Source: Halarcobacter mediterraneus (GTDB lineage Bacteria > Campylobacterota > Campylobacteria > Campylobacterales > Arcobacteraceae). Taken from it: DNA of 64,000 bases. Positions 1 through 64,000 of the stretch are shown piece after piece. Numbering within the stretch: position 1 is the first letter of the stretch; every line of letters starts with the position of its first letter. Made by a program: the position numbers and the translations under genes. The stretch covers positions 124,001-188,000 of the forward strand of contig NZ_NXIE01000005.1 of NCBI RefSeq assembly GCF_004116625.1, written 5' to 3'. Under the pieces are notes generated by a model. The model was not told the DNA's origin and did no database searches. It saw nothing but the letters and a program-made list of their open reading frames with translations.

Positions 1-1
1 A

Positions 2-160
2 GTTTCTTTAGGAAAGTCAGGTGCTATTAATGCAGCTTATTTTGCAATGCAAATTTTAGCTATTTCAGATAAGGAATTAGCTGTTAAATTAAAGGAAGAT
101 AGAATTACTCAAGCTAAAAAAGTTGAGACAGATTCTAAAAGTATTGAAGTTATTTTATAA
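2..160 (+). CDS. purE: PurE, N5-carboxyaminoimidazole ribonucleotide mutase (C-terminal fragment)
   Basis: The first 53 codons read from base 2 are the end of a gene whose start lies outside the window. The fragment begins with a Gly-Lys-Ser-Gly-Ala-Ile-Asn-Ala-Ala-Tyr stretch and ends with a helix rich in Lys and Glu, which matches the C-terminus of class I PurE (the family pattern is a Gly-Lys-x-Gly-Ala-x-Asn-Ala-Ala run followed by a Gln-Ile-Leu-Ala helix). PurE rearranges N5-CAIR to CAIR in purine synthesis in the cytoplasm. purE just upstream of glyQ is also the order I recall in Campylobacter jejuni. Only the tail is visible, so identity rests on a short match plus context. Confidence 0.72.
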   Translation, partial: VSLGKSGAINAAYFAMQILAISDKELAVKLKEDRITQAKKVETDSKSIEVIL

Positions 161-228
161 TAAAACAATACTAAAACTTAATAAAAATCACAAAATATTA
201 AAATCAATAAAGGTTAGGAATTAAATAA

Positions 229-1113
229 ATGATAACATTTTCAGAAATCTTATTAAAACTTCAGGAATTTTGGGCGAAAGAAGGTTGTAATATAGTTCAA
301 CCATATGATATCCCAGCGGGTGCAGGAACTTTTCATCCCTCTACAATACTTAGAAGTTTAGATTCAACTCCTTGGGCTACTGCATATGTTGCTCCAAGTA
401 GAAGACCAACAGATGGAAGATATGGAGAGAATCCAAATAGATTAGGTTCTTATTATCAATTCCAAACATTGATTAAACCTAGTCCAGACAATATTCAAGA
501 TTTATATTTACAATCATTAGAATATTTAGGTTTAGACCTTTCTAAGCATGATATTAGATTCGTTGAAGACAACTGGGAATCACCAACTTTAGGAGCATGG
601 GGACTTGGTTGGGAAGTTTGGCTTGATGGAATGGAAGTAACACAATTTACATATTTTCAACAAGTAGGTGGCTTAGCTTGCGATCCTGTTGCTGTTGAAA
701 TAACTTATGGTACAGAAAGACTTGCAATGTATTTACAAGGGGTTGATTCTGTATTTGATATTGTTTGGAATAAAAATGATTTTGGTACTACAACTTATGC
801 AGATGTACACAAAGAGGGAGAATATGAATTTTCTAAATACAATTTTGAAGTAGCTAATACTGAGATGTTATTTAGACATTTTGATGATGCCTTCAATGAG
901 TGTAAATCTTGTTTGGAAGCTGAACTTCCTTTGCCAGCATATGATCAGTGTATGATGGCTTCACATGCATTTAATACACTTGATGCAAGAAAAGCTATTT
1001 CTGTAACAGAAAGACAAAATTATATTCTTAAAGTTAGAGAGTTAGCTCAGGGTTGTGCTGTGTTATATAAAGAACAAGAAGAAGACCGATTAAAAAGAAT
1101 TGGAAAGAATTAG
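229..1113 (+). CDS. glyQ: Glycyl-tRNA synthetase alpha subunit
   Basis: Catalytic alpha subunit of the bacterial alpha2beta2 glycyl-tRNA synthetase, which makes glycyl-AMP and charges tRNA-Gly. The 294-residue length is normal for GlyQ. The class II motif region is plain: GAGTFHPS at about residues 31-38 and [14 protein letters not shown] at 58-71, followed by the SYYQFQ strand. A 68-base gap separates it from purE; an AAAGG-type ribosome site lies about 10 bases before the ATG. The beta subunit gene glyS is not in the window. The stop codon overlaps the GTG start of the next gene by one base, so the downstream genes are translationally coupled in one operon that appears to run to the terminator near 4483-4509. 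Confidence 0.96.
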
Positions 1114-1868
1114 TGAAAATAAAAGAAATATATAATTTTTTAGATTCCTTATCACCTTTTGATTTACAAGAAAAATGGGATAATTCAGGGCTTCTTATTG
1201 GAAACTTTGAAGATGAAATAAAACAAGTTTACATTTCAATAGATTTAGATGAGCAAATAGTTGATGAAATGGAAGAAAACTCATTAGTTATTACTCATCA
1301 TCCTTTAATATTTAAAGCTTTAAAAACTATTAATTATGATAGTTATAGTTCTAAATTAGTTAAAAAACTAATTCAAAAAAATATAGCATTAATTTCAATG
1401 CATACAAATATAGACAAAACTCATTTAAATAAATATGTAGCAAGTAAGATTTTAGATTTAGATGTAATAAATAGTGAAGAATTCATCTGTTATGCAAATG
1501 TAAATGATAGTTTTGAAAACTTTGCAAATAAAATTTCTAAAAATTTAGGATTAAAGTATCTAAAGTATGTAAAATGTAATGAAGAAATTAAAAAAGTTGC
1601 ATTAGTAACTGGTGCAGGAATGTCTTTAATAAGTGAAGTAAAGGCTGATTGTTTTTTAACTGGTGACATCAAATATCATGATGCCATGGAAGCAAAAGCA
1701 AGAGGTATTTCCTTAATTGATATAAGACACTATGAAAGTGAAAAACACTTTAGCCCCTTATTAGAGGAGCTTATAAGTGAATATTTGAAAAAAAATCAAT
1801 TAAAAGCTATAATAACAGCTTCAAAAAACCCATTTAAGTTTTGTACACAAGGAGAACCGGTTGAATAA
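1113..1868 (+). CDS. Nif3-like dinuclear metal centre protein
   Basis: Member of the NIF3/YbgI family (also called GTP cyclohydrolase I type 2 homologues), toroidal hexamers with a two-metal site and no firmly settled reaction. Visible metal ligands are the THHP motif (H62, H63), HTNID (H97, D101) and an HYESE element near the end (H206, E210). The 251-residue length is that of the short bacterial form without the PII-like insert. Start is GTG, sharing its first base with the glyQ stop. It overlaps the next gene by 8 bases. Gene order glyQ-Nif3-zinc ribbon-waaA is the same as I recall in Helicobacter and Campylobacter. Confidence 0.85.
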   Translation: MKIKEIYNFLDSLSPFDLQEKWDNSGLLIGNFEDEIKQVYISIDLDEQIVDEMEENSLVITHHPLIFKALKTINYDSYSSKLVKKLIQKNIALISMHTNIDKTHLNKYVASKILDLDVINSEEFICYANVNDSFENFANKISKNLGLKYLKYVKCNEEIKKVALVTGAGMSLISEVKADCFLTGDIKYHDAMEAKARGISLIDIRHYESEKHFSPLLEELISEYLKKNQLKAIITASKNPFKFCTQGEPVE

Positions 1869-2580
1869 GTATTTACAAGATCTAGTAAAGTTATCAAAGT
1901 ATGATAGTGCAATTAGCATGTTTGAACCAAAAATTGAGAATGAAAAAGCGAAATTATCAACATTTGTAGAGGTTGCTGAGACAATTAAATCATCAATAAA
2001 CAATACATATGCCCAAATTGATGATGTTAAATCAAAAAGAACAAAAAACAATATACATTTGGCTGAATTAAAAACAAAATTAGATGATATTGCTAAAAAA
2101 CATAATGAAGTAACAAGTGAAAAAGAGTTAAAAGCTTTACAATTAGAAGAAGAAATTGCAAAAGAACAAATATCATTTGCTAATGAAGAAATTGAAAGAC
2201 TAGATGAAGTTGCAGCAGCGAAAGAAGAAGAATTAAAAGAATTACAAGATAAGTTAACTGAAGAAGAAGAGTCTATTAAAGAAATTCAAGTAGCAGTTGA
2301 TAATTCAATAGATGAAATTAATAAAGAAAGAAATTCAGTTTATCAAGAAAGAAGTGAGTTACTAGAAAAATTTGACAATAAAATCTTAACATTTTATGAA
2401 AAAATTAGAAGATGGGCAAAAGATAGTGCAGTAGTTCCTGTAATAGATCAAGCGTGTTATGGTTGTTATATGAAGATTAATGACAAAACTTATTCAGAAG
2501 TTATCAAATCAGAAGAAATTATTAACTGTCCACATTGTGGAAGAATTCTTTATAAAGAAGATGAGACTGAAGAGGCTTAA
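1861..2580 (+). CDS. flgZ: Coiled-coil zinc ribbon protein, FlgZ (HP0958)-like
   Basis: 239 residues, starting at TTG inside the end of the Nif3 gene. Residues about 20-180 form a long Glu/Lys-rich helical hairpin (coiled coil); the C-terminus carries a C4 zinc ribbon with CYGC (C199, C202) and CPHC (C223, C226). This architecture and the position between Nif3 and waaA match Helicobacter pylori HP0958, called FlgZ, reported to stabilise RpoN (sigma54) and to act on flagellin mRNA and export. Helicobacter order (glyQ-Nif3-HP0958-waaA-pseudouridine synthase) is conserved here. No sigma54-dependent system is visible in the window, so the function may differ; RNA or protein handling for flagella is an inference from the orthologue. 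Confidence 0.72.
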   Translation: MNKYLQDLVKLSKYDSAISMFEPKIENEKAKLSTFVEVAETIKSSINNTYAQIDDVKSKRTKNNIHLAELKTKLDDIAKKHNEVTSEKELKALQLEEEIAKEQISFANEEIERLDEVAAAKEEELKELQDKLTEEEESIKEIQVAVDNSIDEINKERNSVYQERSELLEKFDNKILTFYEKIRRWAKDSAVVPVIDQACYGCYMKINDKTYSEVIKSEEIINCPHCGRILYKEDETEEA

Positions 2581-2581
2581 T

Positions 2582-3727
2582 TTGAGCCTTTTTAGTATTT
2601 TATATTATTTTATTTCCTTAGTAGTTTATATACTAGCTATTCCTTATTTACTTTTTAAATCAAGAAACAATAAATATAAAAAAGCAATTCCCTCAAAGTT
2701 TTTCTTAAAAGATAATAAACCTTTCAAAAAAGATGCTATTTGGTTTCATGTATGTTCTATGGGAGAAGCTAAAGCAATAAAACCTTTAGTAGATGAATTA
2801 GACAGTACAAATATAAGTGTAATTACTAATACTGGATATGAAGAAGCAAAAAAATTATCTTCAAATGTTAGGTATTTACCTTTTGAAATATTTTTACCTT
2901 TTTGGATTAAAAAGCAAAAAGCTTTAGTTGTAATGGAAGCAGAACTTTGGTATTTCTTATTTCTTTTTGCAAAAAGAAAAGGAGCAAAGACATATTTAAT
3001 AAATGCTAGAATATCAGATAAGTCTTATAGTTCATATAAAAGATTTTCTTTTTTTTATAAAAGAATATTTAATAATGTTGATAAAATATTTGCTCAAACT
3101 AAAGAAGATAAAAAAAGACTTTTAGAACTTGGAGCAAAAGATGTAGAAGTAATAGGAAATATAAAATTAGCACAACTTCCAAAAGTTACTAGAAGTTTTC
3201 AAAAACCTAATGAAATTTTAATAACTGCAGGAAGTACCCATGAAAAAGAAGAAGAGTTAATATTAAAAGCTTATGATAGGAAATATGGTAAGTTAGTAAT
3301 TGTTCCTAGACATCCTGAAAGGTTTGAAAAAGTAGCCAAACTTATAGAAAATTATATAAAAGAAAAAAATTTAACTTTTCACAAGTTTTCAAATAAAGAA
3401 GACTTTTCTTCTGATATAATTTTAGTTGATAAATTAGGTGAGTTAAATAATATTTATTCTATTTCAGATGTAGTTATTTTAGGTGGTGCATTTGCTAATA
3501 TAGGAGGTCATAATCCTATAGAACCAGCTTATTTTTCTTGTAAACTAATTTCAGGAAAAAGAATTTTTAACCAAAAATCACTTTTTGAATGTGTTAAAAA
3601 TTTTAAATTAATTGATAATGATAAGTTAAGAGAAACTTTAGAGAATATTGAAAACATTGAAAAATCATCTTTAGTTCAAAAAGGTGATATAAAGCCAATT
3701 ATAAAGGAATTAGATGGCATACGATAA
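2582..3727 (+). CDS. waaA: 3-deoxy-D-manno-octulosonic acid (Kdo) transferase WaaA
   Basis: Glycosyltransferase that adds Kdo to lipid A precursor at the inner membrane. An N-terminal membrane anchor (about residues 3-20) is followed by the glycosyltransferase N domain with an HVCSMGEAKA segment, and a C-terminal GT-B domain with PRHPERF and the GGAFANIGGHNPIEPA signature typical of KdtA. I chose the TTG at 2582 because AGAGG lies six bases ahead; an in-frame ATG at 2561 would overlap the upstream gene by 20 bases and has AAGAAG with no spacer. The frame stays open further upstream to 2480 but that part is antiparallel in character to the zinc ribbon gene and lacks homologous sequence. About 381 residues, normal for the family. 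Overlaps the next gene by 14 bases. Confidence 0.9.
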   Translation: MSLFSILYYFISLVVYILAIPYLLFKSRNNKYKKAIPSKFFLKDNKPFKKDAIWFHVCSMGEAKAIKPLVDELDSTNISVITNTGYEEAKKLSSNVRYLPFEIFLPFWIKKQKALVVMEAELWYFLFLFAKRKGAKTYLINARISDKSYSSYKRFSFFYKRIFNNVDKIFAQTKEDKKRLLELGAKDVEVIGNIKLAQLPKVTRSFQKPNEILITAGSTHEKEEELILKAYDRKYGKLVIVPRHPERFEKVAKLIENYIKEKNLTFHKFSNKEDFSSDIILVDKLGELNNIYSISDVVILGGAFANIGGHNPIEPAYFSCKLISGKRIFNQKSLFECVKNFKLIDNDKLRETLENIENIEKSSLVQKGDIKPIIKELDGIR

Positions 3728-4460
3728 AGCATATAAAGTTCTTGCAAAGCAAGAAGGAATCTCAAATTCAAAAGCAAAGGATTTGATTGATAAAGGTTTA
3801 GTTAGAGCAGAAGGTAAAAAAGTAATGATAGCAAGAGGTGAAATTGATACTAACACCAAATTTACAGTAAAAAATATTGCAGATGTGAAAGTTATTTTTC
3901 AAGATGATAATATATTAGCTGTAAATAAACCTGCTTTTTTAACTTCAGATGAAGTAGCAAAAAAGTTCCCTAAAGCAATTATGCTAAATAGACTTGATAA
4001 AGAAACAAGTGGAGTTATGCTTTTTGCGAAGAATGAAGAATTTCAGAAGAAAGCAATTAAAGAGTATAAATCAAATAATGTATATAAAGAATATGTTGCA
4101 ATTGTTGATGGTAAAGTAATTGACACAATAGAAATTGATAATCCAATATTAACAACAAAAGATAGAGGTCAAGCAAAGTCTAAAGTTGATAAAAAAGGAA
4201 AACCTGCTAAAACAACTGTTTATCCTATGTTTGTTGAGGGTAATAAATCTAAGATAAAAGTAGTAATTGATACCGGAAGAACACATCAAATACGTGTACA
4301 TTTAAATTATGTAGGCTTACCAATCATTGGAGATGCTTTATATGGAAAAGCAGTTTCAAATATTAATAGAGTATTACTTCATTCAAAAAAAACAAAAATC
4401 TTTGATTATGAGTTTGAAGCACCAGAACCAAGAGAATTTAAAGTATATGAGTTTAATTAA
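3714..4460 (+). CDS. RluA-family 23S rRNA pseudouridine synthase
   Basis: Isomerises uridine to pseudouridine in large-subunit rRNA. Residues about 5-55 resemble an S4 RNA-binding domain; the catalytic domain follows, with the RLDKETSG motif (catalytic Asp95) and the RTHQIRVH element further on. The residue before RLD is Asn rather than the usual His. 248 residues is short but normal for the epsilon group. It ends the glyQ operon, just before a hairpin terminator. Which uridine is modified cannot be read from sequence, so no symbol is given. The position next to waaA matches HP0956 in H. pylori as I recall it. Confidence 0.85.
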   Translation: MAYDKAYKVLAKQEGISNSKAKDLIDKGLVRAEGKKVMIARGEIDTNTKFTVKNIADVKVIFQDDNILAVNKPAFLTSDEVAKKFPKAIMLNRLDKETSGVMLFAKNEEFQKKAIKEYKSNNVYKEYVAIVDGKVIDTIEIDNPILTTKDRGQAKSKVDKKGKPAKTTVYPMFVEGNKSKIKVVIDTGRTHQIRVHLNYVGLPIIGDALYGKAVSNINRVLLHSKKTKIFDYEFEAPEPREFKVYEFN

Positions 4461-4482
4461 ATCTTAAGCTTTTAAAATTATA

Positions 4483-4509
4483 AAAGTCCTAAAAATAGGA
4501 CTTTCTTTT
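4483..4509 (+). terminator. Rho-independent terminator after the glyQ-waaA-rluA operon
   Basis: A perfect 9-bp inverted repeat (AAAGTCCTA at 4483-4491 and TAGGACTTT at 4496-4504) with an AAAA loop is followed by CTTTT. It sits 22 bases after the pseudouridine synthase stop and before the ffh promoter. Confidence 0.75.
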
Positions 4510-4531
4510 GAAAATAAATTTTAAAATATAC

Positions 4532-4551
4532 TTAAAATAAATTTATTTTAA
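4532..4551. repeat. AT-only 20-bp palindrome upstream of ffh
   Basis: A perfect inverted repeat, half-site TTAAAATAAA, lies between the terminator and the ffh promoter. It is made only of A and T, so chance occurrence in this AT-rich intergenic DNA is quite possible; a regulator site is only a suggestion. Confidence 0.3.
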
Positions 4552-4563
4552 ACTAACTTAAAG

Positions 4564-4580
4564 TATAATTTTAATATAAT
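4564..4580 (+). promoter_or_regulatory. Candidate sigma70 promoter of ffh-rpsP-khpA-rimM
   Basis: Two TATAAT boxes, at 4564-4569 and 4575-4580, lie 34-50 bases before the TTG start of ffh. Campylobacterota promoters usually have a good -10 and a poor -35, so no -35 box is claimed. Confidence 0.5.
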
Positions 4581-4613
4581 CCACAAAATTTAAAAAAAGT
4601 TTGGAGTTTAGTT

Positions 4614-5975
4614 TTGTTTGATTCAATAAGTGGTTCGATAAAAAGTGCAGTAAATAAAATAAGACATAAAGATGATGCAGCTTCTTTAAAAAAAGCTACA
4701 ACAGAGTTAAGAAAATCTTTATTAAAATCTGACGTTCACCATAAAACTACAAAAGAGTTGGTTACTGCTGTTGAATTAGAAACAAAAAAAAATGGAATAG
4801 GACAAGACTCTTTTTTAAAAGCTCTACAAAACGAATTAACAAATATTTTAACAACTGAGGGAAATCAAGGTTTTGTATTTTCTTCTACTCCTCCTACAAC
4901 TATATTGATGACAGGTTTACAAGGTTCTGGTAAAACAACAACAACAGGTAAATTAGCTAATTACCTTAAACTTAGAAAGAAAAAAGTTTTAGTTGCAGCT
5001 TGTGATTTACAAAGACTTGCAGCTGTTGAACAATTAAAACAAATTGCAGCTCAAATTGAAGTTGATATTTATTTTGATGATGAAGCAAAAGATCCTGTAG
5101 AAATAGCATTAGCAGCAAAAGAAAAAGCTAAAAAAGACCTTTATGATGTTTTATTAATCGATACAGCTGGTAGACTTGCAATTGATGAAGAATTAATGCA
5201 GCAATTACATGATGTTAAAGAAGCTATTAATCCAAATGAAATTTTTTATGTTGCTGATTCTTTAACTGGACATGATGCTACAAAAACAGCAAGTACTTTT
5301 AAAGAAAAAATTGGAATAGATGGGGTTATTTTATCTAAATATGATGGTGATACAAAAGGTGGTGTTGCAATCTCTCTTTCTCATCAAGTTGGAGTTCCCT
5401 TAAGGTTTATAGGTATTGGTGAAAAAATGCCTGATCTTGAAGTATTTATCCCTGATAGAATTGTTTCAAGATTAATGGGTGCTGGTGATATAGAAGGTCT
5501 TGCTGAAAAAACTGCAGCAGTAATAGATGAGAAAAAAGCAAAAGAAGTATCTAAGAAAATTAAAAAAGGTGAATTTAATTTTAATGATTTTTTAGAACAA
5601 CTTTCAATGATGAGTAAATTAGGTTCAATGAAATCTATTATTGGAATGATTCCTGGACTTTCTCAAATGGCAGGACCTATAAAAGATATGGACTTCGAAA
5701 ATTCAGATGAAATAAAAAGAATTAAAGCTTTGATTGGTTCTATGACTCCAAAAGAGAGAGAAACTCCTTCCCTTCTAAATCCAAGTAGAAAAAGAAGAAT
5801 TGCGAGTGGTTCAGGTCTTTCAGAAATGCAAGTAAATAAAATACTTAAGCAGTTCAAAAATGCTTCAAAAATGGCAAAAAAACTTTCTTCAAAAGGTGGA
5901 ATGAAAGGTTTACAAAATATGATGAAGCAGATGCAAGGTGCTGGTGGTCCTGGGGGACTTAAGTTACCTAAGTAA
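4614..5975 (+). CDS. ffh: Signal recognition particle GTPase Ffh
   Basis: SRP54 homologue; binds 4.5S RNA and hydrophobic signal sequences and delivers ribosomes to FtsY. N domain about residues 1-90, G domain with GLQGSGKTT (101-109), DTAGR, TKGG and GIGEKMPDL motifs, then a methionine-rich M domain from about residue 320 ending in a GGMKGLQNMMKQMQG-type tail. 453 residues, normal length. Start is TTG at 4614 with GGAG seven bases ahead; the N-terminal MFDSISGSI agrees with the family. First gene of a unit with rpsP, khpA and rimM. Confidence 0.97.
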   Translation: MFDSISGSIKSAVNKIRHKDDAASLKKATTELRKSLLKSDVHHKTTKELVTAVELETKKNGIGQDSFLKALQNELTNILTTEGNQGFVFSSTPPTTILMTGLQGSGKTTTTGKLANYLKLRKKKVLVAACDLQRLAAVEQLKQIAAQIEVDIYFDDEAKDPVEIALAAKEKAKKDLYDVLLIDTAGRLAIDEELMQQLHDVKEAINPNEIFYVADSLTGHDATKTASTFKEKIGIDGVILSKYDGDTKGGVAISLSHQVGVPLRFIGIGEKMPDLEVFIPDRIVSRLMGAGDIEGLAEKTAAVIDEKKAKEVSKKIKKGEFNFNDFLEQLSMMSKLGSMKSIIGMIPGLSQMAGPIKDMDFENSDEIKRIKALIGSMTPKERETPSLLNPSRKRRIASGSGLSEMQVNKILKQFKNASKMAKKLSSKGGMKGLQNMMKQMQGAGGPGGLKLPK

Positions 5976-6061
5976 AACCAATAAATAGTATTGAGTTGTA
6001 AACTTAAAATAAAATAGGAGTTTAGAATTCAATACTATAAATAAAAATATAAGGAAAAAAC

Positions 6062-6292
6062 ATGACAGTAATTAGATTAACAAGAATGGGTAGAAACAAA
6101 AAACCATTTTATAGAATCGTTGTAACAGATTCTAGAAAAAGAAGAGATTCTGGATGGATTGAATCACTTGGATATTATAATCCAGTTGTAGAACCAAAAG
6201 TTTTAAAATTAGATGAAGATAGATATAAATATTGGCTAAGTGTTGGTGCAAAACCATCTGAGAGAGTTAAGAAATTAGCTGAAAAAAAGTAA
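6062..6292 (+). CDS. rpsP: 30S ribosomal protein S16
   Basis: 76 residues beginning [20 protein letters not shown], the standard S16 start, followed by the [12 protein letters not shown] segment. Binds 16S rRNA during 30S assembly. An AAGGAAA site precedes the ATG. ffh-rpsP-khpA-rimM is a conserved arrangement. Confidence 0.98.
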
Positions 6293-6312
6293 ATTTATTA
6301 TAAGATTTTATC

Positions 6313-6552
6313 ATGATTACTAATTTTATAGAAAACTATGCAAAACTTATTGTAAGTTACCCTGAAGAGATAAGCATCTCTACAAATATTGTAGATGAAA
6401 CTTTTACTGAAATTACTATAAAAGCAAATAGTGCTGATATTGGTAAATTAATTGGTAAGAATGGTAATATGATAAATGCTCTTAAAACTATGGCAAATGG
6501 TTGTAAAGCAAAAGATGGAATATCTTACAAAATACAAGTTGTATCAGTATAA
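6313..6552 (+). CDS. khpA: KH-domain RNA-binding protein KhpA
   Basis: 79 residues forming one type II KH domain, with the RNA-contact loop GKNGNMI in the middle (GxxG). Small KH proteins between rpsP and rimM are the KhpA family, implicated in RNA binding and, in Gram-positive bacteria with KhpB, in cell elongation. Its RNA targets here are unknown. Twenty bases after rpsP and seven before rimM, so co-transcribed. Confidence 0.85.
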   Translation: MITNFIENYAKLIVSYPEEISISTNIVDETFTEITIKANSADIGKLIGKNGNMINALKTMANGCKAKDGISYKIQVVSV

Positions 6553-6559
6553 TTAAGAT

Positions 6560-7090
6560 ATGAATGATAGAATCTATGTTGCAAAATTAGGAAAGGCAGT
6601 AGGCTTAAAGGGTCATTTAAGACTTTTTATTGAATCTGATTTTCCTGAGCAATTTAAAAAAGGTACAAGTTTTACTACAAATAAAAATCTTACACTTACT
6701 ATAGAAGAGTATAACCCTAATAGGGACTTAGTAAAATTCCAAGACTACAATGATGTTGATACAGCAAAAAGACTTACAAATCAATTTTTATATACAACAA
6801 TAGAGCAAACAAAAAATAGTTGTAATTTAGAAAATAATGAATATTTTTGGTTTGATATTATTAATTGTAATATTAAAGAAAATAACCAAGATTTAGGTAA
6901 GGTGGTTGAAATTCATAGATATCCTTTAGAGGATTATCTTGAAATAAAGACGGCAGAAGATTTAGTTAAAAAGAACCTTCCAAAAACTTTTTTGATACCT
7001 TACAATGTTGATAACTATATTTTAAATGTAGATATAAAAAATAAAGAAATCGAAGTTAAAAACTCTTATGAAATACTAGAAAACTCTTAA
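6560..7090 (+). CDS. rimM: 16S rRNA processing protein RimM
   Basis: Assembly factor for the 30S head that binds S19. 176 residues with an N-terminal barrel (VAKLGKAVGLKGHLRLF at about 5-21) and a C-terminal PRC barrel starting around residue 95 (YFWFDIINC). Last gene of the ffh unit here: in Campylobacter and most bacteria rimM is followed by trmD and rplS, but the next 13 bases lead straight into the end of a gene on the other strand. Confidence 0.92.
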   Translation: MNDRIYVAKLGKAVGLKGHLRLFIESDFPEQFKKGTSFTTNKNLTLTIEEYNPNRDLVKFQDYNDVDTAKRLTNQFLYTTIEQTKNSCNLENNEYFWFDIINCNIKENNQDLGKVVEIHRYPLEDYLEIKTAEDLVKKNLPKTFLIPYNVDNYILNVDIKNKEIEVKNSYEILENS

Positions 7091-7102
7091 TATAAGACTT
7101 TT

Positions 7103-8239
7103 CTAATACTTACATCTTTTTTCATATTCTTCTTTTGTAAAGTCTACTAAATATGCTTCTTTAAAGCCATTTTCTAATAAAGAATCAAATACTTTACTTC
7201 TTTCTGATGATGATGTGTATGGCCCAAAATATATTTCTATTCTATTTTTAGAATCTCTACATAAGGATATTTTTTTATCAAAAGTCTCAATTTGATCTAA
7301 ATATGATTTATATAGATTTCCTTTTATTGTAGCAACATTAATAAAAGGTAAAAAAAGTTTACTATTCATAGTAGTAGAAGTTTCATCTTTTTCTTCAATA
7401 ATATTCTCTTCTTGGTTTTGTATTGTATTATTAACAATATCATTTACATTTAAAGGTTTTTGAGTGTCTATATTTGAAGAATTTCCTAAAGAAGTATCAG
7501 CAGTGTTTTTTTGTTTTTCTATTTCTTCTAAAAGTTGTTCTTTTTGTAGTTCAAACTCTTTTTTTATTTCTTCTTGAAATTTAATAAAATCTTCTTGTTC
7601 TTTTTTTATTAATTCTTGTCTTTGTGCTAGAAGTTCTTTCTCTTTTTCTAAAGCTTCTTTCTCTTGCTTTATTTTTTCTTCTTCTTTTCTTTTTTCTTCT
7701 TCAATAGCTTTTTTCTTTGCTTCTTCTTCTTTTCTTTTTTCTTCAGCAATTCTTTTTTCTTCAGCTTCTAATTCTTCTTTATTCATAATCTCAGTTTTAG
7801 TAAGCATTTGTAGTTTTTTATTAAGTTTATTTTTATCAATTTCTTCAATATTTACTGAGTCATCTTTTTTATTTACTTCTATAGGAGCAACTTTTTTTTG
7901 TTCTATTTTTGTCTCTTCTTCAAAGAAACCTGTAAGATACAATATGATTCCAATGGTTAAAACAACAGAAAGAGAAGCAATAACCCCTATTAGTACTCTA
8001 AAAAGTTTTGACTGCTTCTTTTGTATGGGAGCATCTTCAAAATCTTCATTTTCGATAGTTTGATTATTTTCTTCTTGCTTTTCTTCTGATATCTCCAGTT
8101 CTTCTTCAGTTTGTGAGGATTCATTCATTGGTTCTAAAGAGTCATCAACTTCTTCATTTTTACCAATTTCTTCTTGTTTAGTAGCATTTTGCTCTAAACC
8201 TAATTCCTCAATTATTTCTTCATCAGTTTTTTCTGCCAT
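7103..8239 (-). CDS. Membrane-anchored SPOR-like protein in the flgG unit
   Basis: 378 residues with a clear plan: an acidic cytoplasmic segment (1-75), one transmembrane helix (about 81-105), a long Lys/Glu coiled coil with EEKRKEEE-type runs (about 150-245), a flexible part, and a C-terminal globular region (about 295-372) containing RIEIYFGPYTSSSERSKVF and then AYLVDF. That last region has the size, the FGPY-like core and the alternation of a SPOR domain, which in other proteins binds denuded peptidoglycan strands. The gene lies three bases after the Lys/Glu-rich protein and 1.4 kb after flgG on the same strand, so a role at the cell wall around the motor is inferred. No known gene name is recognised; a TolA/TonB-like scaffold is an alternative reading of the coiled coil. 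Confidence 0.6.
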   Translation of the reverse strand: MAEKTDEEIIEELGLEQNATKQEEIGKNEEVDDSLEPMNESSQTEEELEISEEKQEENNQTIENEDFEDAPIQKKQSKLFRVLIGVIASLSVVLTIGIILYLTGFFEEETKIEQKKVAPIEVNKKDDSVNIEEIDKNKLNKKLQMLTKTEIMNKEELEAEEKRIAEEKRKEEEAKKKAIEEEKRKEEEKIKQEKEALEKEKELLAQRQELIKKEQEDFIKFQEEIKKEFELQKEQLLEEIEKQKNTADTSLGNSSNIDTQKPLNVNDIVNNTIQNQEENIIEEKDETSTTMNSKLFLPFINVATIKGNLYKSYLDQIETFDKKISLCRDSKNRIEIYFGPYTSSSERSKVFDSLLENGFKEAYLVDFTKEEYEKRCKY

Positions 8240-8241
8240 TG

Positions 8242-8673
8242 TTACTCTTTTTCATTTAATTTTTTTCTTTTTTCTCTTTGTCTTTCAAGTATTTTTTCTT
8301 TATTTTTTTTATAATATTCTCTTCTGTATTCTTTTAGTTTTTCTTTTTTTCTTTCCCTATACGCTTTGTCATATTCAAGACGCTCTTCTTTATTTTTTTT
8401 ATAGTACTCTTTTTTCTTCTGTCTATACTCTTTTATTTTATGAATTATTTGTTCTTTTCTATCTTCTATATGGGCTTTTTGTTTTTTCGCAATTAGCTTT
8501 ATATTTTCTTCAAAGTTTTCGTCATTTAGCTCTTTAGAATAATCAATAGCTTTATAGTCTTTATATTTTGCTTGAATATCCTTATTCTTACTTTTTAAGT
8601 AATATTCCCTTTTTTTCTTTTTATGTTTTGAAAAATTTTCTTCTCTTAGTTTTTTTAGTTTTTCTAAATCCAT
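8242..8673 (-). CDS. Lys/Glu/Tyr-rich repeat protein of unknown function
   Basis: 143 residues, extremely basic and helical, no membrane segment. A short unit recurs: KREYYLKSKNK (about 21-31), KKEYYKKNKEE (about 87-97) and RREYYKKNKEK (about 118-128), separated by charged helices. Similar KEYYKKNKEK repeats occur in scattered uncharacterised proteins, so homology calls would be unreliable. It begins 19 bases after the flgG stop and ends three bases before the SPOR-like gene on the same strand, so it is almost surely in the flgG transcript. No good ribosome binding site is seen. A nucleic-acid binding or coiled-coil spacer role can be imagined from the charge, but nothing in the sequence proves a function. 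Confidence 0.6.
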   Translation of the reverse strand: MDLEKLKKLREENFSKHKKKKREYYLKSKNKDIQAKYKDYKAIDYSKELNDENFEENIKLIAKKQKAHIEDRKEQIIHKIKEYRQKKKEYYKKNKEERLEYDKAYRERKKEKLKEYRREYYKKNKEKILERQREKRKKLNEKE

Positions 8674-8692
8674 AAAGCAATTAAATTAAATA

Positions 8693-9481
8693 TTATCTTT
8701 TTAAATTATTTACAGTATCAAGCATACTATCTGTTGTTGTTATAGCTTTTGAGTTTGCTTCATATGCTCTTTGTGCTGTAATCAAATCAACCATTTCATT
8801 AACAAGTTTTACATTTGATAATTCTACCATTCCTTGTCTTAGTGAACCAAATTGGTCTTCTGTAGGATTGCCTTCTACAGGGTCTCCAGAAGCATCAGAT
8901 GCTCTAAATAATGATTCTCCTATTGGAGTTAATCCTGCTGGATTGATAAAGTCTGCAATAGTAATTTGACCTAATTCCACACTCTCTTCTGTTTGAGGAT
9001 CAGTTGCTGTAACAATACCATCAGTTCCTATAGAAATTTTAGTTAAATTTTCAGGAACAGTAATTTGTGGTTCTAAAGCATACCCATTTCCATTTACAAT
9101 ATTTCCTTCTTCATCTAGTTTAAACGCACCATTTCTTGTATATGCAATCTCACCTGTTGGTAATGTTATTTGAAAGAAACCTTCTCCTTCAATTGCAATA
9201 TCAAGATCATTTGATGTTTGTTTTAAATCACCTTCAAAAAAGTTTTTTTGAATACCTGATACTCTTACCCCAAGTCCCACATCCATGCCTGTAGGGTTTC
9301 TTGTGATTTCTGAAGTTTGTCCAGCAGTGTAATTTAAACTTTCATACATTAAATCTTGAAATTCAGCTCTATCTTGCTTAAATCCAAGAGTATTTACATT
9401 TGAGATATTATTTGAAGTAACATCAATTTGATGTTGCATAGAATTCATTCCAGTTGCAGCCGTATATAAACCTCTTATCAT
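8693..9481 (-). CDS. flgG: Flagellar distal rod protein FlgG
   Basis: 262 residues, the usual FlgG length. N-terminal rod/hook signature MIRGLYTAATGM with SNNISNVNTLGFKQ at about 28-41, an IEGEGFFQI strand in the middle and the C-terminal ending ELVNEMVDLITAQRAYEANSK-like helix followed by NNLKR. FlgG polymerises as the distal rod in the periplasm and passes through the P and L rings. AAGGAT precedes the ATG. It opens a leftward unit with two unusual genes and is divergent from cheY. Confidence 0.94.
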   Translation of the reverse strand: MIRGLYTAATGMNSMQHQIDVTSNNISNVNTLGFKQDRAEFQDLMYESLNYTAGQTSEITRNPTGMDVGLGVRVSGIQKNFFEGDLKQTSNDLDIAIEGEGFFQITLPTGEIAYTRNGAFKLDEEGNIVNGNGYALEPQITVPENLTKISIGTDGIVTATDPQTEESVELGQITIADFINPAGLTPIGESLFRASDASGDPVEGNPTEDQFGSLRQGMVELSNVKLVNEMVDLITAQRAYEANSKAITTTDSMLDTVNNLKR

Positions 9482-9513
9482 GGTAATCCTTATTAATAAA
9501 GTAATATTAGAAT

Positions 9514-9519
9514 ATTATA
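9514..9519 (-). promoter_or_regulatory. Candidate -10 box for the flgG unit
   Basis: TATAAT read on the - strand, 33 bases upstream of the flgG ATG, with AAGGAT as ribosome site at 9486-9491. No sigma54-type GG-N10-GC pair was noticed here. Confidence 0.45.
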
Positions 9520-9596
9520 TTTAAAGAACTTTTAAAATTAGATAAATTATCTTAAGCTTTTTTTTATTATTAAGTGTAAATTTAAAACAAATTTTA

Positions 9597-9602
9597 TATA
9601 AT
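9597..9602 (+). promoter_or_regulatory. Candidate -10 box for cheY-cheZ
   Basis: TATAAT 37 bases before the cheY start, in the 157-base divergent region; AAGGG at 9628-9632 is the ribosome site. No convincing -35 box, as is common in this phylum. Confidence 0.5.
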
Positions 9603-9638
9603 GATTAGATTTGAATATAGTTTAATAAGGGTAGAGAT

Positions 9639-10007
9639 ATGAAAATTTTGATAGTTGATGATAGTTCAACAATGAGAAGAATTATTGGAAATGTTGTTAT
9701 GCAGTTAGGATTTGCAAAAGAAGATTTTGATGAAGCAGAAGATGGGGTAAAGGCATGGAAACTTTTAACTGAAGGGCAATATGACATAATTTTAACAGAT
9801 TGGAATATGCCTAATATGAATGGATTAGAATTAGTTAAAAAAGTTAGATCGGAAGGGAATCATCAAAAAGTTCCTATTATTATGATTACAACAGAAGGTG
9901 GTAAAGGGGAAGTTATTACAGCACTTAAAGCAGGTGTAAATAATTATATTGTTAAGCCATTTAATGCACAAGTTTTAAAAGAGAAGCTTGATGGAGTTTT
10001 AAAATAA
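9639..10007 (+). CDS. cheY: Chemotaxis response regulator CheY
   Basis: Single receiver domain of 122 residues. Acidic pocket D7/D8, phosphoacceptor D54 inside TDWNMPNMNG (identical in style to enterobacterial CheY), T84/T85 and K107 in KPF. Phosphorylated by CheA, it binds the flagellar switch and changes rotation. The next gene 31 bases on is a CheZ-like phosphatase, which strengthens the call over a generic receiver protein. Divergent from flgG. Confidence 0.93.
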   Translation: MKILIVDDSSTMRRIIGNVVMQLGFAKEDFDEAEDGVKAWKLLTEGQYDIILTDWNMPNMNGLELVKKVRSEGNHQKVPIIMITTEGGKGEVITALKAGVNNYIVKPFNAQVLKEKLDGVLK

Positions 10008-10038
10008 TTTTAAATAATATTCAACTAAAGGGTTTAGA

Positions 10039-11127
10039 ATGAGTATGAGTCAAGAAGAAATTGAATCTCTAATGAATGGTTTAGATTTTGGAGAGGATAG
10101 TTCTAAAGAAGAGAGTTCAGAAGAAAACTCAAATGAAAAAGTAGAAGAAACTCCTCAAAAGAGTATGTCTGAAGATGATATAAATGATCTTATATCTGAA
10201 ACTGAAGATATAATAAATGATAAAGACTCTTCAGAAGAAGAATCAATAGATGATATTGTAAATAGTTTTGAGAAAGAAGAAGTTCAAAATGAAAGTCAAG
10301 AAGAAGTCCAAGAAAAAAATGAAGAAGAACCTTCTTTTGAGGAAGATGAAAAAAGTGTAGATGAGATTTTAAATCAAATAGAATCTATTCCTACAGAGAA
10401 TATTGAAGAAGAACCTACTTTAGTAAATGAATCTAATTCAGAGCCAACAGAAAGTAATATTGATGATATCTTAGCTTCTATTGAAGGTATAGAAGAAACT
10501 TCAGTAGAAACCACAGAAGATTCTACACCTATAGTTGCAAATGAAGAGATACAAAACTCTGAAGAAGATCTAGATCATAAAATCAATAGTGGAGTATTTC
10601 CTTTGCCTGTAGAACAAGATACAAAAGTTGTTAATCAGTTAAGTCAAGTTGCAAATGATTCTGAAGAAAAAGCTACCAAAATTTTTGATGTTTTAAGTAA
10701 TATATTAGATTATAACAATAATATTCAAAATGATGTTAAAGAATTAGCATCTTTTAATGAAAAGCAAACAGCAATGTTAACTTCATTAAATAATAAATTT
10801 CCGAATATAGAAGCTTTTAAACAAAATCTTGAACAAGCACAAAAAATGGGAAATTTTATTTCAGATATTAATGGCAAACTTGAAAATGGAAATATGGAAA
10901 TTTTTCAAGCAATGGAACTAATGCAATATCATGATATTAATAGACAAAAAATAGAAAGAGTAATGTCTGTAATTAGAAAATTGTCAGTATATTTAAACAA
11001 CTTGTTTGAAGACGAAGGACAACATGATGAAATTGCTGTAGCAAAACATATACATGGGGATTCTTCAACTGGTGATTTAGTTGGGGATGATGATTTAGAA
11101 GCTTTAATTGCAGAGTTTAATAAATAA
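10039..11127 (+). CDS. cheZ: CheZ-like CheY-P phosphatase with a long acidic repeat-bearing tail
   Basis: 362 residues. The C-terminal third (about 205-320) is a helical hairpin with a CheZ active-site pattern: in ELMQYHDINRQKIERVM, D299 and Q303 fall at the spacing of the catalytic Asp and Gln of E. coli CheZ (D143, Q147). The last residues DDLEALIAEF resemble the CheY-binding tail peptide of CheZ. The first 180 residues are very acidic and probably disordered; they start with MSQEEIESLM, close to the CheY-docking N-terminus of FliM, and repeat related motifs near 44, 69, 106 and 139. Remote CheZ homologues are known in Helicobacter (HP0170) and Campylobacter (Cj0700). The position right after cheY supports the function; the docking role of the repeats is inference. 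Confidence 0.8.
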   Translation: MSMSQEEIESLMNGLDFGEDSSKEESSEENSNEKVEETPQKSMSEDDINDLISETEDIINDKDSSEEESIDDIVNSFEKEEVQNESQEEVQEKNEEEPSFEEDEKSVDEILNQIESIPTENIEEEPTLVNESNSEPTESNIDDILASIEGIEETSVETTEDSTPIVANEEIQNSEEDLDHKINSGVFPLPVEQDTKVVNQLSQVANDSEEKATKIFDVLSNILDYNNNIQNDVKELASFNEKQTAMLTSLNNKFPNIEAFKQNLEQAQKMGNFISDINGKLENGNMEIFQAMELMQYHDINRQKIERVMSVIRKLSVYLNNLFEDEGQHDEIAVAKHIHGDSSTGDLVGDDDLEALIAEFNK

Positions 11128-11136
11128 GGAAGAAAA

Positions 11137-11856
11137 ATGGCAAAGTATCCTTTAGTAGCATCAATGGTTAATCAAATTAATAGAATTGATGTTATCTCTA
11201 ATAATTTGGCAAATGTAAATACAGTTGGTTTTAAACAAGAAGGAACCGCAGAAGGTTCTTTTAATTACTATATGTACAGAGCTCAAAGAGATGGTTTTGA
11301 TCCTACAAAAATAAACGAAATAGTAAATACTATTCCTAAAATGGATACAAATTATATTGACCAACAAATGGGCCCTATTGTTACTACTGGAAATGCTTTA
11401 GATTTTTCTTTGAGTGAAAGTGACAGTTTTTTTAAAGTTCAAGGGGAAAATGGGGATATCCTTTATACAAGAGATGGTTCCTTTAAAAACTTAAATGGAA
11501 TATTAGTTGATTCAAATGGTCAAGCAGTTTTATCAAATGATAATGAACCAATTGCTTTAGAAGAAGAAAATTTCCAAAATTTAATTTCAGTATCAAGAAT
11601 TGATTATAATGATTTAAAAAAATATAAAGATAACACTTATAAATTAAAAGAAGAAAATGCTTTTGTTGAAGTCCTTGAGAATAATGAAAGACAATTAATG
11701 CAAGGTTCTTTAGAAAAGTCTAATGTAAATAGTGTTTCTTCTATGGTAGGTTTAATTGATGCCCAAAGAAGATTAGAACAAGCTCAGAAAGCTATTCAAG
11801 CTCAGAGTGAAATGAATGAAAAACTTATTCAAAAAATTGGAGATACAACTAACTAA
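11137..11856 (+). CDS. flgF: Flagellar rod protein, FlgF/FlgG2-like
   Basis: 239 residues of the FlgE/F/G family: N-terminal VISNNLANVNTVGFKQ at about 18-33, a middle SDSFFKVQ strand with YTRDGSF, and a C-terminal helix SMVGLIDAQRRLEQAQKA. The N-terminus MAKYPLVASM departs from the FlgG pattern and is closer to FlgF, the proximal rod protein; Campylobacter annotates a similar gene as flgG2. It lies 9 bases after cheZ and its stop overlaps the flgB start, so it belongs to the rod/MS-ring transcript. Confidence 0.75.
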   Translation: MAKYPLVASMVNQINRIDVISNNLANVNTVGFKQEGTAEGSFNYYMYRAQRDGFDPTKINEIVNTIPKMDTNYIDQQMGPIVTTGNALDFSLSESDSFFKVQGENGDILYTRDGSFKNLNGILVDSNGQAVLSNDNEPIALEEENFQNLISVSRIDYNDLKKYKDNTYKLKEENAFVEVLENNERQLMQGSLEKSNVNSVSSMVGLIDAQRRLEQAQKAIQAQSEMNEKLIQKIGDTTN

Positions 11857-12263
11857 TGCAAGCTAGTGAAGTAACAGGACTATTATTTAATCAACTAAGC
11901 TTTAGAGGAGATAGACAAAATGTCATTTCTAGTAATATAGCTAATGTAAATACACCTGGATATAAAACAAAAGACTTAGTTTTTGAAGACGAAATAGGAA
12001 AAGTAAAAAAGGAAAAAGATTTACCTTTATATACAACAAATTCAAAACATATGACAGGTTTTGAGCCAACAAAAAAAAATAATCAACCAAGACTTATAGA
12101 AGTAGAAGGTCTAAAAGAGCAAAATGATGGCAATAATGTTAGTATGGACAGACAAATGAGTGAGATGTCAAAAAATAAAATTATGTTTGATGCCTTACAG
12201 TCATCAATAAAAAAAGATTCAAGGTTATTTAAATCAGTAATAGAATCATCACAAAAAAATTAA
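11856..12263 (+). CDS. flgB: Flagellar proximal rod protein FlgB
   Basis: 135 residues with the FlgB/C N-terminal motif VISSNIANVNTPGYK and a C-terminal helix NKIMFDALQSS. Forms the innermost rod segment on FliE and the MS ring. Start overlaps the previous stop (TAATG). Note that its usual partner flgC lies 17 kb away with fliE instead of directly after it. Confidence 0.9.
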   Translation: MQASEVTGLLFNQLSFRGDRQNVISSNIANVNTPGYKTKDLVFEDEIGKVKKEKDLPLYTTNSKHMTGFEPTKKNNQPRLIEVEGLKEQNDGNNVSMDRQMSEMSKNKIMFDALQSSIKKDSRLFKSVIESSQKN

Positions 12264-12280
12264 TTTAGGATTTTAGGTAT

Positions 12281-14032
12281 ATGGACCAACTTTTAAAGTT
12301 TATAAACAATTTAAATGCTGCACAAAGAGCTGTTATCATTGGAGGTTTTTCTATTTTATTTGTGCTGCTAGTTGGATTATTAATCTATTCAAATGTGAAA
12401 GCTCAAGATAAAAAACTAAATTATACAATAGCAAGTAATTTGACTAAAAATCAAGTGATGATGGCAAGTAATGAACTTGAAGCTTCTGGAGTACCTTTTG
12501 CAGTCATTGGAAGTGGGAATTCTTTAACTTTAAAAACTTCAAAAGAGTTTATCAATATAGCCAAAATAAAACTTGTTACTAGTGAAGCTTCTTCAAGTAA
12601 ACATGTGGGTTGGGAAATTTTTGAGAAGTCTTCATTAGGAACTACTAATTTTGAAAACAATGTAAAATTTTTAAGAGCAACAGAAGGAGAATTGTCAAGG
12701 TCACTAGAATCCTTATCTGGCGTTTTAAGTGCTAGTGTTAAAATTGCAATTCCTAAGAATACAATATTTACTGAAAGAAAGACTGAACCAACTGCATCTG
12801 CTGTTTTATCATTGAAGCCAGGTGTTTTTTTAACCCAAAAACAAATTGATGGGATTAAAAACTTTGTAGCATCTGCTGTCCCTGATTTGAAAATTGAAAA
12901 TATAAAACTTATAGATCAAGATGGTTCTTTATTACAAATGTCAAATGATGATATTGAAAATGAAAAATCATTGACTCAAAATAAATATAAACAAAAAATA
13001 GAAAAAGAGTATGAAAAAAAGATAGTAGAACTTTTGGAACCAGTTGTTGGTGTAGGAAGAGTTGTTGCTAGAGTTACAATGGAACTTGATTTTAAAAAAA
13101 TACATGTTCAAGAAGAGATATACGAGCCAGAAGGAACAATAAGAAGTCAACAAACTACTGAAAATACAGCAAGTTCTATAGGTGGTAATAAATTACCAGG
13201 AGGAACAGCTGGTGTAGAGAATAATATTCAAGTTCCTGATAATGTAGAAGGAGATGGTGGTACACAATCAAATAGTGAAAGCACAAAAAGTATAACAAAC
13301 TATGAAATATCAAAAAGAGTAATAGATGAGAAAAACAATAATTATTCTTCTGTAAAAAAAGTAAGTGCCGCTGTAACTTTTGATTCTTCAGTATTTGAAA
13401 ACAATGAAAATAGAGAAGAATTTGTAGCTTCAATTGAGTCAATTGTTCAAGAAACTATTGGTTTTAGTGCAAAAAGGGGAGATAAAATTGCAGTAAAAGC
13501 ATTTAAATTTGTTACAATGAAAGATCCAAATGTTAAGCTAGATGAAAATGGTAATCCTATTGTTAGTGAAGATTCAATGGGTAGTTCAATGAGTACCTTA
13601 TCTGTTGTAAAAGCAGTACTTAAAGAGTTTAGTGAATATTTCCAGTATCTAATTGCAGCAATTTTATTATTTGTTTTTTATAAAAAGTTTATTGTAAATA
13701 ATGATGTTGTAATTTTAGGAGATGAAAATAAAGGTAAGAAAAAAGTAGATGAAGATGGTAATCCTATAGATGATGAATTTATGAATAAATTTATGGGAGA
13801 TTATGAAGATGAATTTGACTCAAATACTGCAAAAGGTAGATTAAAAGCAAAAGTAAAAAGTCAAATAATGAATAATATCGAAGGACTTGATGAAGAAAGT
13901 GCTGCTAGATATGAGGTACTGATAGAGTCTTTAGATAAAGAAATAAACAATAATCCACAAGAAATAGCTAGAATGATAGAATTATTATTAAGCGAAGGAA
14001 GTGGAAAATTTAAATCAGATAAGAAGAAGTAA
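12281..14032 (+). CDS. fliF: Flagellar MS-ring protein FliF
   Basis: 583 residues, two membrane helices (about 18-38 and 450-468) flanking the periplasmic ring-building domains. Recognisable stretches are KNQVMMASNELEASGVPF, GVLSASVKIAIP and a Gly/Asn-rich loop around 300-340. FliF is the base on which rotor and export gate assemble. The cytoplasmic tail carries the FliG-binding end. The stop overlaps the fliG start by one base, as is common for this partner pair. Confidence 0.95.
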   Translation: MDQLLKFINNLNAAQRAVIIGGFSILFVLLVGLLIYSNVKAQDKKLNYTIASNLTKNQVMMASNELEASGVPFAVIGSGNSLTLKTSKEFINIAKIKLVTSEASSSKHVGWEIFEKSSLGTTNFENNVKFLRATEGELSRSLESLSGVLSASVKIAIPKNTIFTERKTEPTASAVLSLKPGVFLTQKQIDGIKNFVASAVPDLKIENIKLIDQDGSLLQMSNDDIENEKSLTQNKYKQKIEKEYEKKIVELLEPVVGVGRVVARVTMELDFKKIHVQEEIYEPEGTIRSQQTTENTASSIGGNKLPGGTAGVENNIQVPDNVEGDGGTQSNSESTKSITNYEISKRVIDEKNNNYSSVKKVSAAVTFDSSVFENNENREEFVASIESIVQETIGFSAKRGDKIAVKAFKFVTMKDPNVKLDENGNPIVSEDSMGSSMSTLSVVKAVLKEFSEYFQYLIAAILLFVFYKKFIVNNDVVILGDENKGKKKVDEDGNPIDDEFMNKFMGDYEDEFDSNTAKGRLKAKVKSQIMNNIEGLDEESAARYEVLIESLDKEINNNPQEIARMIELLLSEGSGKFKSDKKK

Positions 14033-15036
14033 TGGCAGAAGAACAAGATATTTTAAAAGGTATGTCAATGCTTGATAAGGTTGCACATTTTTGTGTCCTT
14101 ATTGGAGAAGAGGCAACTGTAAAGATTTTTCAACATTTACCTAAAAATATAGTTGAAGATATATCAACACAAATCACTATGATAAATTCAATTGATAAAG
14201 ATATTTCTTTAGCTATCTTAGATGAATTTCATTTATTTACAAGATCAAAAAACTTTATTAGTTCTGGTGGATATGATTATGCTAAAGATATTTTATACAA
14301 GTCTTTAGGAAAAGGTGAAGCAGACGAAGTTTTAGCCAAACTATCAAGAATGAAACTTGCAGCTCAATCTTTTGCTTATTTAGATGCTATAAATCCTAAA
14401 CAGTTAGCAGACTTTATTAAAGATGAATCTCCTCAAACAATAGCTGTAATTTTATCCCATCTAGAACCTCCTAAAGCTGCAGAAGTTTTAATGCAATTAG
14501 ATGAAGATGTAAAAGTTAAAGTAACTATGCAAATGGCAACAATTAAAGATGTTTCTCCAGATGTTGTAAGAACAATTTCTGTAGTATTAGAAAAGAAACT
14601 AGAATCACTTTTATCATCTATTGTTGATGTTGGTGGTGTAAAAGTTGTTGCAGATATGTTAAATAGATTAGGTCCTAAATCACAAGATATACTTAAAAAT
14701 ATTAATGGGGTAGATACTTCACTTGCAACAAAAATTAAAGAAAATATGTTTGTATTCGAAGATTTACTAAACTTAGATTCTGAATATGTAATGAAAATTT
14801 TACAAAATGTTGATACTGCTGATGTTGCAGTTGCTATGAAAAATGCAACAGAAGATGATATGACTAAAATTACAAGTGCTATGTCACAAAGAGCTAGTGA
14901 TAGATTTAGAGAAGAGTTTGAAATGCTTACAAAAGTTAAAATTAAAGATATTGAGGCTGCCCAAAGAAAAATGCTTGATGTTGCACAAAAAATGATTGAA
15001 GAAGGTGCAATTGATAGAGATATGGATGACGACTAA
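14032..15036 (+). CDS. fliG: Flagellar motor switch protein FliG
   Basis: 334 residues: N-terminal FliF-binding domain, middle domain with ESPQTIAVILSHLEPPKAA (about 132-150; the EHPQ-type motif is ESPQ here), and a C-terminal torque domain with the charged helix QRASDRFREEFEML that faces the stator. FliG makes the upper C ring and converts stator force to torque. Overlaps both fliF and fliH by one base. Confidence 0.96.
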   Translation: MAEEQDILKGMSMLDKVAHFCVLIGEEATVKIFQHLPKNIVEDISTQITMINSIDKDISLAILDEFHLFTRSKNFISSGGYDYAKDILYKSLGKGEADEVLAKLSRMKLAAQSFAYLDAINPKQLADFIKDESPQTIAVILSHLEPPKAAEVLMQLDEDVKVKVTMQMATIKDVSPDVVRTISVVLEKKLESLLSSIVDVGGVKVVADMLNRLGPKSQDILKNINGVDTSLATKIKENMFVFEDLLNLDSEYVMKILQNVDTADVAVAMKNATEDDMTKITSAMSQRASDRFREEFEMLTKVKIKDIEAAQRKMLDVAQKMIEEGAIDRDMDDD

Positions 15037-15710
15037 TGAATAGAAATAATGTATATTCGACAGCAAAAGTAATTTCAAAAAATGATGAAATTGAAAATTA
15101 TCAATTAGGAACTTTTATAAAAAATAATGAAGGGGAAACAGAACAAGTTTATGCTCCTGCTCCAATACCTCAATCTGCAAATCATCCGAATCCTAGTTTA
15201 GAATTAGATAATATTTTAGGTGAAATAAAAACCTTAAGTACTCAAATGCAAGAGGTAAATCAAAAAATTACTAATATAGAAAATAATGGAATGAGTACAA
15301 AAGAAATTGATGCACAAGTTGTTCAAGCAATAAAAGACTTAAAGAATTATGCAAATTTCTTCGAACAAGCAACTTTTCAAATGGAAACAAAAATTTTAAA
15401 AACTTCAATTTCTATAGCTCAAAAAATAATTGCAATAGAAATAGGGGAAAACTCTTCAGCAATCGCAAAACAAACAATCTCCCATTTACTTGAAAAAGTA
15501 AAAAATGCTTCTAAAATAAAAATTCATCTCAATCCTAAAGATTATCAGGTTTTAAAAGACCAACTTAACTTAGATACATTTATTGAATTAGTAGAAGATG
15601 TAAATGTTACAGCAGGTGGCGTAGTTATTGCAAGTGATCTTGGAAATTTTGATGGAAATATTGAAGCAAAAGTTAATACTATGCTTGAATCTTTAGATAA
15701 TGTAATATAA
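15036..15710 (+). CDS. fliH: Flagellar export regulator FliH
   Basis: 224 residues. A variable N-terminus, a helical centre (about 60-110) and a C-terminal domain beginning LKTSISIAQKII and ending VTAGGVVIASDLGNFDGNI, which fits the FliH/HrpE domain that binds the ATPase FliI. Controls FliI and links the ATPase to the C ring. Last gene before a 93-base gap with promoter-like boxes. Confidence 0.88.
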   Translation: MNRNNVYSTAKVISKNDEIENYQLGTFIKNNEGETEQVYAPAPIPQSANHPNPSLELDNILGEIKTLSTQMQEVNQKITNIENNGMSTKEIDAQVVQAIKDLKNYANFFEQATFQMETKILKTSISIAQKIIAIEIGENSSAIAKQTISHLLEKVKNASKIKIHLNPKDYQVLKDQLNLDTFIELVEDVNVTAGGVVIASDLGNFDGNIEAKVNTMLESLDNVI

Positions 15711-15743
15711 AATACACTCAATTTTATTCTAATATTTTACATA

Positions 15744-15777
15744 TATAATCTTCTTTAGTGACTTTTTGTGATATAAT
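15744..15777 (+). promoter_or_regulatory. Candidate promoter(s) of the fliN-flgD-flgE unit
   Basis: Two TATAAT boxes at 15744-15749 and 15772-15777 lie between fliH and fliN; the second is preceded by TGTGA, close to an extended -10. They suggest that the hook unit can be transcribed separately from ordinary sigma70 promoters. Confidence 0.5.
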
Positions 15778-15803
15778 TTAGTAATTTAATCATAAAAAGT
15801 GTA

Positions 15804-16094
15804 ATGATGGAAATTAGTGAAAGAGATTATGACTTACTCGTAGATACAGAAATTACAGTTGATGTAATGCTTGGTAATGCAAATATTACTGTAAAAGAGT
15901 TTTTAGAATTATCAGAAGGTGATATCTTATCTTTAGATAAACAAGCTGGTTCTGGTGGTGATATTTATGTTAATAAAAGAATTGTTGGAACAGGCGATAT
16001 TATAGTAATTGATGAAAAACTTGCTGTAAGAGTTCAAGAGGCAATGGATTCAGATAATGTCGTAAGATATTTCTTTGATGAAAAATTATTTTAG
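15804..16094 (+). CDS. fliN: Flagellar motor switch protein FliN
   Basis: 96 residues, essentially one SpoA/SPOA domain (DTEITVDVMLGNANITVKEF to DEKLAVRV). FliN forms the base of the C ring with FliM and docks the export ATPase complex through FliH. Two ATG codons (15804, 15807) are possible starts. The window also encodes FliY with a second FliN-like domain, but no FliM. Confidence 0.9.
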   Translation: MMEISERDYDLLVDTEITVDVMLGNANITVKEFLELSEGDILSLDKQAGSGGDIYVNKRIVGTGDIIVIDEKLAVRVQEAMDSDNVVRYFFDEKLF

Positions 16095-16105
16095 GAGATT
16101 TAACA

Positions 16106-16879
16106 ATGGCTACTACAACAGATGGTGTTAGTACTTCTACCGCTTTAACAGAAAATGGTACAGCTTATACAGCAAGTGTCAGTAATGATAAACTTTCAAA
16201 TGAAGACTTTTTAAAACTAATGTTACAAGAATTAAAGCTTCAAGATCCTACTTCTCCTATGGATTCAAATCAGATGTTACAAACTCAAATGCAAATGTCA
16301 ACAATGGAAACAAACTTACAAATGACTAATGCAATGGAATCATTAAAAACATCAATTGCAAATATGAGTTTAACAAATGCAATGGGTTTTATGGGTAAAA
16401 AAGTAGATGCAGTTGTTGATGTACCTATTAAAGATGATGAAGGAAATCCTCTAGAAGATGAAAATGGAAATACTATTACTGAAAAAGTAAGAGCTTCTTT
16501 TCATATTGGTACGGTTAGTATTGCTGATGGAGTTACAAACTTAGAAAGTTATGAATTAATGGGTTTTAAAGATAATGCAGTTGATATAGAAACTGGAAAA
16601 GAAATTGATTATGACCCCCAAACAGGGCAAATAAAAAACTCTGATGGAACTTTAAGTGAATATTATATAAAACTTGATGCAAGTGGTATGTTTGCTGTAG
16701 ATAATGAAGGTAAAATAATAATTACAGATGCCGCTGGAAAAATTAAAAACCCTACATATACAAAAGATGTAAATGGATTAGAAGTAACAGAAAGTAAATA
16801 TGGATATGCAGGTACTGATGAAATTTATTCTCCAAATGTTACAAATTTAAAATATGAAGAAATAGTAAAAATTTACTAA
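16106..16879 (+). CDS. flgD: Hook-cap (scaffold) protein FlgD
   Basis: 257 residues. The N-terminal FlgD region contains NEDFLKLMLQELKLQDPTSP and the Gln/Met-rich helix after it; the middle part carries FlgD Ig-like/tudor strands with several short acidic insertions. FlgD caps the growing hook and directs FlgE assembly. Twelve bases after fliN and 18 before the first hook-type gene. Confidence 0.93.
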   Translation: MATTTDGVSTSTALTENGTAYTASVSNDKLSNEDFLKLMLQELKLQDPTSPMDSNQMLQTQMQMSTMETNLQMTNAMESLKTSIANMSLTNAMGFMGKKVDAVVDVPIKDDEGNPLEDENGNTITEKVRASFHIGTVSIADGVTNLESYELMGFKDNAVDIETGKEIDYDPQTGQIKNSDGTLSEYYIKLDASGMFAVDNEGKIIITDAAGKIKNPTYTKDVNGLEVTESKYGYAGTDEIYSPNVTNLKYEEIVKIY

Positions 16880-16897
16880 TTTATAAAAAGGAAAGTT

Positions 16898-18352
16898 ATG
16901 ATTAGTGGTTTATGGAATGGTATTAGTGGATTAAGTGCTTTCGAAAAAGCTTTAAGTACTCAATCAAATAATATTGCAAATACAAATACAATTGGTCACA
17001 AGTCGGATAGAATCACTTTTGAAGATATGATGTACGAATCTAGATATGGAAAAGGTGTAGCGGTACAAGGTGTAGAAAAAGACTTTTCTCAAGGTGGCTT
17101 AAAAAATACAGGGTTACCTCTTGATGTTGCCATTGAAGGAAAAGGCTTTTTTATTGTAAATGACCCAAATACAAATGAAACTTATTATACAAGAGCAGGA
17201 AACTTTAAACTTTCATCAGATGGAACTTTAAGAACAGTAGATGATCTTTTAGTTTATGGTTCTTCTTCAACAGTTACAAATTTGGTTAGTTCTGATGATA
17301 CAACAGAATTTGATAATAGTTATAGTGTAGACCTTGTTGCAAAAGCAATCACAACAAATAATTTTTCTGAAACAATAAATGCAAAGTCAACAGATTATTT
17401 ACAAAGTGCTACAGAAACTGGAACTTCAGGAAATGGATATAAAGATAGAAGTGCAGTTATCTCAGATGTGCGAGCTTCTATTGCAAATTATAGTGAAATA
17501 CTTGAATTATATTCGACAAATCCAGAAGCTACTAGTGTAGCTTCAACTTCACAACAAAATCAAATTGAATATTCAAGTTTTTTAAGTGAACTTCAAAATG
17601 AAGAAGATTATATTGAAGTAACAATTAATGGTGAAAAAATAAGACAAAATTTTGAGATAGATACTGAGACTACAATGAATCTTTTTGCTGATAAAATTTC
17701 AGCAGTTTCAGGTTTAAGTGCAAGTGTTGATGATACAGGTTTAGTAACTATTGATTCTTTAATCCCAGGAGAAACTTTTAGTATAACACAAGCAGCAGTG
17801 AATAATAATGCCCCTGCAATAAATGAAACCATTGCTCCAAGCTTAGGTTCAGGGATAGGTATGTTAGATAGTGCAAGACAAGCTTTAAAAAATTCACTTG
17901 AAACAGCAAATGCTAAATTTTTAGAAATGACTCATACTATATCAAATTCAGATGCAGCTTTAACAGGAATTTCATCTATGCAACTTAGATTAGATAATTT
18001 AAATGTAGTTGAAGATGTTTTTGGAGAATTATCTATTGAAGATGGAAACATCTATGCTAAAGATGGAGATAGTAAATTTTTATTAGGTAAATTAGAAACT
18101 GCTTACTTTGCAAATGAAAATGGATTAGATCCAAAAGGAGACAGATTATATACTTCTTCTAATGAAACAGGTGAGCCTGTAAATGCAAGTAAAATAAACA
18201 AATTAATCGGAAATAATTTGGAACTTAGTAATAGTGATTTTGGAGAAAGTTTAGTTGACTTGATGGTTTTCCAAAGGGCATTTGAAGGAAGTTCTAAATC
18301 TATTACAACATCTGATGAATTTTTAAAAACAGCTATTCAGTTAAAGACATAA
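16898..18352 (+). CDS. flgE2: Hook-type protein FlgE2 (shorter paralogue)
   Basis: 484 residues. N-terminal MISGLWNGISGLSAFEKAL, NNIANTNTIGHKSDR and AIEGKGFF, C-terminal ELSNSDFGESLVDLMVFQRAFEG-like helix: a FlgE family member. Its order after flgD equals the flgD-flgE2 pair of Campylobacter/Helicobacter as I recall it. The middle is about 240 residues shorter than that of the adjacent paralogue, although the two share a SLIPG element and the ends. It may form a special hook segment or an alternative hook; which of the two builds the bulk hook is not provable from sequence. Confidence 0.85.
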   Translation: MISGLWNGISGLSAFEKALSTQSNNIANTNTIGHKSDRITFEDMMYESRYGKGVAVQGVEKDFSQGGLKNTGLPLDVAIEGKGFFIVNDPNTNETYYTRAGNFKLSSDGTLRTVDDLLVYGSSSTVTNLVSSDDTTEFDNSYSVDLVAKAITTNNFSETINAKSTDYLQSATETGTSGNGYKDRSAVISDVRASIANYSEILELYSTNPEATSVASTSQQNQIEYSSFLSELQNEEDYIEVTINGEKIRQNFEIDTETTMNLFADKISAVSGLSASVDDTGLVTIDSLIPGETFSITQAAVNNNAPAINETIAPSLGSGIGMLDSARQALKNSLETANAKFLEMTHTISNSDAALTGISSMQLRLDNLNVVEDVFGELSIEDGNIYAKDGDSKFLLGKLETAYFANENGLDPKGDRLYTSSNETGEPVNASKINKLIGNNLELSNSDFGESLVDLMVFQRAFEGSSKSITTSDEFLKTAIQLKT

Positions 18353-18385
18353 GTCTTTAACTTAGTGTTTAAATATTAGTATTTT

Positions 18386-18405
18386 TTCAAATATTAATAT
18401 TTGAA
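18386..18405. repeat. Perfect 20-bp palindrome between the two hook genes
   Basis: Half-site TTCAAATATT followed immediately by its reverse complement, with a related imperfect copy just upstream (18371-18384). It lies 34 bases after the flgE2 stop and 39 before the next start. It could be an operator or a cruciform/RNA hairpin site. Confidence 0.45.
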
Positions 18406-18444
18406 CATGTAAAAGTGTTTAAAAATTTATCTAAAGGATAAATC

Positions 18445-20625
18445 ATGATCGGAGCATTATGGACAGGGATATCAGGGTTATCGTCACATCAAACAGCGTT
18501 AGACAATGAATCTCATAATATAGCAAATGTAAATACAGTAGGATATAAATCTTCAAGAATATCTTTTGCAGACCAAATGTATCAAGATAGAATTGGTAAA
18601 GGGTCTAAAATATTAGATGCAGAGAAACTATATGTTCAAGGTAATCTAAAAACCACAGGGGTAAACTATGATGTTGCCATAAGTGGAGATGGATTCTTTA
18701 CAGTAAAAAATACTACTTCAAGTGGAAGTGGAGAAAACTATTACACTAGAGCAGGAAACTTTAGAATGGGTGATAATGGAACCCTACAAGATGCTGCTGG
18801 AAATGAAGTCCAAGGATGGGCTATGAGAGTAATAGATACTGATAAAGATGTAATTTCAACGGACCCAAATAATAAAAGAATAACAGATGATTATACAAAA
18901 TTATTGTCTTCAAAAGTAATAAAATATGCAAGTCAAGTAGAGACAATAACAGCAAAAGCAACAGACTATAATAAAACAGCAAGAGCAGATTCTAGTACAG
19001 TATTTACTGGAGCTGGAGCAAAAACAAAAGCTGCAAAAGTTACAGATATTGAAAACTTAGTGGCAAACTATGCTTCATGGCTACAAAAACTACAAGATGA
19101 TCCATATGTAGGAAGTGCAAGCTCAACTTCACAGGTATCACAAATAAACTTTAAATCTTTTGATTCTTTAGGTGGAACAGATAGTGGAGCCATTTCAAAA
19201 GATGGAGATAGTATTTATGTTTATATTGATGGAGAAAAGATTTCACAAGAATTTGTATCAGTAACAGCAACTTATGATATAGATGGAGATGGAAATACAG
19301 CAGCCGATGATGCTTCAGGATCAACAACATATGCAGATGCTGATAATTTAGTTGCAAGTAGAATAGCAACTTATAAAGCCTTAGCAGATAAGATATCAGA
19401 AGAGGTTCCTGGTTTAAGAGCTTATATGGTAAGTGAAACAGGTGGAACAAATGATGATGTTTTAGAAGATGATGATATTTTTAAGCTATCTACAAAAGAT
19501 AGTGATATGATAAAAGGTATTATTCAAATTGAATCTTTAATCCCTGGAGTAAGTTTTGATATATCAGAAGTAGGGGAAGAAATAGGAAATAATAATAAAG
19601 TTGCAGGAGGTTTTCAAACTTCATCAGCAGCAAATGCTGGAGAAGGAGTTGGAGCCTTAAATAGTGCTAGAGATGCTTTAGCTAGAGCTATTTCAGGAAA
19701 ACAACAAGATGTTTATACTCTTGCTGATTTAGGTTTAGATAATCCTAATACTACTTCAGGGGCTTTAACAGCTCAAGATTTTCTTTATGGTATGACAATT
19801 TATGATAAAGAATTAGATAAAATTATACCAGTACCTGGAGATAATACAACAAGTCCTGCTACTCCTTTATCAATATTTGTTAATGATGCCACAACAGTTG
19901 ATGATATAGTTGATGCTATAAATAACCCTCAAACAGAATATTTTCAAGATGATGGAACAAGTGTAGCAAATAGTTCTTTTCAGTTATCAGATTATGTGGT
20001 AGCTAAAAATATAAATGGAAACTTGGTAATAGAAACCAAAGATGAAAACTATGATGTTGAATTTAGTGGTTCTTTAAAGATATCTGATAATGCAGCAACT
20101 GATAGTGGAGGACCTCTTTTAACAATTGCTAATTATACTCCAAGAGATAAAAACAATGATTATAGTGGAAGACAGGGAGCTGGTGCTGAATTTATTCAGA
20201 TGGTAACAACTATAAACCAAACTTCAACACAAGATTCACTTCAACTAAAACTTGATGCTTTAGGAATTTCTGATTCTGCCTTTGGAGAGTTTTCTGTTGA
20301 TAGTACTGGACTAATCACTATGAAACAAGATGGAGCTTCATTTGCAATAGGACAAATATCTCTATCTTTATTCAATAATAATAGAGGACTAGAACCAGTT
20401 GGAGATAATAATTATGCAAAAACCAATGAATCTGGTGATCCTATATACAGTAAAAACAATGAAAACACTGGTAAGATTGAAAATAAGACTTTAGAATTAT
20501 CTACAGCAGACTTAAGTGAAAGTTTAGTTAACTTGATGGTATTTCAAAGGGCATTTGAAGCTAATGCAAAATCTATTACAACTTCTGATGAGTTATTAAA
20601 TACTTTAATTAACTTAAAACGATAA
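18445..20625 (+). CDS. flgE: Flagellar hook protein FlgE (long paralogue)
   Basis: 726 residues, close to H. pylori FlgE (about 718). N-terminal MIGALWTGISGLSSHQTALD, NNIANVNTVGYKSSR-like segment and AISGDGFFTV; C-terminal ELSTADLSESLVNLMVFQR and TTSDELLNTLINLKR. The long central domains (about 150-620) are surface-exposed in related hooks. Likely the main hook subunit. It has its own AAAGGATAA ribosome site and follows a palindrome, and is directly followed by a strong hairpin. Confidence 0.9.
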   Translation: MIGALWTGISGLSSHQTALDNESHNIANVNTVGYKSSRISFADQMYQDRIGKGSKILDAEKLYVQGNLKTTGVNYDVAISGDGFFTVKNTTSSGSGENYYTRAGNFRMGDNGTLQDAAGNEVQGWAMRVIDTDKDVISTDPNNKRITDDYTKLLSSKVIKYASQVETITAKATDYNKTARADSSTVFTGAGAKTKAAKVTDIENLVANYASWLQKLQDDPYVGSASSTSQVSQINFKSFDSLGGTDSGAISKDGDSIYVYIDGEKISQEFVSVTATYDIDGDGNTAADDASGSTTYADADNLVASRIATYKALADKISEEVPGLRAYMVSETGGTNDDVLEDDDIFKLSTKDSDMIKGIIQIESLIPGVSFDISEVGEEIGNNNKVAGGFQTSSAANAGEGVGALNSARDALARAISGKQQDVYTLADLGLDNPNTTSGALTAQDFLYGMTIYDKELDKIIPVPGDNTTSPATPLSIFVNDATTVDDIVDAINNPQTEYFQDDGTSVANSSFQLSDYVVAKNINGNLVIETKDENYDVEFSGSLKISDNAATDSGGPLLTIANYTPRDKNNDYSGRQGAGAEFIQMVTTINQTSTQDSLQLKLDALGISDSAFGEFSVDSTGLITMKQDGASFAIGQISLSLFNNNRGLEPVGDNNYAKTNESGDPIYSKNNENTGKIENKTLELSTADLSESLVNLMVFQRAFEANAKSITTSDELLNTLINLKR

Positions 20626-20653
20626 GTATAAAAGAGTTTAGACTCTTTTATAC
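20626..20653 (+). terminator. Strong 12-bp hairpin directly after the flgE stop
   Basis: GTATAAAAGAGT (20626-20637), loop TTAG, then its exact complement (20642-20653), starting at the base after the stop codon. There is no T-run after it on the + strand (AAAAAAC follows), so it is not a classic intrinsic terminator; on the - strand it would end in T6. A 3-prime stabilising or transcription-attenuating hairpin for hook mRNA is the best reading. Confidence 0.5.
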
Positions 20654-20681
20654 AAAAAACAACAACTTTAAGAGGATAAAA

Positions 20682-21011
20682 TTGGATAACTTTTTACTAC
20701 TTGCCATCTTAGGAATATTACTTTTATACTTTTTTTCAAGTACAAATGTTTATAAGTCTTTATATAGAAAACTTAATGAAGAAAAAAATATGATGGAAGA
20801 AGAAAATAAAAAACTAGAAGAAGTAATTGAGAGATATGAAAAACAAGTAAAAGTTAGTGCTGGAACTTTAAAAAACTCACAAGACTCTTTACAAGTAGCA
20901 AGAGATGATTTACAAAAGTTACGATTAGAGAATGCAGAATTAAAACATCAAGTTGAGCATTTAGAAAAAAGAACGGAAGAGTTATATGCTCAAGTAAATA
21001 CAATGGTTTAG
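20682..21011 (+). CDS. Small membrane-anchored coiled-coil protein
   Basis: 109 residues from a TTG start with AGAGGA about six bases ahead. A transmembrane helix (about 4-21) is followed by an almost continuous coiled coil (about 30-107, heptads with Leu, Val and Glu). No family recognised. It sits between the hook genes and a signal-peptide TPR protein in the flagellar cluster, 8 bases before the latter, so a structural role around the motor is plausible. A FtsB/septum-type or chaperone function are other options that sequence cannot separate. Confidence 0.6.
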   Translation: MDNFLLLAILGILLLYFFSSTNVYKSLYRKLNEEKNMMEEENKKLEEVIERYEKQVKVSAGTLKNSQDSLQVARDDLQKLRLENAELKHQVEHLEKRTEELYAQVNTMV

Positions 21012-21019
21012 GAACTTTT

Positions 21020-23020
21020 TTGAAAAAGATATTATTTATAAGTATATTTACTGTTTTTTTACCAATTATATCTTTTTCACAAGAGGAAAAGAATCTTAAT
21101 TCTGAACCTGAGATACTATTTAAGTATAATAAATTAAAAGAAAATCAAGAAAAATTTGAGCTTCAAGTAGAATTTAATAAAGCAATATTACTCTTAGAAA
21201 AAGAAGAGTATGAAGAAGCTATAGAAAGTTTTAAAAAGACTTCAAAACTACTTAAAATACCATCGTTTTTAAATATAGGAATAGCCTATTATAAACTTAA
21301 TCAAATTGATAATGCTTTATTGTACTTGAATAATATCTATGATTATAAAGAAGCCTCTTTCTCAAATACATATTCATACATTTCTGCCAGTTATTATTTA
21401 TATTTAATAAAGAAAGATAGAAAATATCTAGAAACAATTATTGATATAACAAAAAAGTTTTCTAATTTAACTGAGCACTCAAAAAGATTAGTTGCAGATA
21501 GTCTAATTCTCTTAAAAGATTATGAGAAAGCACTAAAAGTTTTAGACACAATGCAATTTCCAATGTATCTAAAAAAAGCAATGTTATATTTAAAACTAAA
21601 TGACTTTAAAAGTGCAGAAAGGTATTTAGAAAGTGCAAAGAAAAATACTCTTAATCAAACTAAAATTGATTTGATTTTGTGGCTAATGATTTATAGAGAC
21701 TTAAAAGCAAATGAAATAGCAAAATTATTAGAAAGACTAAAAGAAGTTGAAAAAGTTAAATCAAGTTTTAAAATAAATCAAGAACACCCTTTAAAAATAT
21801 TTTTTAATAAAAATAAATATACAACAAAGGAATATTTGAGTTTTATTACAAATTTTAGTGAAGAAAGAAAGATTGATTTTCTCTTTTATTTTGCTCCTTT
21901 TGTTTTTTCTGATAAGCAAGAAGTTTTATATGATATTTCAAAAGGTTTTGTATTTAAAGACAAACAAAGTGTAGAAAGTTTGGAAGAAATGGTTAAATAC
22001 AATGCAAAATTTATTGATATAATCAAAGAAGACCCAATAATAAGAGTAAATAAAATGAAATCTTTTATAAAAGAAGATTCAAACTCTTATATTTATTATA
22101 ATTTAGCTCTGTGTTATGCTCAAATCAGTGATTTTCATAATGCTTATAAGTACTTTTCAAAAGCATATAAACTAAATCCAGGAAATAAACTTTATTCTGT
22201 AATGACTTTAATTACAGCAGAAATAACTAATAAAAGAATAAATGATAAAGAGTATATTTTACAAAATATTCAATCTAAAAATGGAATGTATAAATATTTT
22301 GGACAGAGAATATATTCTTTGTTTTTGAGTAAAAAAGCATCAGTAGTTTTTGATCCATTAAATTATAAAAATACAATATTTTTTAAGGCTTTAGATTATT
22401 TAGATAAATTAGAAGAAAATAACTTATCCTTAGACCATCCTTTGTTTACTGAACATTATAAAGATCCTTTAATATATTTAATGAAAGCAACATTAAAAAG
22501 AGAAGGGGAAAATGATTATAATTATTTTGCAAGACTTCAAGATACAATACCTTTGAAAATTAATGGGAATTTTTTAAAAGGACCCATTGTAGTAACAAAA
22601 TATTATATTGATTTATTAAAGGCAATAGGTCTTTTTCATAAGGCTGATTTAACTTTAAAAGATGATAATAGTCCTTCTTATTTAAGAATAAAAGCTTTTA
22701 ATGAGTTATATAATAATAATCCAAAAGAGAGCTTAAAAATATTGCAAACTTTACAAAAAGAGTATAAGCTAGAAGACAAATTTACTATGTATTTGATTGT
22801 ATCTGCTCAATTAGAGGATGGTAAATATAATGAGGCTCTACTACAGATTGCATTAATTAAGGCAATATTAAAAGATAAAGATGCTGATTTTTTAAGTGGT
22901 ATTCAATTAATTCAAGAACTAAAATTAAATAGTTCTAGTCAGTATTTTACTAAACCCTATAGTAATTCTTTAATAGATTTTAAAATAATAGACCTTGACG
23001 AGTTATTAGAAACTCTCTAG
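21020..23020 (+). CDS. Periplasmic TPR protein, PflB-like candidate
   Basis: 666 residues from a TTG start. A signal-like hydrophobic segment (about 3-19, ending before SFSQEE) is followed by repeated TPR-like helical pairs, for example ILLLEKEEYEEAIESFKKTS (about 55-74) and NLALCYAQISDFHNAYKYF (about 363-381), and a C-terminus with a short hydrophilic tail. Campylobacter jejuni uses two TPR proteins, PflA and PflB, to build the motor disk that recruits stators; this gene and the TPR gene at 34368 are candidates for that pair because of cluster position, size and export signal. They are shorter than the jejuni proteins (about 790-820 residues), so the assignment is tentative. Confidence 0.5.
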   Translation: MKKILFISIFTVFLPIISFSQEEKNLNSEPEILFKYNKLKENQEKFELQVEFNKAILLLEKEEYEEAIESFKKTSKLLKIPSFLNIGIAYYKLNQIDNALLYLNNIYDYKEASFSNTYSYISASYYLYLIKKDRKYLETIIDITKKFSNLTEHSKRLVADSLILLKDYEKALKVLDTMQFPMYLKKAMLYLKLNDFKSAERYLESAKKNTLNQTKIDLILWLMIYRDLKANEIAKLLERLKEVEKVKSSFKINQEHPLKIFFNKNKYTTKEYLSFITNFSEERKIDFLFYFAPFVFSDKQEVLYDISKGFVFKDKQSVESLEEMVKYNAKFIDIIKEDPIIRVNKMKSFIKEDSNSYIYYNLALCYAQISDFHNAYKYFSKAYKLNPGNKLYSVMTLITAEITNKRINDKEYILQNIQSKNGMYKYFGQRIYSLFLSKKASVVFDPLNYKNTIFFKALDYLDKLEENNLSLDHPLFTEHYKDPLIYLMKATLKREGENDYNYFARLQDTIPLKINGNFLKGPIVVTKYYIDLLKAIGLFHKADLTLKDDNSPSYLRIKAFNELYNNNPKESLKILQTLQKEYKLEDKFTMYLIVSAQLEDGKYNEALLQIALIKAILKDKDADFLSGIQLIQELKLNSSSQYFTKPYSNSLIDFKIIDLDELLETL

Positions 23021-23078
23021 TCTAAATATAATTTTTTCTATTTTTTAACATTCTTCATAAAATTTAATATTTTTTTGA

Positions 23079-23113
23079 TATAATAATTATAATTCTATAC
23101 TTTTCAAGGAGGC
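23079..23113 (+). promoter_or_regulatory. Promoter and strong RBS of the FlaG-like/fliY/motAB unit
   Basis: TTGATATAAT with the TATAAT at 23079-23084, then AAGGAGG at 23107-23113, five bases before the ATG at 23118. This is the only near-perfect Shine-Dalgarno noticed in the flagellar cluster. Confidence 0.6.
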
Positions 23114-23117
23114 TCTT

Positions 23118-23432
23118 ATGGAACTAGGTAGAATAGCTGAAATGGATAATGCAAAAAGTAATCATGTAGAAAAAATTAGAACTGTCCAAGAAGTTGATGA
23201 GAAACATAAGACAGTACAAGATGATGAGTATAAAAAAGTTCAAGGAAATACTCAAGAAATCGAAAAAAACGAAGTTATCTTAGATAATGTAAAATTTGGT
23301 TATAACAAAAACTCAAGAGATTTTTTTGTTAAGGTTACAAGAGGTGATGCAGAGTATAAATACCCAACAGAAGATATGATGAAAATAAAAGCTCATATGT
23401 TAGAATCTTTACAAGACCAGCAAAATAATTAA
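23118..23432 (+). CDS. FlaG-like flagellar protein
   Basis: 104 residues. The second half, from LDNVKFGYNKNSRDFFVKV to YPTEDMMKIKAHMLE, has the FlaG pattern of a short sheet (l-x-F-x-y-n...v-x-V) followed by a P-x-E-x-M helix; the first half is charged and probably disordered. FlaG affects filament length in other bacteria. The ipP motif typical of FlaG is YPTE here, so this is a remote match. First gene of a unit with fliY, motA, motB and flgJ. Confidence 0.5.
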   Translation: MELGRIAEMDNAKSNHVEKIRTVQEVDEKHKTVQDDEYKKVQGNTQEIEKNEVILDNVKFGYNKNSRDFFVKVTRGDAEYKYPTEDMMKIKAHMLESLQDQQNN

Positions 23433-23452
23433 TAAAAATAAAGGGATTTTTT

Positions 23453-24361
23453 TTGGCATCAGACTTATCAAATTTTTTAAAAGATGAATTATCAAATACT
23501 TTGGAACAATTGCTTTCAAAAAGCACAGCAATTGATACAGTATCAAAAGTAGACCTTGATGAAATTGAAGATTCTCAATGTATTGAGATTTCAGTAAAGT
23601 TTGAATTTTCAAGTATCTCTTCTACTTGGAATTTTTTCATTCCTTCTTTAACAGCAACAAAATTTGAATTTTTTATGCTGGGAGGAATGGGAGATTTAAA
23701 AGAACATATAGATGATGAAATAGCAGATGCTGTAAATGAAATTATTTCAAATGTTTGTGGAAGTTTTTGTACTACTGTAAATGCACAAGGCTTTAATGAT
23801 GTTTCTTCAATAAAATCTGAGCTTGCAGGCTCATCAATAAAGGCTATTAAAGATATTGATTCTAGTGAAAATCTATTTTATTTTGATTTATCATTGGATG
23901 GTGAAAAATTACCTATTTATTTAGGATTAGATGAAATAATATTACCTTATTTATCAGCAATTACGGGATATGAAGATGTTGATTCTTCATCATCTTCACA
24001 GGCTTCAACAAGTAGTTCAAGTAATCCTTCAGCAGTAAGTTCAAATTTAGGTTCTAGTGTATCTAGTATAAGTTCTTTATTATCAGAAGATTCAGCAGAA
24101 AATCTTCAACTACTTTTTAATATAAGACTTAAACTTAGTGTAAGATTAGGAACTAAAAATTTTTTACTAAAAGATATTCTTAGATGGGATATTGGAGAGA
24201 TTATTGAATTAGAACAAATGGTAAATGAACCTTTAGATATTTTAGTAAATGGTGTTAAAATTGGAGAAGGAGAAGCTGTTATTGTGGAAGGAAAATTTGG
24301 TTTAAAAATAAAAAATATTGGTGATAGTGCATCAAGAATAAGTCAAATAGGGTTATCATAA
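23453..24361 (+). CDS. fliY: Flagellar switch protein FliY
   Basis: 302 residues from a TTG start with GGGA ahead. The N-terminal 180 residues resemble the CheC/FliM-type domain (IEISVKFEF, DEIADAVNEIISNVCGSF) but lack the Glu-Asn phosphatase pair expected in active CheC; a Ser-rich linker (about 177-205) leads to a C-terminal SPOA/FliN domain (LRLKLSVRLGTKNFLL-like, about 221-296). This layout is FliY, a third C-ring protein in Campylobacterota alongside FliM and FliN. FliM is not present in the window. Confidence 0.82.
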   Translation: MASDLSNFLKDELSNTLEQLLSKSTAIDTVSKVDLDEIEDSQCIEISVKFEFSSISSTWNFFIPSLTATKFEFFMLGGMGDLKEHIDDEIADAVNEIISNVCGSFCTTVNAQGFNDVSSIKSELAGSSIKAIKDIDSSENLFYFDLSLDGEKLPIYLGLDEIILPYLSAITGYEDVDSSSSSQASTSSSSNPSAVSSNLGSSVSSISSLLSEDSAENLQLLFNIRLKLSVRLGTKNFLLKDILRWDIGEIIELEQMVNEPLDILVNGVKIGEGEAVIVEGKFGLKIKNIGDSASRISQIGLS

Positions 24362-24362
24362 T

Positions 24363-25121
24363 ATGGATAAGAGTACAGCAGGTGGATTAGCAGCAGGTTG
24401 GGGAATGGTTTCCTTAGCCATTGTTTTAGGTGGTGTAGGTTTTGGCCCTTATATTGATATTCCTTCCGTAATTATAGTAATTGGAGGGACTTTAGCTGTT
24501 ACAGCAGGACAATTTGAGGGTGCAGACTTAAAAAGAATGGGACCTGCAATGAAAGTTGCTTTAAATGAAGTACCATTTGAACCTTTACCTGAACTTATTG
24601 AAAAAATTACTTTTTATGCAACTGAAATTAAGAAGCATGGTGTAATGCATATTGAACAAAAAGTTTTAGAAGAAACTAATCCTTTTTTTAAAGAAGCATT
24701 TCAATTACTTGTAGATGGAACAAAAGCAGAAACATTAACTCCTTTATTACAAACTAAACTTGATTATATGGAAAAAAGACATAATATTATGCTTAAAATG
24801 TTTGCAAATATTGGTGGTACGGCAGGTTCTATGGGGATGATTGGTACATTAGTTGGACTTGTTGCAATGTTAGCAAATTTATCAGACCCTGCTTCAGTTG
24901 GACCAGCAATGGCAGTTGCTTTATTAACAACTATGTATGGAGCTTTAATTGGTACTTTATTTGCGGGTCTAATTGAAAGTAAGCTTTCTCAGAAACATTC
25001 AAAAGAAGTAGAGTCATGTGAAGTAATTATATTAGGTACTTCAATGATTGCTGCAGAAGAATCAATAGGTAATATTAAGATGCAATTAAATTCAATTTTA
25101 GTTGATGGGGAAGAAGAGTAA
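24363..25121 (+). CDS. motA: Flagellar stator protein MotA (PomA-like)
   Basis: 252 residues with four membrane helices. Segments GGTLAVTAGQFEG, GSMGMIGTLVGLVAML and GPAMAVALLTTMYGAL follow the MotA/PomA family; overall length and the GTLVGLVAMLxNLxDPxxxGPAMAVALLTTxYGA run are nearer to sodium-type PomA than to proton-type E. coli MotA (295 residues). Forms the ion channel and torque generator with MotB; five bases separate the genes. Ion choice is inference. Confidence 0.94.
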   Translation: MDKSTAGGLAAGWGMVSLAIVLGGVGFGPYIDIPSVIIVIGGTLAVTAGQFEGADLKRMGPAMKVALNEVPFEPLPELIEKITFYATEIKKHGVMHIEQKVLEETNPFFKEAFQLLVDGTKAETLTPLLQTKLDYMEKRHNIMLKMFANIGGTAGSMGMIGTLVGLVAMLANLSDPASVGPAMAVALLTTMYGALIGTLFAGLIESKLSQKHSKEVESCEVIILGTSMIAAEESIGNIKMQLNSILVDGEEE

Positions 25122-25126
25122 TATAA

Positions 25127-25900
25127 ATGGCTGAAAAAAAGTGTCCAGAATGTCCTAAATGTTTACCAGGTTGGCTTGTACAATTTGGTGATTTAATGTC
25201 ATTACTATTAACTTTTTTTATTTTATTATTATCTATGGCAGTTATGGATAAAAAGAAAGTTGAAGAGTACTTTGATATTATGAAAAAAGCAATGGGATTT
25301 ATTGATGCTTCAACTGATATTCAGACGCAATCAGAAAAATATTCTACTGAAACAAGTAATTCTTCTGATGATGATACAGATTCAAATGATGAATCTATGG
25401 AAGAAACAATGCAACAAGTTGCAGAGTTAGTAAATGAAATGAATGACATAAGTACCATAGAAACAGAACAAATTCAATTGGAAAAAGGACAAAATGAGTT
25501 TATTTTAGATATTCCTTCTACAATAATGTTTGAAGAAGGACAATATGAAATTAAAAACCCAAATTCAAAACGATTTATAGCAAAAGTTGCAAGAGTAATT
25601 AGAACTATGCCTCAGTCTTTTAATATCGAGATTATTGGGCATACTGCTTCTACAGGATTAAAAAGTGCATCTATTCCTAGAGATAATTGGGATATGTCAG
25701 CATTAAGGTCTATTTCTGTTGTTAAAGAGCTAATAAAAAATAGAATTGACCCAAGTTCTTTAAAAGTAGCTGCTTATTCTTCTTATCAACCAAGAAGTGA
25801 GCTAGCATCTGATAATAGAAGAGTTGAAATGAGATTTTTTGCAGATGACACTGCAAATGATATTTTATCCGAAGAAAGTTTTTTTGATAGATTGGAGTAA
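25127..25900 (+). CDS. motB: Flagellar stator protein MotB (PomB-like)
   Basis: 257 residues: one membrane helix (about 17-40) with the ion-binding Asp22 in QFGDLMSLLLTFF, an acidic Ser/Asp linker (about 60-95) and a C-terminal OmpA-type peptidoglycan-binding domain (about 125-250) containing EIIGHTAS and SDNRRVEMRF. The N-terminus before the helix has CPECPKC (C6, C9, C12), a Cys-rich lead often seen in PomB-like stators. Anchors MotA to the wall. Confidence 0.94.
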   Translation: MAEKKCPECPKCLPGWLVQFGDLMSLLLTFFILLLSMAVMDKKKVEEYFDIMKKAMGFIDASTDIQTQSEKYSTETSNSSDDDTDSNDESMEETMQQVAELVNEMNDISTIETEQIQLEKGQNEFILDIPSTIMFEEGQYEIKNPNSKRFIAKVARVIRTMPQSFNIEIIGHTASTGLKSASIPRDNWDMSALRSISVVKELIKNRIDPSSLKVAAYSSYQPRSELASDNRRVEMRFFADDTANDILSEESFFDRLE

Positions 25901-25903
25901 AAC

Positions 25904-26206
25904 ATGGATATAAATACAAATTTTTCTGATATAAAAATGATTGAAAAGAGCCCAGTAGATAACTATAAAAATGTTGATGCTTCAAAACTTGAAGATGAAG
26001 CTTTAAGAAAAGTAAGTGATGATTTTGAAGCTTTTTTTATGAAACAGCTTTTAGATATTTCTTTAAAAGATAGCAAACTTGCTGGAGAAAGTAGTGGTTC
26101 AGAAATTATTAAAAGTATGTATACTGATGCTGTATCTAGACAAACAAATGGTATGGTTGGAATAAGTGATATGTTATATAATTTTTTGAGTGAACGAAAA
26201 AATTAA
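25904..26206 (+). CDS. flgJ: FlgJ-type rod-binding protein (no muramidase domain)
   Basis: 100 residues, the rod-cap domain only: KVSDDFEAFFMKQLLDI and a MYTDAVSRQTNG element. In Campylobacterota FlgJ is usually this short form without the hydrolase half found in enterobacteria, so the wall-cutting enzyme must be supplied by another gene. Three bases after motB, ten before the FlgN-like gene. Confidence 0.85.
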   Translation: MDINTNFSDIKMIEKSPVDNYKNVDASKLEDEALRKVSDDFEAFFMKQLLDISLKDSKLAGESSGSEIIKSMYTDAVSRQTNGMVGISDMLYNFLSERKN

Positions 26207-26215
26207 GGATTTATT

Positions 26216-26593
26216 ATGATTGAAAAAATTGTTGATGAAATGTTAACTCTAGTAAAAAAAATGAAAGATTATATAAATCAAGACATTGAAGATATAAAAC
26301 ATGCTAGACATGAGGCTTTACTTACAAGAAATGAAGAAAAACAAGAAATGATGGAAAAAATAGTTTCTTATAAGCAAGAATTAAATCAAGAAATTATTAA
26401 TAAAATGAATGAAGGCATTGATGTAAATATCTATAGAGAAATGGTAGATAATTTAGAAGTGGAATTAAAGTCATTATATGAATTAAACAAGAAATTGGCA
26501 ATCATTGTTCAACCTATTCAACAAATGTATAAAGAAATAGTAGAAGAACTTACTCAAATCAATGGTGGGAAAATGGTCGATGTTAAGGCATAA
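26216..26593 (+). CDS. FlgN-like export chaperone
   Basis: 125 residues, entirely helical and charged, no membrane segment. Size and helix pattern fit the FlgN/FliT chaperones for hook-filament junction proteins, and the order flgJ-flgN agrees with C. jejuni, where flgM lies between them and flgK follows; here both flgM and flgK are missing. The sequence match itself is weak; FliJ is an alternative since no FliJ is found beside fliI. Confidence 0.5.
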   Translation: MIEKIVDEMLTLVKKMKDYINQDIEDIKHARHEALLTRNEEKQEMMEKIVSYKQELNQEIINKMNEGIDVNIYREMVDNLEVELKSLYELNKKLAIIVQPIQQMYKEIVEELTQINGGKMVDVKA

Positions 26594-26975
26594 AAGTCTT
26601 TTTTTAATTCTTTTTATTTCAAAACTTTATAGTTATGATGTTGTTATAACAAATAAAGATATAAATTACAATGAAGTAATTAATATAAATATGATTTCAC
26701 AAACAAAAGTTAATGAAATAAAAAAATATTGTAAACCTCTTTCTTATGAAGATTTTAAAAATAATAAATATCAAGCTTCGCATTATATGAGAAAAGGTTT
26801 TGTTATTTGTGAAGACGATGTTAAAAACTATAAAAAAAAGTCAGTACTTTTCGATTTTGGTATCATTCAGATAGAAAAAGAAGGTGAAGTTATTTATGAA
26901 AATGATGAGTATATCAGAATAAAAAGAAAAGATGGAGAGATTGAAAAAATTTACAAAGATGGAAGATTAAGATGA
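26580..26975 (+). CDS. Short FlgA-like (SAF-type) periplasmic protein
   Basis: About 131 residues. Hydrophobic signal-like start (MLRHKSLFLILFISKLYSYD), then a region with YMRKGFVICEDDVKNY, LFDFGIIQIEKEGEVIYEND and IRIKRKDG, which follows the SAF/FlgA pattern (a residue run ending kGxvIxxxDV, then a V-x-fG-x-IxIExxGeVI strand set). FlgA chaperones P-ring FlgI across the wall. The ATG at 26580 is chosen because GGTGGGA lies ten bases ahead and it gives a normal signal peptide; an in-frame start at 26562 adds six residues. Overlaps the end of the chaperone gene by 14 bases. Shorter than full FlgA, so tentative. Confidence 0.5.
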   Translation: MLRHKSLFLILFISKLYSYDVVITNKDINYNEVININMISQTKVNEIKKYCKPLSYEDFKNNKYQASHYMRKGFVICEDDVKNYKKKSVLFDFGIIQIEKEGEVIYENDEYIRIKRKDGEIEKIYKDGRLR

Positions 26976-28123
26976 ATATGCTCTCTTTTTTAGGTGAGAC
27001 TCCTACTGCTGCTCTTAAAAATGCACAAGAAGAGTGTGGAGAGGAAGCAATTGTAATTTCTACAAAAAAAATATCTAGCGCAAAAGATAGAAGTAAAGAT
27101 ATGTATGAAGTTATTGTTGCATTAGAAGATGATGAGAAAGAAATTCCCCATACAAAGAAAATAACATCTTCAATAAATAACTCAAATAAAGAACCTCGAT
27201 TTGAAGCGAAAGTATATGATTTTAAAGAAGAAATTCTTAAAATGCAAGATGCAATTTTACAAGTTCAAAAAAGTCTTTGGGATCCTAAAAGTCAGTTATA
27301 TGATTTAACTATTCCTCCTGAATTTGTTGATATGTATAATTTATTTGAACAAAATGAATTTGATCAAGAAATGACTTATACAATAATGAAGAAAACAATA
27401 AAACAATTACCTTTTGCATTAAAAGCAAATCCTAAAAAGGTTAATGATTTTTTTAAATTAGTATTAAGAAGAATTATTCCAATTAAGCAAGAAGTTCCTT
27501 TAAGAAAACATCAAAGAAAAATTATAATGATGGTTGGACCAACAGGAGTGGGAAAAACTACAACAATTGCTAAATTAGCTGCACGTTATGCTTATAAGTT
27601 AGGACAAAACTATAAAGTAGGAATTGTTACATTAGACTCTTTTAGAGTTGGGGCAATAGAGCAACTACAAGCATATACGAATATTATGAGACTTCCTTTG
27701 GAAGTGGTTAAAAAACCAGAGGGGCTAGTTGAAGCTTTAATTAGATTAAAAGATTGTAACTATATTTTTATTGACACAGCAGGTTCAAGTCAATATGATG
27801 TTGATAAGATTGAAATGATTAATGAATATCAGCAGAAAGTACATGAGTTACCTATTGAAAAAGTTTTAGTATTACCAGCAAATGTAAAACAAAGCGATTT
27901 AGTAGATATATATACTAATTATTCAAGATTAAATATTGATTATTTAACTTTTACTAAACTAGATGAAACAAGAAGTTTCGGAAACTTAATCTCTTTTTCT
28001 CATAAAACAAAAAAATCTATTACATATTTTTCTATTGGACAAAATGTTCCTGATGATTTAATTGTTTCTGATTCTAGTTATTTAATTGATTGTTTTATGA
28101 ATAATTCTTGTGCAAGGAGATAA
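26972..28123 (+). CDS. flhF: Flagellar placement GTPase FlhF
   Basis: 383 residues of the SRP GTPase family. N-terminal domain starting LSFLGETPTAALKNAQEECGEEA-like, P-loop GPTGVGKTT at 189-197, FIDTAGSSQYD and TKLDETRSFG motifs. Selects the cell pole for the flagellar base and recruits FliF. The ATG overlaps the previous stop by four bases. Followed five bases later by flhG. Confidence 0.95.
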   Translation: MNMLSFLGETPTAALKNAQEECGEEAIVISTKKISSAKDRSKDMYEVIVALEDDEKEIPHTKKITSSINNSNKEPRFEAKVYDFKEEILKMQDAILQVQKSLWDPKSQLYDLTIPPEFVDMYNLFEQNEFDQEMTYTIMKKTIKQLPFALKANPKKVNDFFKLVLRRIIPIKQEVPLRKHQRKIIMMVGPTGVGKTTTIAKLAARYAYKLGQNYKVGIVTLDSFRVGAIEQLQAYTNIMRLPLEVVKKPEGLVEALIRLKDCNYIFIDTAGSSQYDVDKIEMINEYQQKVHELPIEKVLVLPANVKQSDLVDIYTNYSRLNIDYLTFTKLDETRSFGNLISFSHKTKKSITYFSIGQNVPDDLIVSDSSYLIDCFMNNSCARR

Positions 28124-28128
28124 CTTAA

Positions 28129-28944
28129 TTGTTTAATTCTATCTCCTCTCAAGCAAGTAAATTAGTTAATTTAACTAAAAAAAATAGCGTAATTTCAAAA
28201 TCAAAAATTTTAACAATAACATCAGGAAAAGGCGGGGTTGGAAAATCAACTTTTACTGCAAATATAGCTTATCTTTTAGCATCAAGAGGTTTTAAAGTTG
28301 CAGTAATTGATGCAGATATAGGTCTTGCAAATATGCAAGTTCTTTTTGATATTAGACCAAGACTTTCTCTTTTTGATTATATAGAAGGCAGAAATACAAT
28401 TGATGAAGTAATAACAAAAACACCTTTTAATAATATTTCATTGATTGCAGGGAAAAGTGGATATCAATACTCAAGCTTAAAAACATCAATGTTTTTAACA
28501 AGAATTGTAGATGATATAAAAGAATTAAATAATTTTGATTATGTTTTAATTGATACTGGAGCAGGTTTAAATGAATATGTTCAAGAGTTTTTATCTATTT
28601 CTGATAATATATTAGCACTAACTACTACTGACCCTTCTGCCTTAACAGATGTTTATGCATTAATGAAAATGTTATCAAGAGATAAAGAAAAACTTTTATT
28701 ATGTTTTAATCACACAAAAAAGTATCAAATTGGAGAAACAATTTCTAAATCTTTAATAAATTTAGCCCAAAAGAATAGGTTAAATCCAAATTTTATGATA
28801 AAATATATAGGGAATGTTTCAACTTCGACAAATATATCAACAACATCAAGATTAAGAAAACTTTTTGCACATGAGTTTATAAATGATCATATAACTTTAC
28901 AATTGCAAAAAGTAATTGATATATTATTAAAAGAAATTAAGTAG
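28129..28944 (+). CDS. flhG: Flagellar number regulator FlhG (FleN/YlxH), ParA family ATPase
   Basis: 271 residues from a TTG start. Deviant Walker A SGKGGVGKST (32-41), VIDADIGLANMQVLF and a later DTGAG motif are those of MinD/ParA ATPases. Residues 6-14 (SSQASKLVN) resemble the short DQAxxLR helix by which FlhG activates FlhF, with Ser in place of Asp. Limits flagellar number at the pole with FlhF. Confidence 0.93.
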   Translation: MFNSISSQASKLVNLTKKNSVISKSKILTITSGKGGVGKSTFTANIAYLLASRGFKVAVIDADIGLANMQVLFDIRPRLSLFDYIEGRNTIDEVITKTPFNNISLIAGKSGYQYSSLKTSMFLTRIVDDIKELNNFDYVLIDTGAGLNEYVQEFLSISDNILALTTTDPSALTDVYALMKMLSRDKEKLLLCFNHTKKYQIGETISKSLINLAQKNRLNPNFMIKYIGNVSTSTNISTTSRLRKLFAHEFINDHITLQLQKVIDILLKEIK

Positions 28945-28996
28945 TAGGTTTGTAAGTAGTGGTATTTGATAATTGTTTAACTAGCATTGGACATCT

Positions 28997-29332
28997 ATGA
29001 TAATAGAAAAATTTTCACAAAATTTAATCAATAGTGGTATATTCAAACTGTATATAGCTACAGGTTTCTTTGCTACTGTTATATTTTTTGTACTTAATGC
29101 TGACCTTTTTACTCCTTTAGAAATGCTATTTGGAATAGTAGGAGTAACTATTATTTTAAAAGGTGTAACAAATATGATGCTTTCTATGTTAATTCTTCTT
29201 TTTAATTTAGATAAAAAAAAGGAAGAAATTGATATAAAATACCATGAAGATAAAATTCAAGCTATGTTGGCAGAATTAGGTGTACAAGATGCACAAAGTC
29301 AAGTTGATAAACAAAATTCAAATGAAAAATAA
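28997..29332 (+). CDS. Small two-helix membrane protein, HP1033/Cj0062c-like by position
   Basis: 111 residues: two transmembrane helices (about 20-35 and 43-70) and a charged C-terminal tail. No family recognised. In Helicobacter and Campylobacter a small membrane protein also follows flhG and precedes fliA, fliM and fliY; here fliE, flgC and fliK follow instead. The equivalence rests on position and topology, not on sequence I could align. Confidence 0.55.
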   Translation: MIIEKFSQNLINSGIFKLYIATGFFATVIFFVLNADLFTPLEMLFGIVGVTIILKGVTNMMLSMLILLFNLDKKKEEIDIKYHEDKIQAMLAELGVQDAQSQVDKQNSNEK

Positions 29333-29341
29333 GGGTTTTAA

Positions 29342-29641
29342 ATGAATATTTCTTCTATAACAGATTCAATTGGTTCAATTGGAACAAAACAAAATAATCA
29401 AGTAAACCAAAAAGAAAATGATTTAAATTTTCAAGATATGCTAAAAAATGCAATAACTGAAGTAAATGATGCTCAAGTGCAAGGTTATGATGCTATGGAA
29501 GGTATAGCAACGGGAAAAGTTAAAAATCTTCAAGAAGCTGTTCAAAAAATTGAAGAGGCTGATTTATCTTTAAAGTTAGGCTTAGAGGTAAAAAATAAAG
29601 CAATCAATGCTTATAAAGAAATAATGAAAATGCAAGTTTAA
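29342..29641 (+). CDS. fliE: Flagellar MS-ring/rod adaptor FliE
   Basis: 99 residues with the FliE C-terminal pattern: DFQDMLKNAI in the middle, AVQKIEEADLSLKLGLEVKN and AYKEIMKMQV at the end. Joins the MS ring to the rod. Nine bases after the membrane protein gene and 14 before flgC. Confidence 0.92.
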   Translation: MNISSITDSIGSIGTKQNNQVNQKENDLNFQDMLKNAITEVNDAQVQGYDAMEGIATGKVKNLQEAVQKIEEADLSLKLGLEVKNKAINAYKEIMKMQV

Positions 29642-29655
29642 AATAGGAGTTTACA

Positions 29656-30114
29656 ATGGGTTTTTTTGATGGATATGATATTGCAGTTTCTGGTATGAGT
29701 GCTCAAAGAACAAGAGTAAATATTACAAGTTCTAATATAGCAAATGCTAAAACAACTCATACTGAGGATGGAGGTCCTTATAAGAGACAAAGTGTTGCTT
29801 TTCAAGAGATTATGTTAAATCAAAATAAAAAAACAAATGAAACTTCTTTTGATAATAATAAGGATTCTAATCAAGTTAATTTAAGAGGTGTAGGAGTAAA
29901 ATCAATTATAGAAGATGATTCAGATCCTGTGATGCGATTTGAGCCTTCACATCCTGATGCAAATGAAGAAGGTTATGTAGCTTATCCAAATATTAATCCT
30001 GTAATAGAAATGGTTAATTTGTTGGAAGCAAGACGTTCTTATGAGGCGAATGTTACAGCATTTTCAACTCATAAAAATATTGATGTTAAAACAATTGATA
30101 TAATGAAAGCATAA
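29656..30114 (+). CDS. flgC: Flagellar proximal rod protein FlgC
   Basis: 152 residues with FlgC features: GYDIAVSGMSAQRTRVN, SSNIANAKTTHTEDGGPYKRQ and the C-terminal NPVIEMVNLLEARRSYEANV helix. Forms the rod with FlgB and FlgF. Three bases before fliK. Confidence 0.94.
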   Translation: MGFFDGYDIAVSGMSAQRTRVNITSSNIANAKTTHTEDGGPYKRQSVAFQEIMLNQNKKTNETSFDNNKDSNQVNLRGVGVKSIIEDDSDPVMRFEPSHPDANEEGYVAYPNINPVIEMVNLLEARRSYEANVTAFSTHKNIDVKTIDIMKA

Positions 30115-30117
30115 TAA

Positions 30118-32556
30118 ATGACAAAAGAAGTAAGCCTTTTAAATCTTGGAGATACACAAGATAATAAAGCTAGTACTAATAATTCTAAAGAATCAAAAAA
30201 AGAAGGAATGTCTTTATTTGATTCACTTTTAGCTTCTAGTAAAGAAAGTGCTTCTTCTAAAACTACTACAAATGTAGAAACATCAAAAAATAGTGAAGAA
30301 AAAACTAATAATGATATAAAAAAAGAAATAACAAAGACTAATACAGAATCTACTAAAACAAATAAAGACTTAGAAAATACAAATAAAGGTGAAGAATCTA
30401 ATAGGGAAATTACTGAACAAACTACAAAAGAAAAATCTTCTTCTTTAGATGAATCTTCAAAAAAAGATAAAAGTGATAATCTCAATAAAACTTCTGAAAA
30501 TATACCTAAAACAACTTCTTTATTGGATAGAATGATAATTGAGGGTAAAAAACAAATATCTTCAAATAAAAAACAAGAGAATAATGAACTTAAAAATAAT
30601 GAAATAAATGAACATAAAATAAAAACAGATAAAGAAAATGAAAGTACAAAAAATATAAAAGTTCTAAATAATGAAATTTCAAATAAAGAAAATAAAGAGA
30701 ATAAAGTAAACCAAAAACAAACATCTATGTTAGATGAAATGATTAATAATGCTTCATCTAAAGTAAATGAATCACATAGTAAAAAAGTTAGTTCAGAAAA
30801 AAAAGAAGAAGTTTCTGATTCAAATAAAAAAAATGTTGATTTACCAGCAACTTCTTCTTCTAAAGTTTCAGAAGAAAGTAATAGCTCTGATGAAAATAAT
30901 CTAGTTAAACAAGTTCAAAGTTCTATGGATGAGGTTTTATTCCCTAAAGAAAAAGTTATCACAGAAGAAGAAAATCAAAAAATAAACATTAACTCTGCCC
31001 AAAAGCCTGAAAATAAATTGATAAATTCAGATATGGGTGCCAAAACAAATGAAGCTACAAAAGAAAATAAACTAGAAAAGAGCAAAGAACTTCAATTAGA
31101 AAAAAAACCTATTGAAGCTAATATTTTGAACAATGAAGAGAAAAAAGTAGATACTTCTGAAAATAAAAAAGTTGAAACTTTAGAAAGTAAAAACACGACA
31201 GAAATAGATACAAAAGAAGAAAGTAAGAGTAGTAAAACTCAAGAATCAAATACTACACTATTAACTACGGAACTTAAAAATAAAGAAAATAGTACTACTG
31301 AAAAAGAGAAAGAAGTTTTAAAACCAGAAATTAAACAAGAACCTACAAATGAAAAAGAAGAAAAACAAAATATAATAAATAAAGACTCTAAGTTAAATAA
31401 TGATGTGGAAAATAAAGAAGAAGTAAAAAATAAAACTTCTCAAAATAATAATTTAAATATCAAAGATGAAAAAAGTAATACTCCTACTGAAGATTTATCA
31501 GCTGGAAAAAAGTTAACAAACTTAGATAAAGAAGCTTTGAATAATAATGAAGAAAAAATAAATTTAAATAAAGAAGAAATTAAAAATAAGACTTCTTTAC
31601 CAAAAAATGAAGAAACAAAACTTGAAAATAAACCTTTAGAAAAGCCTTTAAATGAAGATAAGTTAATAATAAAAAAAGAAGAGAATACTGTTTCTAATCC
31701 AAAAATAAATGAAAATGTAAATCAACTTAATAAAAAAGATGAAGTTTTAACAAATATATATTTAGGAAGTCAAAAAAATTCTATTAATAATCAAATTTTA
31801 TCAAATAAAAATGAAGCATTAAAAATAGTTAAAGATGGTAAAAGTGTAGAGGATATTAAACAAGGAGCAAAAAAACTTGATATTTCTGTTAGTGATATTT
31901 CTATAACAAAAGAAAAAGAAGTTTTAACTGATAATTTAAGAAAAGATGTTGAGGTTAAATATCAAAGAGATAATTTTGTTGAAAAAATGACTTTAAATAA
32001 AAATATAAAACAAGAAGAGAATACAGCTAATCAAATAAAAGAAAATATAACAAATACAGCTACTCAAAAAGAAACTACTGTGAATATCACTGTAGCACAA
32101 ACTACAGCCTTAACAATACAAAATAGAATAGTTGGTGCACATCAACAAATGTCTAGTATGATGTCAGATATTGCAAGAAATATGTATGAAAACTATAAGC
32201 CACCAATTACTGCCTTTAGAATAAATTTATTCCCTGCTCAATTAGGTCAAATTGCAATTTTGATGAAAAGTGATAAAGATAATGCTATAAGTATTTCTAT
32301 GAATATGTCAAACTCAAGTACCTTAGACTCTTTTGTAGATAATCAAAGTATATTAAGGGATGCCATTAATAGAAACTTTAATAATCCAACGGAAGTAAAC
32401 TTTGAATTTAATATGCAAGATGAGAATAATTCAAATAGCTCTTCAAATAATCATGAAGAACAAAATAAAGAGCAAAAACAACAGCACTCTTCAAGTGACA
32501 TTTTAGAAGCAGTTTCTGAAAATAAAGATGTTGCAGAAGATTTAAATTATATGTAA
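30118..32556 (+). CDS. fliK: Hook-length control protein FliK
   Basis: 812 residues. The first 640 are low-complexity, rich in Lys, Asn, Glu and Ser, as expected for a disordered molecular ruler; the C-terminal domain (about 660-770) has FRINLFPAQLGQIAILM and a NFEFN strand, the T3S specificity-switch fold of FliK. A short motif recurs in the ruler at about residues 31-39, 133-141, 202-210 and 267-275 (S-[LM]-[LFM]-D-x-[LMV]). FliK is secreted during hook growth and turns FlhB towards filament export. flhB lies two genes downstream. Confidence 0.88.
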   Translation: MTKEVSLLNLGDTQDNKASTNNSKESKKEGMSLFDSLLASSKESASSKTTTNVETSKNSEEKTNNDIKKEITKTNTESTKTNKDLENTNKGEESNREITEQTTKEKSSSLDESSKKDKSDNLNKTSENIPKTTSLLDRMIIEGKKQISSNKKQENNELKNNEINEHKIKTDKENESTKNIKVLNNEISNKENKENKVNQKQTSMLDEMINNASSKVNESHSKKVSSEKKEEVSDSNKKNVDLPATSSSKVSEESNSSDENNLVKQVQSSMDEVLFPKEKVITEEENQKININSAQKPENKLINSDMGAKTNEATKENKLEKSKELQLEKKPIEANILNNEEKKVDTSENKKVETLESKNTTEIDTKEESKSSKTQESNTTLLTTELKNKENSTTEKEKEVLKPEIKQEPTNEKEEKQNIINKDSKLNNDVENKEEVKNKTSQNNNLNIKDEKSNTPTEDLSAGKKLTNLDKEALNNNEEKINLNKEEIKNKTSLPKNEETKLENKPLEKPLNEDKLIIKKEENTVSNPKINENVNQLNKKDEVLTNIYLGSQKNSINNQILSNKNEALKIVKDGKSVEDIKQGAKKLDISVSDISITKEKEVLTDNLRKDVEVKYQRDNFVEKMTLNKNIKQEENTANQIKENITNTATQKETTVNITVAQTTALTIQNRIVGAHQQMSSMMSDIARNMYENYKPPITAFRINLFPAQLGQIAILMKSDKDNAISISMNMSNSSTLDSFVDNQSILRDAINRNFNNPTEVNFEFNMQDENNSNSSSNNHEEQNKEQKQQHSSSDILEAVSENKDVAEDLNYM

Positions 32557-33308
32557 TGGAACAACTTTTATCTTTGCTTTCAGAAGAAACTTTTTTTGGT
32601 TTTCTTCTTCTTTTTGCTAGAATAGTAGCATTTGTTTCTTTTATGCCACCTATTTTTAATCATTCTACTGTAAATCCTACACTTAGGGTATCAATAGCTT
32701 TTTATCTAACTATCTTTTTATATCCTTTAGTTGAATTAGAAGGTGACTTTTCTCAAGAGAGATTTATATTATCATTAATTTCTGAGGTTACACTAGGACT
32801 TATAGCTTCTTTTTTCTTACATGTAATATTTGCTGCAGTAAGAATTATTGGAGAATTAGTTGAATATGCTACTGCTTTATCAATGGCTAGTATGTTTGAT
32901 GCTACAAGTGGAACGAATTCAGGTTTGGTTAATAGATTTTTATATTTAGTTGCATTAATGTTGTTTTTTCAAACGGGAATGTACGAAATAACAATAATTA
33001 TGTTGGTAAAAAGTTTTTCAATGGTTCATTTAGGGACTTTTGATATTTTTTCCTATGATGGGATACAAATTGCAATTGATGAGATTCAAAGGATGTTTGC
33101 TTTTGCTTTCTCTTTTGCTCTTCCTTTATTTTTTATAGGATTTATTTTAGATATTTATTATGGTTATGGTACAAAGTCTATGCCAGCCTTTTCTCCATTT
33201 GTAATTACTTTTCAGCTAAAATTTGCTTTAATATTTATATTCTTGATTTTAGGAATGGAAGTTTTTACAGATAGTTTTACAAATTATATGATTAATAAGT
33301 TTGAGTAG
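32556..33308 (+). CDS. fliR: Flagellar export gate protein FliR
   Basis: 250 residues, six or so membrane helices. PPIFNHSTVNPTLRVSIAFYL and GELVEYATALSMASMFD-like regions are FliR/SpaR signatures. Part of the FliPQR gate with FlhB; fliP and fliQ are not in the window. Start overlaps the fliK stop by one base. Confidence 0.93.
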   Translation: MEQLLSLLSEETFFGFLLLFARIVAFVSFMPPIFNHSTVNPTLRVSIAFYLTIFLYPLVELEGDFSQERFILSLISEVTLGLIASFFLHVIFAAVRIIGELVEYATALSMASMFDATSGTNSGLVNRFLYLVALMLFFQTGMYEITIIMLVKSFSMVHLGTFDIFSYDGIQIAIDEIQRMFAFAFSFALPLFFIGFILDIYYGYGTKSMPAFSPFVITFQLKFALIFIFLILGMEVFTDSFTNYMINKFE

Positions 33309-33311
33309 GTT

Positions 33312-34364
33312 ATGGCAGACGAAGAAGAAAAAACAGAAGAACCCACAGATAAGAAAATAGAAGATGCCAAGAAAGAAGGTAATGTTCCTAAATCAATGGA
33401 AGTAACAGGGGCAGCAGTTCTTTTTTTTGGTTCAATTTATTTATTGTTTTTTTCTGGGTTTACTTTTGATTCAATACGAAAATTAATGCTTTTCTCTTAT
33501 GGTTTCATTGGTGAAGAGATGAATGAAACAGTATATTATTCTATTGCCTATACAACAGTAATGACAGCAGTAAAAGCTTTATTACCTTTATTTGCTTTAG
33601 TAATGATTTTAGTATTTGTAACAAATTTTTCACAATTTGGATTTCTTTTAAACCCTTTAAAGCTTGACTTTCAAAAACTTGATCCAATAAAAGGTTTAAA
33701 AAATATTTTTGGTATGAAGAAGGCTTTGGAGGCTCTAAAATTAACTTTAAAATTAACAATTATCGTAATTGTGATGTTTTTAGTTTTGATGCTAACACAT
33801 AAACTTTTTTTAGAGATGATGGATAAAGAGTTTTATGCAACCTTTAATACAATACTAGAGTTAATAGGATATTTTCTTTCAGCAATACTACTTATTATTA
33901 TAATTTTTGCTATAATAGACTTCTTTTTTACGAGACATTATTATTTTAAGTCTTTGAAAATGAGTAAGCAAGAAATTAAAGATGAGTTTAAAAATATGGA
34001 AGGGGATCCTCAAGTAAAAGGGCGTATTCGTAAAATACAAATGCAAATGCATTCAAAAAGAATGATGAATGATGTTCCTAGTGCAGATGTTGTAATTACA
34101 AACCCTACTCATTATGCTGTTGCAATGAAGTATGATAATCAAGTAGATAGTGCACCAAAAGTAGTAGCAAAAGGTATTGATTTTATGGCCTTAAAGATTA
34201 AAGATATTGCAAGAGAAAATGATATTCCAATAATTGAGAATCCTGCATTAGCAAGATCTTTATATTCCCAACTTGAGGTTGATCAAGAAATTCCAGAAGA
34301 GTTTTATAAAGCCATGGCTGAAATATTCTCTTATGTTTTTGAATTAAAAAAGAAAAAAAGGTAA
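33312..34364 (+). CDS. flhB: Flagellar export switch protein FlhB
   Basis: 350 residues: four membrane helices (from about 33, 88, 147 and 185) and a cytoplasmic domain with the autocleavage motif NPTH (N264-P265-T266-H267) inside a VVITNPTHYAVAM strand. Cleavage at Asn-Pro lets FliK switch the export specificity. Three bases after fliR. Confidence 0.95.
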   Translation: MADEEEKTEEPTDKKIEDAKKEGNVPKSMEVTGAAVLFFGSIYLLFFSGFTFDSIRKLMLFSYGFIGEEMNETVYYSIAYTTVMTAVKALLPLFALVMILVFVTNFSQFGFLLNPLKLDFQKLDPIKGLKNIFGMKKALEALKLTLKLTIIVIVMFLVLMLTHKLFLEMMDKEFYATFNTILELIGYFLSAILLIIIIFAIIDFFFTRHYYFKSLKMSKQEIKDEFKNMEGDPQVKGRIRKIQMQMHSKRMMNDVPSADVVITNPTHYAVAMKYDNQVDSAPKVVAKGIDFMALKIKDIARENDIPIIENPALARSLYSQLEVDQEIPEEFYKAMAEIFSYVFELKKKKR

Positions 34365-34367
34365 TTT

Positions 34368-36362
34368 TTGAGAGTAGTTTATTTAATTCTTTTAATAGTA
34401 ACTTTTTCTTATGCAAAAAAAGACTTTTATTATGGTTTTGTAGATTCAAGTGGAGAACAAATATCTCAACAAAGAATTCAAGCTATTGATGATGGTTTTG
34501 AAACAATAAAAAATGCAAGAGATTTTTCAAAAGAGGGAAGACTTGATGAAGCTTATGAGCAAATAAATGCTTTAAAAGAACAAAACAAGATACCAATTTT
34601 ATATTCAGATATTATTATTTTATATTCAGAGATTGCTATAAAGAAAAAATCAAAAAGACTTATTTTAGAAGCTTCCAAAGAGTTGGAAAAAGCTATAAAT
34701 GATTCAAGAATTCATGAAAGTGATTTAGCAAGAGCTTATATGATTCTTGTAGAATTAAAACTTAATATAAATAAATCAGATGAAGCAAAATATTTTGCAA
34801 ATATAATTATTAATAACTTTGATAATGAAGTAGTAAATGCTTATGGAAAAATATATTTAGCCAAAGTATATAAATATAAAAAAAATTATGATCAATCAAT
34901 AAAAATATTATATGAAGTTTTAACAAAAACAACGGACTTACTAGTTGCAACCTTAGTTGCAGATGAATTGTTTGATGTCTATGTTTTAAATGAGCAAAAA
35001 GAAAAAGCATATGAATTAATATCTCAAGTTCTTAAAAAAAATATGGATTATTATGCAAGTGATTCTTTTTTAGCTTTAGAAAAAGTAAATAGACTTTTAA
35101 AGGCTCAAATGCCAGAGTTTGCTGTTCAAATTTTGCATGAACTTCTAAATCGTACAGATAAACCAGCTGCTTTAGAGGATTTTAAATACAAGTTAGCAGA
35201 AATTTATATGAAAATGTATGATGGTACTGATAAATATTTGACTAAAGCAAGGGAATTATATAAGGATATAATAAATGATTATCCTTCAGGAATATATTCA
35301 GAAAAATCAAAAATGTATATTGATGAAATTCTTATGAGACAAGGTGTCCTTGAACCCGCTGCAGTTGCTGCAAAATATGCAGATTCTGAATCAATGCAAC
35401 AAAAGGTTTTAGTGCAAGAATTACTAAATCATAAGAAACAAAAAAAATATGATTTAATTTTAAAATCAAAAAGAATATATAAAAAGATTTCTGATTCTAT
35501 TGCTCAAAGATTTGGTTATGAATCAATTGAGAAAATTTTTGATGAAGTTGCTATTTCCATGATTAAACAATATCTTAATACAGGAAAATGCTTTTTGTTA
35601 AATGAAGCTTTACAAGATGCAAGAAATGAAACTTTTCAAAAATTAGTTGAAGATAAAGAAACAAAAGACAAGTTTTTTGAATGTTTAATTGATGTACCTT
35701 TTGAAAAAGCATATGTTTTATTAAAGGATACTTTTAATACAAGTAGAAATGCAAATATTTATTTATATCTAGAAAGAATGGCAATCTCTTTACAAAACTA
35801 TACTGATGCAAAATCTTTTTCTGCTAAAATTGATATGGTAGATGATAAAGAAATATTAGCAAAAGAATTTTTATATAGATTTTTGATTTTAAATCATAAT
35901 GGTGATTCTATTACTATGGATAAATTCTTTAATTATGCACAAACGAATCAAGAATTTATAAAATTTAATGAAGATAAACCGATGATAATAGACTTTTATT
36001 ATTATTACTATTTATACTTAATTAAAAAAGATTATAGAGAACAAGCAAATGAAATACTAAATAGATTATATGAAAAGCAGAAAGAAAATAATGCACATAT
36101 CTATTCTCCTTTTGTGGAGTTAGAATTAGCAAAAATTGCCCAAACCAATAATCAAAATGAAAAAGCTTTATCTTTACTTTTGGATTCTTTAGAATACTCA
36201 AGAAAAATAAGACCTAATGCTTTAGCGCAAGTTTATTATGAAATTGCTGTTTTATATGAACAATTTAATAATAATATTAAAAAAGACGAATTTGTAAATA
36301 AATGTAAAGCAATAGAGAATACAGAAAACAGTCTTTATAAAAAAATGTGTGATGAGATGTAA
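34368..36362 (+). CDS. Periplasmic TPR protein, PflA-like candidate
   Basis: 664 residues from a TTG start. A signal peptide (about 1-16, ending SYAKK) leads to TPR-like helical repeats (for example LAKVYKYKKNYDQSIKILYE at about 164-183 and ELAKIAQTNNQNEKALSLLL near 585-604), with a Cys near the C-terminus. With the TPR gene at 21020 it may correspond to the PflA/PflB pair that forms the stator-recruiting disk in Campylobacter. It lies between flhB and fliI, three bases from flhB. Shorter than the jejuni protein, so the name is withheld. Confidence 0.5.
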   Translation: MRVVYLILLIVTFSYAKKDFYYGFVDSSGEQISQQRIQAIDDGFETIKNARDFSKEGRLDEAYEQINALKEQNKIPILYSDIIILYSEIAIKKKSKRLILEASKELEKAINDSRIHESDLARAYMILVELKLNINKSDEAKYFANIIINNFDNEVVNAYGKIYLAKVYKYKKNYDQSIKILYEVLTKTTDLLVATLVADELFDVYVLNEQKEKAYELISQVLKKNMDYYASDSFLALEKVNRLLKAQMPEFAVQILHELLNRTDKPAALEDFKYKLAEIYMKMYDGTDKYLTKARELYKDIINDYPSGIYSEKSKMYIDEILMRQGVLEPAAVAAKYADSESMQQKVLVQELLNHKKQKKYDLILKSKRIYKKISDSIAQRFGYESIEKIFDEVAISMIKQYLNTGKCFLLNEALQDARNETFQKLVEDKETKDKFFECLIDVPFEKAYVLLKDTFNTSRNANIYLYLERMAISLQNYTDAKSFSAKIDMVDDKEILAKEFLYRFLILNHNGDSITMDKFFNYAQTNQEFIKFNEDKPMIIDFYYYYYLYLIKKDYREQANEILNRLYEKQKENNAHIYSPFVELELAKIAQTNNQNEKALSLLLDSLEYSRKIRPNALAQVYYEIAVLYEQFNNNIKKDEFVNKCKAIENTENSLYKKMCDEM

Positions 36363-36363
36363 T

Positions 36364-37668
36364 ATGGATATAGACTCACTTTTAAGTCAAATTGATTCTA
36401 CAGAACTTTCTATTCCTTTTGGAAGAATTAAACATATTTCTTCTACGACAATAAAAGCTTCAGGAATTGAAGTTGCTGTTGGGGATATAGTAAGAATTGA
36501 GTCCCAACAAAATATTTATTCTGTTTTAGGAATGGTAGCCTCAATTGAATCAAATGATTTTATTATAGTTCCTTTTTCCTTTATTGAAGGTTTTAGAATA
36601 CATGATAAAGTTTTTTTACAAAAAGATGGTTTATCTGTTGCAACAGGTTATGGACTTGTAGGAAGAGTTGTAAATGCTTTAGGGGAACCAATAGATGGAA
36701 AAGGTAAAATCAAAGACCTAGAGGAAAACTCACCAATTAACAAAGTTTCTATGTCTCCTCTTGAAAGAGGAGTTATTGATCAAAGATTTTCAACTGGAGT
36801 AAAATCAATTGATTCAATGCTTACTTCTGGAAAAGGACAAAAAGTAGGTATCTTTGCAGGTTCTGGTGTAGGTAAATCAACTTTAATGGGAATGGTAGTT
36901 AAAGGTTGTGAGGCTCAAATAAAAGTTGTTGCACTAATTGGAGAAAGAGGACGTGAAATTCCAGAATTTATTCATTATAATTTGAATGATAATTTAGAAA
37001 ATACGATTATAGTTGCAGCAACCTCAGATGAATCTGCATTAATGCGTAAGTATGGAGCTTTTACTGCAATGGCAATTGCTGAATTTTTTAGGGATAAAGG
37101 ACATGATGTTCTTTTGATGATGGATTCTGTAACAAGATTTGCAATGGCACAAAGAGAAATAGGCTTAAGCACTGGAGAACCTCCTGTAAGTCGTGGTTAT
37201 CCACCTTCAGTATTTGCCCTTTTACCTCAATTAATGGAGCGGGCAGGGAATAATGCAAAGGGCTCAATTACTGCTTTTTTTACAGTACTTGTAGATGGAG
37301 ATGATATGAATGACCCTATTGCAGATCAGAGTAGATCTATTTTAGATGGACATATAGTTTTAACTAGAGAATTAACAGAACAAGGATTTTATCCTCCTAT
37401 TAATCTTTTAAAATCTGCTTCAAGAGTTATGGATAAAGTTGTTGATGATGAACACTATAATTATTTTTTAAAGCTAAAAAGGATATTATCATTAATAAAA
37501 GAAAATGAAGTATTAGTTAGAGTAGGTGCATATAAGCCTGGAATGGATAAAGAATTAGATGATGCTTTATCAAAAAAAGAAAAAATAAGAGAGTTCTTGA
37601 CACAAAGTATGAAAGAACAGTATAATTTTAATGAAATAGTATCGAAGTTTAAGGAGGTATTCCAATGA
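36364..37668 (+). CDS. fliI: Flagellum-specific ATPase FliI
   Basis: 434 residues of the F1/V1-beta-type export ATPase. P-loop GSGVGKST at 166-173, the RGREIPEF Walker-adjacent segment and MDSVTRFAMAQREIGLSTGEPP. Feeds export substrates to FlhA with FliH. The ATG at 36364 follows the upstream stop by one base and gives the expected N-terminus MDIDSLLSQ; a GTG at 36349 or ATG at 36352 would overlap the upstream gene. Its stop overlaps the flgL start by four bases. Confidence 0.95.
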   Translation: MDIDSLLSQIDSTELSIPFGRIKHISSTTIKASGIEVAVGDIVRIESQQNIYSVLGMVASIESNDFIIVPFSFIEGFRIHDKVFLQKDGLSVATGYGLVGRVVNALGEPIDGKGKIKDLEENSPINKVSMSPLERGVIDQRFSTGVKSIDSMLTSGKGQKVGIFAGSGVGKSTLMGMVVKGCEAQIKVVALIGERGREIPEFIHYNLNDNLENTIIVAATSDESALMRKYGAFTAMAIAEFFRDKGHDVLLMMDSVTRFAMAQREIGLSTGEPPVSRGYPPSVFALLPQLMERAGNNAKGSITAFFTVLVDGDDMNDPIADQSRSILDGHIVLTRELTEQGFYPPINLLKSASRVMDKVVDDEHYNYFLKLKRILSLIKENEVLVRVGAYKPGMDKELDDALSKKEKIREFLTQSMKEQYNFNEIVSKFKEVFQ

Positions 37669-39014
37669 TTAAGTCAACTTCAGAAACTTTATTTAGATTG
37701 TCAAATTTAGATAAAGAACAACAAAGAATAAGTTATCAATTAGGTGGAGAAATATTACAATATGGTAGTGATGATGCTAATTTATACACTAGAAAAATAT
37801 ACCTTGATGATAAAATGAAGGTTTATGAAGGTATAGAAAATCAAATAGAAAAAACTACTGCTCAAAATTTAGCCTCTGATTCAACAATGAAAGAAATTAA
37901 AGAATTACTAGAGTATGTAAAACAAGAAGTACAAAAAGGTATTACTGCAACAACAGACCAAGATGCAAGGGAAGCAATAGCAACAAACTTAAAAGGTGTA
38001 AAAGAAAACCTTTATATGCTTGCCAATGAACAAATGGAAGGTGAGTATCTTTATGCTGGCTCAGATTCTATGAAACAACCTTTTGTAAAAGATGATTCAG
38101 GAAAAGTAACTTATCAAGGTGATAGCTTTTTAAGAAAAGTAGTTGTAGAAGATGGCTCTTATAGGGAAAGAGGTATTACAGGTTTTGAAAACTTTATGTA
38201 TACAGTTGAAGCAGCTTTAAAAGGTGAAACTTTAGAGTTCTCTGCAGAAGAAAGAATACTAGATGAATCAAGTTATGAATGGAAATTAGAAGCTTCTACT
38301 CCTGTAACTACTGCCCCTGCAACAATTAATTTTCAAGCTAATGATGTACTTATTGATGAAAATGGTACAAGTTGGAAAGTAAATGATACTATACCTAGCT
38401 TAGAAAATTCAAATGGAGATTCTATAGCAATTACAGGAACAGGACCATATAGTTTAGATATGTCTAGTATTGCAATTACTCCTGCAACAGCAACAGTTCC
38501 TACAGAATTAAGTACTGCACAATTAGTAAAATATGATGAGGAAGGTTTACCTACAGCTGACACTCTTAGTGTAAAAGCTAGTTCTACTTTAGGAAAAGAT
38601 TATGAAGTTGTACTTCCTAACGTAGATGGTACAAAGTTTGAAGCAAAAGGAAATACTTTTGATATCATGGATAAGATTATAAATGCTTTAGAACAAAAAG
38701 ATGCTGATGGAAATGATATTCCAAATGCTCTTGCAACTGAAGAATTAACTGAATCTTTAAAATTAATCCAAACTGCTAATGATGCAGCAAACAGTGGACA
38801 TGCAAAACTTGGTGGAAGAAATAAAGTATTTGAAATTTCTTTAGAAAGAGTAAGTGCTAAGCATACACTATTTCAGAAAATGAATACTGAGATTAATGGA
38901 GCTGATTTAACAAAATTAGCAGTAGAAGCAAAGGCTTTAGAAATTACATATACAGCAATGTATGCAACTATAAATAAAATTCATCAATTATCTTTAGTTA
39001 ATTTTGTAAGATAA
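37665..39014 (+). CDS. flgL: Hook-filament junction protein FlgL (HAP3)
   Basis: 449 residues. N- and C-terminal helices of the flagellin/FlgL family (KEQQRISYQLGGEILQYGSDD, QMEGEYLYAGS and the closing AKALEITYTAMYATINKIH) enclose a large variable central domain (about 170-380) that is Thr/Ala/Pro-rich. Links hook to filament; needs FlgN for export. The partner flgK is absent. Start inside fliI coupled by an ATGA-type overlap. Confidence 0.88.
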   Translation: MIKSTSETLFRLSNLDKEQQRISYQLGGEILQYGSDDANLYTRKIYLDDKMKVYEGIENQIEKTTAQNLASDSTMKEIKELLEYVKQEVQKGITATTDQDAREAIATNLKGVKENLYMLANEQMEGEYLYAGSDSMKQPFVKDDSGKVTYQGDSFLRKVVVEDGSYRERGITGFENFMYTVEAALKGETLEFSAEERILDESSYEWKLEASTPVTTAPATINFQANDVLIDENGTSWKVNDTIPSLENSNGDSIAITGTGPYSLDMSSIAITPATATVPTELSTAQLVKYDEEGLPTADTLSVKASSTLGKDYEVVLPNVDGTKFEAKGNTFDIMDKIINALEQKDADGNDIPNALATEELTESLKLIQTANDAANSGHAKLGGRNKVFEISLERVSAKHTLFQKMNTEINGADLTKLAVEAKALEITYTAMYATINKIHQLSLVNFVR

Positions 39015-39034
39015 TAAATAAGCTAAAGTAGTAA

Positions 39035-41152
39035 ATGAACCTAAGAAAGTATTTTTCAAAAGATTTATTTGTTGTAGCACTTTTTGTTGCTATACTTATG
39101 ATTATAATAGTTCCTTTACCAAAGGGACTATTAGATTTTTTTCTAATAATATCTTTATCTTTGTCTTTATTAATTTTATTAATATCATTATATATACAAA
39201 AACCAGCTGACCTTACTACTTTTCCCACAATTATTCTGATATTAGCACTCTTTAGGCTTTCTTTAAATATTGCAACAACTCGGTCTATTTTAAGTGAAGG
39301 ACATAATGGCCCTGATTCTGTAAGTTCTATAATTTCAGCCTTTGGAGAGTTTGTTGTAGGTGGTAATATGGTAATAGGTGTTATTGTATTTATCATATTA
39401 GTGCTTATTAACTTTATGGTTGTAACAAAAGGTGCAACAAGGGTTGCAGAGGTTACGGCTAGATTTACCTTAGACTCAATGCCAGGTAAACAAATGGCAA
39501 TTGATGCAGACTTAAATGCAGGTTTTATTGATGATATTGAAGCTCAAAAAAGAAGAAAATCTTTAATTACTGAAGCAAGTTTTTATGGGGCGATGGATGG
39601 TTCTTCTAAGTTTGTTAAAGGTGATGCCGTTGCTGGTATTATAATTACTTTAGTTAACTTAATAGGAGGACTTTTAATAGGTTTATTCCAGCATGATATG
39701 ACTGTTGCTCAAAGTGGCGAAATTTATACTATTTTAACTATTGGAGACGGTCTTGTTGCACAGCTACCAGCACTTATTCTTTCAACTGCCACTGCTGTAA
39801 TTATTACTCGTTCAAATATGGATGAGGACAGATTTGCAAGCCAATCTATTTCTCAACTTGTAAAAGACTCAAAAGCATTAGTTCTTGTAGGAATTGGTCT
39901 TGTATTGTTTGGGTTTATTCCAGGTTTCCCTACAGGTATTTTAATGGTAATGGGAATACTTTTATTTTTAACAGGATATATAATTTATATGATTGAAGAA
40001 AATAAAGATAATACACTTACAAGATTATTTAATCCTCAAGAGAAAAGAACAAAAGCAAGTGCTAAAACACAAGATGTTGATGAACTTAAAGAAAAGAGAA
40101 AGAAAGAATCTGTTCCAGATGAAAATCAAGTTATGGAGAATATCATGAAGATGGATGTTCTTGAATTAAAACTTGGAATAAGACTTCTTCAATTAGTTCA
40201 AGGAAATTCAGAACTTCTTGATAAAATAAAAGCTATTAGAAAAACAATTGCTTCAGAATTAGGTTTTGTAATTCCTCAAATAAGAATTTCTGATGATGCT
40301 AATTTACCTCCAAATGAATATGAGTTATATTTAAAAAGAATACCTTTAGTAAGAGGTAGAGTTGAAGCAAATAAACTATTAGCAATGGGTGGAACTTCAA
40401 AAAAATTAAAAGGTATTCATGTAAAAGAGCCTGTTTTTGGTTTAGATGCAACATGGGTAGATGAAGAACAAAAAGATGATGCTTTAATGAATGGTTATAC
40501 TGTTGTTGATGCCCCAACTATAATTTCAACTCATATTTCAGAGATTATTAAAAAGCATGCAGAAGATATTATTACGAGACAAGATTTAGTTGATATTATT
40601 GAAAGACTTAAAAAAGATTTCCCTATTGTTATAGAAGAGGCAATGAAAGTGACTTCTTATGGATCATTATTGAAAGTTTGTAAAGATCTATTACATGAAA
40701 AAATACCAATTGTTGATATGTTGACAATTATTGAGGCTGTTGCAGATATTGCAGAGTTTACAAAAGCTCCTGATGTTTTATTAGAACATGTAAGAAGTAA
40801 GTTGTATAGATTAATTACAAATCGTTTTAAAGATGATGATGGAGTTTTACACCTTATTACAATTAAGCCTGAAATAGAACAACAATTTATTGGAAAACTA
40901 CAAGAACAACATGGAGTATCTCAGTTAATGCTATCTATTGCAGAAATAAATAATTTAGTAACAAAAACAAAAGAGATTTTAGAATTAGTAGAAGCAAAAG
41001 GTTTTTCAAAAGTTGCAATGGTAGTTGATCCAATGCTTAGAAAAAGAATATCTGAAATTTATGAAAAGTTTGGTTTACAGGTTGCAGTTTTATCCCATGC
41101 TGAACTTGATTCAAAAGCAAACTTCTCAATAGAAGGTACATTGGAATTTTAA
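39035..41152 (+). CDS. flhA: Flagellar export gate protein FlhA
   Basis: 705 residues: about eight membrane helices in the first half, with the FHIPEP-family hallmarks FPTIILILALFRLSLNIATT and the GVTRVAEV-like ATRVAEVTARFTLD loop, and a soluble C-terminal export platform. Central component of flagellar type III export. Ends on the same base where the next ATG begins. Last clear flagellar gene of the cluster. Confidence 0.96.
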   Translation: MNLRKYFSKDLFVVALFVAILMIIIVPLPKGLLDFFLIISLSLSLLILLISLYIQKPADLTTFPTIILILALFRLSLNIATTRSILSEGHNGPDSVSSIISAFGEFVVGGNMVIGVIVFIILVLINFMVVTKGATRVAEVTARFTLDSMPGKQMAIDADLNAGFIDDIEAQKRRKSLITEASFYGAMDGSSKFVKGDAVAGIIITLVNLIGGLLIGLFQHDMTVAQSGEIYTILTIGDGLVAQLPALILSTATAVIITRSNMDEDRFASQSISQLVKDSKALVLVGIGLVLFGFIPGFPTGILMVMGILLFLTGYIIYMIEENKDNTLTRLFNPQEKRTKASAKTQDVDELKEKRKKESVPDENQVMENIMKMDVLELKLGIRLLQLVQGNSELLDKIKAIRKTIASELGFVIPQIRISDDANLPPNEYELYLKRIPLVRGRVEANKLLAMGGTSKKLKGIHVKEPVFGLDATWVDEEQKDDALMNGYTVVDAPTIISTHISEIIKKHAEDIITRQDLVDIIERLKKDFPIVIEEAMKVTSYGSLLKVCKDLLHEKIPIVDMLTIIEAVADIAEFTKAPDVLLEHVRSKLYRLITNRFKDDDGVLHLITIKPEIEQQFIGKLQEQHGVSQLMLSIAEINNLVTKTKEILELVEAKGFSKVAMVVDPMLRKRISEIYEKFGLQVAVLSHAELDSKANFSIEGTLEF

Positions 41153-42624
41153 TGGAAAAAATAGTTAAGATATTAAGCATATTTTTTGTTTTTTTTACTT
41201 TATCTCTTTATAGTTCTGTAACTCTTAAATCTTCAAACTATTTCATAAAAGGGGAACCTTTTATTTTTGAGTTTGAGGCAAAAGGAAGTTCAATTCAATT
41301 TCCAAAAATTGAAAAAATCGATAATTATTTAGTGCAAGATTTAGGAACCTCAAGGTCTTTACAAATAATAAATGGAAGTTATAGTGAAAAAATAAGTAAA
41401 AAATATCAAATTGTTCCAGAAAGTAATTTTGCAATACCTAGTTTTCAATTTGAAATAGATGGTTCAAAATTTCAATCTCAGAAAAAAGAGATTAAGGAAA
41501 AGAAAGCAACACAAACAATTTCAAATGATTTTTCTTTAAAGTTAATATCCCCAAAAAAAGATATTTATGTTGGAGAAGAAATACCTTTAAAATTAGTTTT
41601 TAAATATAAAAAGAATTTGCAAATTACAAATTTAGATTTACAAAAGCCACATTTTGAAAACTTTTGGTATGAAAGATTAGATACTAATAATACTAGATAT
41701 GAGGAAAATAACTTTATCGTTCAAGAGTTAGATTATCTTCTTTTTGCCCAAAAAAGTGGGAATTTAGAAATTAATCCTTTGAATGTAGTTGTTCAAATAG
41801 CAAAACGTGATTCAGCTTTTGGAGGTTTTTCTATTTTCTCTGCACCAATTGAAAAAAAAATATATTCAAACCCTTTAAATTTTAATGTAAAAAAGTTACC
41901 TGAAAATACAAGCTTAATAGGAAGTTTTGATATTAATGCAGAACTTGACAAAAGTAAAGTACAAAAAGGTCAAGCAGTTTCTTTGAAAATAGAAGTTAAT
42001 GCAGTTGGGAATATTGATGATATAAAAGATATTTCTTTAAATATTGATAATGCAACTATTTATGAAAATAAGGCAAAAATTACAAAAGAGTATAAAGGAA
42101 ATAAATTATTAGGAAAATACGAAAAAGTTTTTTCAATTATTCCAAATACTACTATTACAGTTCCTAGTATTGAATTAAACTATTTTGATAAAGACAAAAA
42201 TAAAGTTATAACAAAAAGTACTTCTGAATTTATTATTGAAGTAGTAGAAAATGAAGTAAAAAATGAACCAAAACTTGAAAAAGCAAAAGAAATAGAAAAA
42301 CAAGATAAGAAAATAGTTTATAAAGAACAAAATTCTCTAATAAATAAAATAATATTTTTTCTTCTAGGCATAGCATTTACATTATTAATTATTGGTTTAT
42401 TTTTTTACGTTAAGGTTCTAAAAAATAAAAAAGATAAGAAAGAAACAACTCTTTTAAAAAAAGTTAAAAAAGTCAATAAAAAAGAAGATTTACTAAAAAT
42501 ATTACTTCCTTATTTAAAATATAGTGAAGAGTTAGATAAGTTGATTTTCAAGTGTGAAAATACTGCTGATTTTAAGAAATTAAAAAAAGAAATAGAAAAA
42601 TTAATTAAGAAATTAGACATATAA
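41152..42624 (+). CDS. BatD-like Ig-repeat membrane protein
   Basis: 490 residues. A signal/hydrophobic start (about 7-22), two or three beta-rich Ig-like repeats through about 370, one transmembrane helix (400-420) and a basic helical cytoplasmic tail. The pattern, including the signature-like YVGEEIPLKLVF stretch and the VQKGQAVSLKI repeat, is that of BatD/aerotolerance proteins. BatD normally works with BatA/BatB/BatC (VWA and TPR) and a MoxR ATPase; none lies nearby. One-base overlap with flhA suggests co-transcription. Function here unknown. Confidence 0.6.
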   Translation: MEKIVKILSIFFVFFTLSLYSSVTLKSSNYFIKGEPFIFEFEAKGSSIQFPKIEKIDNYLVQDLGTSRSLQIINGSYSEKISKKYQIVPESNFAIPSFQFEIDGSKFQSQKKEIKEKKATQTISNDFSLKLISPKKDIYVGEEIPLKLVFKYKKNLQITNLDLQKPHFENFWYERLDTNNTRYEENNFIVQELDYLLFAQKSGNLEINPLNVVVQIAKRDSAFGGFSIFSAPIEKKIYSNPLNFNVKKLPENTSLIGSFDINAELDKSKVQKGQAVSLKIEVNAVGNIDDIKDISLNIDNATIYENKAKITKEYKGNKLLGKYEKVFSIIPNTTITVPSIELNYFDKDKNKVITKSTSEFIIEVVENEVKNEPKLEKAKEIEKQDKKIVYKEQNSLINKIIFFLLGIAFTLLIIGLFFYVKVLKNKKDKKETTLLKKVKKVNKKEDLLKILLPYLKYSEELDKLIFKCENTADFKKLKKEIEKLIKKLDI

Positions 42625-42632
42625 GGCTAAAG

Positions 42633-43340
42633 ATGAAATATATATTTGTTTTATTATTTGTAATAAATGGTTTATTTGCAAATGAATATTATGCAAAACT
42701 TAATCCAATTGAAAGCTATACAATTAAAGCTTCAGTTAGTGGAAAAGTAATTTATACAAATGATAATATTGAAGGTAAAAAAGCTAATAATTCAAAAATT
42801 ATTGAAATAGATTCTTTTGTTGATAAAATTGATTTAAAGCAATCAAAAATAAAATTAGAAGCTATAAGTGAAATGCTAGAGATTGAAAAAGCAAACTATG
42901 AAAGAATGTTAAAAGTATCTTCTAAGTCAGGTTTTGAAAAAGATGCTCAAAAATTGAAAGCAATAAATTATCAAGTTACAAAAGCAGATATAGAAGTAAA
43001 AATTGCAAATTTAGAAGATAGTTTAAAGAATAAAAAGTTAGTAGAAAAAAATAGATATATTTATAATATTGCAGTTAAAGAAGGAGACTATGTTACTCCT
43101 GGAACTTTACTTTATGAAGCAAAAGACTTGACAAAAGGAAAATTAGAAATTTTTGTTCCAATTAGTGAGATAGAAAATATTAAAAATAAAACAATTTATT
43201 TGAATGATAAAAAAAGTGATTTAAAACCAAGTAAAATATATGAAGTTGCAGACTCTACACATATTTCTTCTTATAAAGTTGAAATACTAATTCCTAATCC
43301 AGAAATATTTTCTCGATTAATTAAAATCGAATTTAAATAA
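42633..43340 (+). CDS. HlyD-like periplasmic adaptor protein
   Basis: 235 residues with an N-terminal signal-like segment (about 1-17). The first half-lipoyl region (ASVSGKVIY) and the second (AVKEGDYVTPGTLLYEA, about 148-164) flank a helical hairpin (about 68-140), the plan of membrane-fusion adaptors, but with no clear beta-barrel/MP domain beyond a short end. An MFS permease follows 21 bases later, so an efflux pair is conceivable, though no outer-membrane channel is present. The gene also lies after flhA and BatD-like in the same direction. Confidence 0.6.
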   Translation: MKYIFVLLFVINGLFANEYYAKLNPIESYTIKASVSGKVIYTNDNIEGKKANNSKIIEIDSFVDKIDLKQSKIKLEAISEMLEIEKANYERMLKVSSKSGFEKDAQKLKAINYQVTKADIEVKIANLEDSLKNKKLVEKNRYIYNIAVKEGDYVTPGTLLYEAKDLTKGKLEIFVPISEIENIKNKTIYLNDKKSDLKPSKIYEVADSTHISSYKVEILIPNPEIFSRLIKIEFK

Positions 43341-43361
43341 TCTATAAAACCAAGATAGAAA

Positions 43362-44543
43362 TTGAAATATAAAGAATTATTAATTAATTATCCTGTAGTT
43401 AGACAATTGTCTATTCTACAGCTTGTAGCTTACTTTGCTGCATGGTTTTCTAATGTTGCTATTTATACTTTGCTTGTACAGTTTGGCTCTTCTGCTTTTG
43501 CTATTTCTTTAGTTACTGCAATGCATTTTCTGCCTGCAATTATAATTGCTCCACTTTCAGGAGCTATTATTGATAGGTTTAAACTAAAACCTTTAATGGT
43601 TACACTTTTATCAATTGAGTTATTAATGACTTTATTATTTTTAACAATTGATGGTAAAGATGAAATTTGGCTTTTAATGCTTTTTATTTTTATAAGAATG
43701 GCTAGTGCCTCAATGTTTTTTTCTACAGAGATGTCTCTTCTTCCTAAACTTATATCTGGAGTTGCTTTACAAAAAGCAAATGAAATTCATTCTATTATTT
43801 GGTCATTTACTTTTGCTGCAGGAATGGCAGTTAGTGGTATAATTGTAAATATTCTTGGTGTTCAAACTGCTATAATAATAGATGCTTTTATTATTTTAGC
43901 AGCTATCATTTTATTGATTAATATTAATTTTAAAATTGAAACAATTCATATAAAAGAGAAAATAAGCTCTTTAATAAAAGATGGTTTTTTATATCTAAGA
44001 AAAAATAAAGTGGTTATGCAGTTAATTCTTTTACACTCTTCTGTGGGCTTAACTGTTTATGATACCTTAGTAACTTTATTAGCTAAAAATGAGTATAAAT
44101 ATGTAATTTCAGTGCCTCTTGCTATTGGTTTAACAAATGCAGTAAGAGCAATTGCTTTGATGGTAGGTCCTTTTTTTATTACGAATAGAGTGAATAAAGA
44201 TATGCTTTTTTACATATTTATTTTTCAAGGAAGTGCTATAATTTTTTGGGCCTTAGTTCAATGGAATTTTTATTTATCTTTAATAGCAGTATTTTTTGTA
44301 GGTTTTACAACAACAACAATTTGGTCTTACACATATGCTTTATTGCAAGAGAAAACAGAGAAAAAGTATTTAGGAAGAGTGATTTCTTATAATGATATGA
44401 TTTTTATGTTAACAAATGTTTTAACAACAATATTTATAGGTGTAATGGCTGAATTAATATCTTTAGAATTAATTACAGCCATTTTAGGGTTTGCTTTTTT
44501 TGTAGTTGCTTTATATTACAAGAAAATTAAAGCTTATATTTAA
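43362..44543 (+). CDS. MFS transporter
   Basis: 393 residues with about 11-12 hydrophobic helices. Typical MFS loop pattern SGAIIDRFKLKPLM (about 66-79) and a second half with AIGLTNAVRAIALMVGP. Start TTG at 43362. Substrate cannot be told; it is next to the HlyD-like adaptor. The last bases overlap the end of bioD on the opposite strand by four bases. Confidence 0.8.
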   Translation: MKYKELLINYPVVRQLSILQLVAYFAAWFSNVAIYTLLVQFGSSAFAISLVTAMHFLPAIIIAPLSGAIIDRFKLKPLMVTLLSIELLMTLLFLTIDGKDEIWLLMLFIFIRMASASMFFSTEMSLLPKLISGVALQKANEIHSIIWSFTFAAGMAVSGIIVNILGVQTAIIIDAFIILAAIILLININFKIETIHIKEKISSLIKDGFLYLRKNKVVMQLILLHSSVGLTVYDTLVTLLAKNEYKYVISVPLAIGLTNAVRAIALMVGPFFITNRVNKDMLFYIFIFQGSAIIFWALVQWNFYLSLIAVFFVGFTTTTIWSYTYALLQEKTEKKYLGRVISYNDMIFMLTNVLTTIFIGVMAELISLELITAILGFAFFVVALYYKKIKAYI

Positions 44544-45151
44544 AGCTCATGTAAATATTTTATTTTTTTGAAGTACTCTTTATAAAAAGGAAGAGTTACT
44601 TCATTAAAACTATCTTTATCAATAAATAAGTTTATATACCACTCAAAGTCTATTTTTTTATTTTTTAGAGCTTCAATTGATAATAAAGTATCATTAATAG
44701 ATCCTAGTTTAGAAGAAGTAATTAATTTTGCCTCTATATTAAAAAACTTAATTAAGTCAATAATAAAGAAATCTTTTTCTATAGGAACAAAAAGACCTCC
44801 TGCCCCTTCAATAATTAAAATATCACATAATTTTTCGAGTTCTTCTTTTTTTTCTAGTAAAAAGTTTAAATCAATATTTGAGCTTCTTTTCGCAACAAAA
44901 GGAGCTGCAGGAAGTTCAAATTGATAAGGAACAATATCATTTATTGTAACTTCAAAAGAAGGATTAAGTTCTTTTACAAGTTTTAACATTTTTGAACCAT
45001 CAATAGGTTTTTCTTTTACACCTGTTTCAATAGGTTTGAAGTAACCAACCTTTAATCCTTTTTTAGAATAGTACTTTAAAAACTGTTCACAGGCATAAGT
45101 TTTTCCAACATCTGTATTTGTTGCTGTAACAAAAATAGATTTTTGAGACAT
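44540..45151 (-). CDS. bioD: Dethiobiotin synthetase
   Basis: 203 residues. P-loop TATNTDVGKT (9-18), KPIETG and IEGAGGLFVP motifs are those of BioD, which carboxylates DAPA to dethiobiotin with ATP and CO2. No other biotin gene is next to it. Divergent from the GGDEF/EAL gene; convergent with and overlapping the MFS gene. Confidence 0.93.
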   Translation of the reverse strand: MSQKSIFVTATNTDVGKTYACEQFLKYYSKKGLKVGYFKPIETGVKEKPIDGSKMLKLVKELNPSFEVTINDIVPYQFELPAAPFVAKRSSNIDLNFLLEKKEELEKLCDILIIEGAGGLFVPIEKDFFIIDLIKFFNIEAKLITSSKLGSINDTLLSIEALKNKKIDFEWYINLFIDKDSFNEVTLPFYKEYFKKIKYLHEL

Positions 45152-45255
45152 TATTTACCTTTAATAATTTTTTTTGAATTTTATCTAAGTAAGATTAAAA
45201 ACTATATATTGTATATTTTTTAATCTCATTAACTTAATATTTATTTAGGAATTCT

Positions 45256-47484
45256 ATGTCTAAACTAAAAGAAGTCAACTTCTGGTTCATATATGCAGTA
45301 ATTAGTTTTTTAATTGTAATATCTGCACTTTTAATATTTTACTATGAATGGCTTATTAATAAAAATCAATATGCACAAAACATAATAAACTTTAATAAAA
45401 TAAGTGTTCAAAATAGTATTTCTTCTTTTAGAAGCCAAGAATCTATCTTAAAAATACTAGGAGAAAACTTATTAGAGTTAGATACACTTAATAAACCAGA
45501 AAATGGTAGAAAACTTATAGATGATATGAAAAAAGTGAATAAAGGATTAGTTGCTTTTGGTTTATCAAAATATAATGGAGATTTAGTACTAGTTTCAAAT
45601 ATGGAAAACAATAAAGCTCTTCCTAACCTACTTACTAATAAATATAGTAGAAGAAGTTTTGAAAAAGCAAGAGATAGTAAAAAAATGCTTTTAGGAAGAA
45701 CTTACTTCTTTAAAAAAATGAATAAATGGGTAATTCCTATAAGAATAGGAGTGCAACTAGAAGAAAAAGTAGCTGTAATGACAGCAGGAATAGAAATAAA
45801 TGGTGGTGATACAGTTTTAAATATTAAAGAATTACCTGAAAATATAACTTTACAATTAATTAGAGAAGATGGTTATTTACAATTTAAAAACCCAGTAAAA
45901 GAAAAACTTGAAGAAGTTTATTATAAAGAAGTTGATTCTTTTTTCTTTAAAGAAATAAATAAAATAAAACAGTATTCTTCTAAAGTTATTACAACAAATA
46001 TAGAAGGTAAAAAATCAATGCTTTCTATAATTTATATTCCAGAATATAAATTGTATTCTTTAGTCTCAATTCCTTATGAAGAAATGACTAAAGACTTTAA
46101 TAAAAAACTACTTATTTCAATGACATTATTGTTTTCATTACTTTTAGTACTTTATTTTTTATTTAATTATAGTATTAAAATTCAAACTAGAACAAGAAAT
46201 CAATTAGATTTTATTGCAAAGCATGACATTTTAACAGGAACATACAATAGGTATTCATTAAATGAAGAGATAAGGTCGAGAATAGAAAAAAAAGAAAATT
46301 TCTTTATATTTTTTCTAGACTTAGATAATTTTAAATATATAAATGACACTTATGGACATTTAATAGGAGATAAACTTTTAAAAGAAGTTGCAAAAAAATT
46401 AAAAGAAAAACTTTTTAGAAGAGATTTTATCTCAAGGAATGCAGGAGATGAATTTATAATTTTAGTGAATGAAAGAAATGATGAAACTGCACGCATGATT
46501 GCAAAGAAGATTCTAGATATTTTTACTAAAACAATAAAAGTAGATAATATTGAAGTCTTTACTGGTGCATGTATAGGTATTTCAAAATATACAAGTGATA
46601 GTAAAATAACAAGTTCAGGGTTGCTTAATCAAGCTGATATGGCATTACATAGAGCAAAAGAAGATAGAAACTCTTATGTAATGTTTTCAAGAGCTATTTA
46701 TGGAAATAGAAAAGAGATAGTTCAAATAGAAACTCATTTAAGACATGCAATTAATAAAAATGAACTATTTTTAATGTATCAGCCTAAAATAAATGCAAAA
46801 ACAAAAAAAATTGTTGGAGTAGAAGCTTTACTTAGATGGAATAGTGAAAAATTAGGTTTTATATCACCAGAGAAGTTTATAAAAGTGGCTGAAAAAAGTA
46901 GTATTATTAATGATATTGGAGAGTTTGTAATTAAAGAATCTCAAAAAGATATTTTGGATGTATGGAGGGAAACAAATAGTAAATTTGAATTATCAGTGAA
47001 TGTTTCTCCTCGACAATTATCGTCAATAAAAGAAATGAATAGATTTAAAAAAATAATACTTAATAGCAATTTCCCTAATGATAAATTTATAATAGAAATA
47101 ACTGAAAATATATTTGTGGGTGATGTAAAGAGAATAATTTTATTTTTAAATACAATTAAATCATACCATATAAGTATCTCTTTAGATGATTTTGGAACAG
47201 GTTATTCTTCTTTAAGTATCTTAAGTAAATTACCTATTAGTGAATTAAAAATTGATAAATCTTTTATTCATAATATGTTTTTAAATGAAGAGAATATGAA
47301 GTTAGTAAAATCTATTATTAATATAGGGAAAGATATTAATTTAAAAGTAGTGGCAGAAGGGCTTGAGGAACAAAAAGAGTTAGATTTACTTCAAAGTTTT
47401 GGATGTGATATTTATCAAGGATATTACTTTAGTAAGCCATTGAGTAAAGAAGAATTGATTTCTTATATAAAAACAAGACATTAA
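45256..47484 (+). CDS. Membrane-bound GGDEF-EAL cyclic-di-GMP enzyme with Cache-like sensor
   Basis: 742 residues: a membrane helix (about 10-30), a periplasmic sensor (about 35-280, dCache-like), a second helix (about 285-304), then GGDEF (about 315-480) and EAL (about 485-740). The signature is AGDEF (396-400), an acceptable variant; the RxxD inhibitory site is missing its Arg (FRRD at 387-390). The EAL part keeps EALLR (523-527), the NVSPRQ, EITEN, DDFGTGYSS and AEGLEE elements and QGYYFSKP, so phosphodiesterase activity is likely; whether the cyclase half works is unknown. Near the flagellar cluster it may tune motility. Confidence 0.9.
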   Translation: MSKLKEVNFWFIYAVISFLIVISALLIFYYEWLINKNQYAQNIINFNKISVQNSISSFRSQESILKILGENLLELDTLNKPENGRKLIDDMKKVNKGLVAFGLSKYNGDLVLVSNMENNKALPNLLTNKYSRRSFEKARDSKKMLLGRTYFFKKMNKWVIPIRIGVQLEEKVAVMTAGIEINGGDTVLNIKELPENITLQLIREDGYLQFKNPVKEKLEEVYYKEVDSFFFKEINKIKQYSSKVITTNIEGKKSMLSIIYIPEYKLYSLVSIPYEEMTKDFNKKLLISMTLLFSLLLVLYFLFNYSIKIQTRTRNQLDFIAKHDILTGTYNRYSLNEEIRSRIEKKENFFIFFLDLDNFKYINDTYGHLIGDKLLKEVAKKLKEKLFRRDFISRNAGDEFIILVNERNDETARMIAKKILDIFTKTIKVDNIEVFTGACIGISKYTSDSKITSSGLLNQADMALHRAKEDRNSYVMFSRAIYGNRKEIVQIETHLRHAINKNELFLMYQPKINAKTKKIVGVEALLRWNSEKLGFISPEKFIKVAEKSSIINDIGEFVIKESQKDILDVWRETNSKFELSVNVSPRQLSSIKEMNRFKKIILNSNFPNDKFIIEITENIFVGDVKRIILFLNTIKSYHISISLDDFGTGYSSLSILSKLPISELKIDKSFIHNMFLNEENMKLVKSIINIGKDINLKVVAEGLEEQKELDLLQSFGCDIYQGYYFSKPLSKEELISYIKTRH

Positions 47485-47541
47485 AAAATCTTTAAAAAAA
47501 ATCTTTGAATAATTGTTTTACTAAGATAATGGCTTTTTTGT

Positions 47542-47573
47542 TATAATATAATAAATAAATAAAATTATAAAGG
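47542..47573 (+). promoter_or_regulatory. Promoter and ribosome site of clpS-clpA
   Basis: TATAAT at 47542-47547 lies about 35 bases before the start, and AAAGG at 47569-47573 is eight bases before the GTG at 47582. This spacing decides between two in-frame GTG starts. Confidence 0.5.
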
Positions 47574-47581
47574 CTGTGTTT

Positions 47582-47881
47582 GTGGCAAATGAATTGGAAA
47601 TTGAATTAGATAATAGTTTAGAAGTTTCAGAACCTAAAAAATATAAAGTGATTTTATTAAATGATGATTTCTCAACAATGGATTTTGTAATAGAGATATT
47701 AACTAAAATTTTTAGAAAAACTATAGATGAAGCAACACAAATTATGCTTAATATTCATAATAATGGAAGAGATGTTTGTGGTATCTATACTCATGAAATT
47801 GCTTCAACTAAAGTTGCTCAAGTTAAAACACTTGCACGAGAAAAGGGTTTCCCTTTAAAAGCAATTATGGAAGAAGAATAA
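47582..47881 (+). CDS. clpS: ATP-dependent protease adaptor ClpS
   Basis: About 99 residues (GTG start; a GTG at 47576 adds two). The KVILLNDDFSTMDFVIEIL segment and HNNGRDVCGIYTHEIA are ClpS hallmarks: the NDD strand and the pocket that holds N-terminal Leu/Phe/Tyr/Trp of N-degron substrates. It delivers them to ClpA, encoded three bases downstream. Confidence 0.95.
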   Translation: MANELEIELDNSLEVSEPKKYKVILLNDDFSTMDFVIEILTKIFRKTIDEATQIMLNIHNNGRDVCGIYTHEIASTKVAQVKTLAREKGFPLKAIMEEE

Positions 47882-47882
47882 A

Positions 47883-50129
47883 ATGATTAGTAAAGAATTA
47901 AGAAATATTTTTGCACAAGCTGTAAATTATGCTAAAAAAAGTAGACATGAGTATTTAACTACAGAACATGTTTTTTTAATGCTTTTACATGATGAGGTTA
48001 TAGAAAACCTTTTTTTAGATTTAGGTTTAGAACAAAATAAAATTTTCAATGAAGTAAAAAAATATATTGAAGAAAATACACCAGTATTTCCTGAAAATAT
48101 AGAAGATGAACCTATTGAAACTTTAACTTTAACTTCTACTATAGAAAATATGGTTGCCCATACCCAAACAAGTGGAAGAGCAAATGCTAGTGTTGAAGAT
48201 ATGTTTGTTGCAATTTTAAGAAATGAAAAATCTTATGCAACATATCTTTTAAAAACAGCAGGAGTTGAAAGAGTAGATATATTAGAAGAAATCTCTCATA
48301 AAGATAATGAAATAGAAGATATTGAAGAAATAAGAGATGATAGTGAAGAAAATAAAGTTTTAGAAAAAAATTCAACAGAATTGGTAGCTTTGGCAAAAAA
48401 AGGTGAAATTGACCCTGTAATAGGAAGAACTACAGAAATAAATAGAGTAATTCAGATTTTAAGTAGAAGAAAGAAAAATAATCCTATTTTAGTTGGAGAA
48501 CCTGGAGTAGGGAAGACGGCAATTGCAGAAGGCTTAGCTTTAGAAATTGCTAATAAAAGAGTACCTTCTTTTCTAGAAAATTCAAAAATATACTCTCTTG
48601 ATATGGGTTCTATGCTTGCAGGAACAAAATACAGAGGAGATTTTGAGAAAAAATTAAAAGGTCTTTTAAAAGAGATTGTAAAAGTACCAAATTCAATTTT
48701 ATTTATTGATGAAATTCATACAATTGTTGGAGCAGGAAGTGTAGGTGGGGGAGCAATGGATGCTTCAAATATTTTGAAACCTATGCTTTCAAACGGTAAA
48801 TTAAAATGTATTGGTGCTACAACTTTTACAGAGTTTAGAAATGATTTTTCAAAAGACAAAGCATTAAGTAGAAGATTTGCTAAAGTAGATATAGATGAAC
48901 CAACTACAGATGATGCTGTAACCATACTAGAAGGTTTAAAATCTAAATATGAAGAGTTTCATGGAGTATCATATAATAAAAATTCTATTGAAACAGCAGT
49001 AGAGTTAAGTAAAAAATATATTACAGATAGATTCTTACCAGATAGTGCAATTGATGTTATTGATGAAGTTGGTGCTAGTAAAAAAATTGAGTATACAACT
49101 TTAAACAAAAAAAATATAAGAATTACTCAAAAAGATGTAGAGGATACAATTGCTAGAATGGCACATATTCCATCTAAATCAACTTCTAAGTCAGATGTTA
49201 CGCTATTAAGAAGTTTAGAAAAAAATATGCAAAAAAGAGTTTTTGGTCAAGATAATGCAATATCTACAATAGTTCAATCAATTAAACGAAACAAAGCAGG
49301 TTTAGGACTGGATAAAAAACCAATAGGTAGTTTCTTATTTACAGGACCAACAGGAGTAGGGAAAACGGAAGTTGCAAGAGAATTATCTTCTCAATTGGGG
49401 ATTCATTTTGAAAGATTTGACATGAGTGAATATATGGAAGCCCATACTATTTCAAGATTAATTGGGGCACCAGCAGGATATGTAGGTTTTGAGAATGGAG
49501 GATTATTAACAGAAGCAGTTAGAAAACATCCTCATAGTGTCTTATTACTTGACGAAATTGAAAAAGCCCATCCTGATTTAATGTCAATACTGCTTCAAGT
49601 TATGGATAATGCTCAATTAACTGATAATAGTGGAAATAAAGCAGATTTTCAAAATATTATTTTAATAATGACTTCAAATTTAGGTGCAACAGAAGCCAGT
49701 GTTATGGGGTTTGCAAAAGATACTTCATTAAATGAAAATAAGGCAATCAATAAATTCTTTGCTCCTGAGTTTAGAAATAGACTAGATGCAGTAGTAAGTT
49801 TTGAAGCATTAAGTGAAGAAATAGTATCTAAAGTTGCAGGAAAATTTATTCAAGATTTAGAAAAACAATTAGAAGATAAAAAAATTAAAATTTCAATTAC
49901 TATAAAAGCAAAAAAACAACTTGCTAAACTTGGATATGATAAGTCTATGGGTGCAAGACCACTTACTAGAGTTATTTCTGAAAAAATTAAAAATGTACTT
50001 ACAGATGAAATCTTATTTGGAAGATTAAAAAAAGGTGGGGAAGTTAAGATTGATTATGAGAAAGAAGAATTTACTTTTTCTTATAAACCATTAGCAAGTA
50101 CAAATAATTCTAAAAAAAATAAAATTTAA
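47883..50129 (+). CDS. clpA: ATP-dependent Clp protease ATP-binding subunit ClpA
   Basis: 748 residues. N domain that binds ClpS (1-145), two AAA+ modules with Walker A GEPGVGKT (205-212) and GPTGVGKT, LDEIEKAH Walker B, and a VMGF tripeptide loop in the second module for docking on ClpP. ClpP is elsewhere. Unfolds N-degron and other substrates. In Campylobacter aat follows clpA; here a cytochrome gene follows and bpt is 6 kb away. Confidence 0.96.
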   Translation: MISKELRNIFAQAVNYAKKSRHEYLTTEHVFLMLLHDEVIENLFLDLGLEQNKIFNEVKKYIEENTPVFPENIEDEPIETLTLTSTIENMVAHTQTSGRANASVEDMFVAILRNEKSYATYLLKTAGVERVDILEEISHKDNEIEDIEEIRDDSEENKVLEKNSTELVALAKKGEIDPVIGRTTEINRVIQILSRRKKNNPILVGEPGVGKTAIAEGLALEIANKRVPSFLENSKIYSLDMGSMLAGTKYRGDFEKKLKGLLKEIVKVPNSILFIDEIHTIVGAGSVGGGAMDASNILKPMLSNGKLKCIGATTFTEFRNDFSKDKALSRRFAKVDIDEPTTDDAVTILEGLKSKYEEFHGVSYNKNSIETAVELSKKYITDRFLPDSAIDVIDEVGASKKIEYTTLNKKNIRITQKDVEDTIARMAHIPSKSTSKSDVTLLRSLEKNMQKRVFGQDNAISTIVQSIKRNKAGLGLDKKPIGSFLFTGPTGVGKTEVARELSSQLGIHFERFDMSEYMEAHTISRLIGAPAGYVGFENGGLLTEAVRKHPHSVLLLDEIEKAHPDLMSILLQVMDNAQLTDNSGNKADFQNIILIMTSNLGATEASVMGFAKDTSLNENKAINKFFAPEFRNRLDAVVSFEALSEEIVSKVAGKFIQDLEKQLEDKKIKISITIKAKKQLAKLGYDKSMGARPLTRVISEKIKNVLTDEILFGRLKKGGEVKIDYEKEEFTFSYKPLASTNNSKKNKI

Positions 50130-50144
50130 AAGAGGGTGGAGATT

Positions 50145-50792
50145 ATGAAAATAGTATTAGGTTCTATAATTACAGTTTTAGTATTTACAGGCTGTATGAA
50201 CTCAGAACAAGATGAGTCTAAATCTGTTCAAGAAAATAAGCAGGAGATTGTTTCAAAAGTTGAAAATACAAAAGAATCTGAAACGGGATTGATTGAACAA
50301 GTTAAAGACTCAACTTCAAAAATTACTCAAGCTGTTAAAGAAGCAAGTAAAGATGTAGCTGGAAAAGTTTCTGAAGAATCTAAAGTACTTGCAGAAAAAG
50401 GAAGTGCTGCAGTAAAAGATGTTGAGCAAAAAGCTCAAATTGTAGCAAAAGAATTGACTGAAGAAATAGTGAAAAAAACAAAAGAGACAAAAGAAAATAT
50501 TGAAAGTAGTATTGAAAAGATTGTTGAGACAAAAAAACAAAATACAAGTTCAATAGACCCAAAGTCTTTATATATAAAATGTGCAGGTTGTCATGGTCAA
50601 AATGGTCAATTACAAGCATTAGGAAAGTCTCAAGTTATAAAAGGCTGGGATAAACAAAAAATTAAAGATGCTTTAATTGGTTATAAGAACGGAACCTATG
50701 GTGCAGCAATGAAAGGTGTGATGATTGCACAAATGACATCTTTAAATGATGAGGAAATTGATGCTCTATCTGAATACATAGCTTCTTTTTAA
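50145..50792 (+). CDS. Lipoprotein monohaem cytochrome c with helical linker
   Basis: 215 residues from the ATG at 50145 (GGTGGAG five bases ahead; a GTG at 50136 is a less likely start). Lipobox VFTGC (Cys17) suggests a membrane-anchored lipoprotein. Residues about 40-130 form a charged, low-complexity amphipathic helix region resembling LEA-type repeats, then a c-type haem domain with CAGCH (146-150) and a Met-rich end (MKGVMIAQM) that offers an axial Met. Electron carrier of the c553 type is inferred. It follows clpA by 15 bases. Confidence 0.78.
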   Translation: MKIVLGSIITVLVFTGCMNSEQDESKSVQENKQEIVSKVENTKESETGLIEQVKDSTSKITQAVKEASKDVAGKVSEESKVLAEKGSAAVKDVEQKAQIVAKELTEEIVKKTKETKENIESSIEKIVETKKQNTSSIDPKSLYIKCAGCHGQNGQLQALGKSQVIKGWDKQKIKDALIGYKNGTYGAAMKGVMIAQMTSLNDEEIDALSEYIASF

Positions 50793-50799
50793 AAATAGT

Positions 50800-52158
50800 T
50801 TAATTTGGCCATTGTCTATGGTGCATATCAATAACAAATTTATGTTTATGGGTGAACTCTTTATGCCAATGTCCATTTTCTTCTTTTATGGTTTTTCCTT
50901 CTCCATGATGCTTACTTTCTTCATTTTCATGGTAATGGAAAAACTCTTTATGTGTATGTTTTAGTTCTAGTTTATCAGGATTTGGGTAAATCTTATAAGC
51001 GATAATAGTACTACTAACACAAAGAAATGAAAATAAAATAAAAGTTGTACTAAGACCATATGTAACACCCATATAACCACTTAATGGATAAGCTATCATC
51101 CAACATAAATGTGATAAAGAAAAGTTTGCTGTAAAATAGTTAGTTGAATCTTCTTCTTTGCAAGAAATTCTAACTAAAAAACCAGCAGGTACTTGAATAA
51201 GACTTAGTCCTACACCTAAGAAAAACCATAATAATAAAAAAAGAATAGTGTTTGGATTTAAAGAACTAAAAAGTAAACCTAATGATAAAATAAAGCTACC
51301 TAGAAAAATAACTTTTCTTATTTCAAGTTTATTTAGTAATTTAGGAAGAAATAAAGCAACAATCATTGAACCAAGTCCAGCTGATGCCATGGCAATTGCT
51401 GTAAAATTTTTATCTTTATTTAAATATTCAGTTACATAAATGACTGTATTAGTAATCATCATCGAACTAGCTAAAGCGACACTTATATAAAGAAAAAATA
51501 GAGCTTTTAATCTAGGAGTTTTTAAGTAAGAGGAAACCCCAAAAGTGACTTTTTCAATAAAAGAAAAAGAAGATACCTCTTCTTGTTTATTTTTGACATA
51601 TGTAAAATAAATGATTACAGCAGAAGTAAGAAAGGTAATTGCATTTAAAATAAATAACTCATTAAAGCTAATAAAACTTAAAAATAAAGCAGCTAAAGTA
51701 GGACTTAATAATTGTTCTAAATCATATGCTAACCTTGAATATGAAAGAGCCTTTTTATAACTTTCTTCATTTTTAATAATATCGGAAATAGTAGCTTGAA
51801 AAATAGGAGTAAATCCTGCAGAACATAAATTTATCAAAAATAAAAGTAAGTATATCTCCCAAATTTCAGTAATAAAAGGAAAATAAATAATAGTGAAAGC
51901 TCTTAATAAATCTAAAGATATTAACCAGGTTTTTCTTGGAATTTTTTTTGATATAGTTGTTATAATAGGGGAAAAGAATACATAAGCTAGCATTTTTAAA
52001 GCAAAAGCAATACCTAAAACTAGTCCTGCATTTTCTTTTGCTAAGTCCCAAGCAAGTAAAGCTAATGCAATACTTGTAATCCCTGTTCCTATTAAAGATA
52101 TAACTTGCGCAGTAAATAGCTTTTTAAAGGTTTTGTTTTTTAAAGGAGATTTTATCAT
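50800..52158 (-). CDS. MFS transporter with histidine-rich C-terminal tail
   Basis: 452 residues. Twelve hydrophobic segments of the MFS type (enterobactin-exporter-like loops such as LGLVLSSLNPNT-type), then a tail with 12 His in the last 53 residues (HTH, HYH, HH, HWH, HKH, HH clusters). The tail suggests Zn/Ni/Cu binding, as in some metal transporters, but the MFS core gives no substrate. The upstream permease gene overlaps it by four bases; convergent with the cytochrome gene. Confidence 0.75.
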   Translation of the reverse strand: MIKSPLKNKTFKKLFTAQVISLIGTGITSIALALLAWDLAKENAGLVLGIAFALKMLAYVFFSPIITTISKKIPRKTWLISLDLLRAFTIIYFPFITEIWEIYLLLFLINLCSAGFTPIFQATISDIIKNEESYKKALSYSRLAYDLEQLLSPTLAALFLSFISFNELFILNAITFLTSAVIIYFTYVKNKQEEVSSFSFIEKVTFGVSSYLKTPRLKALFFLYISVALASSMMITNTVIYVTEYLNKDKNFTAIAMASAGLGSMIVALFLPKLLNKLEIRKVIFLGSFILSLGLLFSSLNPNTILFLLLWFFLGVGLSLIQVPAGFLVRISCKEEDSTNYFTANFSLSHLCWMIAYPLSGYMGVTYGLSTTFILFSFLCVSSTIIAYKIYPNPDKLELKHTHKEFFHYHENEESKHHGEGKTIKEENGHWHKEFTHKHKFVIDMHHRQWPN

Positions 52159-53219
52159 TTTCTTTGATCAATACTCTTTTCAATACTGTAAAAGTCATTA
52201 GTAAATTTGTTTAATAATTGTAGCAATGAAATAAAAAATGTAACCATTGCAGGACCTATAATCATACCCCAAAAACCAAAAGTTGAAAGCCCAGCAACTA
52301 TCGCAAAAAATATCAATAATTCATTTACTTCACTAGGTGTTTTTACAACTTTTTGATTTATATATTTTATAATGATAGGTTTAATAAATGTATCTGCAAT
52401 TATTGAAATTACAATAATAGAATAAGCTATTATCGCAAGAGCATTGGTAGTACTTCCTGCAAAAATCTCATAAATTGCAACAGGAAGCCACATAATAAGT
52501 CCACCTACAACTGGAACCAAAGAAGCAAAACCATAAAGAACCCCTAGTAAAATACCATCATATCCAAAAAAACCAATAAAGACTCCAAAAAGAAAACCTT
52601 CAAGAACTGCAGTTGCTAAAATAGAATAAAGAACTACACTCATAACATTTGAAGATTCATAAAATAAAGTATTTGAATCTTCTCTTTTTAGTGGTAATGC
52701 TTCTTTAAAATAGTGAGATAAATTAGTACTATAAAAGTTAAAAAAGAAATAAAATATTAAAATCATAATCATATCAATAATAAACTTTGCAGAATTTTTA
52801 CCTAAAAAAGCTCCTATAGATATAAGGTTTTGAATGAACTCTTTTATATCTATTTTTTCAAGAAGTTTATTTAATTGGTCTTTTATAAATAGAAAATCAT
52901 TTGGCATATTCGTAACCCAATGATCTATTGTATTATAAATTTCTAATAAAGCTTTTTGATCAATTTTATTAATTAATGTAGCAAAAGAGAAAATACAATA
53001 TAAAACAGGAATAAAAAATATTGCAGTTAATAAAACCGTCATTAATAAAGATGAAATAAATTGATTAGGAATTTGCCTTTTGAAATATATATTTAAAGAG
53101 TTTGTTGCAACAGCTAATAGTAAAGCCACAATCATTGGTTTTAAAAAAGGGCTAAATAATTGTAACATAAAGAATAATGTTACAACTGTTAAAGCTATTA
53201 CAAAATATTGAGGTTTCAA
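52155..53219 (-). CDS. AI-2E family permease (YdiK/PerM type)
   Basis: 354 residues, about seven to eight membrane helices. The segments [28 protein letters not shown] and [15 protein letters not shown] fit the AI-2E (UPF0118) family: known members export AI-2 or act as sodium/proton antiporters; the substrate here is unknown. Overlaps ruvB and the MFS gene by four bases on each side, so a tight panB-ruvB-permease-MFS operon is likely. Confidence 0.85.
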
Positions 53220-54235
53220 AATAATGTACCTTCACTATCTTTATCTGGATAAGATAATCTAAACAACTCATATGTTTTTACACTTGCAACTCTTCCTCTA
53301 GCTGTTCTTTCAATAAATCCATTTGCTAATAAATAAGGTTCAATTGCATCTTCGATTGTTCCTTCATCTTCACTTAATGCTGCAGCAATAGTAGAAAGTC
53401 CCATAGGTTTACCTTTATTTGAAACTAGAAGTTCTAATAAATTAATATCCATTTCATCGAAACCTGAGTCATTAACACCTAGCTCATCAAGAGCATATTT
53501 ACATCTTTCAATTTTAATTGTATCTTCATTTTCAACTTCAGCAAAGTCTCTAACTCTTCTTAAAAGTCTTAATGCAACCCTTGGTGTTCCTCTACTTCTT
53601 TTTGAAACTTCTAAAGCAGCATTATCTTCACAATATTTATCTAGTTTTAATGATGCTTTTTGAATAATTTTAGCTAGCTCTTCAAAAGTATAAAATTGCA
53701 TTCTAAAATGCATACCAAATCTTTCTCTAAGAGGGTTAGAAAGCATTCCCGCTCTTGTTGTTGCTCCAATAAGAGTAAATCTTGGTAAATCAACTTTTAC
53801 TGTTTGTGCAGCTGGTCCAGAACCAATAATAATGTCTAACCTATAGTCTTCCATAGCTGGATAAAGTATCTCTTCTACTGCAGGACTTAGCCTATGAATC
53901 TCGTCAATAAATAAGATATCTCCCTCATCAAGGTTTGTTAAAATTGCAGCTAAGTCTCCACTTTTCTCAATCATAGGACCTGCTGTAACTTTTATATTTG
54001 AATTCATTTCATTAGAAATTAAGTAAGATAAAGTAGTTTTCCCAAGTCCTGGAGGGCCATAAAATAAAATATGGTCTAAAGCTTCTGCTCTTTTTTTACT
54101 AGCTTCTATAAATACTTTTAAATTTTTCTTTATTTTTTCTTGTCCAATATAATCATCCCAAGAAGAAGGTCTAAGATTTACTTCTGCATTGTCTTCTTCA
54201 AATGATACTTGTTCTACTTCAACAACTCTTTCCAC
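53216..54235 (-). CDS. ruvB: Holliday junction branch migration ATPase RuvB
   Basis: 339 residues of the AAA+ RuvB family: [16 protein letters not shown], Walker A GPPGLGKT, Walker B DEIHRL and [18 protein letters not shown], plus the C-terminal winged helix ending [16 protein letters not shown]. Drives branch migration with RuvA (gene elsewhere). Confidence 0.97.
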
Positions 54236-54237
54236 TT

Positions 54238-55047
54238 TTAATACTCTTCTTCTTTTCCTGGAAATGTTTTATTTTGAACATCATTTCTATATTGATTTAC
54301 AGATTCTTTTATAAGTTCTGCTCCATTTAAATAGTGTCTTACAAATTTAGGTTTAAATTCTTCAAAGAAACCTAGCATATCAGACCAAACTAAAACTTGA
54401 CCATCTGTATCACTACCTGCCCCTATACCAATTGTTGGAATATTTATTGCTTCGGTAATCTTTTTTGCAGCTTCACTCATTACACCCTCTATTACAAGAC
54501 AAAAAGCTCCTGCTTCTTCAATTGCTTTTGCATCAGAAATTAATTGTTGAACATCTTCTTTAGTTTTCCCTCTTACTTTATAGCCACCTTCACTTCTAAC
54601 ATATTGGGGCATTAGTCCAATGTGACCCATTACTGCAACTGAGTTTAAAGTTAAATGCTTAACTATATGAGCTCTATTTTCTCCACCTTCAACTTTTACA
54701 GCAGCAGCATTTGTTTCTTGATAGATTTTTACTGCATTCTTTAAGGCTTGGGTTTCATTATTGTAAGTACCAAAAGGCATATCCATTACAACAAATGAAT
54801 TTTTAGCTCCTTTACAAACAGCTTTTGTATGATAAATCATTTGCTCAAGTGTTGCACTTAAAGTATCATTTTCTCCTGCAAAACTCATATTAAGACTATC
54901 ACCAACTAAAATAATATCTGCAATCTCTTCAAAGAGCTTTGCAAATAATGCATCATATGCAGTAATAACAGTTAGCTTTTTATTGTTTTTAGCTTTTTTT
55001 ATTTTTGTAATATTCATTTTTTCATAATCATTTTTTATAATACTCAT
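54238..55047 (-). CDS. panB: Ketopantoate hydroxymethyltransferase
   Basis: 269 residues. [26 protein letters not shown] and MPFGTYN, and [20 protein letters not shown] are PanB signatures. Catalyses the first step of pantothenate synthesis from alpha-ketoisovalerate and methylene-THF. Two bases ahead of ruvB, first gene of the leftward operon; divergent from trpA. Confidence 0.96.
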
Positions 55048-55199
55048 AGAAATTCCTATTTTATATAGTTTATAATATATAAAAATTATTGTATCAAAAC
55101 TATCCTTTTTATTGTTCTTCTTTTAAAAATAAAAATCACTCATACTTATACAAGATGATTTTTGTTAAAATGAGTTCAAATATATTATAGGATTTAATT

Positions 55200-55940
55200 T
55201 TGAAAAAACTAGTTGGTTATATAACATCTTCTGTTCCAAGTAACAATTTTTCAGTAGATTTAGCATTAAGTATGAAAGAAGCGGGAGTTGATATTTTAGA
55301 ATTAGGTATACCATTCTCAGACCCTGTTGCAGATGGACCTGTTATCGAAAAAGCAAATCAAATTGCACTAAAAAATAAATTTTCTTTAAAGGATTTATTC
55401 GAAGTTTCATCAAAGATAGCACCTAATATGGAAATGTTTTGGATGGGATATATGAATCCTTTTTATCATTATGGATTGGGTGAGTTTTTAAAAAAAGCAC
55501 AAGAATTTAATGTAGAAGGGATGATTATTCCTGATTTACCTTATGAAGAGGCTGCTTTAGTTAATAATCTTTTTGAAAAATATAATAAAGTAAATATCTC
55601 TTTTGTAGCTCCTACTCATACAGAAAATAGAATTAAACAAATTGTTGAAAAATCACAAAAGTTTATTTATATGGTTGCTTATGCAGGAATAACAGGAAGT
55701 GGACAAAGTGAGGATTTAAGTTCTATTATTAAAACGGTTAAAAAATACTCTACAACACCTTTATATATTGGTTTTGGAGTTGATGAAAAAACTTGTAAAG
55801 AGAAAGTAAAAGGTGTAGATGGTGTAATTGTTGGAAGTACTTTTGTGAAACATTTAATTGATGAATCTTTATCAAATAAAGAAAAAATTAGTAAAATTAC
55901 AGCCGCTGCAAAAGAAATTAAAGAAAAGATAAATGAATAG
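55200..55940 (+). CDS. trpA: Tryptophan synthase alpha chain
   Basis: 246 residues from TTG at 55200 (ATAGGA about eight bases ahead). Catalytic E34 and D45 sit in ELGIPFSDPVADGP, 11 residues apart as in the Salmonella enzyme (E49, D60); GITGSGQ and GFGVDEK loops follow. Makes indole from indole-glycerol phosphate. No trpB is adjacent, so the trp genes are split. Confidence 0.95.
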   Translation: MKKLVGYITSSVPSNNFSVDLALSMKEAGVDILELGIPFSDPVADGPVIEKANQIALKNKFSLKDLFEVSSKIAPNMEMFWMGYMNPFYHYGLGEFLKKAQEFNVEGMIIPDLPYEEAALVNNLFEKYNKVNISFVAPTHTENRIKQIVEKSQKFIYMVAYAGITGSGQSEDLSSIIKTVKKYSTTPLYIGFGVDEKTCKEKVKGVDGVIVGSTFVKHLIDESLSNKEKISKITAAAKEIKEKINE

Positions 55941-55945
55941 CTAAT

Positions 55946-56683
55946 ATGCATATTTTAGAAAGAGATGTAGAGTTTTTAGAAGAACAAAGAGAATGTTCTT
56001 ATTTTGATAATGAAATTTCAGATATAAGGTATAGGTATATTAGTAAATGTACCAAAGAAGATTATCAAAATATGCTAGAGCATGGGTGGAGAAGGTTTGG
56101 GAAAATGCATTTTGTACCAGAGTGTAGAAATTGTACAAAATGTATATCAATGAGAATTGACGTAAAAAATTATAAGTTTTCTCGTTCTGAAAAAAGAGTA
56201 TTTAAAAAGAATTTAGATACAAAACTCTATATTCAACCACCTTCTTTGACTTTAGATCATTTAAATCTTTATGATAAATATCATTCTCATATGAATAAAA
56301 AAAAGAATTGGACTTATTCTCCTATTGAGCCTGCTGAATATGATAGATCATATGTTCAAGGAAAAGATGAATTTACTAAAGAGTTCCTTTATGTAAGAGA
56401 TGATAAATTAATAGGAGTAGCTTTAGTAGATATTTTGTCTAAATCTATTTCTTCAATTTATTGCTTTTATGATCATGATTATGAAGATTTATCAATAGGA
56501 AAGTTTTCGATTTTAGCTCAAATTAAAATAGCAAAAGAATTGAATATTCCATATATTTATTTAGGATATTGGATTAAAGATCATTTATCAATGGGATATA
56601 AAGTTGCTTATAAACCTTTTGAAGTTTTAACTAATAGAGCAACATTAGAAGAAGAAGCTGTTTGGAAAGAGTATAAGTTGTAA
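55946..56683 (+). CDS. bpt: Aspartate/glutamate leucyltransferase (Bpt/Ate family)
   Basis: 245 residues. N-terminal ECSYFDNEIS and CRNCTKCISMRIDV Cys motifs, and a C-terminal GNAT-like half with YLGYWIKDHLSMGYKVAYKPFE, typical of the Bpt/Ate family. It adds Leu (or Arg) to N-terminal Asp/Glu and makes them N-degrons for ClpS-ClpA, both of which are encoded 8 kb upstream. Five bases after trpA. Confidence 0.9.
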   Translation: MHILERDVEFLEEQRECSYFDNEISDIRYRYISKCTKEDYQNMLEHGWRRFGKMHFVPECRNCTKCISMRIDVKNYKFSRSEKRVFKKNLDTKLYIQPPSLTLDHLNLYDKYHSHMNKKKNWTYSPIEPAEYDRSYVQGKDEFTKEFLYVRDDKLIGVALVDILSKSISSIYCFYDHDYEDLSIGKFSILAQIKIAKELNIPYIYLGYWIKDHLSMGYKVAYKPFEVLTNRATLEEEAVWKEYKL

Positions 56684-56693
56684 CTATTTTATG

Positions 56694-56699
56694 TTATAA
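56694..56699 (+). promoter_or_regulatory. Candidate -10 box of the periplasmic protein gene
   Basis: TGTTATAAT with TATAAT at 56694-56699, 31 bases before the ATG, in the 47-base gap after bpt. Confidence 0.4.
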
Positions 56700-56730
56700 T
56701 CTAACTCAATTATGTACAAAGTAGGATATC

Positions 56731-57069
56731 ATGAAAAAAGTTGTATTAATTAGTCTTTTTATTTTTTCTACTATCTTTGCAGAAACAATAGATGAAGACG
56801 CTATTTACAGTGCGGATTGCCTTATTTTAGAAGATGAAAACTCAATTGTTTGTAAATATACTCATGAAAGATCAGAAGAGGATAAAGAAATTCAAGTGCA
56901 ATGGATTGATCCTACGGGAAATATTTCAAGGGATAGAACTTTGATTATTCCAGCTGGACATGGATCTATTTATGACTTTAGATATATTGCAGGAAGAACA
57001 AAGGGAATATGGCAATTTAAAGTTGTTGATAATAAAAGAGAGACAATTGCTACTTTTGAAATTAAGTAA
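56731..57069 (+). CDS. Periplasmic protein of unknown function
   Basis: 112 residues with a clear signal peptide (about 1-17, cut before ETIDED). The rest is mostly beta-strand, with two Cys (about 31 and 42) that could form a disulfide and a WIDPTGNISRDRT loop. Not recognised. It stands alone with its own promoter-like box between bpt and fur. Confidence 0.6.
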   Translation: MKKVVLISLFIFSTIFAETIDEDAIYSADCLILEDENSIVCKYTHERSEEDKEIQVQWIDPTGNISRDRTLIIPAGHGSIYDFRYIAGRTKGIWQFKVVDNKRETIATFEIK

Positions 57070-57090
57070 ATACTTGAAAAAAGAGCAATA

Positions 57091-57112
57091 TAATTAAAAT
57101 TAATTTTAATTA
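57091..57112. repeat. AT-only 22-bp palindrome upstream of fur
   Basis: Perfect dyad with half-site TAATTAAAATT in the 127-base gap before fur. It might be a regulator site, possibly for Fur itself, but it is made only of A and T and such dyads arise by chance in this DNA. A flanking longer inverted pair (AAAAAAGAG at 57077, CTCTTTTTT at 57140) is also present. Confidence 0.3.
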
Positions 57113-57196
57113 ATAAGATTTTTTAAGTAAAATTGAACTCTTTTTTGCAATAATAAAGATTAGAAAACTAATTTAAGTATAATAAAAAGGTAAAAT

Positions 57197-57643
57197 ATGA
57201 CAGAAAGCTCTGAAGTAATTGATGAACTGAAAAAAATTGTTAAACAAAAAGGTTTAAAATATACAGAACAAAGAGAAGTTGTTTTAAATGTTTTACTTCA
57301 TGCTGAAGATCACTTAACAGCAGAAGAAATTTATAATTTAATAAAAAGTGAAAATCCTGACTCAAATATAGGAATTGCTACTGTTTATAGAGCATTAAGT
57401 TTTTTAGAGGAAGTAAATTTAATAGCATCAATTAACTTTGGAGTTGATGGTAAAAAATATGAAAGCAACAAAAAAGAACATCATGACCACTTAATTTGTA
57501 CTTCATGTGGGAAAATAATCGAGTTCGTTGATAATGAAATAGAAAAAAGACAAGAAAAAATTGCTAAAAAAAATAAATTTAAAATAACAAGTCACTCTAT
57601 GCAATTATATGGAATTTGCCCAGATTGCCAAAATAAAAAATAG
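57197..57643 (+). CDS. fur: Ferric uptake regulator Fur
   Basis: 148 residues. Winged-helix DNA-binding half with SNIGIATVYRALSFLEE, metal-binding HHDH (95-98), and two CxxC pairs (C101/C104, C141/C144) for structural zinc. More Fur-like than PerR-like to my eye. An AAAAGG site lies ahead of the ATG. Convergent with flavodoxin, sharing a hairpin that includes both stop codons. Confidence 0.88.
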   Translation: MTESSEVIDELKKIVKQKGLKYTEQREVVLNVLLHAEDHLTAEEIYNLIKSENPDSNIGIATVYRALSFLEEVNLIASINFGVDGKKYESNKKEHHDHLICTSCGKIIEFVDNEIEKRQEKIAKKNKFKITSHSMQLYGICPDCQNKK

Positions 57644-57668
57644 GAATAACTAAAAGTAATTCCTATTT
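57638..57668. terminator. Bidirectional hairpin terminator between fur and fldA
   Basis: A 10-bp perfect inverted repeat (AAATAGGAAT at 57638-57647, ATTCCTATTT at 57659-57668) with a nine-base inner ACT/AGT stem-loop. The TAG stop of fur and the TAG stop of fldA both lie in the arms, and each arm reads AAATAGGAAT in its own direction. A shared terminator is the simplest explanation. Confidence 0.6.
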
Positions 57669-58166
57669 AAACTCTTTTGATATTTGTTCTATCCAGTTTT
57701 TGATTCTTATATTCGTTATTTCTTCATCATCATTTTCTAAATCTAAAGGTAAACCTACAAAACTATTATTTATAGTAGCTTCAGATTTTTCAAAATTATA
57801 ATCTAAACAAGAAGTGAAACCTAAAATAGTTGCATTTGCTTTTGTTAACTGCTTATATAATGTTCCCATTGCATCAACAAAGTTATTTTTATATTTTTTT
57901 TGATCTCCTAAGGCAAAGATAGCAACTTTTTTATTTGTAAAATCTATTTTTTTAAATTCATCCCAAATATTTTGCCACTCTTTTTGCATTTGCCCATCTT
58001 CCCAAGTAGAAATTCCAAAAATTAGATTTTCATAATCAAGCATATATTCACAAGCCGTAACTTTAATGTTATATTGCTTTATGTCGTCTAAACTTTTTGC
58101 AATTTTATTTGCTACTTTTTGAGTATTCCCTGTGTTACTAGAGTAAAATAATGCTATATTTCTCAT
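57663..58166 (-). CDS. fldA: Flavodoxin
   Basis: 167 residues. FMN phosphate-binding loop SSNTGNTQKVA at about 9-19, the IFGISTWEDGQMQKEW loop around 48-63 and an ALGDQKKYKNNFVDAMG region are those of long-chain flavodoxins. Electron carrier, in this phylum essential for pyruvate oxidoreductase. Opposite strand to fur, and iron control is plausible but not shown. Confidence 0.93.
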   Translation of the reverse strand: MRNIALFYSSNTGNTQKVANKIAKSLDDIKQYNIKVTACEYMLDYENLIFGISTWEDGQMQKEWQNIWDEFKKIDFTNKKVAIFALGDQKKYKNNFVDAMGTLYKQLTKANATILGFTSCLDYNFEKSEATINNSFVGLPLDLENDDEEITNIRIKNWIEQISKEFK

Positions 58167-58193
58167 TTTATAATCCTTTTGGATTTTTTTATT

Positions 58194-58199
58194 ATTATA
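58194..58199 (-). promoter_or_regulatory. Candidate extended -10 box of fldA
   Basis: Read on the - strand it is TGTTATAAT, 28 bases upstream of the fldA start, with AAAGGAT as ribosome site. Confidence 0.45.
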
Positions 58200-58228
58200 A
58201 CAGATTTTTACATTTCTTGGTACTAATT

Positions 58229-58272
58229 GTTAATATAGTGTTAAGATAAAATTTAAAACCTGTTAAAGCAAG
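58229..58272 (+). promoter_or_regulatory. 11-bp-periodic GTTAA direct repeats, candidate OmpR-family operator
   Basis: GTTAA occurs at 58229, 58240 and 58262, with the degenerate TTTAA at 58252 filling the fourth register. One-turn spacing of direct repeats is how OmpR/PhoB regulators bind. It lies upstream of a TGTCATAAT box (58275-58283) and of the Spy-like gene that heads the two-component operon. Confidence 0.55.
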
Positions 58273-58310
58273 AGTGTCATAATTTTACTATATAAAAAAA
58301 AGGATAGAAA

Positions 58311-58793
58311 ATGAAAACAACAAAAATATTAAGAACAGTTGCTTTAGCAGGTTTATTAACTACGGGTTTATATGCAAAAGGTTCTTGTTCTGAAAAAGGT
58401 TTTAATGATAGAAAAGGTTTTTCAAAATCAAAAATGTTTAGTAAGAGAAATACAGATAATAATATATTAGGTATTATTAAAAAACTTGATTTAACAAAAG
58501 ACCAAAGAGAAGAAATAGCTAATATAAAAAAAGATATTATGAAAAATAGAGTTTCATTAGATAGTGCGTTTACAAAAAAGGATTTTGACAAAAAAAAGTA
58601 CATTGACTTAATGGAGCAAAAAAGAGATAATATGATAAAATCAAAAGCTGAAATGATTGATAGAATCCACTCAGTATTAACTGATAAACAAAAAGAACAG
58701 TTTAAAGTTTTATTAGATTTGCAAAAAGAAAAAAGAGACTCTAGGATGGAAAGAAGGATGAATTTTGATAAAAATTGCAATGGTAGAAGATGA
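58311..58793 (+). CDS. Spy/CpxP-like periplasmic protein
   Basis: 160 residues. A signal peptide (about 1-22), then helical sequence with two LTxxQ motifs, LTKDQREEI (about 62) and LTDKQKEQF (about 122), typical of Spy/CpxP, which bind unfolded proteins or control a sensor kinase. The tail is very basic. The downstream response regulator gene overlaps its end, and the whole resembles a CpxP-CpxR-CpxA layout. Confidence 0.82.
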   Translation: MKTTKILRTVALAGLLTTGLYAKGSCSEKGFNDRKGFSKSKMFSKRNTDNNILGIIKKLDLTKDQREEIANIKKDIMKNRVSLDSAFTKKDFDKKKYIDLMEQKRDNMIKSKAEMIDRIHSVLTDKQKEQFKVLLDLQKEKRDSRMERRMNFDKNCNGRR

Positions 58794-59448
58794 TTTAGAG
58801 TTAGCAGATGTTTTAACTCAATATTTAAAAAAATATAATATTGAAGTAACAAATTACGAAGAGCCTTTTTTGGCTCTAAGTAGTTTGAAAATAAATAAAT
58901 ATGATTTACTAATATTAGACTTAACCCTTCCTGGAATGGATGGACTTGATGTTTGTAAGGAAGTTGTTAGAAATTTTGATATTCCTATTATTATTTCAAG
59001 TGCAAGAAGTGATATTACTGACAAAGTAACAGCTTTACAATTAGGAGCTGATGATTATTTACCTAAACCTTATGACCCTCGTGAATTAGAAGTTAGAATT
59101 AAAACTATTTTAAGAAGATTCAATCATAATAATATTGAAGATAAAAATCAAATAAAAGCTCTTTTTGAGTTAAATACTGATAAAAAAGAAGTAACAAAAG
59201 AAGGAAAATTTGTTAAACTAACAGCTGCAGAATATGAAGTCTTATCTTTAATGATAAAAAGAGAAGGTTTTGTTATTAGTAGAGAGGATATTTTTGATAA
59301 TTCTAATTTACTAAATTCTGATTATGAAAATTCAGGTTCCTTAGCTGTAATAATAAATAGAATAAGGCAGAAAATTGAAGATAATCCAAAAGAACCAAAA
59401 TATCTTCACACAATAAGAGGTATGGGGTATAAATTTACAAATGAATAG
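58765..59448 (+). CDS. OmpR-family response regulator
   Basis: 227 residues from TTG with AAGGA six bases ahead, overlapping the Spy-like gene by 29 bases. Receiver domain with D9/D10, phosphoacceptor D52 and K101; winged-helix effector (about 130-227) with SREDIFDNSN and RGMGYKF. Likely activates or represses its own operon through the GTTAA repeats. ArsR/CprR-type regulators are the nearest relatives I recall; the exact name is not assigned. Confidence 0.92.
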   Translation: MIKIAMVEDDLELADVLTQYLKKYNIEVTNYEEPFLALSSLKINKYDLLILDLTLPGMDGLDVCKEVVRNFDIPIIISSARSDITDKVTALQLGADDYLPKPYDPRELEVRIKTILRRFNHNNIEDKNQIKALFELNTDKKEVTKEGKFVKLTAAEYEVLSLMIKREGFVISREDIFDNSNLLNSDYENSGSLAVIINRIRQKIEDNPKEPKYLHTIRGMGYKFTNE

Positions 59449-60676
59449 ACAATCAATATTTTTTACTATTTCAGTTAGTTTTATTATTTCACTTATTTTA
59501 GTAGTAATTAGTTTTTTAATTATAATGGTGGGAAATCAGAAAAAGTTAGAACATCATTTATTTGAAAAGTATCAACCTTTAACAAAAATGCTTTTTAGAA
59601 AAAAAAGTAGATATAATGATTTTAATTTTAAAAAAAATTTAGAAAATTTTAATTATGATTTATTTTTAAATAAAAGTGATATTGATTCAATAACCTATAA
59701 CCCTCAAACTAGCGTTATTGCACAAAGAAGATTTAGAGATTCCATAAATAGAGTTTTGCAATTAAATGATAGACAATTCTTTTATATGAATAGAAAAGGT
59801 AAGACTTATTTAATAGAAGATAAAAATGAATTTACTGAAAATAATTCAATATATATAATTTTAATTTTTGCAATAATTTTACTTACACTTATAATGTCTT
59901 TTTTAATAACTTTACGAAAATTGATGCCTCTAAAAATTTTAAAAGATAAAGTTAGCTCTTTAGGTGATGAAAACTTTGATTTTGAATGTTGTGATACTAC
60001 TAGAAAAGATGAGGTTTCTTTACTTGCTTTAGAGTTTAAAAATAGTGCTAAAAAATTAAAAGAATTAAAAGAAGCAAGAAATATTTTTATTAGAAATATT
60101 ATGCATGAATTAAAAACTCCTATAACAAAAGGAAAATTTTTAAGTGAACTTGAAAAAAATGAAGATAATAATGAAAAATTAAAAGAGGTTTTTAATCGTT
60201 TAGAGTCTTTGATAAATGAATTTGCTTCAATTGAAGAGTTGATTTCTTCTTCTAAAAATATTGAAAAAAGAGTGTTTTTTTTAAATGATATTATTGATAA
60301 TGCAAAAGATATTTTAATGTTAGATGAAAATAATGTAATAGAAAAACATGATAATATAAAAGTAGAGGTTAATTTTAAATTGTTTTCAATAGCAATTAAA
60401 AATCTAATTGATAATGCTATTAAGTACTCTTTAGATAATAAAGTTTTAATAAGAACTGAAGATAATAGTATAATTTTTGAAAATACTGGTAGTAAATTAG
60501 AATATGACTTAGAAAAATATTATGAGCCATTTTTTGCCAATAAAGAGAAAAGTGATAATTCCTTTGGTTTAGGTTTATATATAGTTTATAATATCTTAAA
60601 AGCAAATAACTATAAATTAGAGTATAAGTTTGAAAATAATAAAAATATTTTTATTTGTAAAAAGGAAGAAAAATAG
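59441..60676 (+). CDS. Sensor histidine kinase
   Basis: 411 residues: membrane helices about 9-30 and 137-157 enclose a short periplasmic domain; a HAMP-like linker; phospho-accepting H222 in IMHELKTPITK; N-box NLIDNAIKYS (N325) and G-box FGLGLYIV. Partner of the preceding regulator, sharing an eight-base overlap. Closest in plan to ArsS/CpxA-type kinases. Its stop codon TAG overlaps the ATA start of the next gene. Confidence 0.92.
   Translation: MNRQSIFFTISVSFIISLILVVISFLIIMVGNQKKLEHHLFEKYQPLTKMLFRKKSRYNDFNFKKNLENFNYDLFLNKSDIDSITYNPQTSVIAQRRFRDSINRVLQLNDRQFFYMNRKGKTYLIEDKNEFTENNSIYIILIFAIILLTLIMSFLITLRKLMPLKILKDKVSSLGDENFDFECCDTTRKDEVSLLALEFKNSAKKLKELKEARNIFIRNIMHELKTPITKGKFLSELEKNEDNNEKLKEVFNRLESLINEFASIEELISSSKNIEKRVFFLNDIIDNAKDILMLDENNVIEKHDNIKVEVNFKLFSIAIKNLIDNAIKYSLDNKVLIRTEDNSIIFENTGSKLEYDLEKYYEPFFANKEKSDNSFGLGLYIVYNILKANNYKLEYKFENNKNIFICKKEEK
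60662..60668 (+). promoter_or_regulatory. Ribosome binding site deciding an ATA start
   Basis: AAGGAAG lies four to six bases before ATA at 60673. In this frame a TAA at 60658 forbids any start further upstream and no ATG/GTG/TTG occurs before 60718. Confidence 0.55.
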
Positions 60677-61806
60677 TATTTGATGTAATTGTTATAGGAG
60701 CAGGTGCAAGTGGATTAATGTTTGCTTCTTTAGTAAAAAATAAAAAGATAGCTATCTTAGAAACAAACTCTAAAATAGGACAAAAAATAAAAGTAAGTGG
60801 TGGAGCTAAATGCAATATTACAAATGAATATTTAACTGAAGCTAATTACCTAGGAGATGAAATTTTTATAAAAAAATCTTTGGAATGTTTTTCAAATAAA
60901 GATTTATTAAAATTTTTAAATAAGAATAATGTTTATCCCACACTTAATCCTAAGATTGTAAAAGGAACTTACTTTTGTAACTCTTCTCAAGATGTTCTTT
61001 CAATGTTTGAAAAACTGACTTCTCATGTAAAAAAGTTTTTTGATACAAAAGTTCTTAGTGTAGAATATAATAAACACTTTCTTATTAAAACCCAAAATAC
61101 TACTTATGAAGCTAAAAAACTAGTTGTAGCAAGTGGAGGTCTATCATTCCCTTCTTTGGGAGCTAGTTCTATAGCTTATGATATAGCAAAATATTTTGGT
61201 CATGAAGTAAGTACTATTAAACCAGCATTAGTAGGATTCACTGTACAAAAAGAACAATTTTGGTTTAAGAAATTAAGTGGGATATCATGTGAAGTAAAAA
61301 TGAAAGTAGAGAATAAAGAGTTTTTAGGAAAACTGCTCTTTGCTCATAAGGGGTGTTCTGGACCTGCTGTTTTAAACAGTTCTTTATATTGGAATAAAGG
61401 AAAAATAACTATAGATTTTCTTCCTAAATCAAAGCTTGATAAATATTTAAAAGGGAATAAAAATATATCAACCGCTTTACCTTTACCTAAACGATTTATT
61501 TTAGAGTTTTTAGAGTCTATTAACTTAAAAGATAAAACTGTAAGCAAACTTACTAAAGATGAAAAAAACAGTTTATCTCTTCTTAAAAACTATGATTTTT
61601 CTCCTGCAGGCACTTTTGGTTATTCAAAAGCAGAAGTGACAAGTGGTGGAATTGATACTAATGAAATAAATCCAGAGACCTTTGAAAGTAAAAAAAGAGA
61701 AGGTTTGTTTTTTCTAGGGGAGTGTTTAGAGCCAACTGGTCAATTAGGTGGTTATAACTTTCAGTTATATTTCTCACAAGCTTTTTTAGCTGCAAAAAAC
61801 TTTTAA
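60673..61806 (+). CDS. HI0933/YhiN-type FAD-dependent oxidoreductase with apparent ATA start
   Basis: 377 residues if translation starts at ATA (60673). From there the protein reads VFDVIVIGAGASGLMFAS, the full first strand and dinucleotide loop of the family; a start at the first ATG (60718) would lose that loop, so this ATG cannot be right. Later motifs VSGGAKCNITN, ASGGLSFPSLGAS and the C-terminal GFFLGECLEPTGQLGGYN-like end confirm the HI0933 family, which carries FAD and whose reaction is not well known. The ATA overlaps the kinase stop. A sequencing error of ATG to ATA is the alternative. Confidence 0.82.
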   Translation: MVFDVIVIGAGASGLMFASLVKNKKIAILETNSKIGQKIKVSGGAKCNITNEYLTEANYLGDEIFIKKSLECFSNKDLLKFLNKNNVYPTLNPKIVKGTYFCNSSQDVLSMFEKLTSHVKKFFDTKVLSVEYNKHFLIKTQNTTYEAKKLVVASGGLSFPSLGASSIAYDIAKYFGHEVSTIKPALVGFTVQKEQFWFKKLSGISCEVKMKVENKEFLGKLLFAHKGCSGPAVLNSSLYWNKGKITIDFLPKSKLDKYLKGNKNISTALPLPKRFILEFLESINLKDKTVSKLTKDEKNSLSLLKNYDFSPAGTFGYSKAEVTSGGIDTNEINPETFESKKREGLFFLGECLEPTGQLGGYNFQLYFSQAFLAAKNF

Positions 61807-61851
61807 TAAAATCTAAACTTATTAAATTATGAACTATAAAGGATTAATTGA

Positions 61852-61888
61852 TATAATATATACTTAATTTGGACATAATCAAAAAGGG
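61852..61888 (+). promoter_or_regulatory. Promoter and ribosome site of the soluble chemoreceptor gene
   Basis: TATAAT at 61852-61857 would start RNA near 61864, and AAAAAGGG (61881-61888) suits a GTG at 61896. This argues against the TTG at 61869, which would be almost leaderless. Confidence 0.45.
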
Positions 61889-61895
61889 TATGGGA

Positions 61896-63296
61896 GTGTT
61901 TTTTTCAAATTCAAAAAAGTATGAAGAAGAGATTAAAAGTTTACATAAACAAATAGAACTTTTAAAAGAGGAAGTATCTTTAAAAGATAAAAAGATAGAT
62001 ACTATAGAAAAGCAAATAAAAAACTCAGTTTCAGAGGAAAAGTTATTTCATCTTCAAAAAGAAAATGCTTTATTTAAACAAATGGCAGCAATATCTCAAG
62101 AAGAAGGTTTGGTTTCTTTTAATCCTAATGGTGAAATGATTTTTATAAATAAAAGAGCAAAAGAGCATCAAGTTGATACGAATATAATTCTTAATGCTAT
62201 AAAAAATAATGAAGATAGAGTTATTTTAAATGATTGTGAAGCTTCATTACTTGTTGAAAACTTTGAAGGAAATACTATTGTTTCTTTAAAACAGACTTCA
62301 ATTCATGATAATAAAGATGGAGGTTTGTTAGAACGTCATAATAAGAATATGACAAAATCTTTAAGTACTACACAAACTGCTTATTTAGAACTCTTAGAAG
62401 AACTTAAAAGTATGATGAAAGAGTCTAAGGAAACAGCAGATGGTTCAACAGAGGGGCTAACTTTAACAAATGAAATTGTTGCTGATACTGAAAATTTACA
62501 TACTGAAATAGAAATTGAACATGAGGTTGTAAACTCTTTAGTTGCCAAAAGTAAGGATATTGCAGATGTTATTAATATTATTCAAGAAATAGCATTTCAG
62601 ACAAATATTCTTTCATTAAATGCTGCTGTTGAAGCTGCAACTGCTGGTGAAGCTGGAAAAGGTTTTGCTGTAGTTGCACAAGAAGTTAGAAATCTTGCAA
62701 ATAGATCTGCTGAAGCTGCTTCTCAAATAAAAAATGTAGTTGATTTAATTCAACAAGAAACTCATAAAATAAAAAATAGTTCTGATGTTGTTTCAGAGGT
62801 TGTTGCAGAAACTAAGAATAGAGTTGAGGTTTTAAGTGGTTTAATGAATGGCTTCCAAAGAAATGCAAATAGGTCAGTGTATGAAGTGGAAAGTGTTTCA
62901 AATAAAATTTTTATAAATTTAGCTAAATTAGACCATGTAATTTATAAAAACAATCTTTATCAACTAATTTTTGGAGGAGAGCATAGTTTCCAAGCTGTAG
63001 ACCATCATAATTGTAGATTGGGTAAATGGTATGAAACAGGATTAGGAAAAGAAGAGTTTAGTTTTGTTCCTTCATATAAAGGCCTAGAAAGAAGTCACGA
63101 AATTGTACATGATGAAGCAAATGCATTAGCAAATGAATGTTCAGGGAATGAAGTTTCATGCTCAAAACAATTAATTGAAGAAAAAATAGAGTTAGTTGAA
63201 AATGCGAGTGAGGAAGTATTTGAATATTTAGATAGAATATTAAGTGAAAAAAATGATGCTGTTATGAAAGAAGCAGCAAAAAAACTCTTTAATTAA
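61896..63296 (+). CDS. Soluble methyl-accepting chemotaxis protein with CZB domain (TlpD-like)
   Basis: About 466 residues, no membrane helix. N-terminal coiled coil (about 8-60), a small PAS-like region (about 65-135), an MCP signalling hairpin with [20 protein letters not shown] and [15 protein letters not shown] (about 231-268) and a C-terminal CZB zinc-binding domain with H347, C373 in NCRLGKWY, H401 and H405. That is the architecture of H. pylori TlpD, a cytosolic sensor of oxidants. The start is uncertain: GTG at 61896 suits the ribosome site; ATG 61890 and TTG 61869 are in frame. Followed by a single-domain response regulator. Confidence 0.88.
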
Positions 63297-63307
63297 AAGG
63301 AAGTTCC

Positions 63308-63685
63308 ATGGAAGAGAAAGTTTATAAAATAGCAATAGTTGATGATGAGCTGGAAATATTAAGTCTTTTAGATAGGTATTTAAGTAAAAAAGATAAATAT
63401 ACAGTATCTACTTTCTCCAACCCTAAAGTAGCTTTAGACTCTTGTATTAGAGATGATTATGATTTAATTCTTCTAGATATTATGATGCCTCAACTTAGTG
63501 GAGTAGAATTTCTTGAACAAATAAAAGAGAAAAAAGCTAAACAGAAAGTTTGTATGATGACAGCATATTCTACTTTAGATAAAGTTCTTAAATCACATAA
63601 AGAAGGAGCAGAAAATTATATTATGAAACCTTTTTCTTCTTTACAAGCTTTAGATGAGAAAATTGAATCTATATTAAATAAATAA
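63308..63685 (+). CDS. Single-domain response regulator (CheY-like)
   Basis: 125 residues: acidic pair D12/D13, phosphoacceptor D57 in LLDIMMPQLSG, T85 and K107. It lacks an output domain. Twelve bases after the chemoreceptor gene and eight before a membrane sensor, so its kinase may be that sensor. Less like canonical CheY than the protein at 9639 (no TDWNMPNM). Confidence 0.88.
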   Translation: MEEKVYKIAIVDDELEILSLLDRYLSKKDKYTVSTFSNPKVALDSCIRDDYDLILLDIMMPQLSGVEFLEQIKEKKAKQKVCMMTAYSTLDKVLKSHKEGAENYIMKPFSSLQALDEKIESILNK

Positions 63686-63693
63686 AAAATTAG

Positions 63694-64000
63694 ATGCTTT
63701 CTAAAAATAGAACTTTAATAAAATATATACTTTTATTTATATTCTTAACTACATTTTCTATTGTAATAATTTTTTATAATAAAAATAGTAGTTTAGATGA
63801 AGAAAAAGATAATATATTTGTTAAAAGTACTAATATTCTTAATAAATATAAAAAAAGAACATTTGATGAGTCAGAACATTTCTTTTTAACTTATGTTAAA
63901 GAAAATAAAGTTCTTCAAAATATTTTATCTCAAGAGTTATCAGATAAAGAAAAGTTTGAAAGAATAAAACAAGTTTTTGATAAAGAGATAGAACATTTTA
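63694..64000 (+). CDS. Membrane sensor protein, N-terminal fragment
   Basis: ATG at 63694 opens 102 codons that run off the window. A transmembrane helix (about 9-27) is followed by a charged, helical extracytoplasmic segment (LSDKEKFERIKQVFDKEIEHF is its last visible part). The start of a histidine kinase or a diguanylate cyclase would look like this; with a response regulator eight bases upstream a kinase is the likelier reading. The effector domain is outside the window. Confidence 0.65.
   Translation, partial: MLSKNRTLIKYILLFIFLTTFSIVIIFYNKNSSLDEEKDNIFVKSTNILNKYKKRTFDESEHFFLTYVKENKVLQNILSQELSDKEKFERIKQVFDKEIEHF

Follow-up and report, generated by a model that had tools for sequence, protein, structure and literature searches.

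FliM-like motifs repeated along the N-terminal tail of CheZ in Arcobacteraceae: a candidate multivalent docking tail for CheY-P

The cheY-cheZ locus

The window, i.e. the whole stretch of 64,000 nucleotides of Halarcobacter mediterraneus DNA that was analysed, carries a cheYZ pair in a flagellar locus, with the following genes and catalytic features:

9639..10007, + strand: cheY (CheYz type), 122 aa, likely the partner of CheZ; ends 31 bases 5' of cheZ
10039..11127, + strand: cheZ, 362 aa, Campylobacterota-type CheZ
10600..11019, + strand: CheZ core, residues 188-327, a long helical hairpin of predicted helices 193-253 and 258-324 with pLDDT mostly >90
10933..10947, + strand: catalytic D299-x-x-x-Q303 (YHDINRQ), which aligns with FQDLTGQ of E. 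coli CheZ

The coordinates and length of the cheZ ORF, the presence of motifs in its product and the residues D299 and Q303 were all as described in the original prediction. The product is matched by NF041271 (Phos_CheZ) at E=6.6e-33 and by the Pfam family CheZ (PF04344) at E=2.7e-4, both under the curated cut-offs. Using a profile of the orthologous core, E. coli CheZ (1kmi_Z) was the best PDB match, but a weak one (E=0.027), while whole-protein phmmer against the PDB gave no match and VIA-align of the CheZ structure against the PDB was non-discriminating, returning generic long-helix matches only, with CheZ absent from the list. The core is conserved across Campylobacterota, D299 and Q303 are invariant in a 53-sequence orthologue alignment and, according to the hmmsearch alignment to E. 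coli CheZ and the predicted helices, D-x-x-x-Q lies within the long helical hairpin. Judged from its sequence, the ORF is assigned to a CheZ-type CheY-P phosphatase. A second short CheZ-like protein of ~ 121 aa is encoded in the same genome (L002 1534-1935; C4:11436-11855), with QHQDLHRQK, a C-terminal SDDELEELIKSM and no tail, and similar short second copies are present in many Arcobacteraceae genomes.

The cheY product matches Response_reg at E=4e-29 and its nearest solved relative is H. pylori CheY (3gwg, E=9e-47). In the alignment to E. coli CheY the equivalents of W58, T87, K92, Y106, K109 and K119 are kept and K91 is replaced by Gly. Under a strict pattern, 46 Arcobacteraceae loci have cheY directly 5' of cheZ, an arrangement seen in none of the other-family loci (L197-L243 and L271 versus L244-L276). 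CheYz of Arcobacter has been predicted to be the probable FliM-binding CheY, kept from the ancestral F3 system, the remaining chemosensory core being F7 (PMC9321776). Also in the window, the ORF at 7103-8239 (- strand) encodes a protein whose N-terminus is acidic and which also has a probable membrane helix, a long coiled coil of charged residues and, at the C-terminal end, a domain of ~ 80 residues; no Pfam match above cut-off was obtained for it.

FliM-like motifs in the CheZ tail

A 13-residue docking profile was derived from three outside peptides, namely the N-terminus of E. coli FliM, the C-terminus of E. coli CheZ and the N-terminus of FliM from the own genome, and a score of at least 14 was taken as a match. 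The profile selects exactly five 13-mers of the window CheZ, starting at residues 3, 43, 65, 102 and 136. These are listed below with the two weaker or C-terminal segments, conservation being that within the genus of the window:

10045..10083, + strand: N-terminal FliM-like motif, residues 3-15, MSQEEIESLMNGL; score 30.3; predicted helix 5-13
10165..10203, + strand: internal motif 2, residues 43-55, MSEDDINDLISET; score 21.0; conservation 0.91; predicted helix 45-63
10231..10269, + strand: internal motif 3, residues 65-77, SEEESIDDIVNSF; score 17.0; conservation 0.77; predicted helix 71-78
10342..10380, + strand: internal motif 4, residues 102-114, EDEKSVDEILNQI; score 14.3; conservation 0.78; predicted helix 107-115
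10444..10482, + strand: internal motif 5, residues 136-148, PTESNIDDILASI; score 15.3; conservation 0.72; predicted helix 141-147
10558..10587, + strand: short helix 174-183 (SEEDLDHKIN), a weaker look-alike beside the core; score 13.3 for residues 173-185
11080..11118, + strand: C-terminal docking helix, residues 348-360, VGDDDLEALIAEF; score 11.7; predicted helix 350-361

The FliM-type pattern S-x-x-E-phi-D/E-x-phi-phi is found in the N-terminal copy (30.3) as well as in the internal copies (14.3-21.0), and the Gln at -3, as in FliM, is restricted to the N-terminal copy. Motifs had been predicted near residues 69, 106 and 139; their presence stood but the register was a few residues off, the best one being I70-D-D-I-V--F, V107-D-E-I-L--I and I141-D-D-I-L--I, in line with I11-D-A-L-L of FliM and V205-D-D-L-L--L of E. 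coli CheZ. After this shift the acidic residue of the motif coincides with FliM D12, the +1 Asp that makes a key salt bridge to CheY K119 (PMC7012829). As for the C-terminal DDLEALIAEF, the helix predicted there is the one by which CheZ ordinarily docks, and its score is just 11.7; the orthologues examined end in the same D-x-E/D-x-L/I-I type. A likeness of 'IDDILASI' to PopZ/DUF2497 was considered and discarded, no Pfam match being found at E<=1.

Isoleucines scattered along a long acidic tail could yield such look-alikes by chance. Consistent with this, when the own FliM peptide served as the sole probe in a BLOSUM scan of the window CheZ, only one internal motif, at residue 43, stood out (P=0.075), and taken singly the internal motifs of this protein are weak. 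Since the scan of a single protein flagged one internal motif only, the three-peptide profile and the orthologues were adopted, and the strength of the case lies in the number of copies and in their conservation. The other ORFs of the window gave 7 profile matches in 18,520 aa, corresponding to 0.14 expected per 362 aa. Against a chance origin, four matches of at least 14 were reached in shuffles of the inner tail at P=0.0005, with 0.34 expected.

Conservation, position preferences and predicted structure

CheZ was detected in 97 of 104 Arcobacteraceae genomes and in 187 of 249 Campylobacterales genomes. Six of the seven CheZ-less Arcobacteraceae genomes (G143, G275, G276, G277, G281 and G304) are also without FliM, as if both had been lost together with flagella. 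The N-terminal motif is present in 82/82 Arcobacteraceae CheZ, which start with the consensus M-(S/G)-M-(S/T)-Q-E-(E/D)-I-E-x-L-M, and in 48/49 other Campylobacterales CheZ, which start with M-T-Q-E-(E/D)-L-(D/N) or near it; the exception, L079, reads L-L-S-D-E-E-L-A-E-L-M-G across the chosen start codon. Among the ORFs of the examined loci, 201 of 694 distinct N-termini score at least 18 and all of them are CheZ or FliM by sequence pattern.

The internal motifs are distributed differently. In counts that come from related orthologues and hence represent non-independent trials, 81 Arcobacteraceae tails hold 2.19 profile matches per tail (0.33 expected) and 49 tails of other families hold no internal match (0.04 expected). 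With a simple pattern, the same 81 tails carry 2.68 motifs compared to 0.53 in shuffles, and 45 of the 49 other-family tails carry none. Going by the sequences compared, the N-terminal copy is phylum-wide and the internal array occurs in Arcobacteraceae only, a distinction absent from the original prediction.

Within the genus of the window (16 Halarcobacter-like genomes) conservation is 0.80 at motif positions versus 0.39 in the linkers (p=1e-13). A lack of conservation in orthologues had been named beforehand as refuting the idea; this outcome did not occur, the motifs, not the linkers, proving conserved. As to motif number, 4-5 internal copies are found in the genus of the window, 1-4 in the Aliarcobacter-like genus g2 and none in the single g9 genome, and as copies range from 0 to 5 within Arcobacteraceae no fixed number is essential. 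In the window genus, motifs 2 and 3 are 22-28 residues apart and motifs 3 and 4 mostly 20-25, the latter spacing being 37 in the window CheZ. Tail length and motif number are correlated (r=0.72). In the relative L243, a 102-bp (34-residue) tandem repeat of 2.2 copies multiplies the unit DIDELLN, hence the array can grow by duplication, and the sequence suggests a recent event in that lineage. At the other end of the protein, the C-terminal helix is less FliM-like in Arcobacteraceae than elsewhere (mean score 12.5 vs 20.4), as would be expected if docking had moved from the C-terminus to the tail.

In order to describe position preferences independently of the motif choice, windows of 62 less redundant tails were picked solely by hydrophobic residues at 0, +3 and +4, and 198 were found where 80.8 ± 8.1 were expected. 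At positions unused in the selection, +1 is acidic in 80% of them (35% background), -4 is Ser in 36% (11.5% background) and -5 is hydrophobic in 56% (22% background); +7 is hydrophobic in 60%. FliM likewise carries D at +1, S at -4 and L at -5, and overall the preferences at -5, -4, -1 and +1 follow FliM, while those for a hydrophobic residue at +7 and an acidic one at +8 are absent from it.

AlphaFold, run on the window CheZ with 53 orthologues in the alignment, predicts the helices listed above, with one short helix per motif and linkers mostly below pLDDT 50, so that the tail is modelled as short helices on a disordered string. Taken together with the 2.68 motifs per tail, this one-to-one relation of helix and motif speaks against chance, as does the motif conservation, which brings that reading close to refuted; we consider it very improbable. 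That the disordered tail carries docking motifs of the FliM/CheZ type, as originally predicted, is hence well supported by independent probes, conservation, position preferences and predicted short helices.

What these helices bind is a separate matter. They might engage some other partner, or else the core of CheZ itself, through auto-inhibition or higher-order assembly, the FliM likeness being that of any acidic amphipathic helix. The phi..phiphi..phi spacing is generic for amphipathic helices and the +7 and +8 preferences, not being FliM-like, favour such an explanation. A CheY-CheZ fusion was folded for L201, where the genes are in frame and the cheY TAA stop was read as Gly merely to join the chains. 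This crude model, judged by pLDDT alone, gave no docking signal and hence no support for docking on CheY: the motif helices displayed no gain in confidence, and the N-terminal motif reached pLDDT ~ 47-59 compared to 75 in CheZ without CheY. On the other hand, the preferences at -5, -4, -1 and +1 match FliM, and in ten acidic tails of ChePep the same pattern is unenriched as a set (1.6 vs 1.88 expected). We regard this explanation as rather unlikely.

Proposed function and relation to known systems

The reading that we find most likely, with moderate confidence, is that of a multivalent docking tail for CheY-P, whose binding, dependence on phosphorylation and effect on signalling we infer. One ancestral and four added FliM-like amphipathic helices in the acidic N-terminal tail, plus the ordinary C-terminal helix, would each fold onto phosphorylated CheY at its alpha4-beta5-alpha5 face, which FliM also uses, with the +1 acid of the motif pairing with K116, the equivalent of CheY K119. 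A CheZ dimer, assumed from E. coli CheZ, would present ~ 12 sites. Such a tail would gather CheY-P at the phosphatase, increasing capture and dephosphorylation, and would compete with FliM for CheY-P.

Deletion of the N-terminal region of H. pylori CheZ left phosphatase function unaffected, and the function of the region was called unknown (PMC11237671). At least the ancestral copy is hence dispensable for catalysis and may serve targeting or competition instead. A targeting role, which this dispensability would fit (PMC11237671), is at the basis of another explanation, in which the receiver-like domain of ChePep is where the N-terminal and internal helices dock, giving a polar CheZ-ChePep cluster rather than a CheY trap. 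ChePep is required for polar localisation of CheZ in H. pylori (PMC7750401, PMC11237671). The own genome has a ChePep orthologue of 257 aa (L348 1501-2271; C8:36996) beside gmk, as in H. pylori, and the N-terminal domain of the family retains the K-P-F receiver signature. Yet the motif resembles CheY-docking peptides specifically, and the expansion of the internal copies took place where cheZ acquired cheY, and not chePep, as its neighbour. Furthermore, Lertsethtakarn and colleagues reportedly assigned polar localisation of H. pylori CheZ in 2015 to the central domain and not to the N-terminus. Docking on ChePep appears improbable.

The own-genome ChePep has a much shorter acidic middle than the ChePep of most other families. 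A loss of ChePep in Arcobacteraceae with the array as its substitute, suggested by a single-sequence search, was refuted by a profile search and by the own orthologue, and the ten-tail count spoke against ChePep tails carrying the same arrays in general. In the Hydrogenimonas-like genus g12, ChePep (L333, L334 and weakly L330) has acidic tails with repeated FliM-like motifs, e.g. LEEEDLEALLEDL and ISEEDLEALLEEG, possibly a second, independent array unlike ChePep elsewhere.

The proposed CheY-P docking tail has relatives in known systems. E. coli CheZ belongs to the same enzyme family and its C-terminal peptide ASQDQVDDLLDSLGF has the phi-D-x-L-L--L pattern in a docking helix on a flexible linker, but it holds a single C-terminal copy, with neither an N-terminal tail nor an N-terminal copy; the C-terminal helix of the window CheZ occupies the same place as the E. 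coli SQDQVDDLLDSLGF. Complexes of this peptide are represented by the PDB entry 2fmf and its relatives. The N-terminal CheY-binding segment of FliM (MGDSILSQAEIDALLNGD, 1f4v; own FliM MAEFLSQDEIDALLDIA) shares the N-terminal position and the S-x-x-E-I-D/E-x-L-L/M core, whereas FliM is a motor switch protein in which each chain has a single copy, and it is the C-ring that arrays the copies, not the chain itself. Other Campylobacterota CheZ, such as the orthologue of H. pylori (NF041271), have the N-terminal MTQEELDALM and the C-terminal DDIEALI but differ by a tail of ~ 55-105 residues with essentially no internal motifs (49 sequences). CheA of Borreliales, with a duplicated P2/CheY-binding domain, likewise multiplies CheY-binding sites within one chemotaxis protein, in that case as two folded domains on a kinase and not as short helices on a phosphatase (PMC10542144).

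Docking helices at the C-terminus of CheZ and at the N-terminus of FliM are already known. In the openly licensed PMC literature searched, neither a CheZ with repeated motifs for CheY docking nor one with an N-terminus resembling that of FliM was found described. What appears new from the sequences is that CheZ has a FliM-like N-terminus throughout Campylobacterota and that this motif has been multiplied in Arcobacteraceae. More tentatively, Campylobacterota CheZ would mimic the FliM N-terminus and Arcobacteraceae would have multiplied this mimic into a CheY-P sponge of 5-6 sites competing with the motor switch. This sponge might have assumed the role of ending the signal when the F7 core replaced F3 while cheYZ stayed.

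The phylum-wide FliM-like N-terminus of CheZ is the broader finding and, being present in nearly every Campylobacterales orthologue examined, it provides a precise hypothesis for the N-terminal region of H. pylori CheZ. The Arcobacteraceae array would exemplify how a signalling switch can be tuned by the number of short docking helices that a phosphatase carries, and also how a replaced chemosensory core can be coupled to an old motor.
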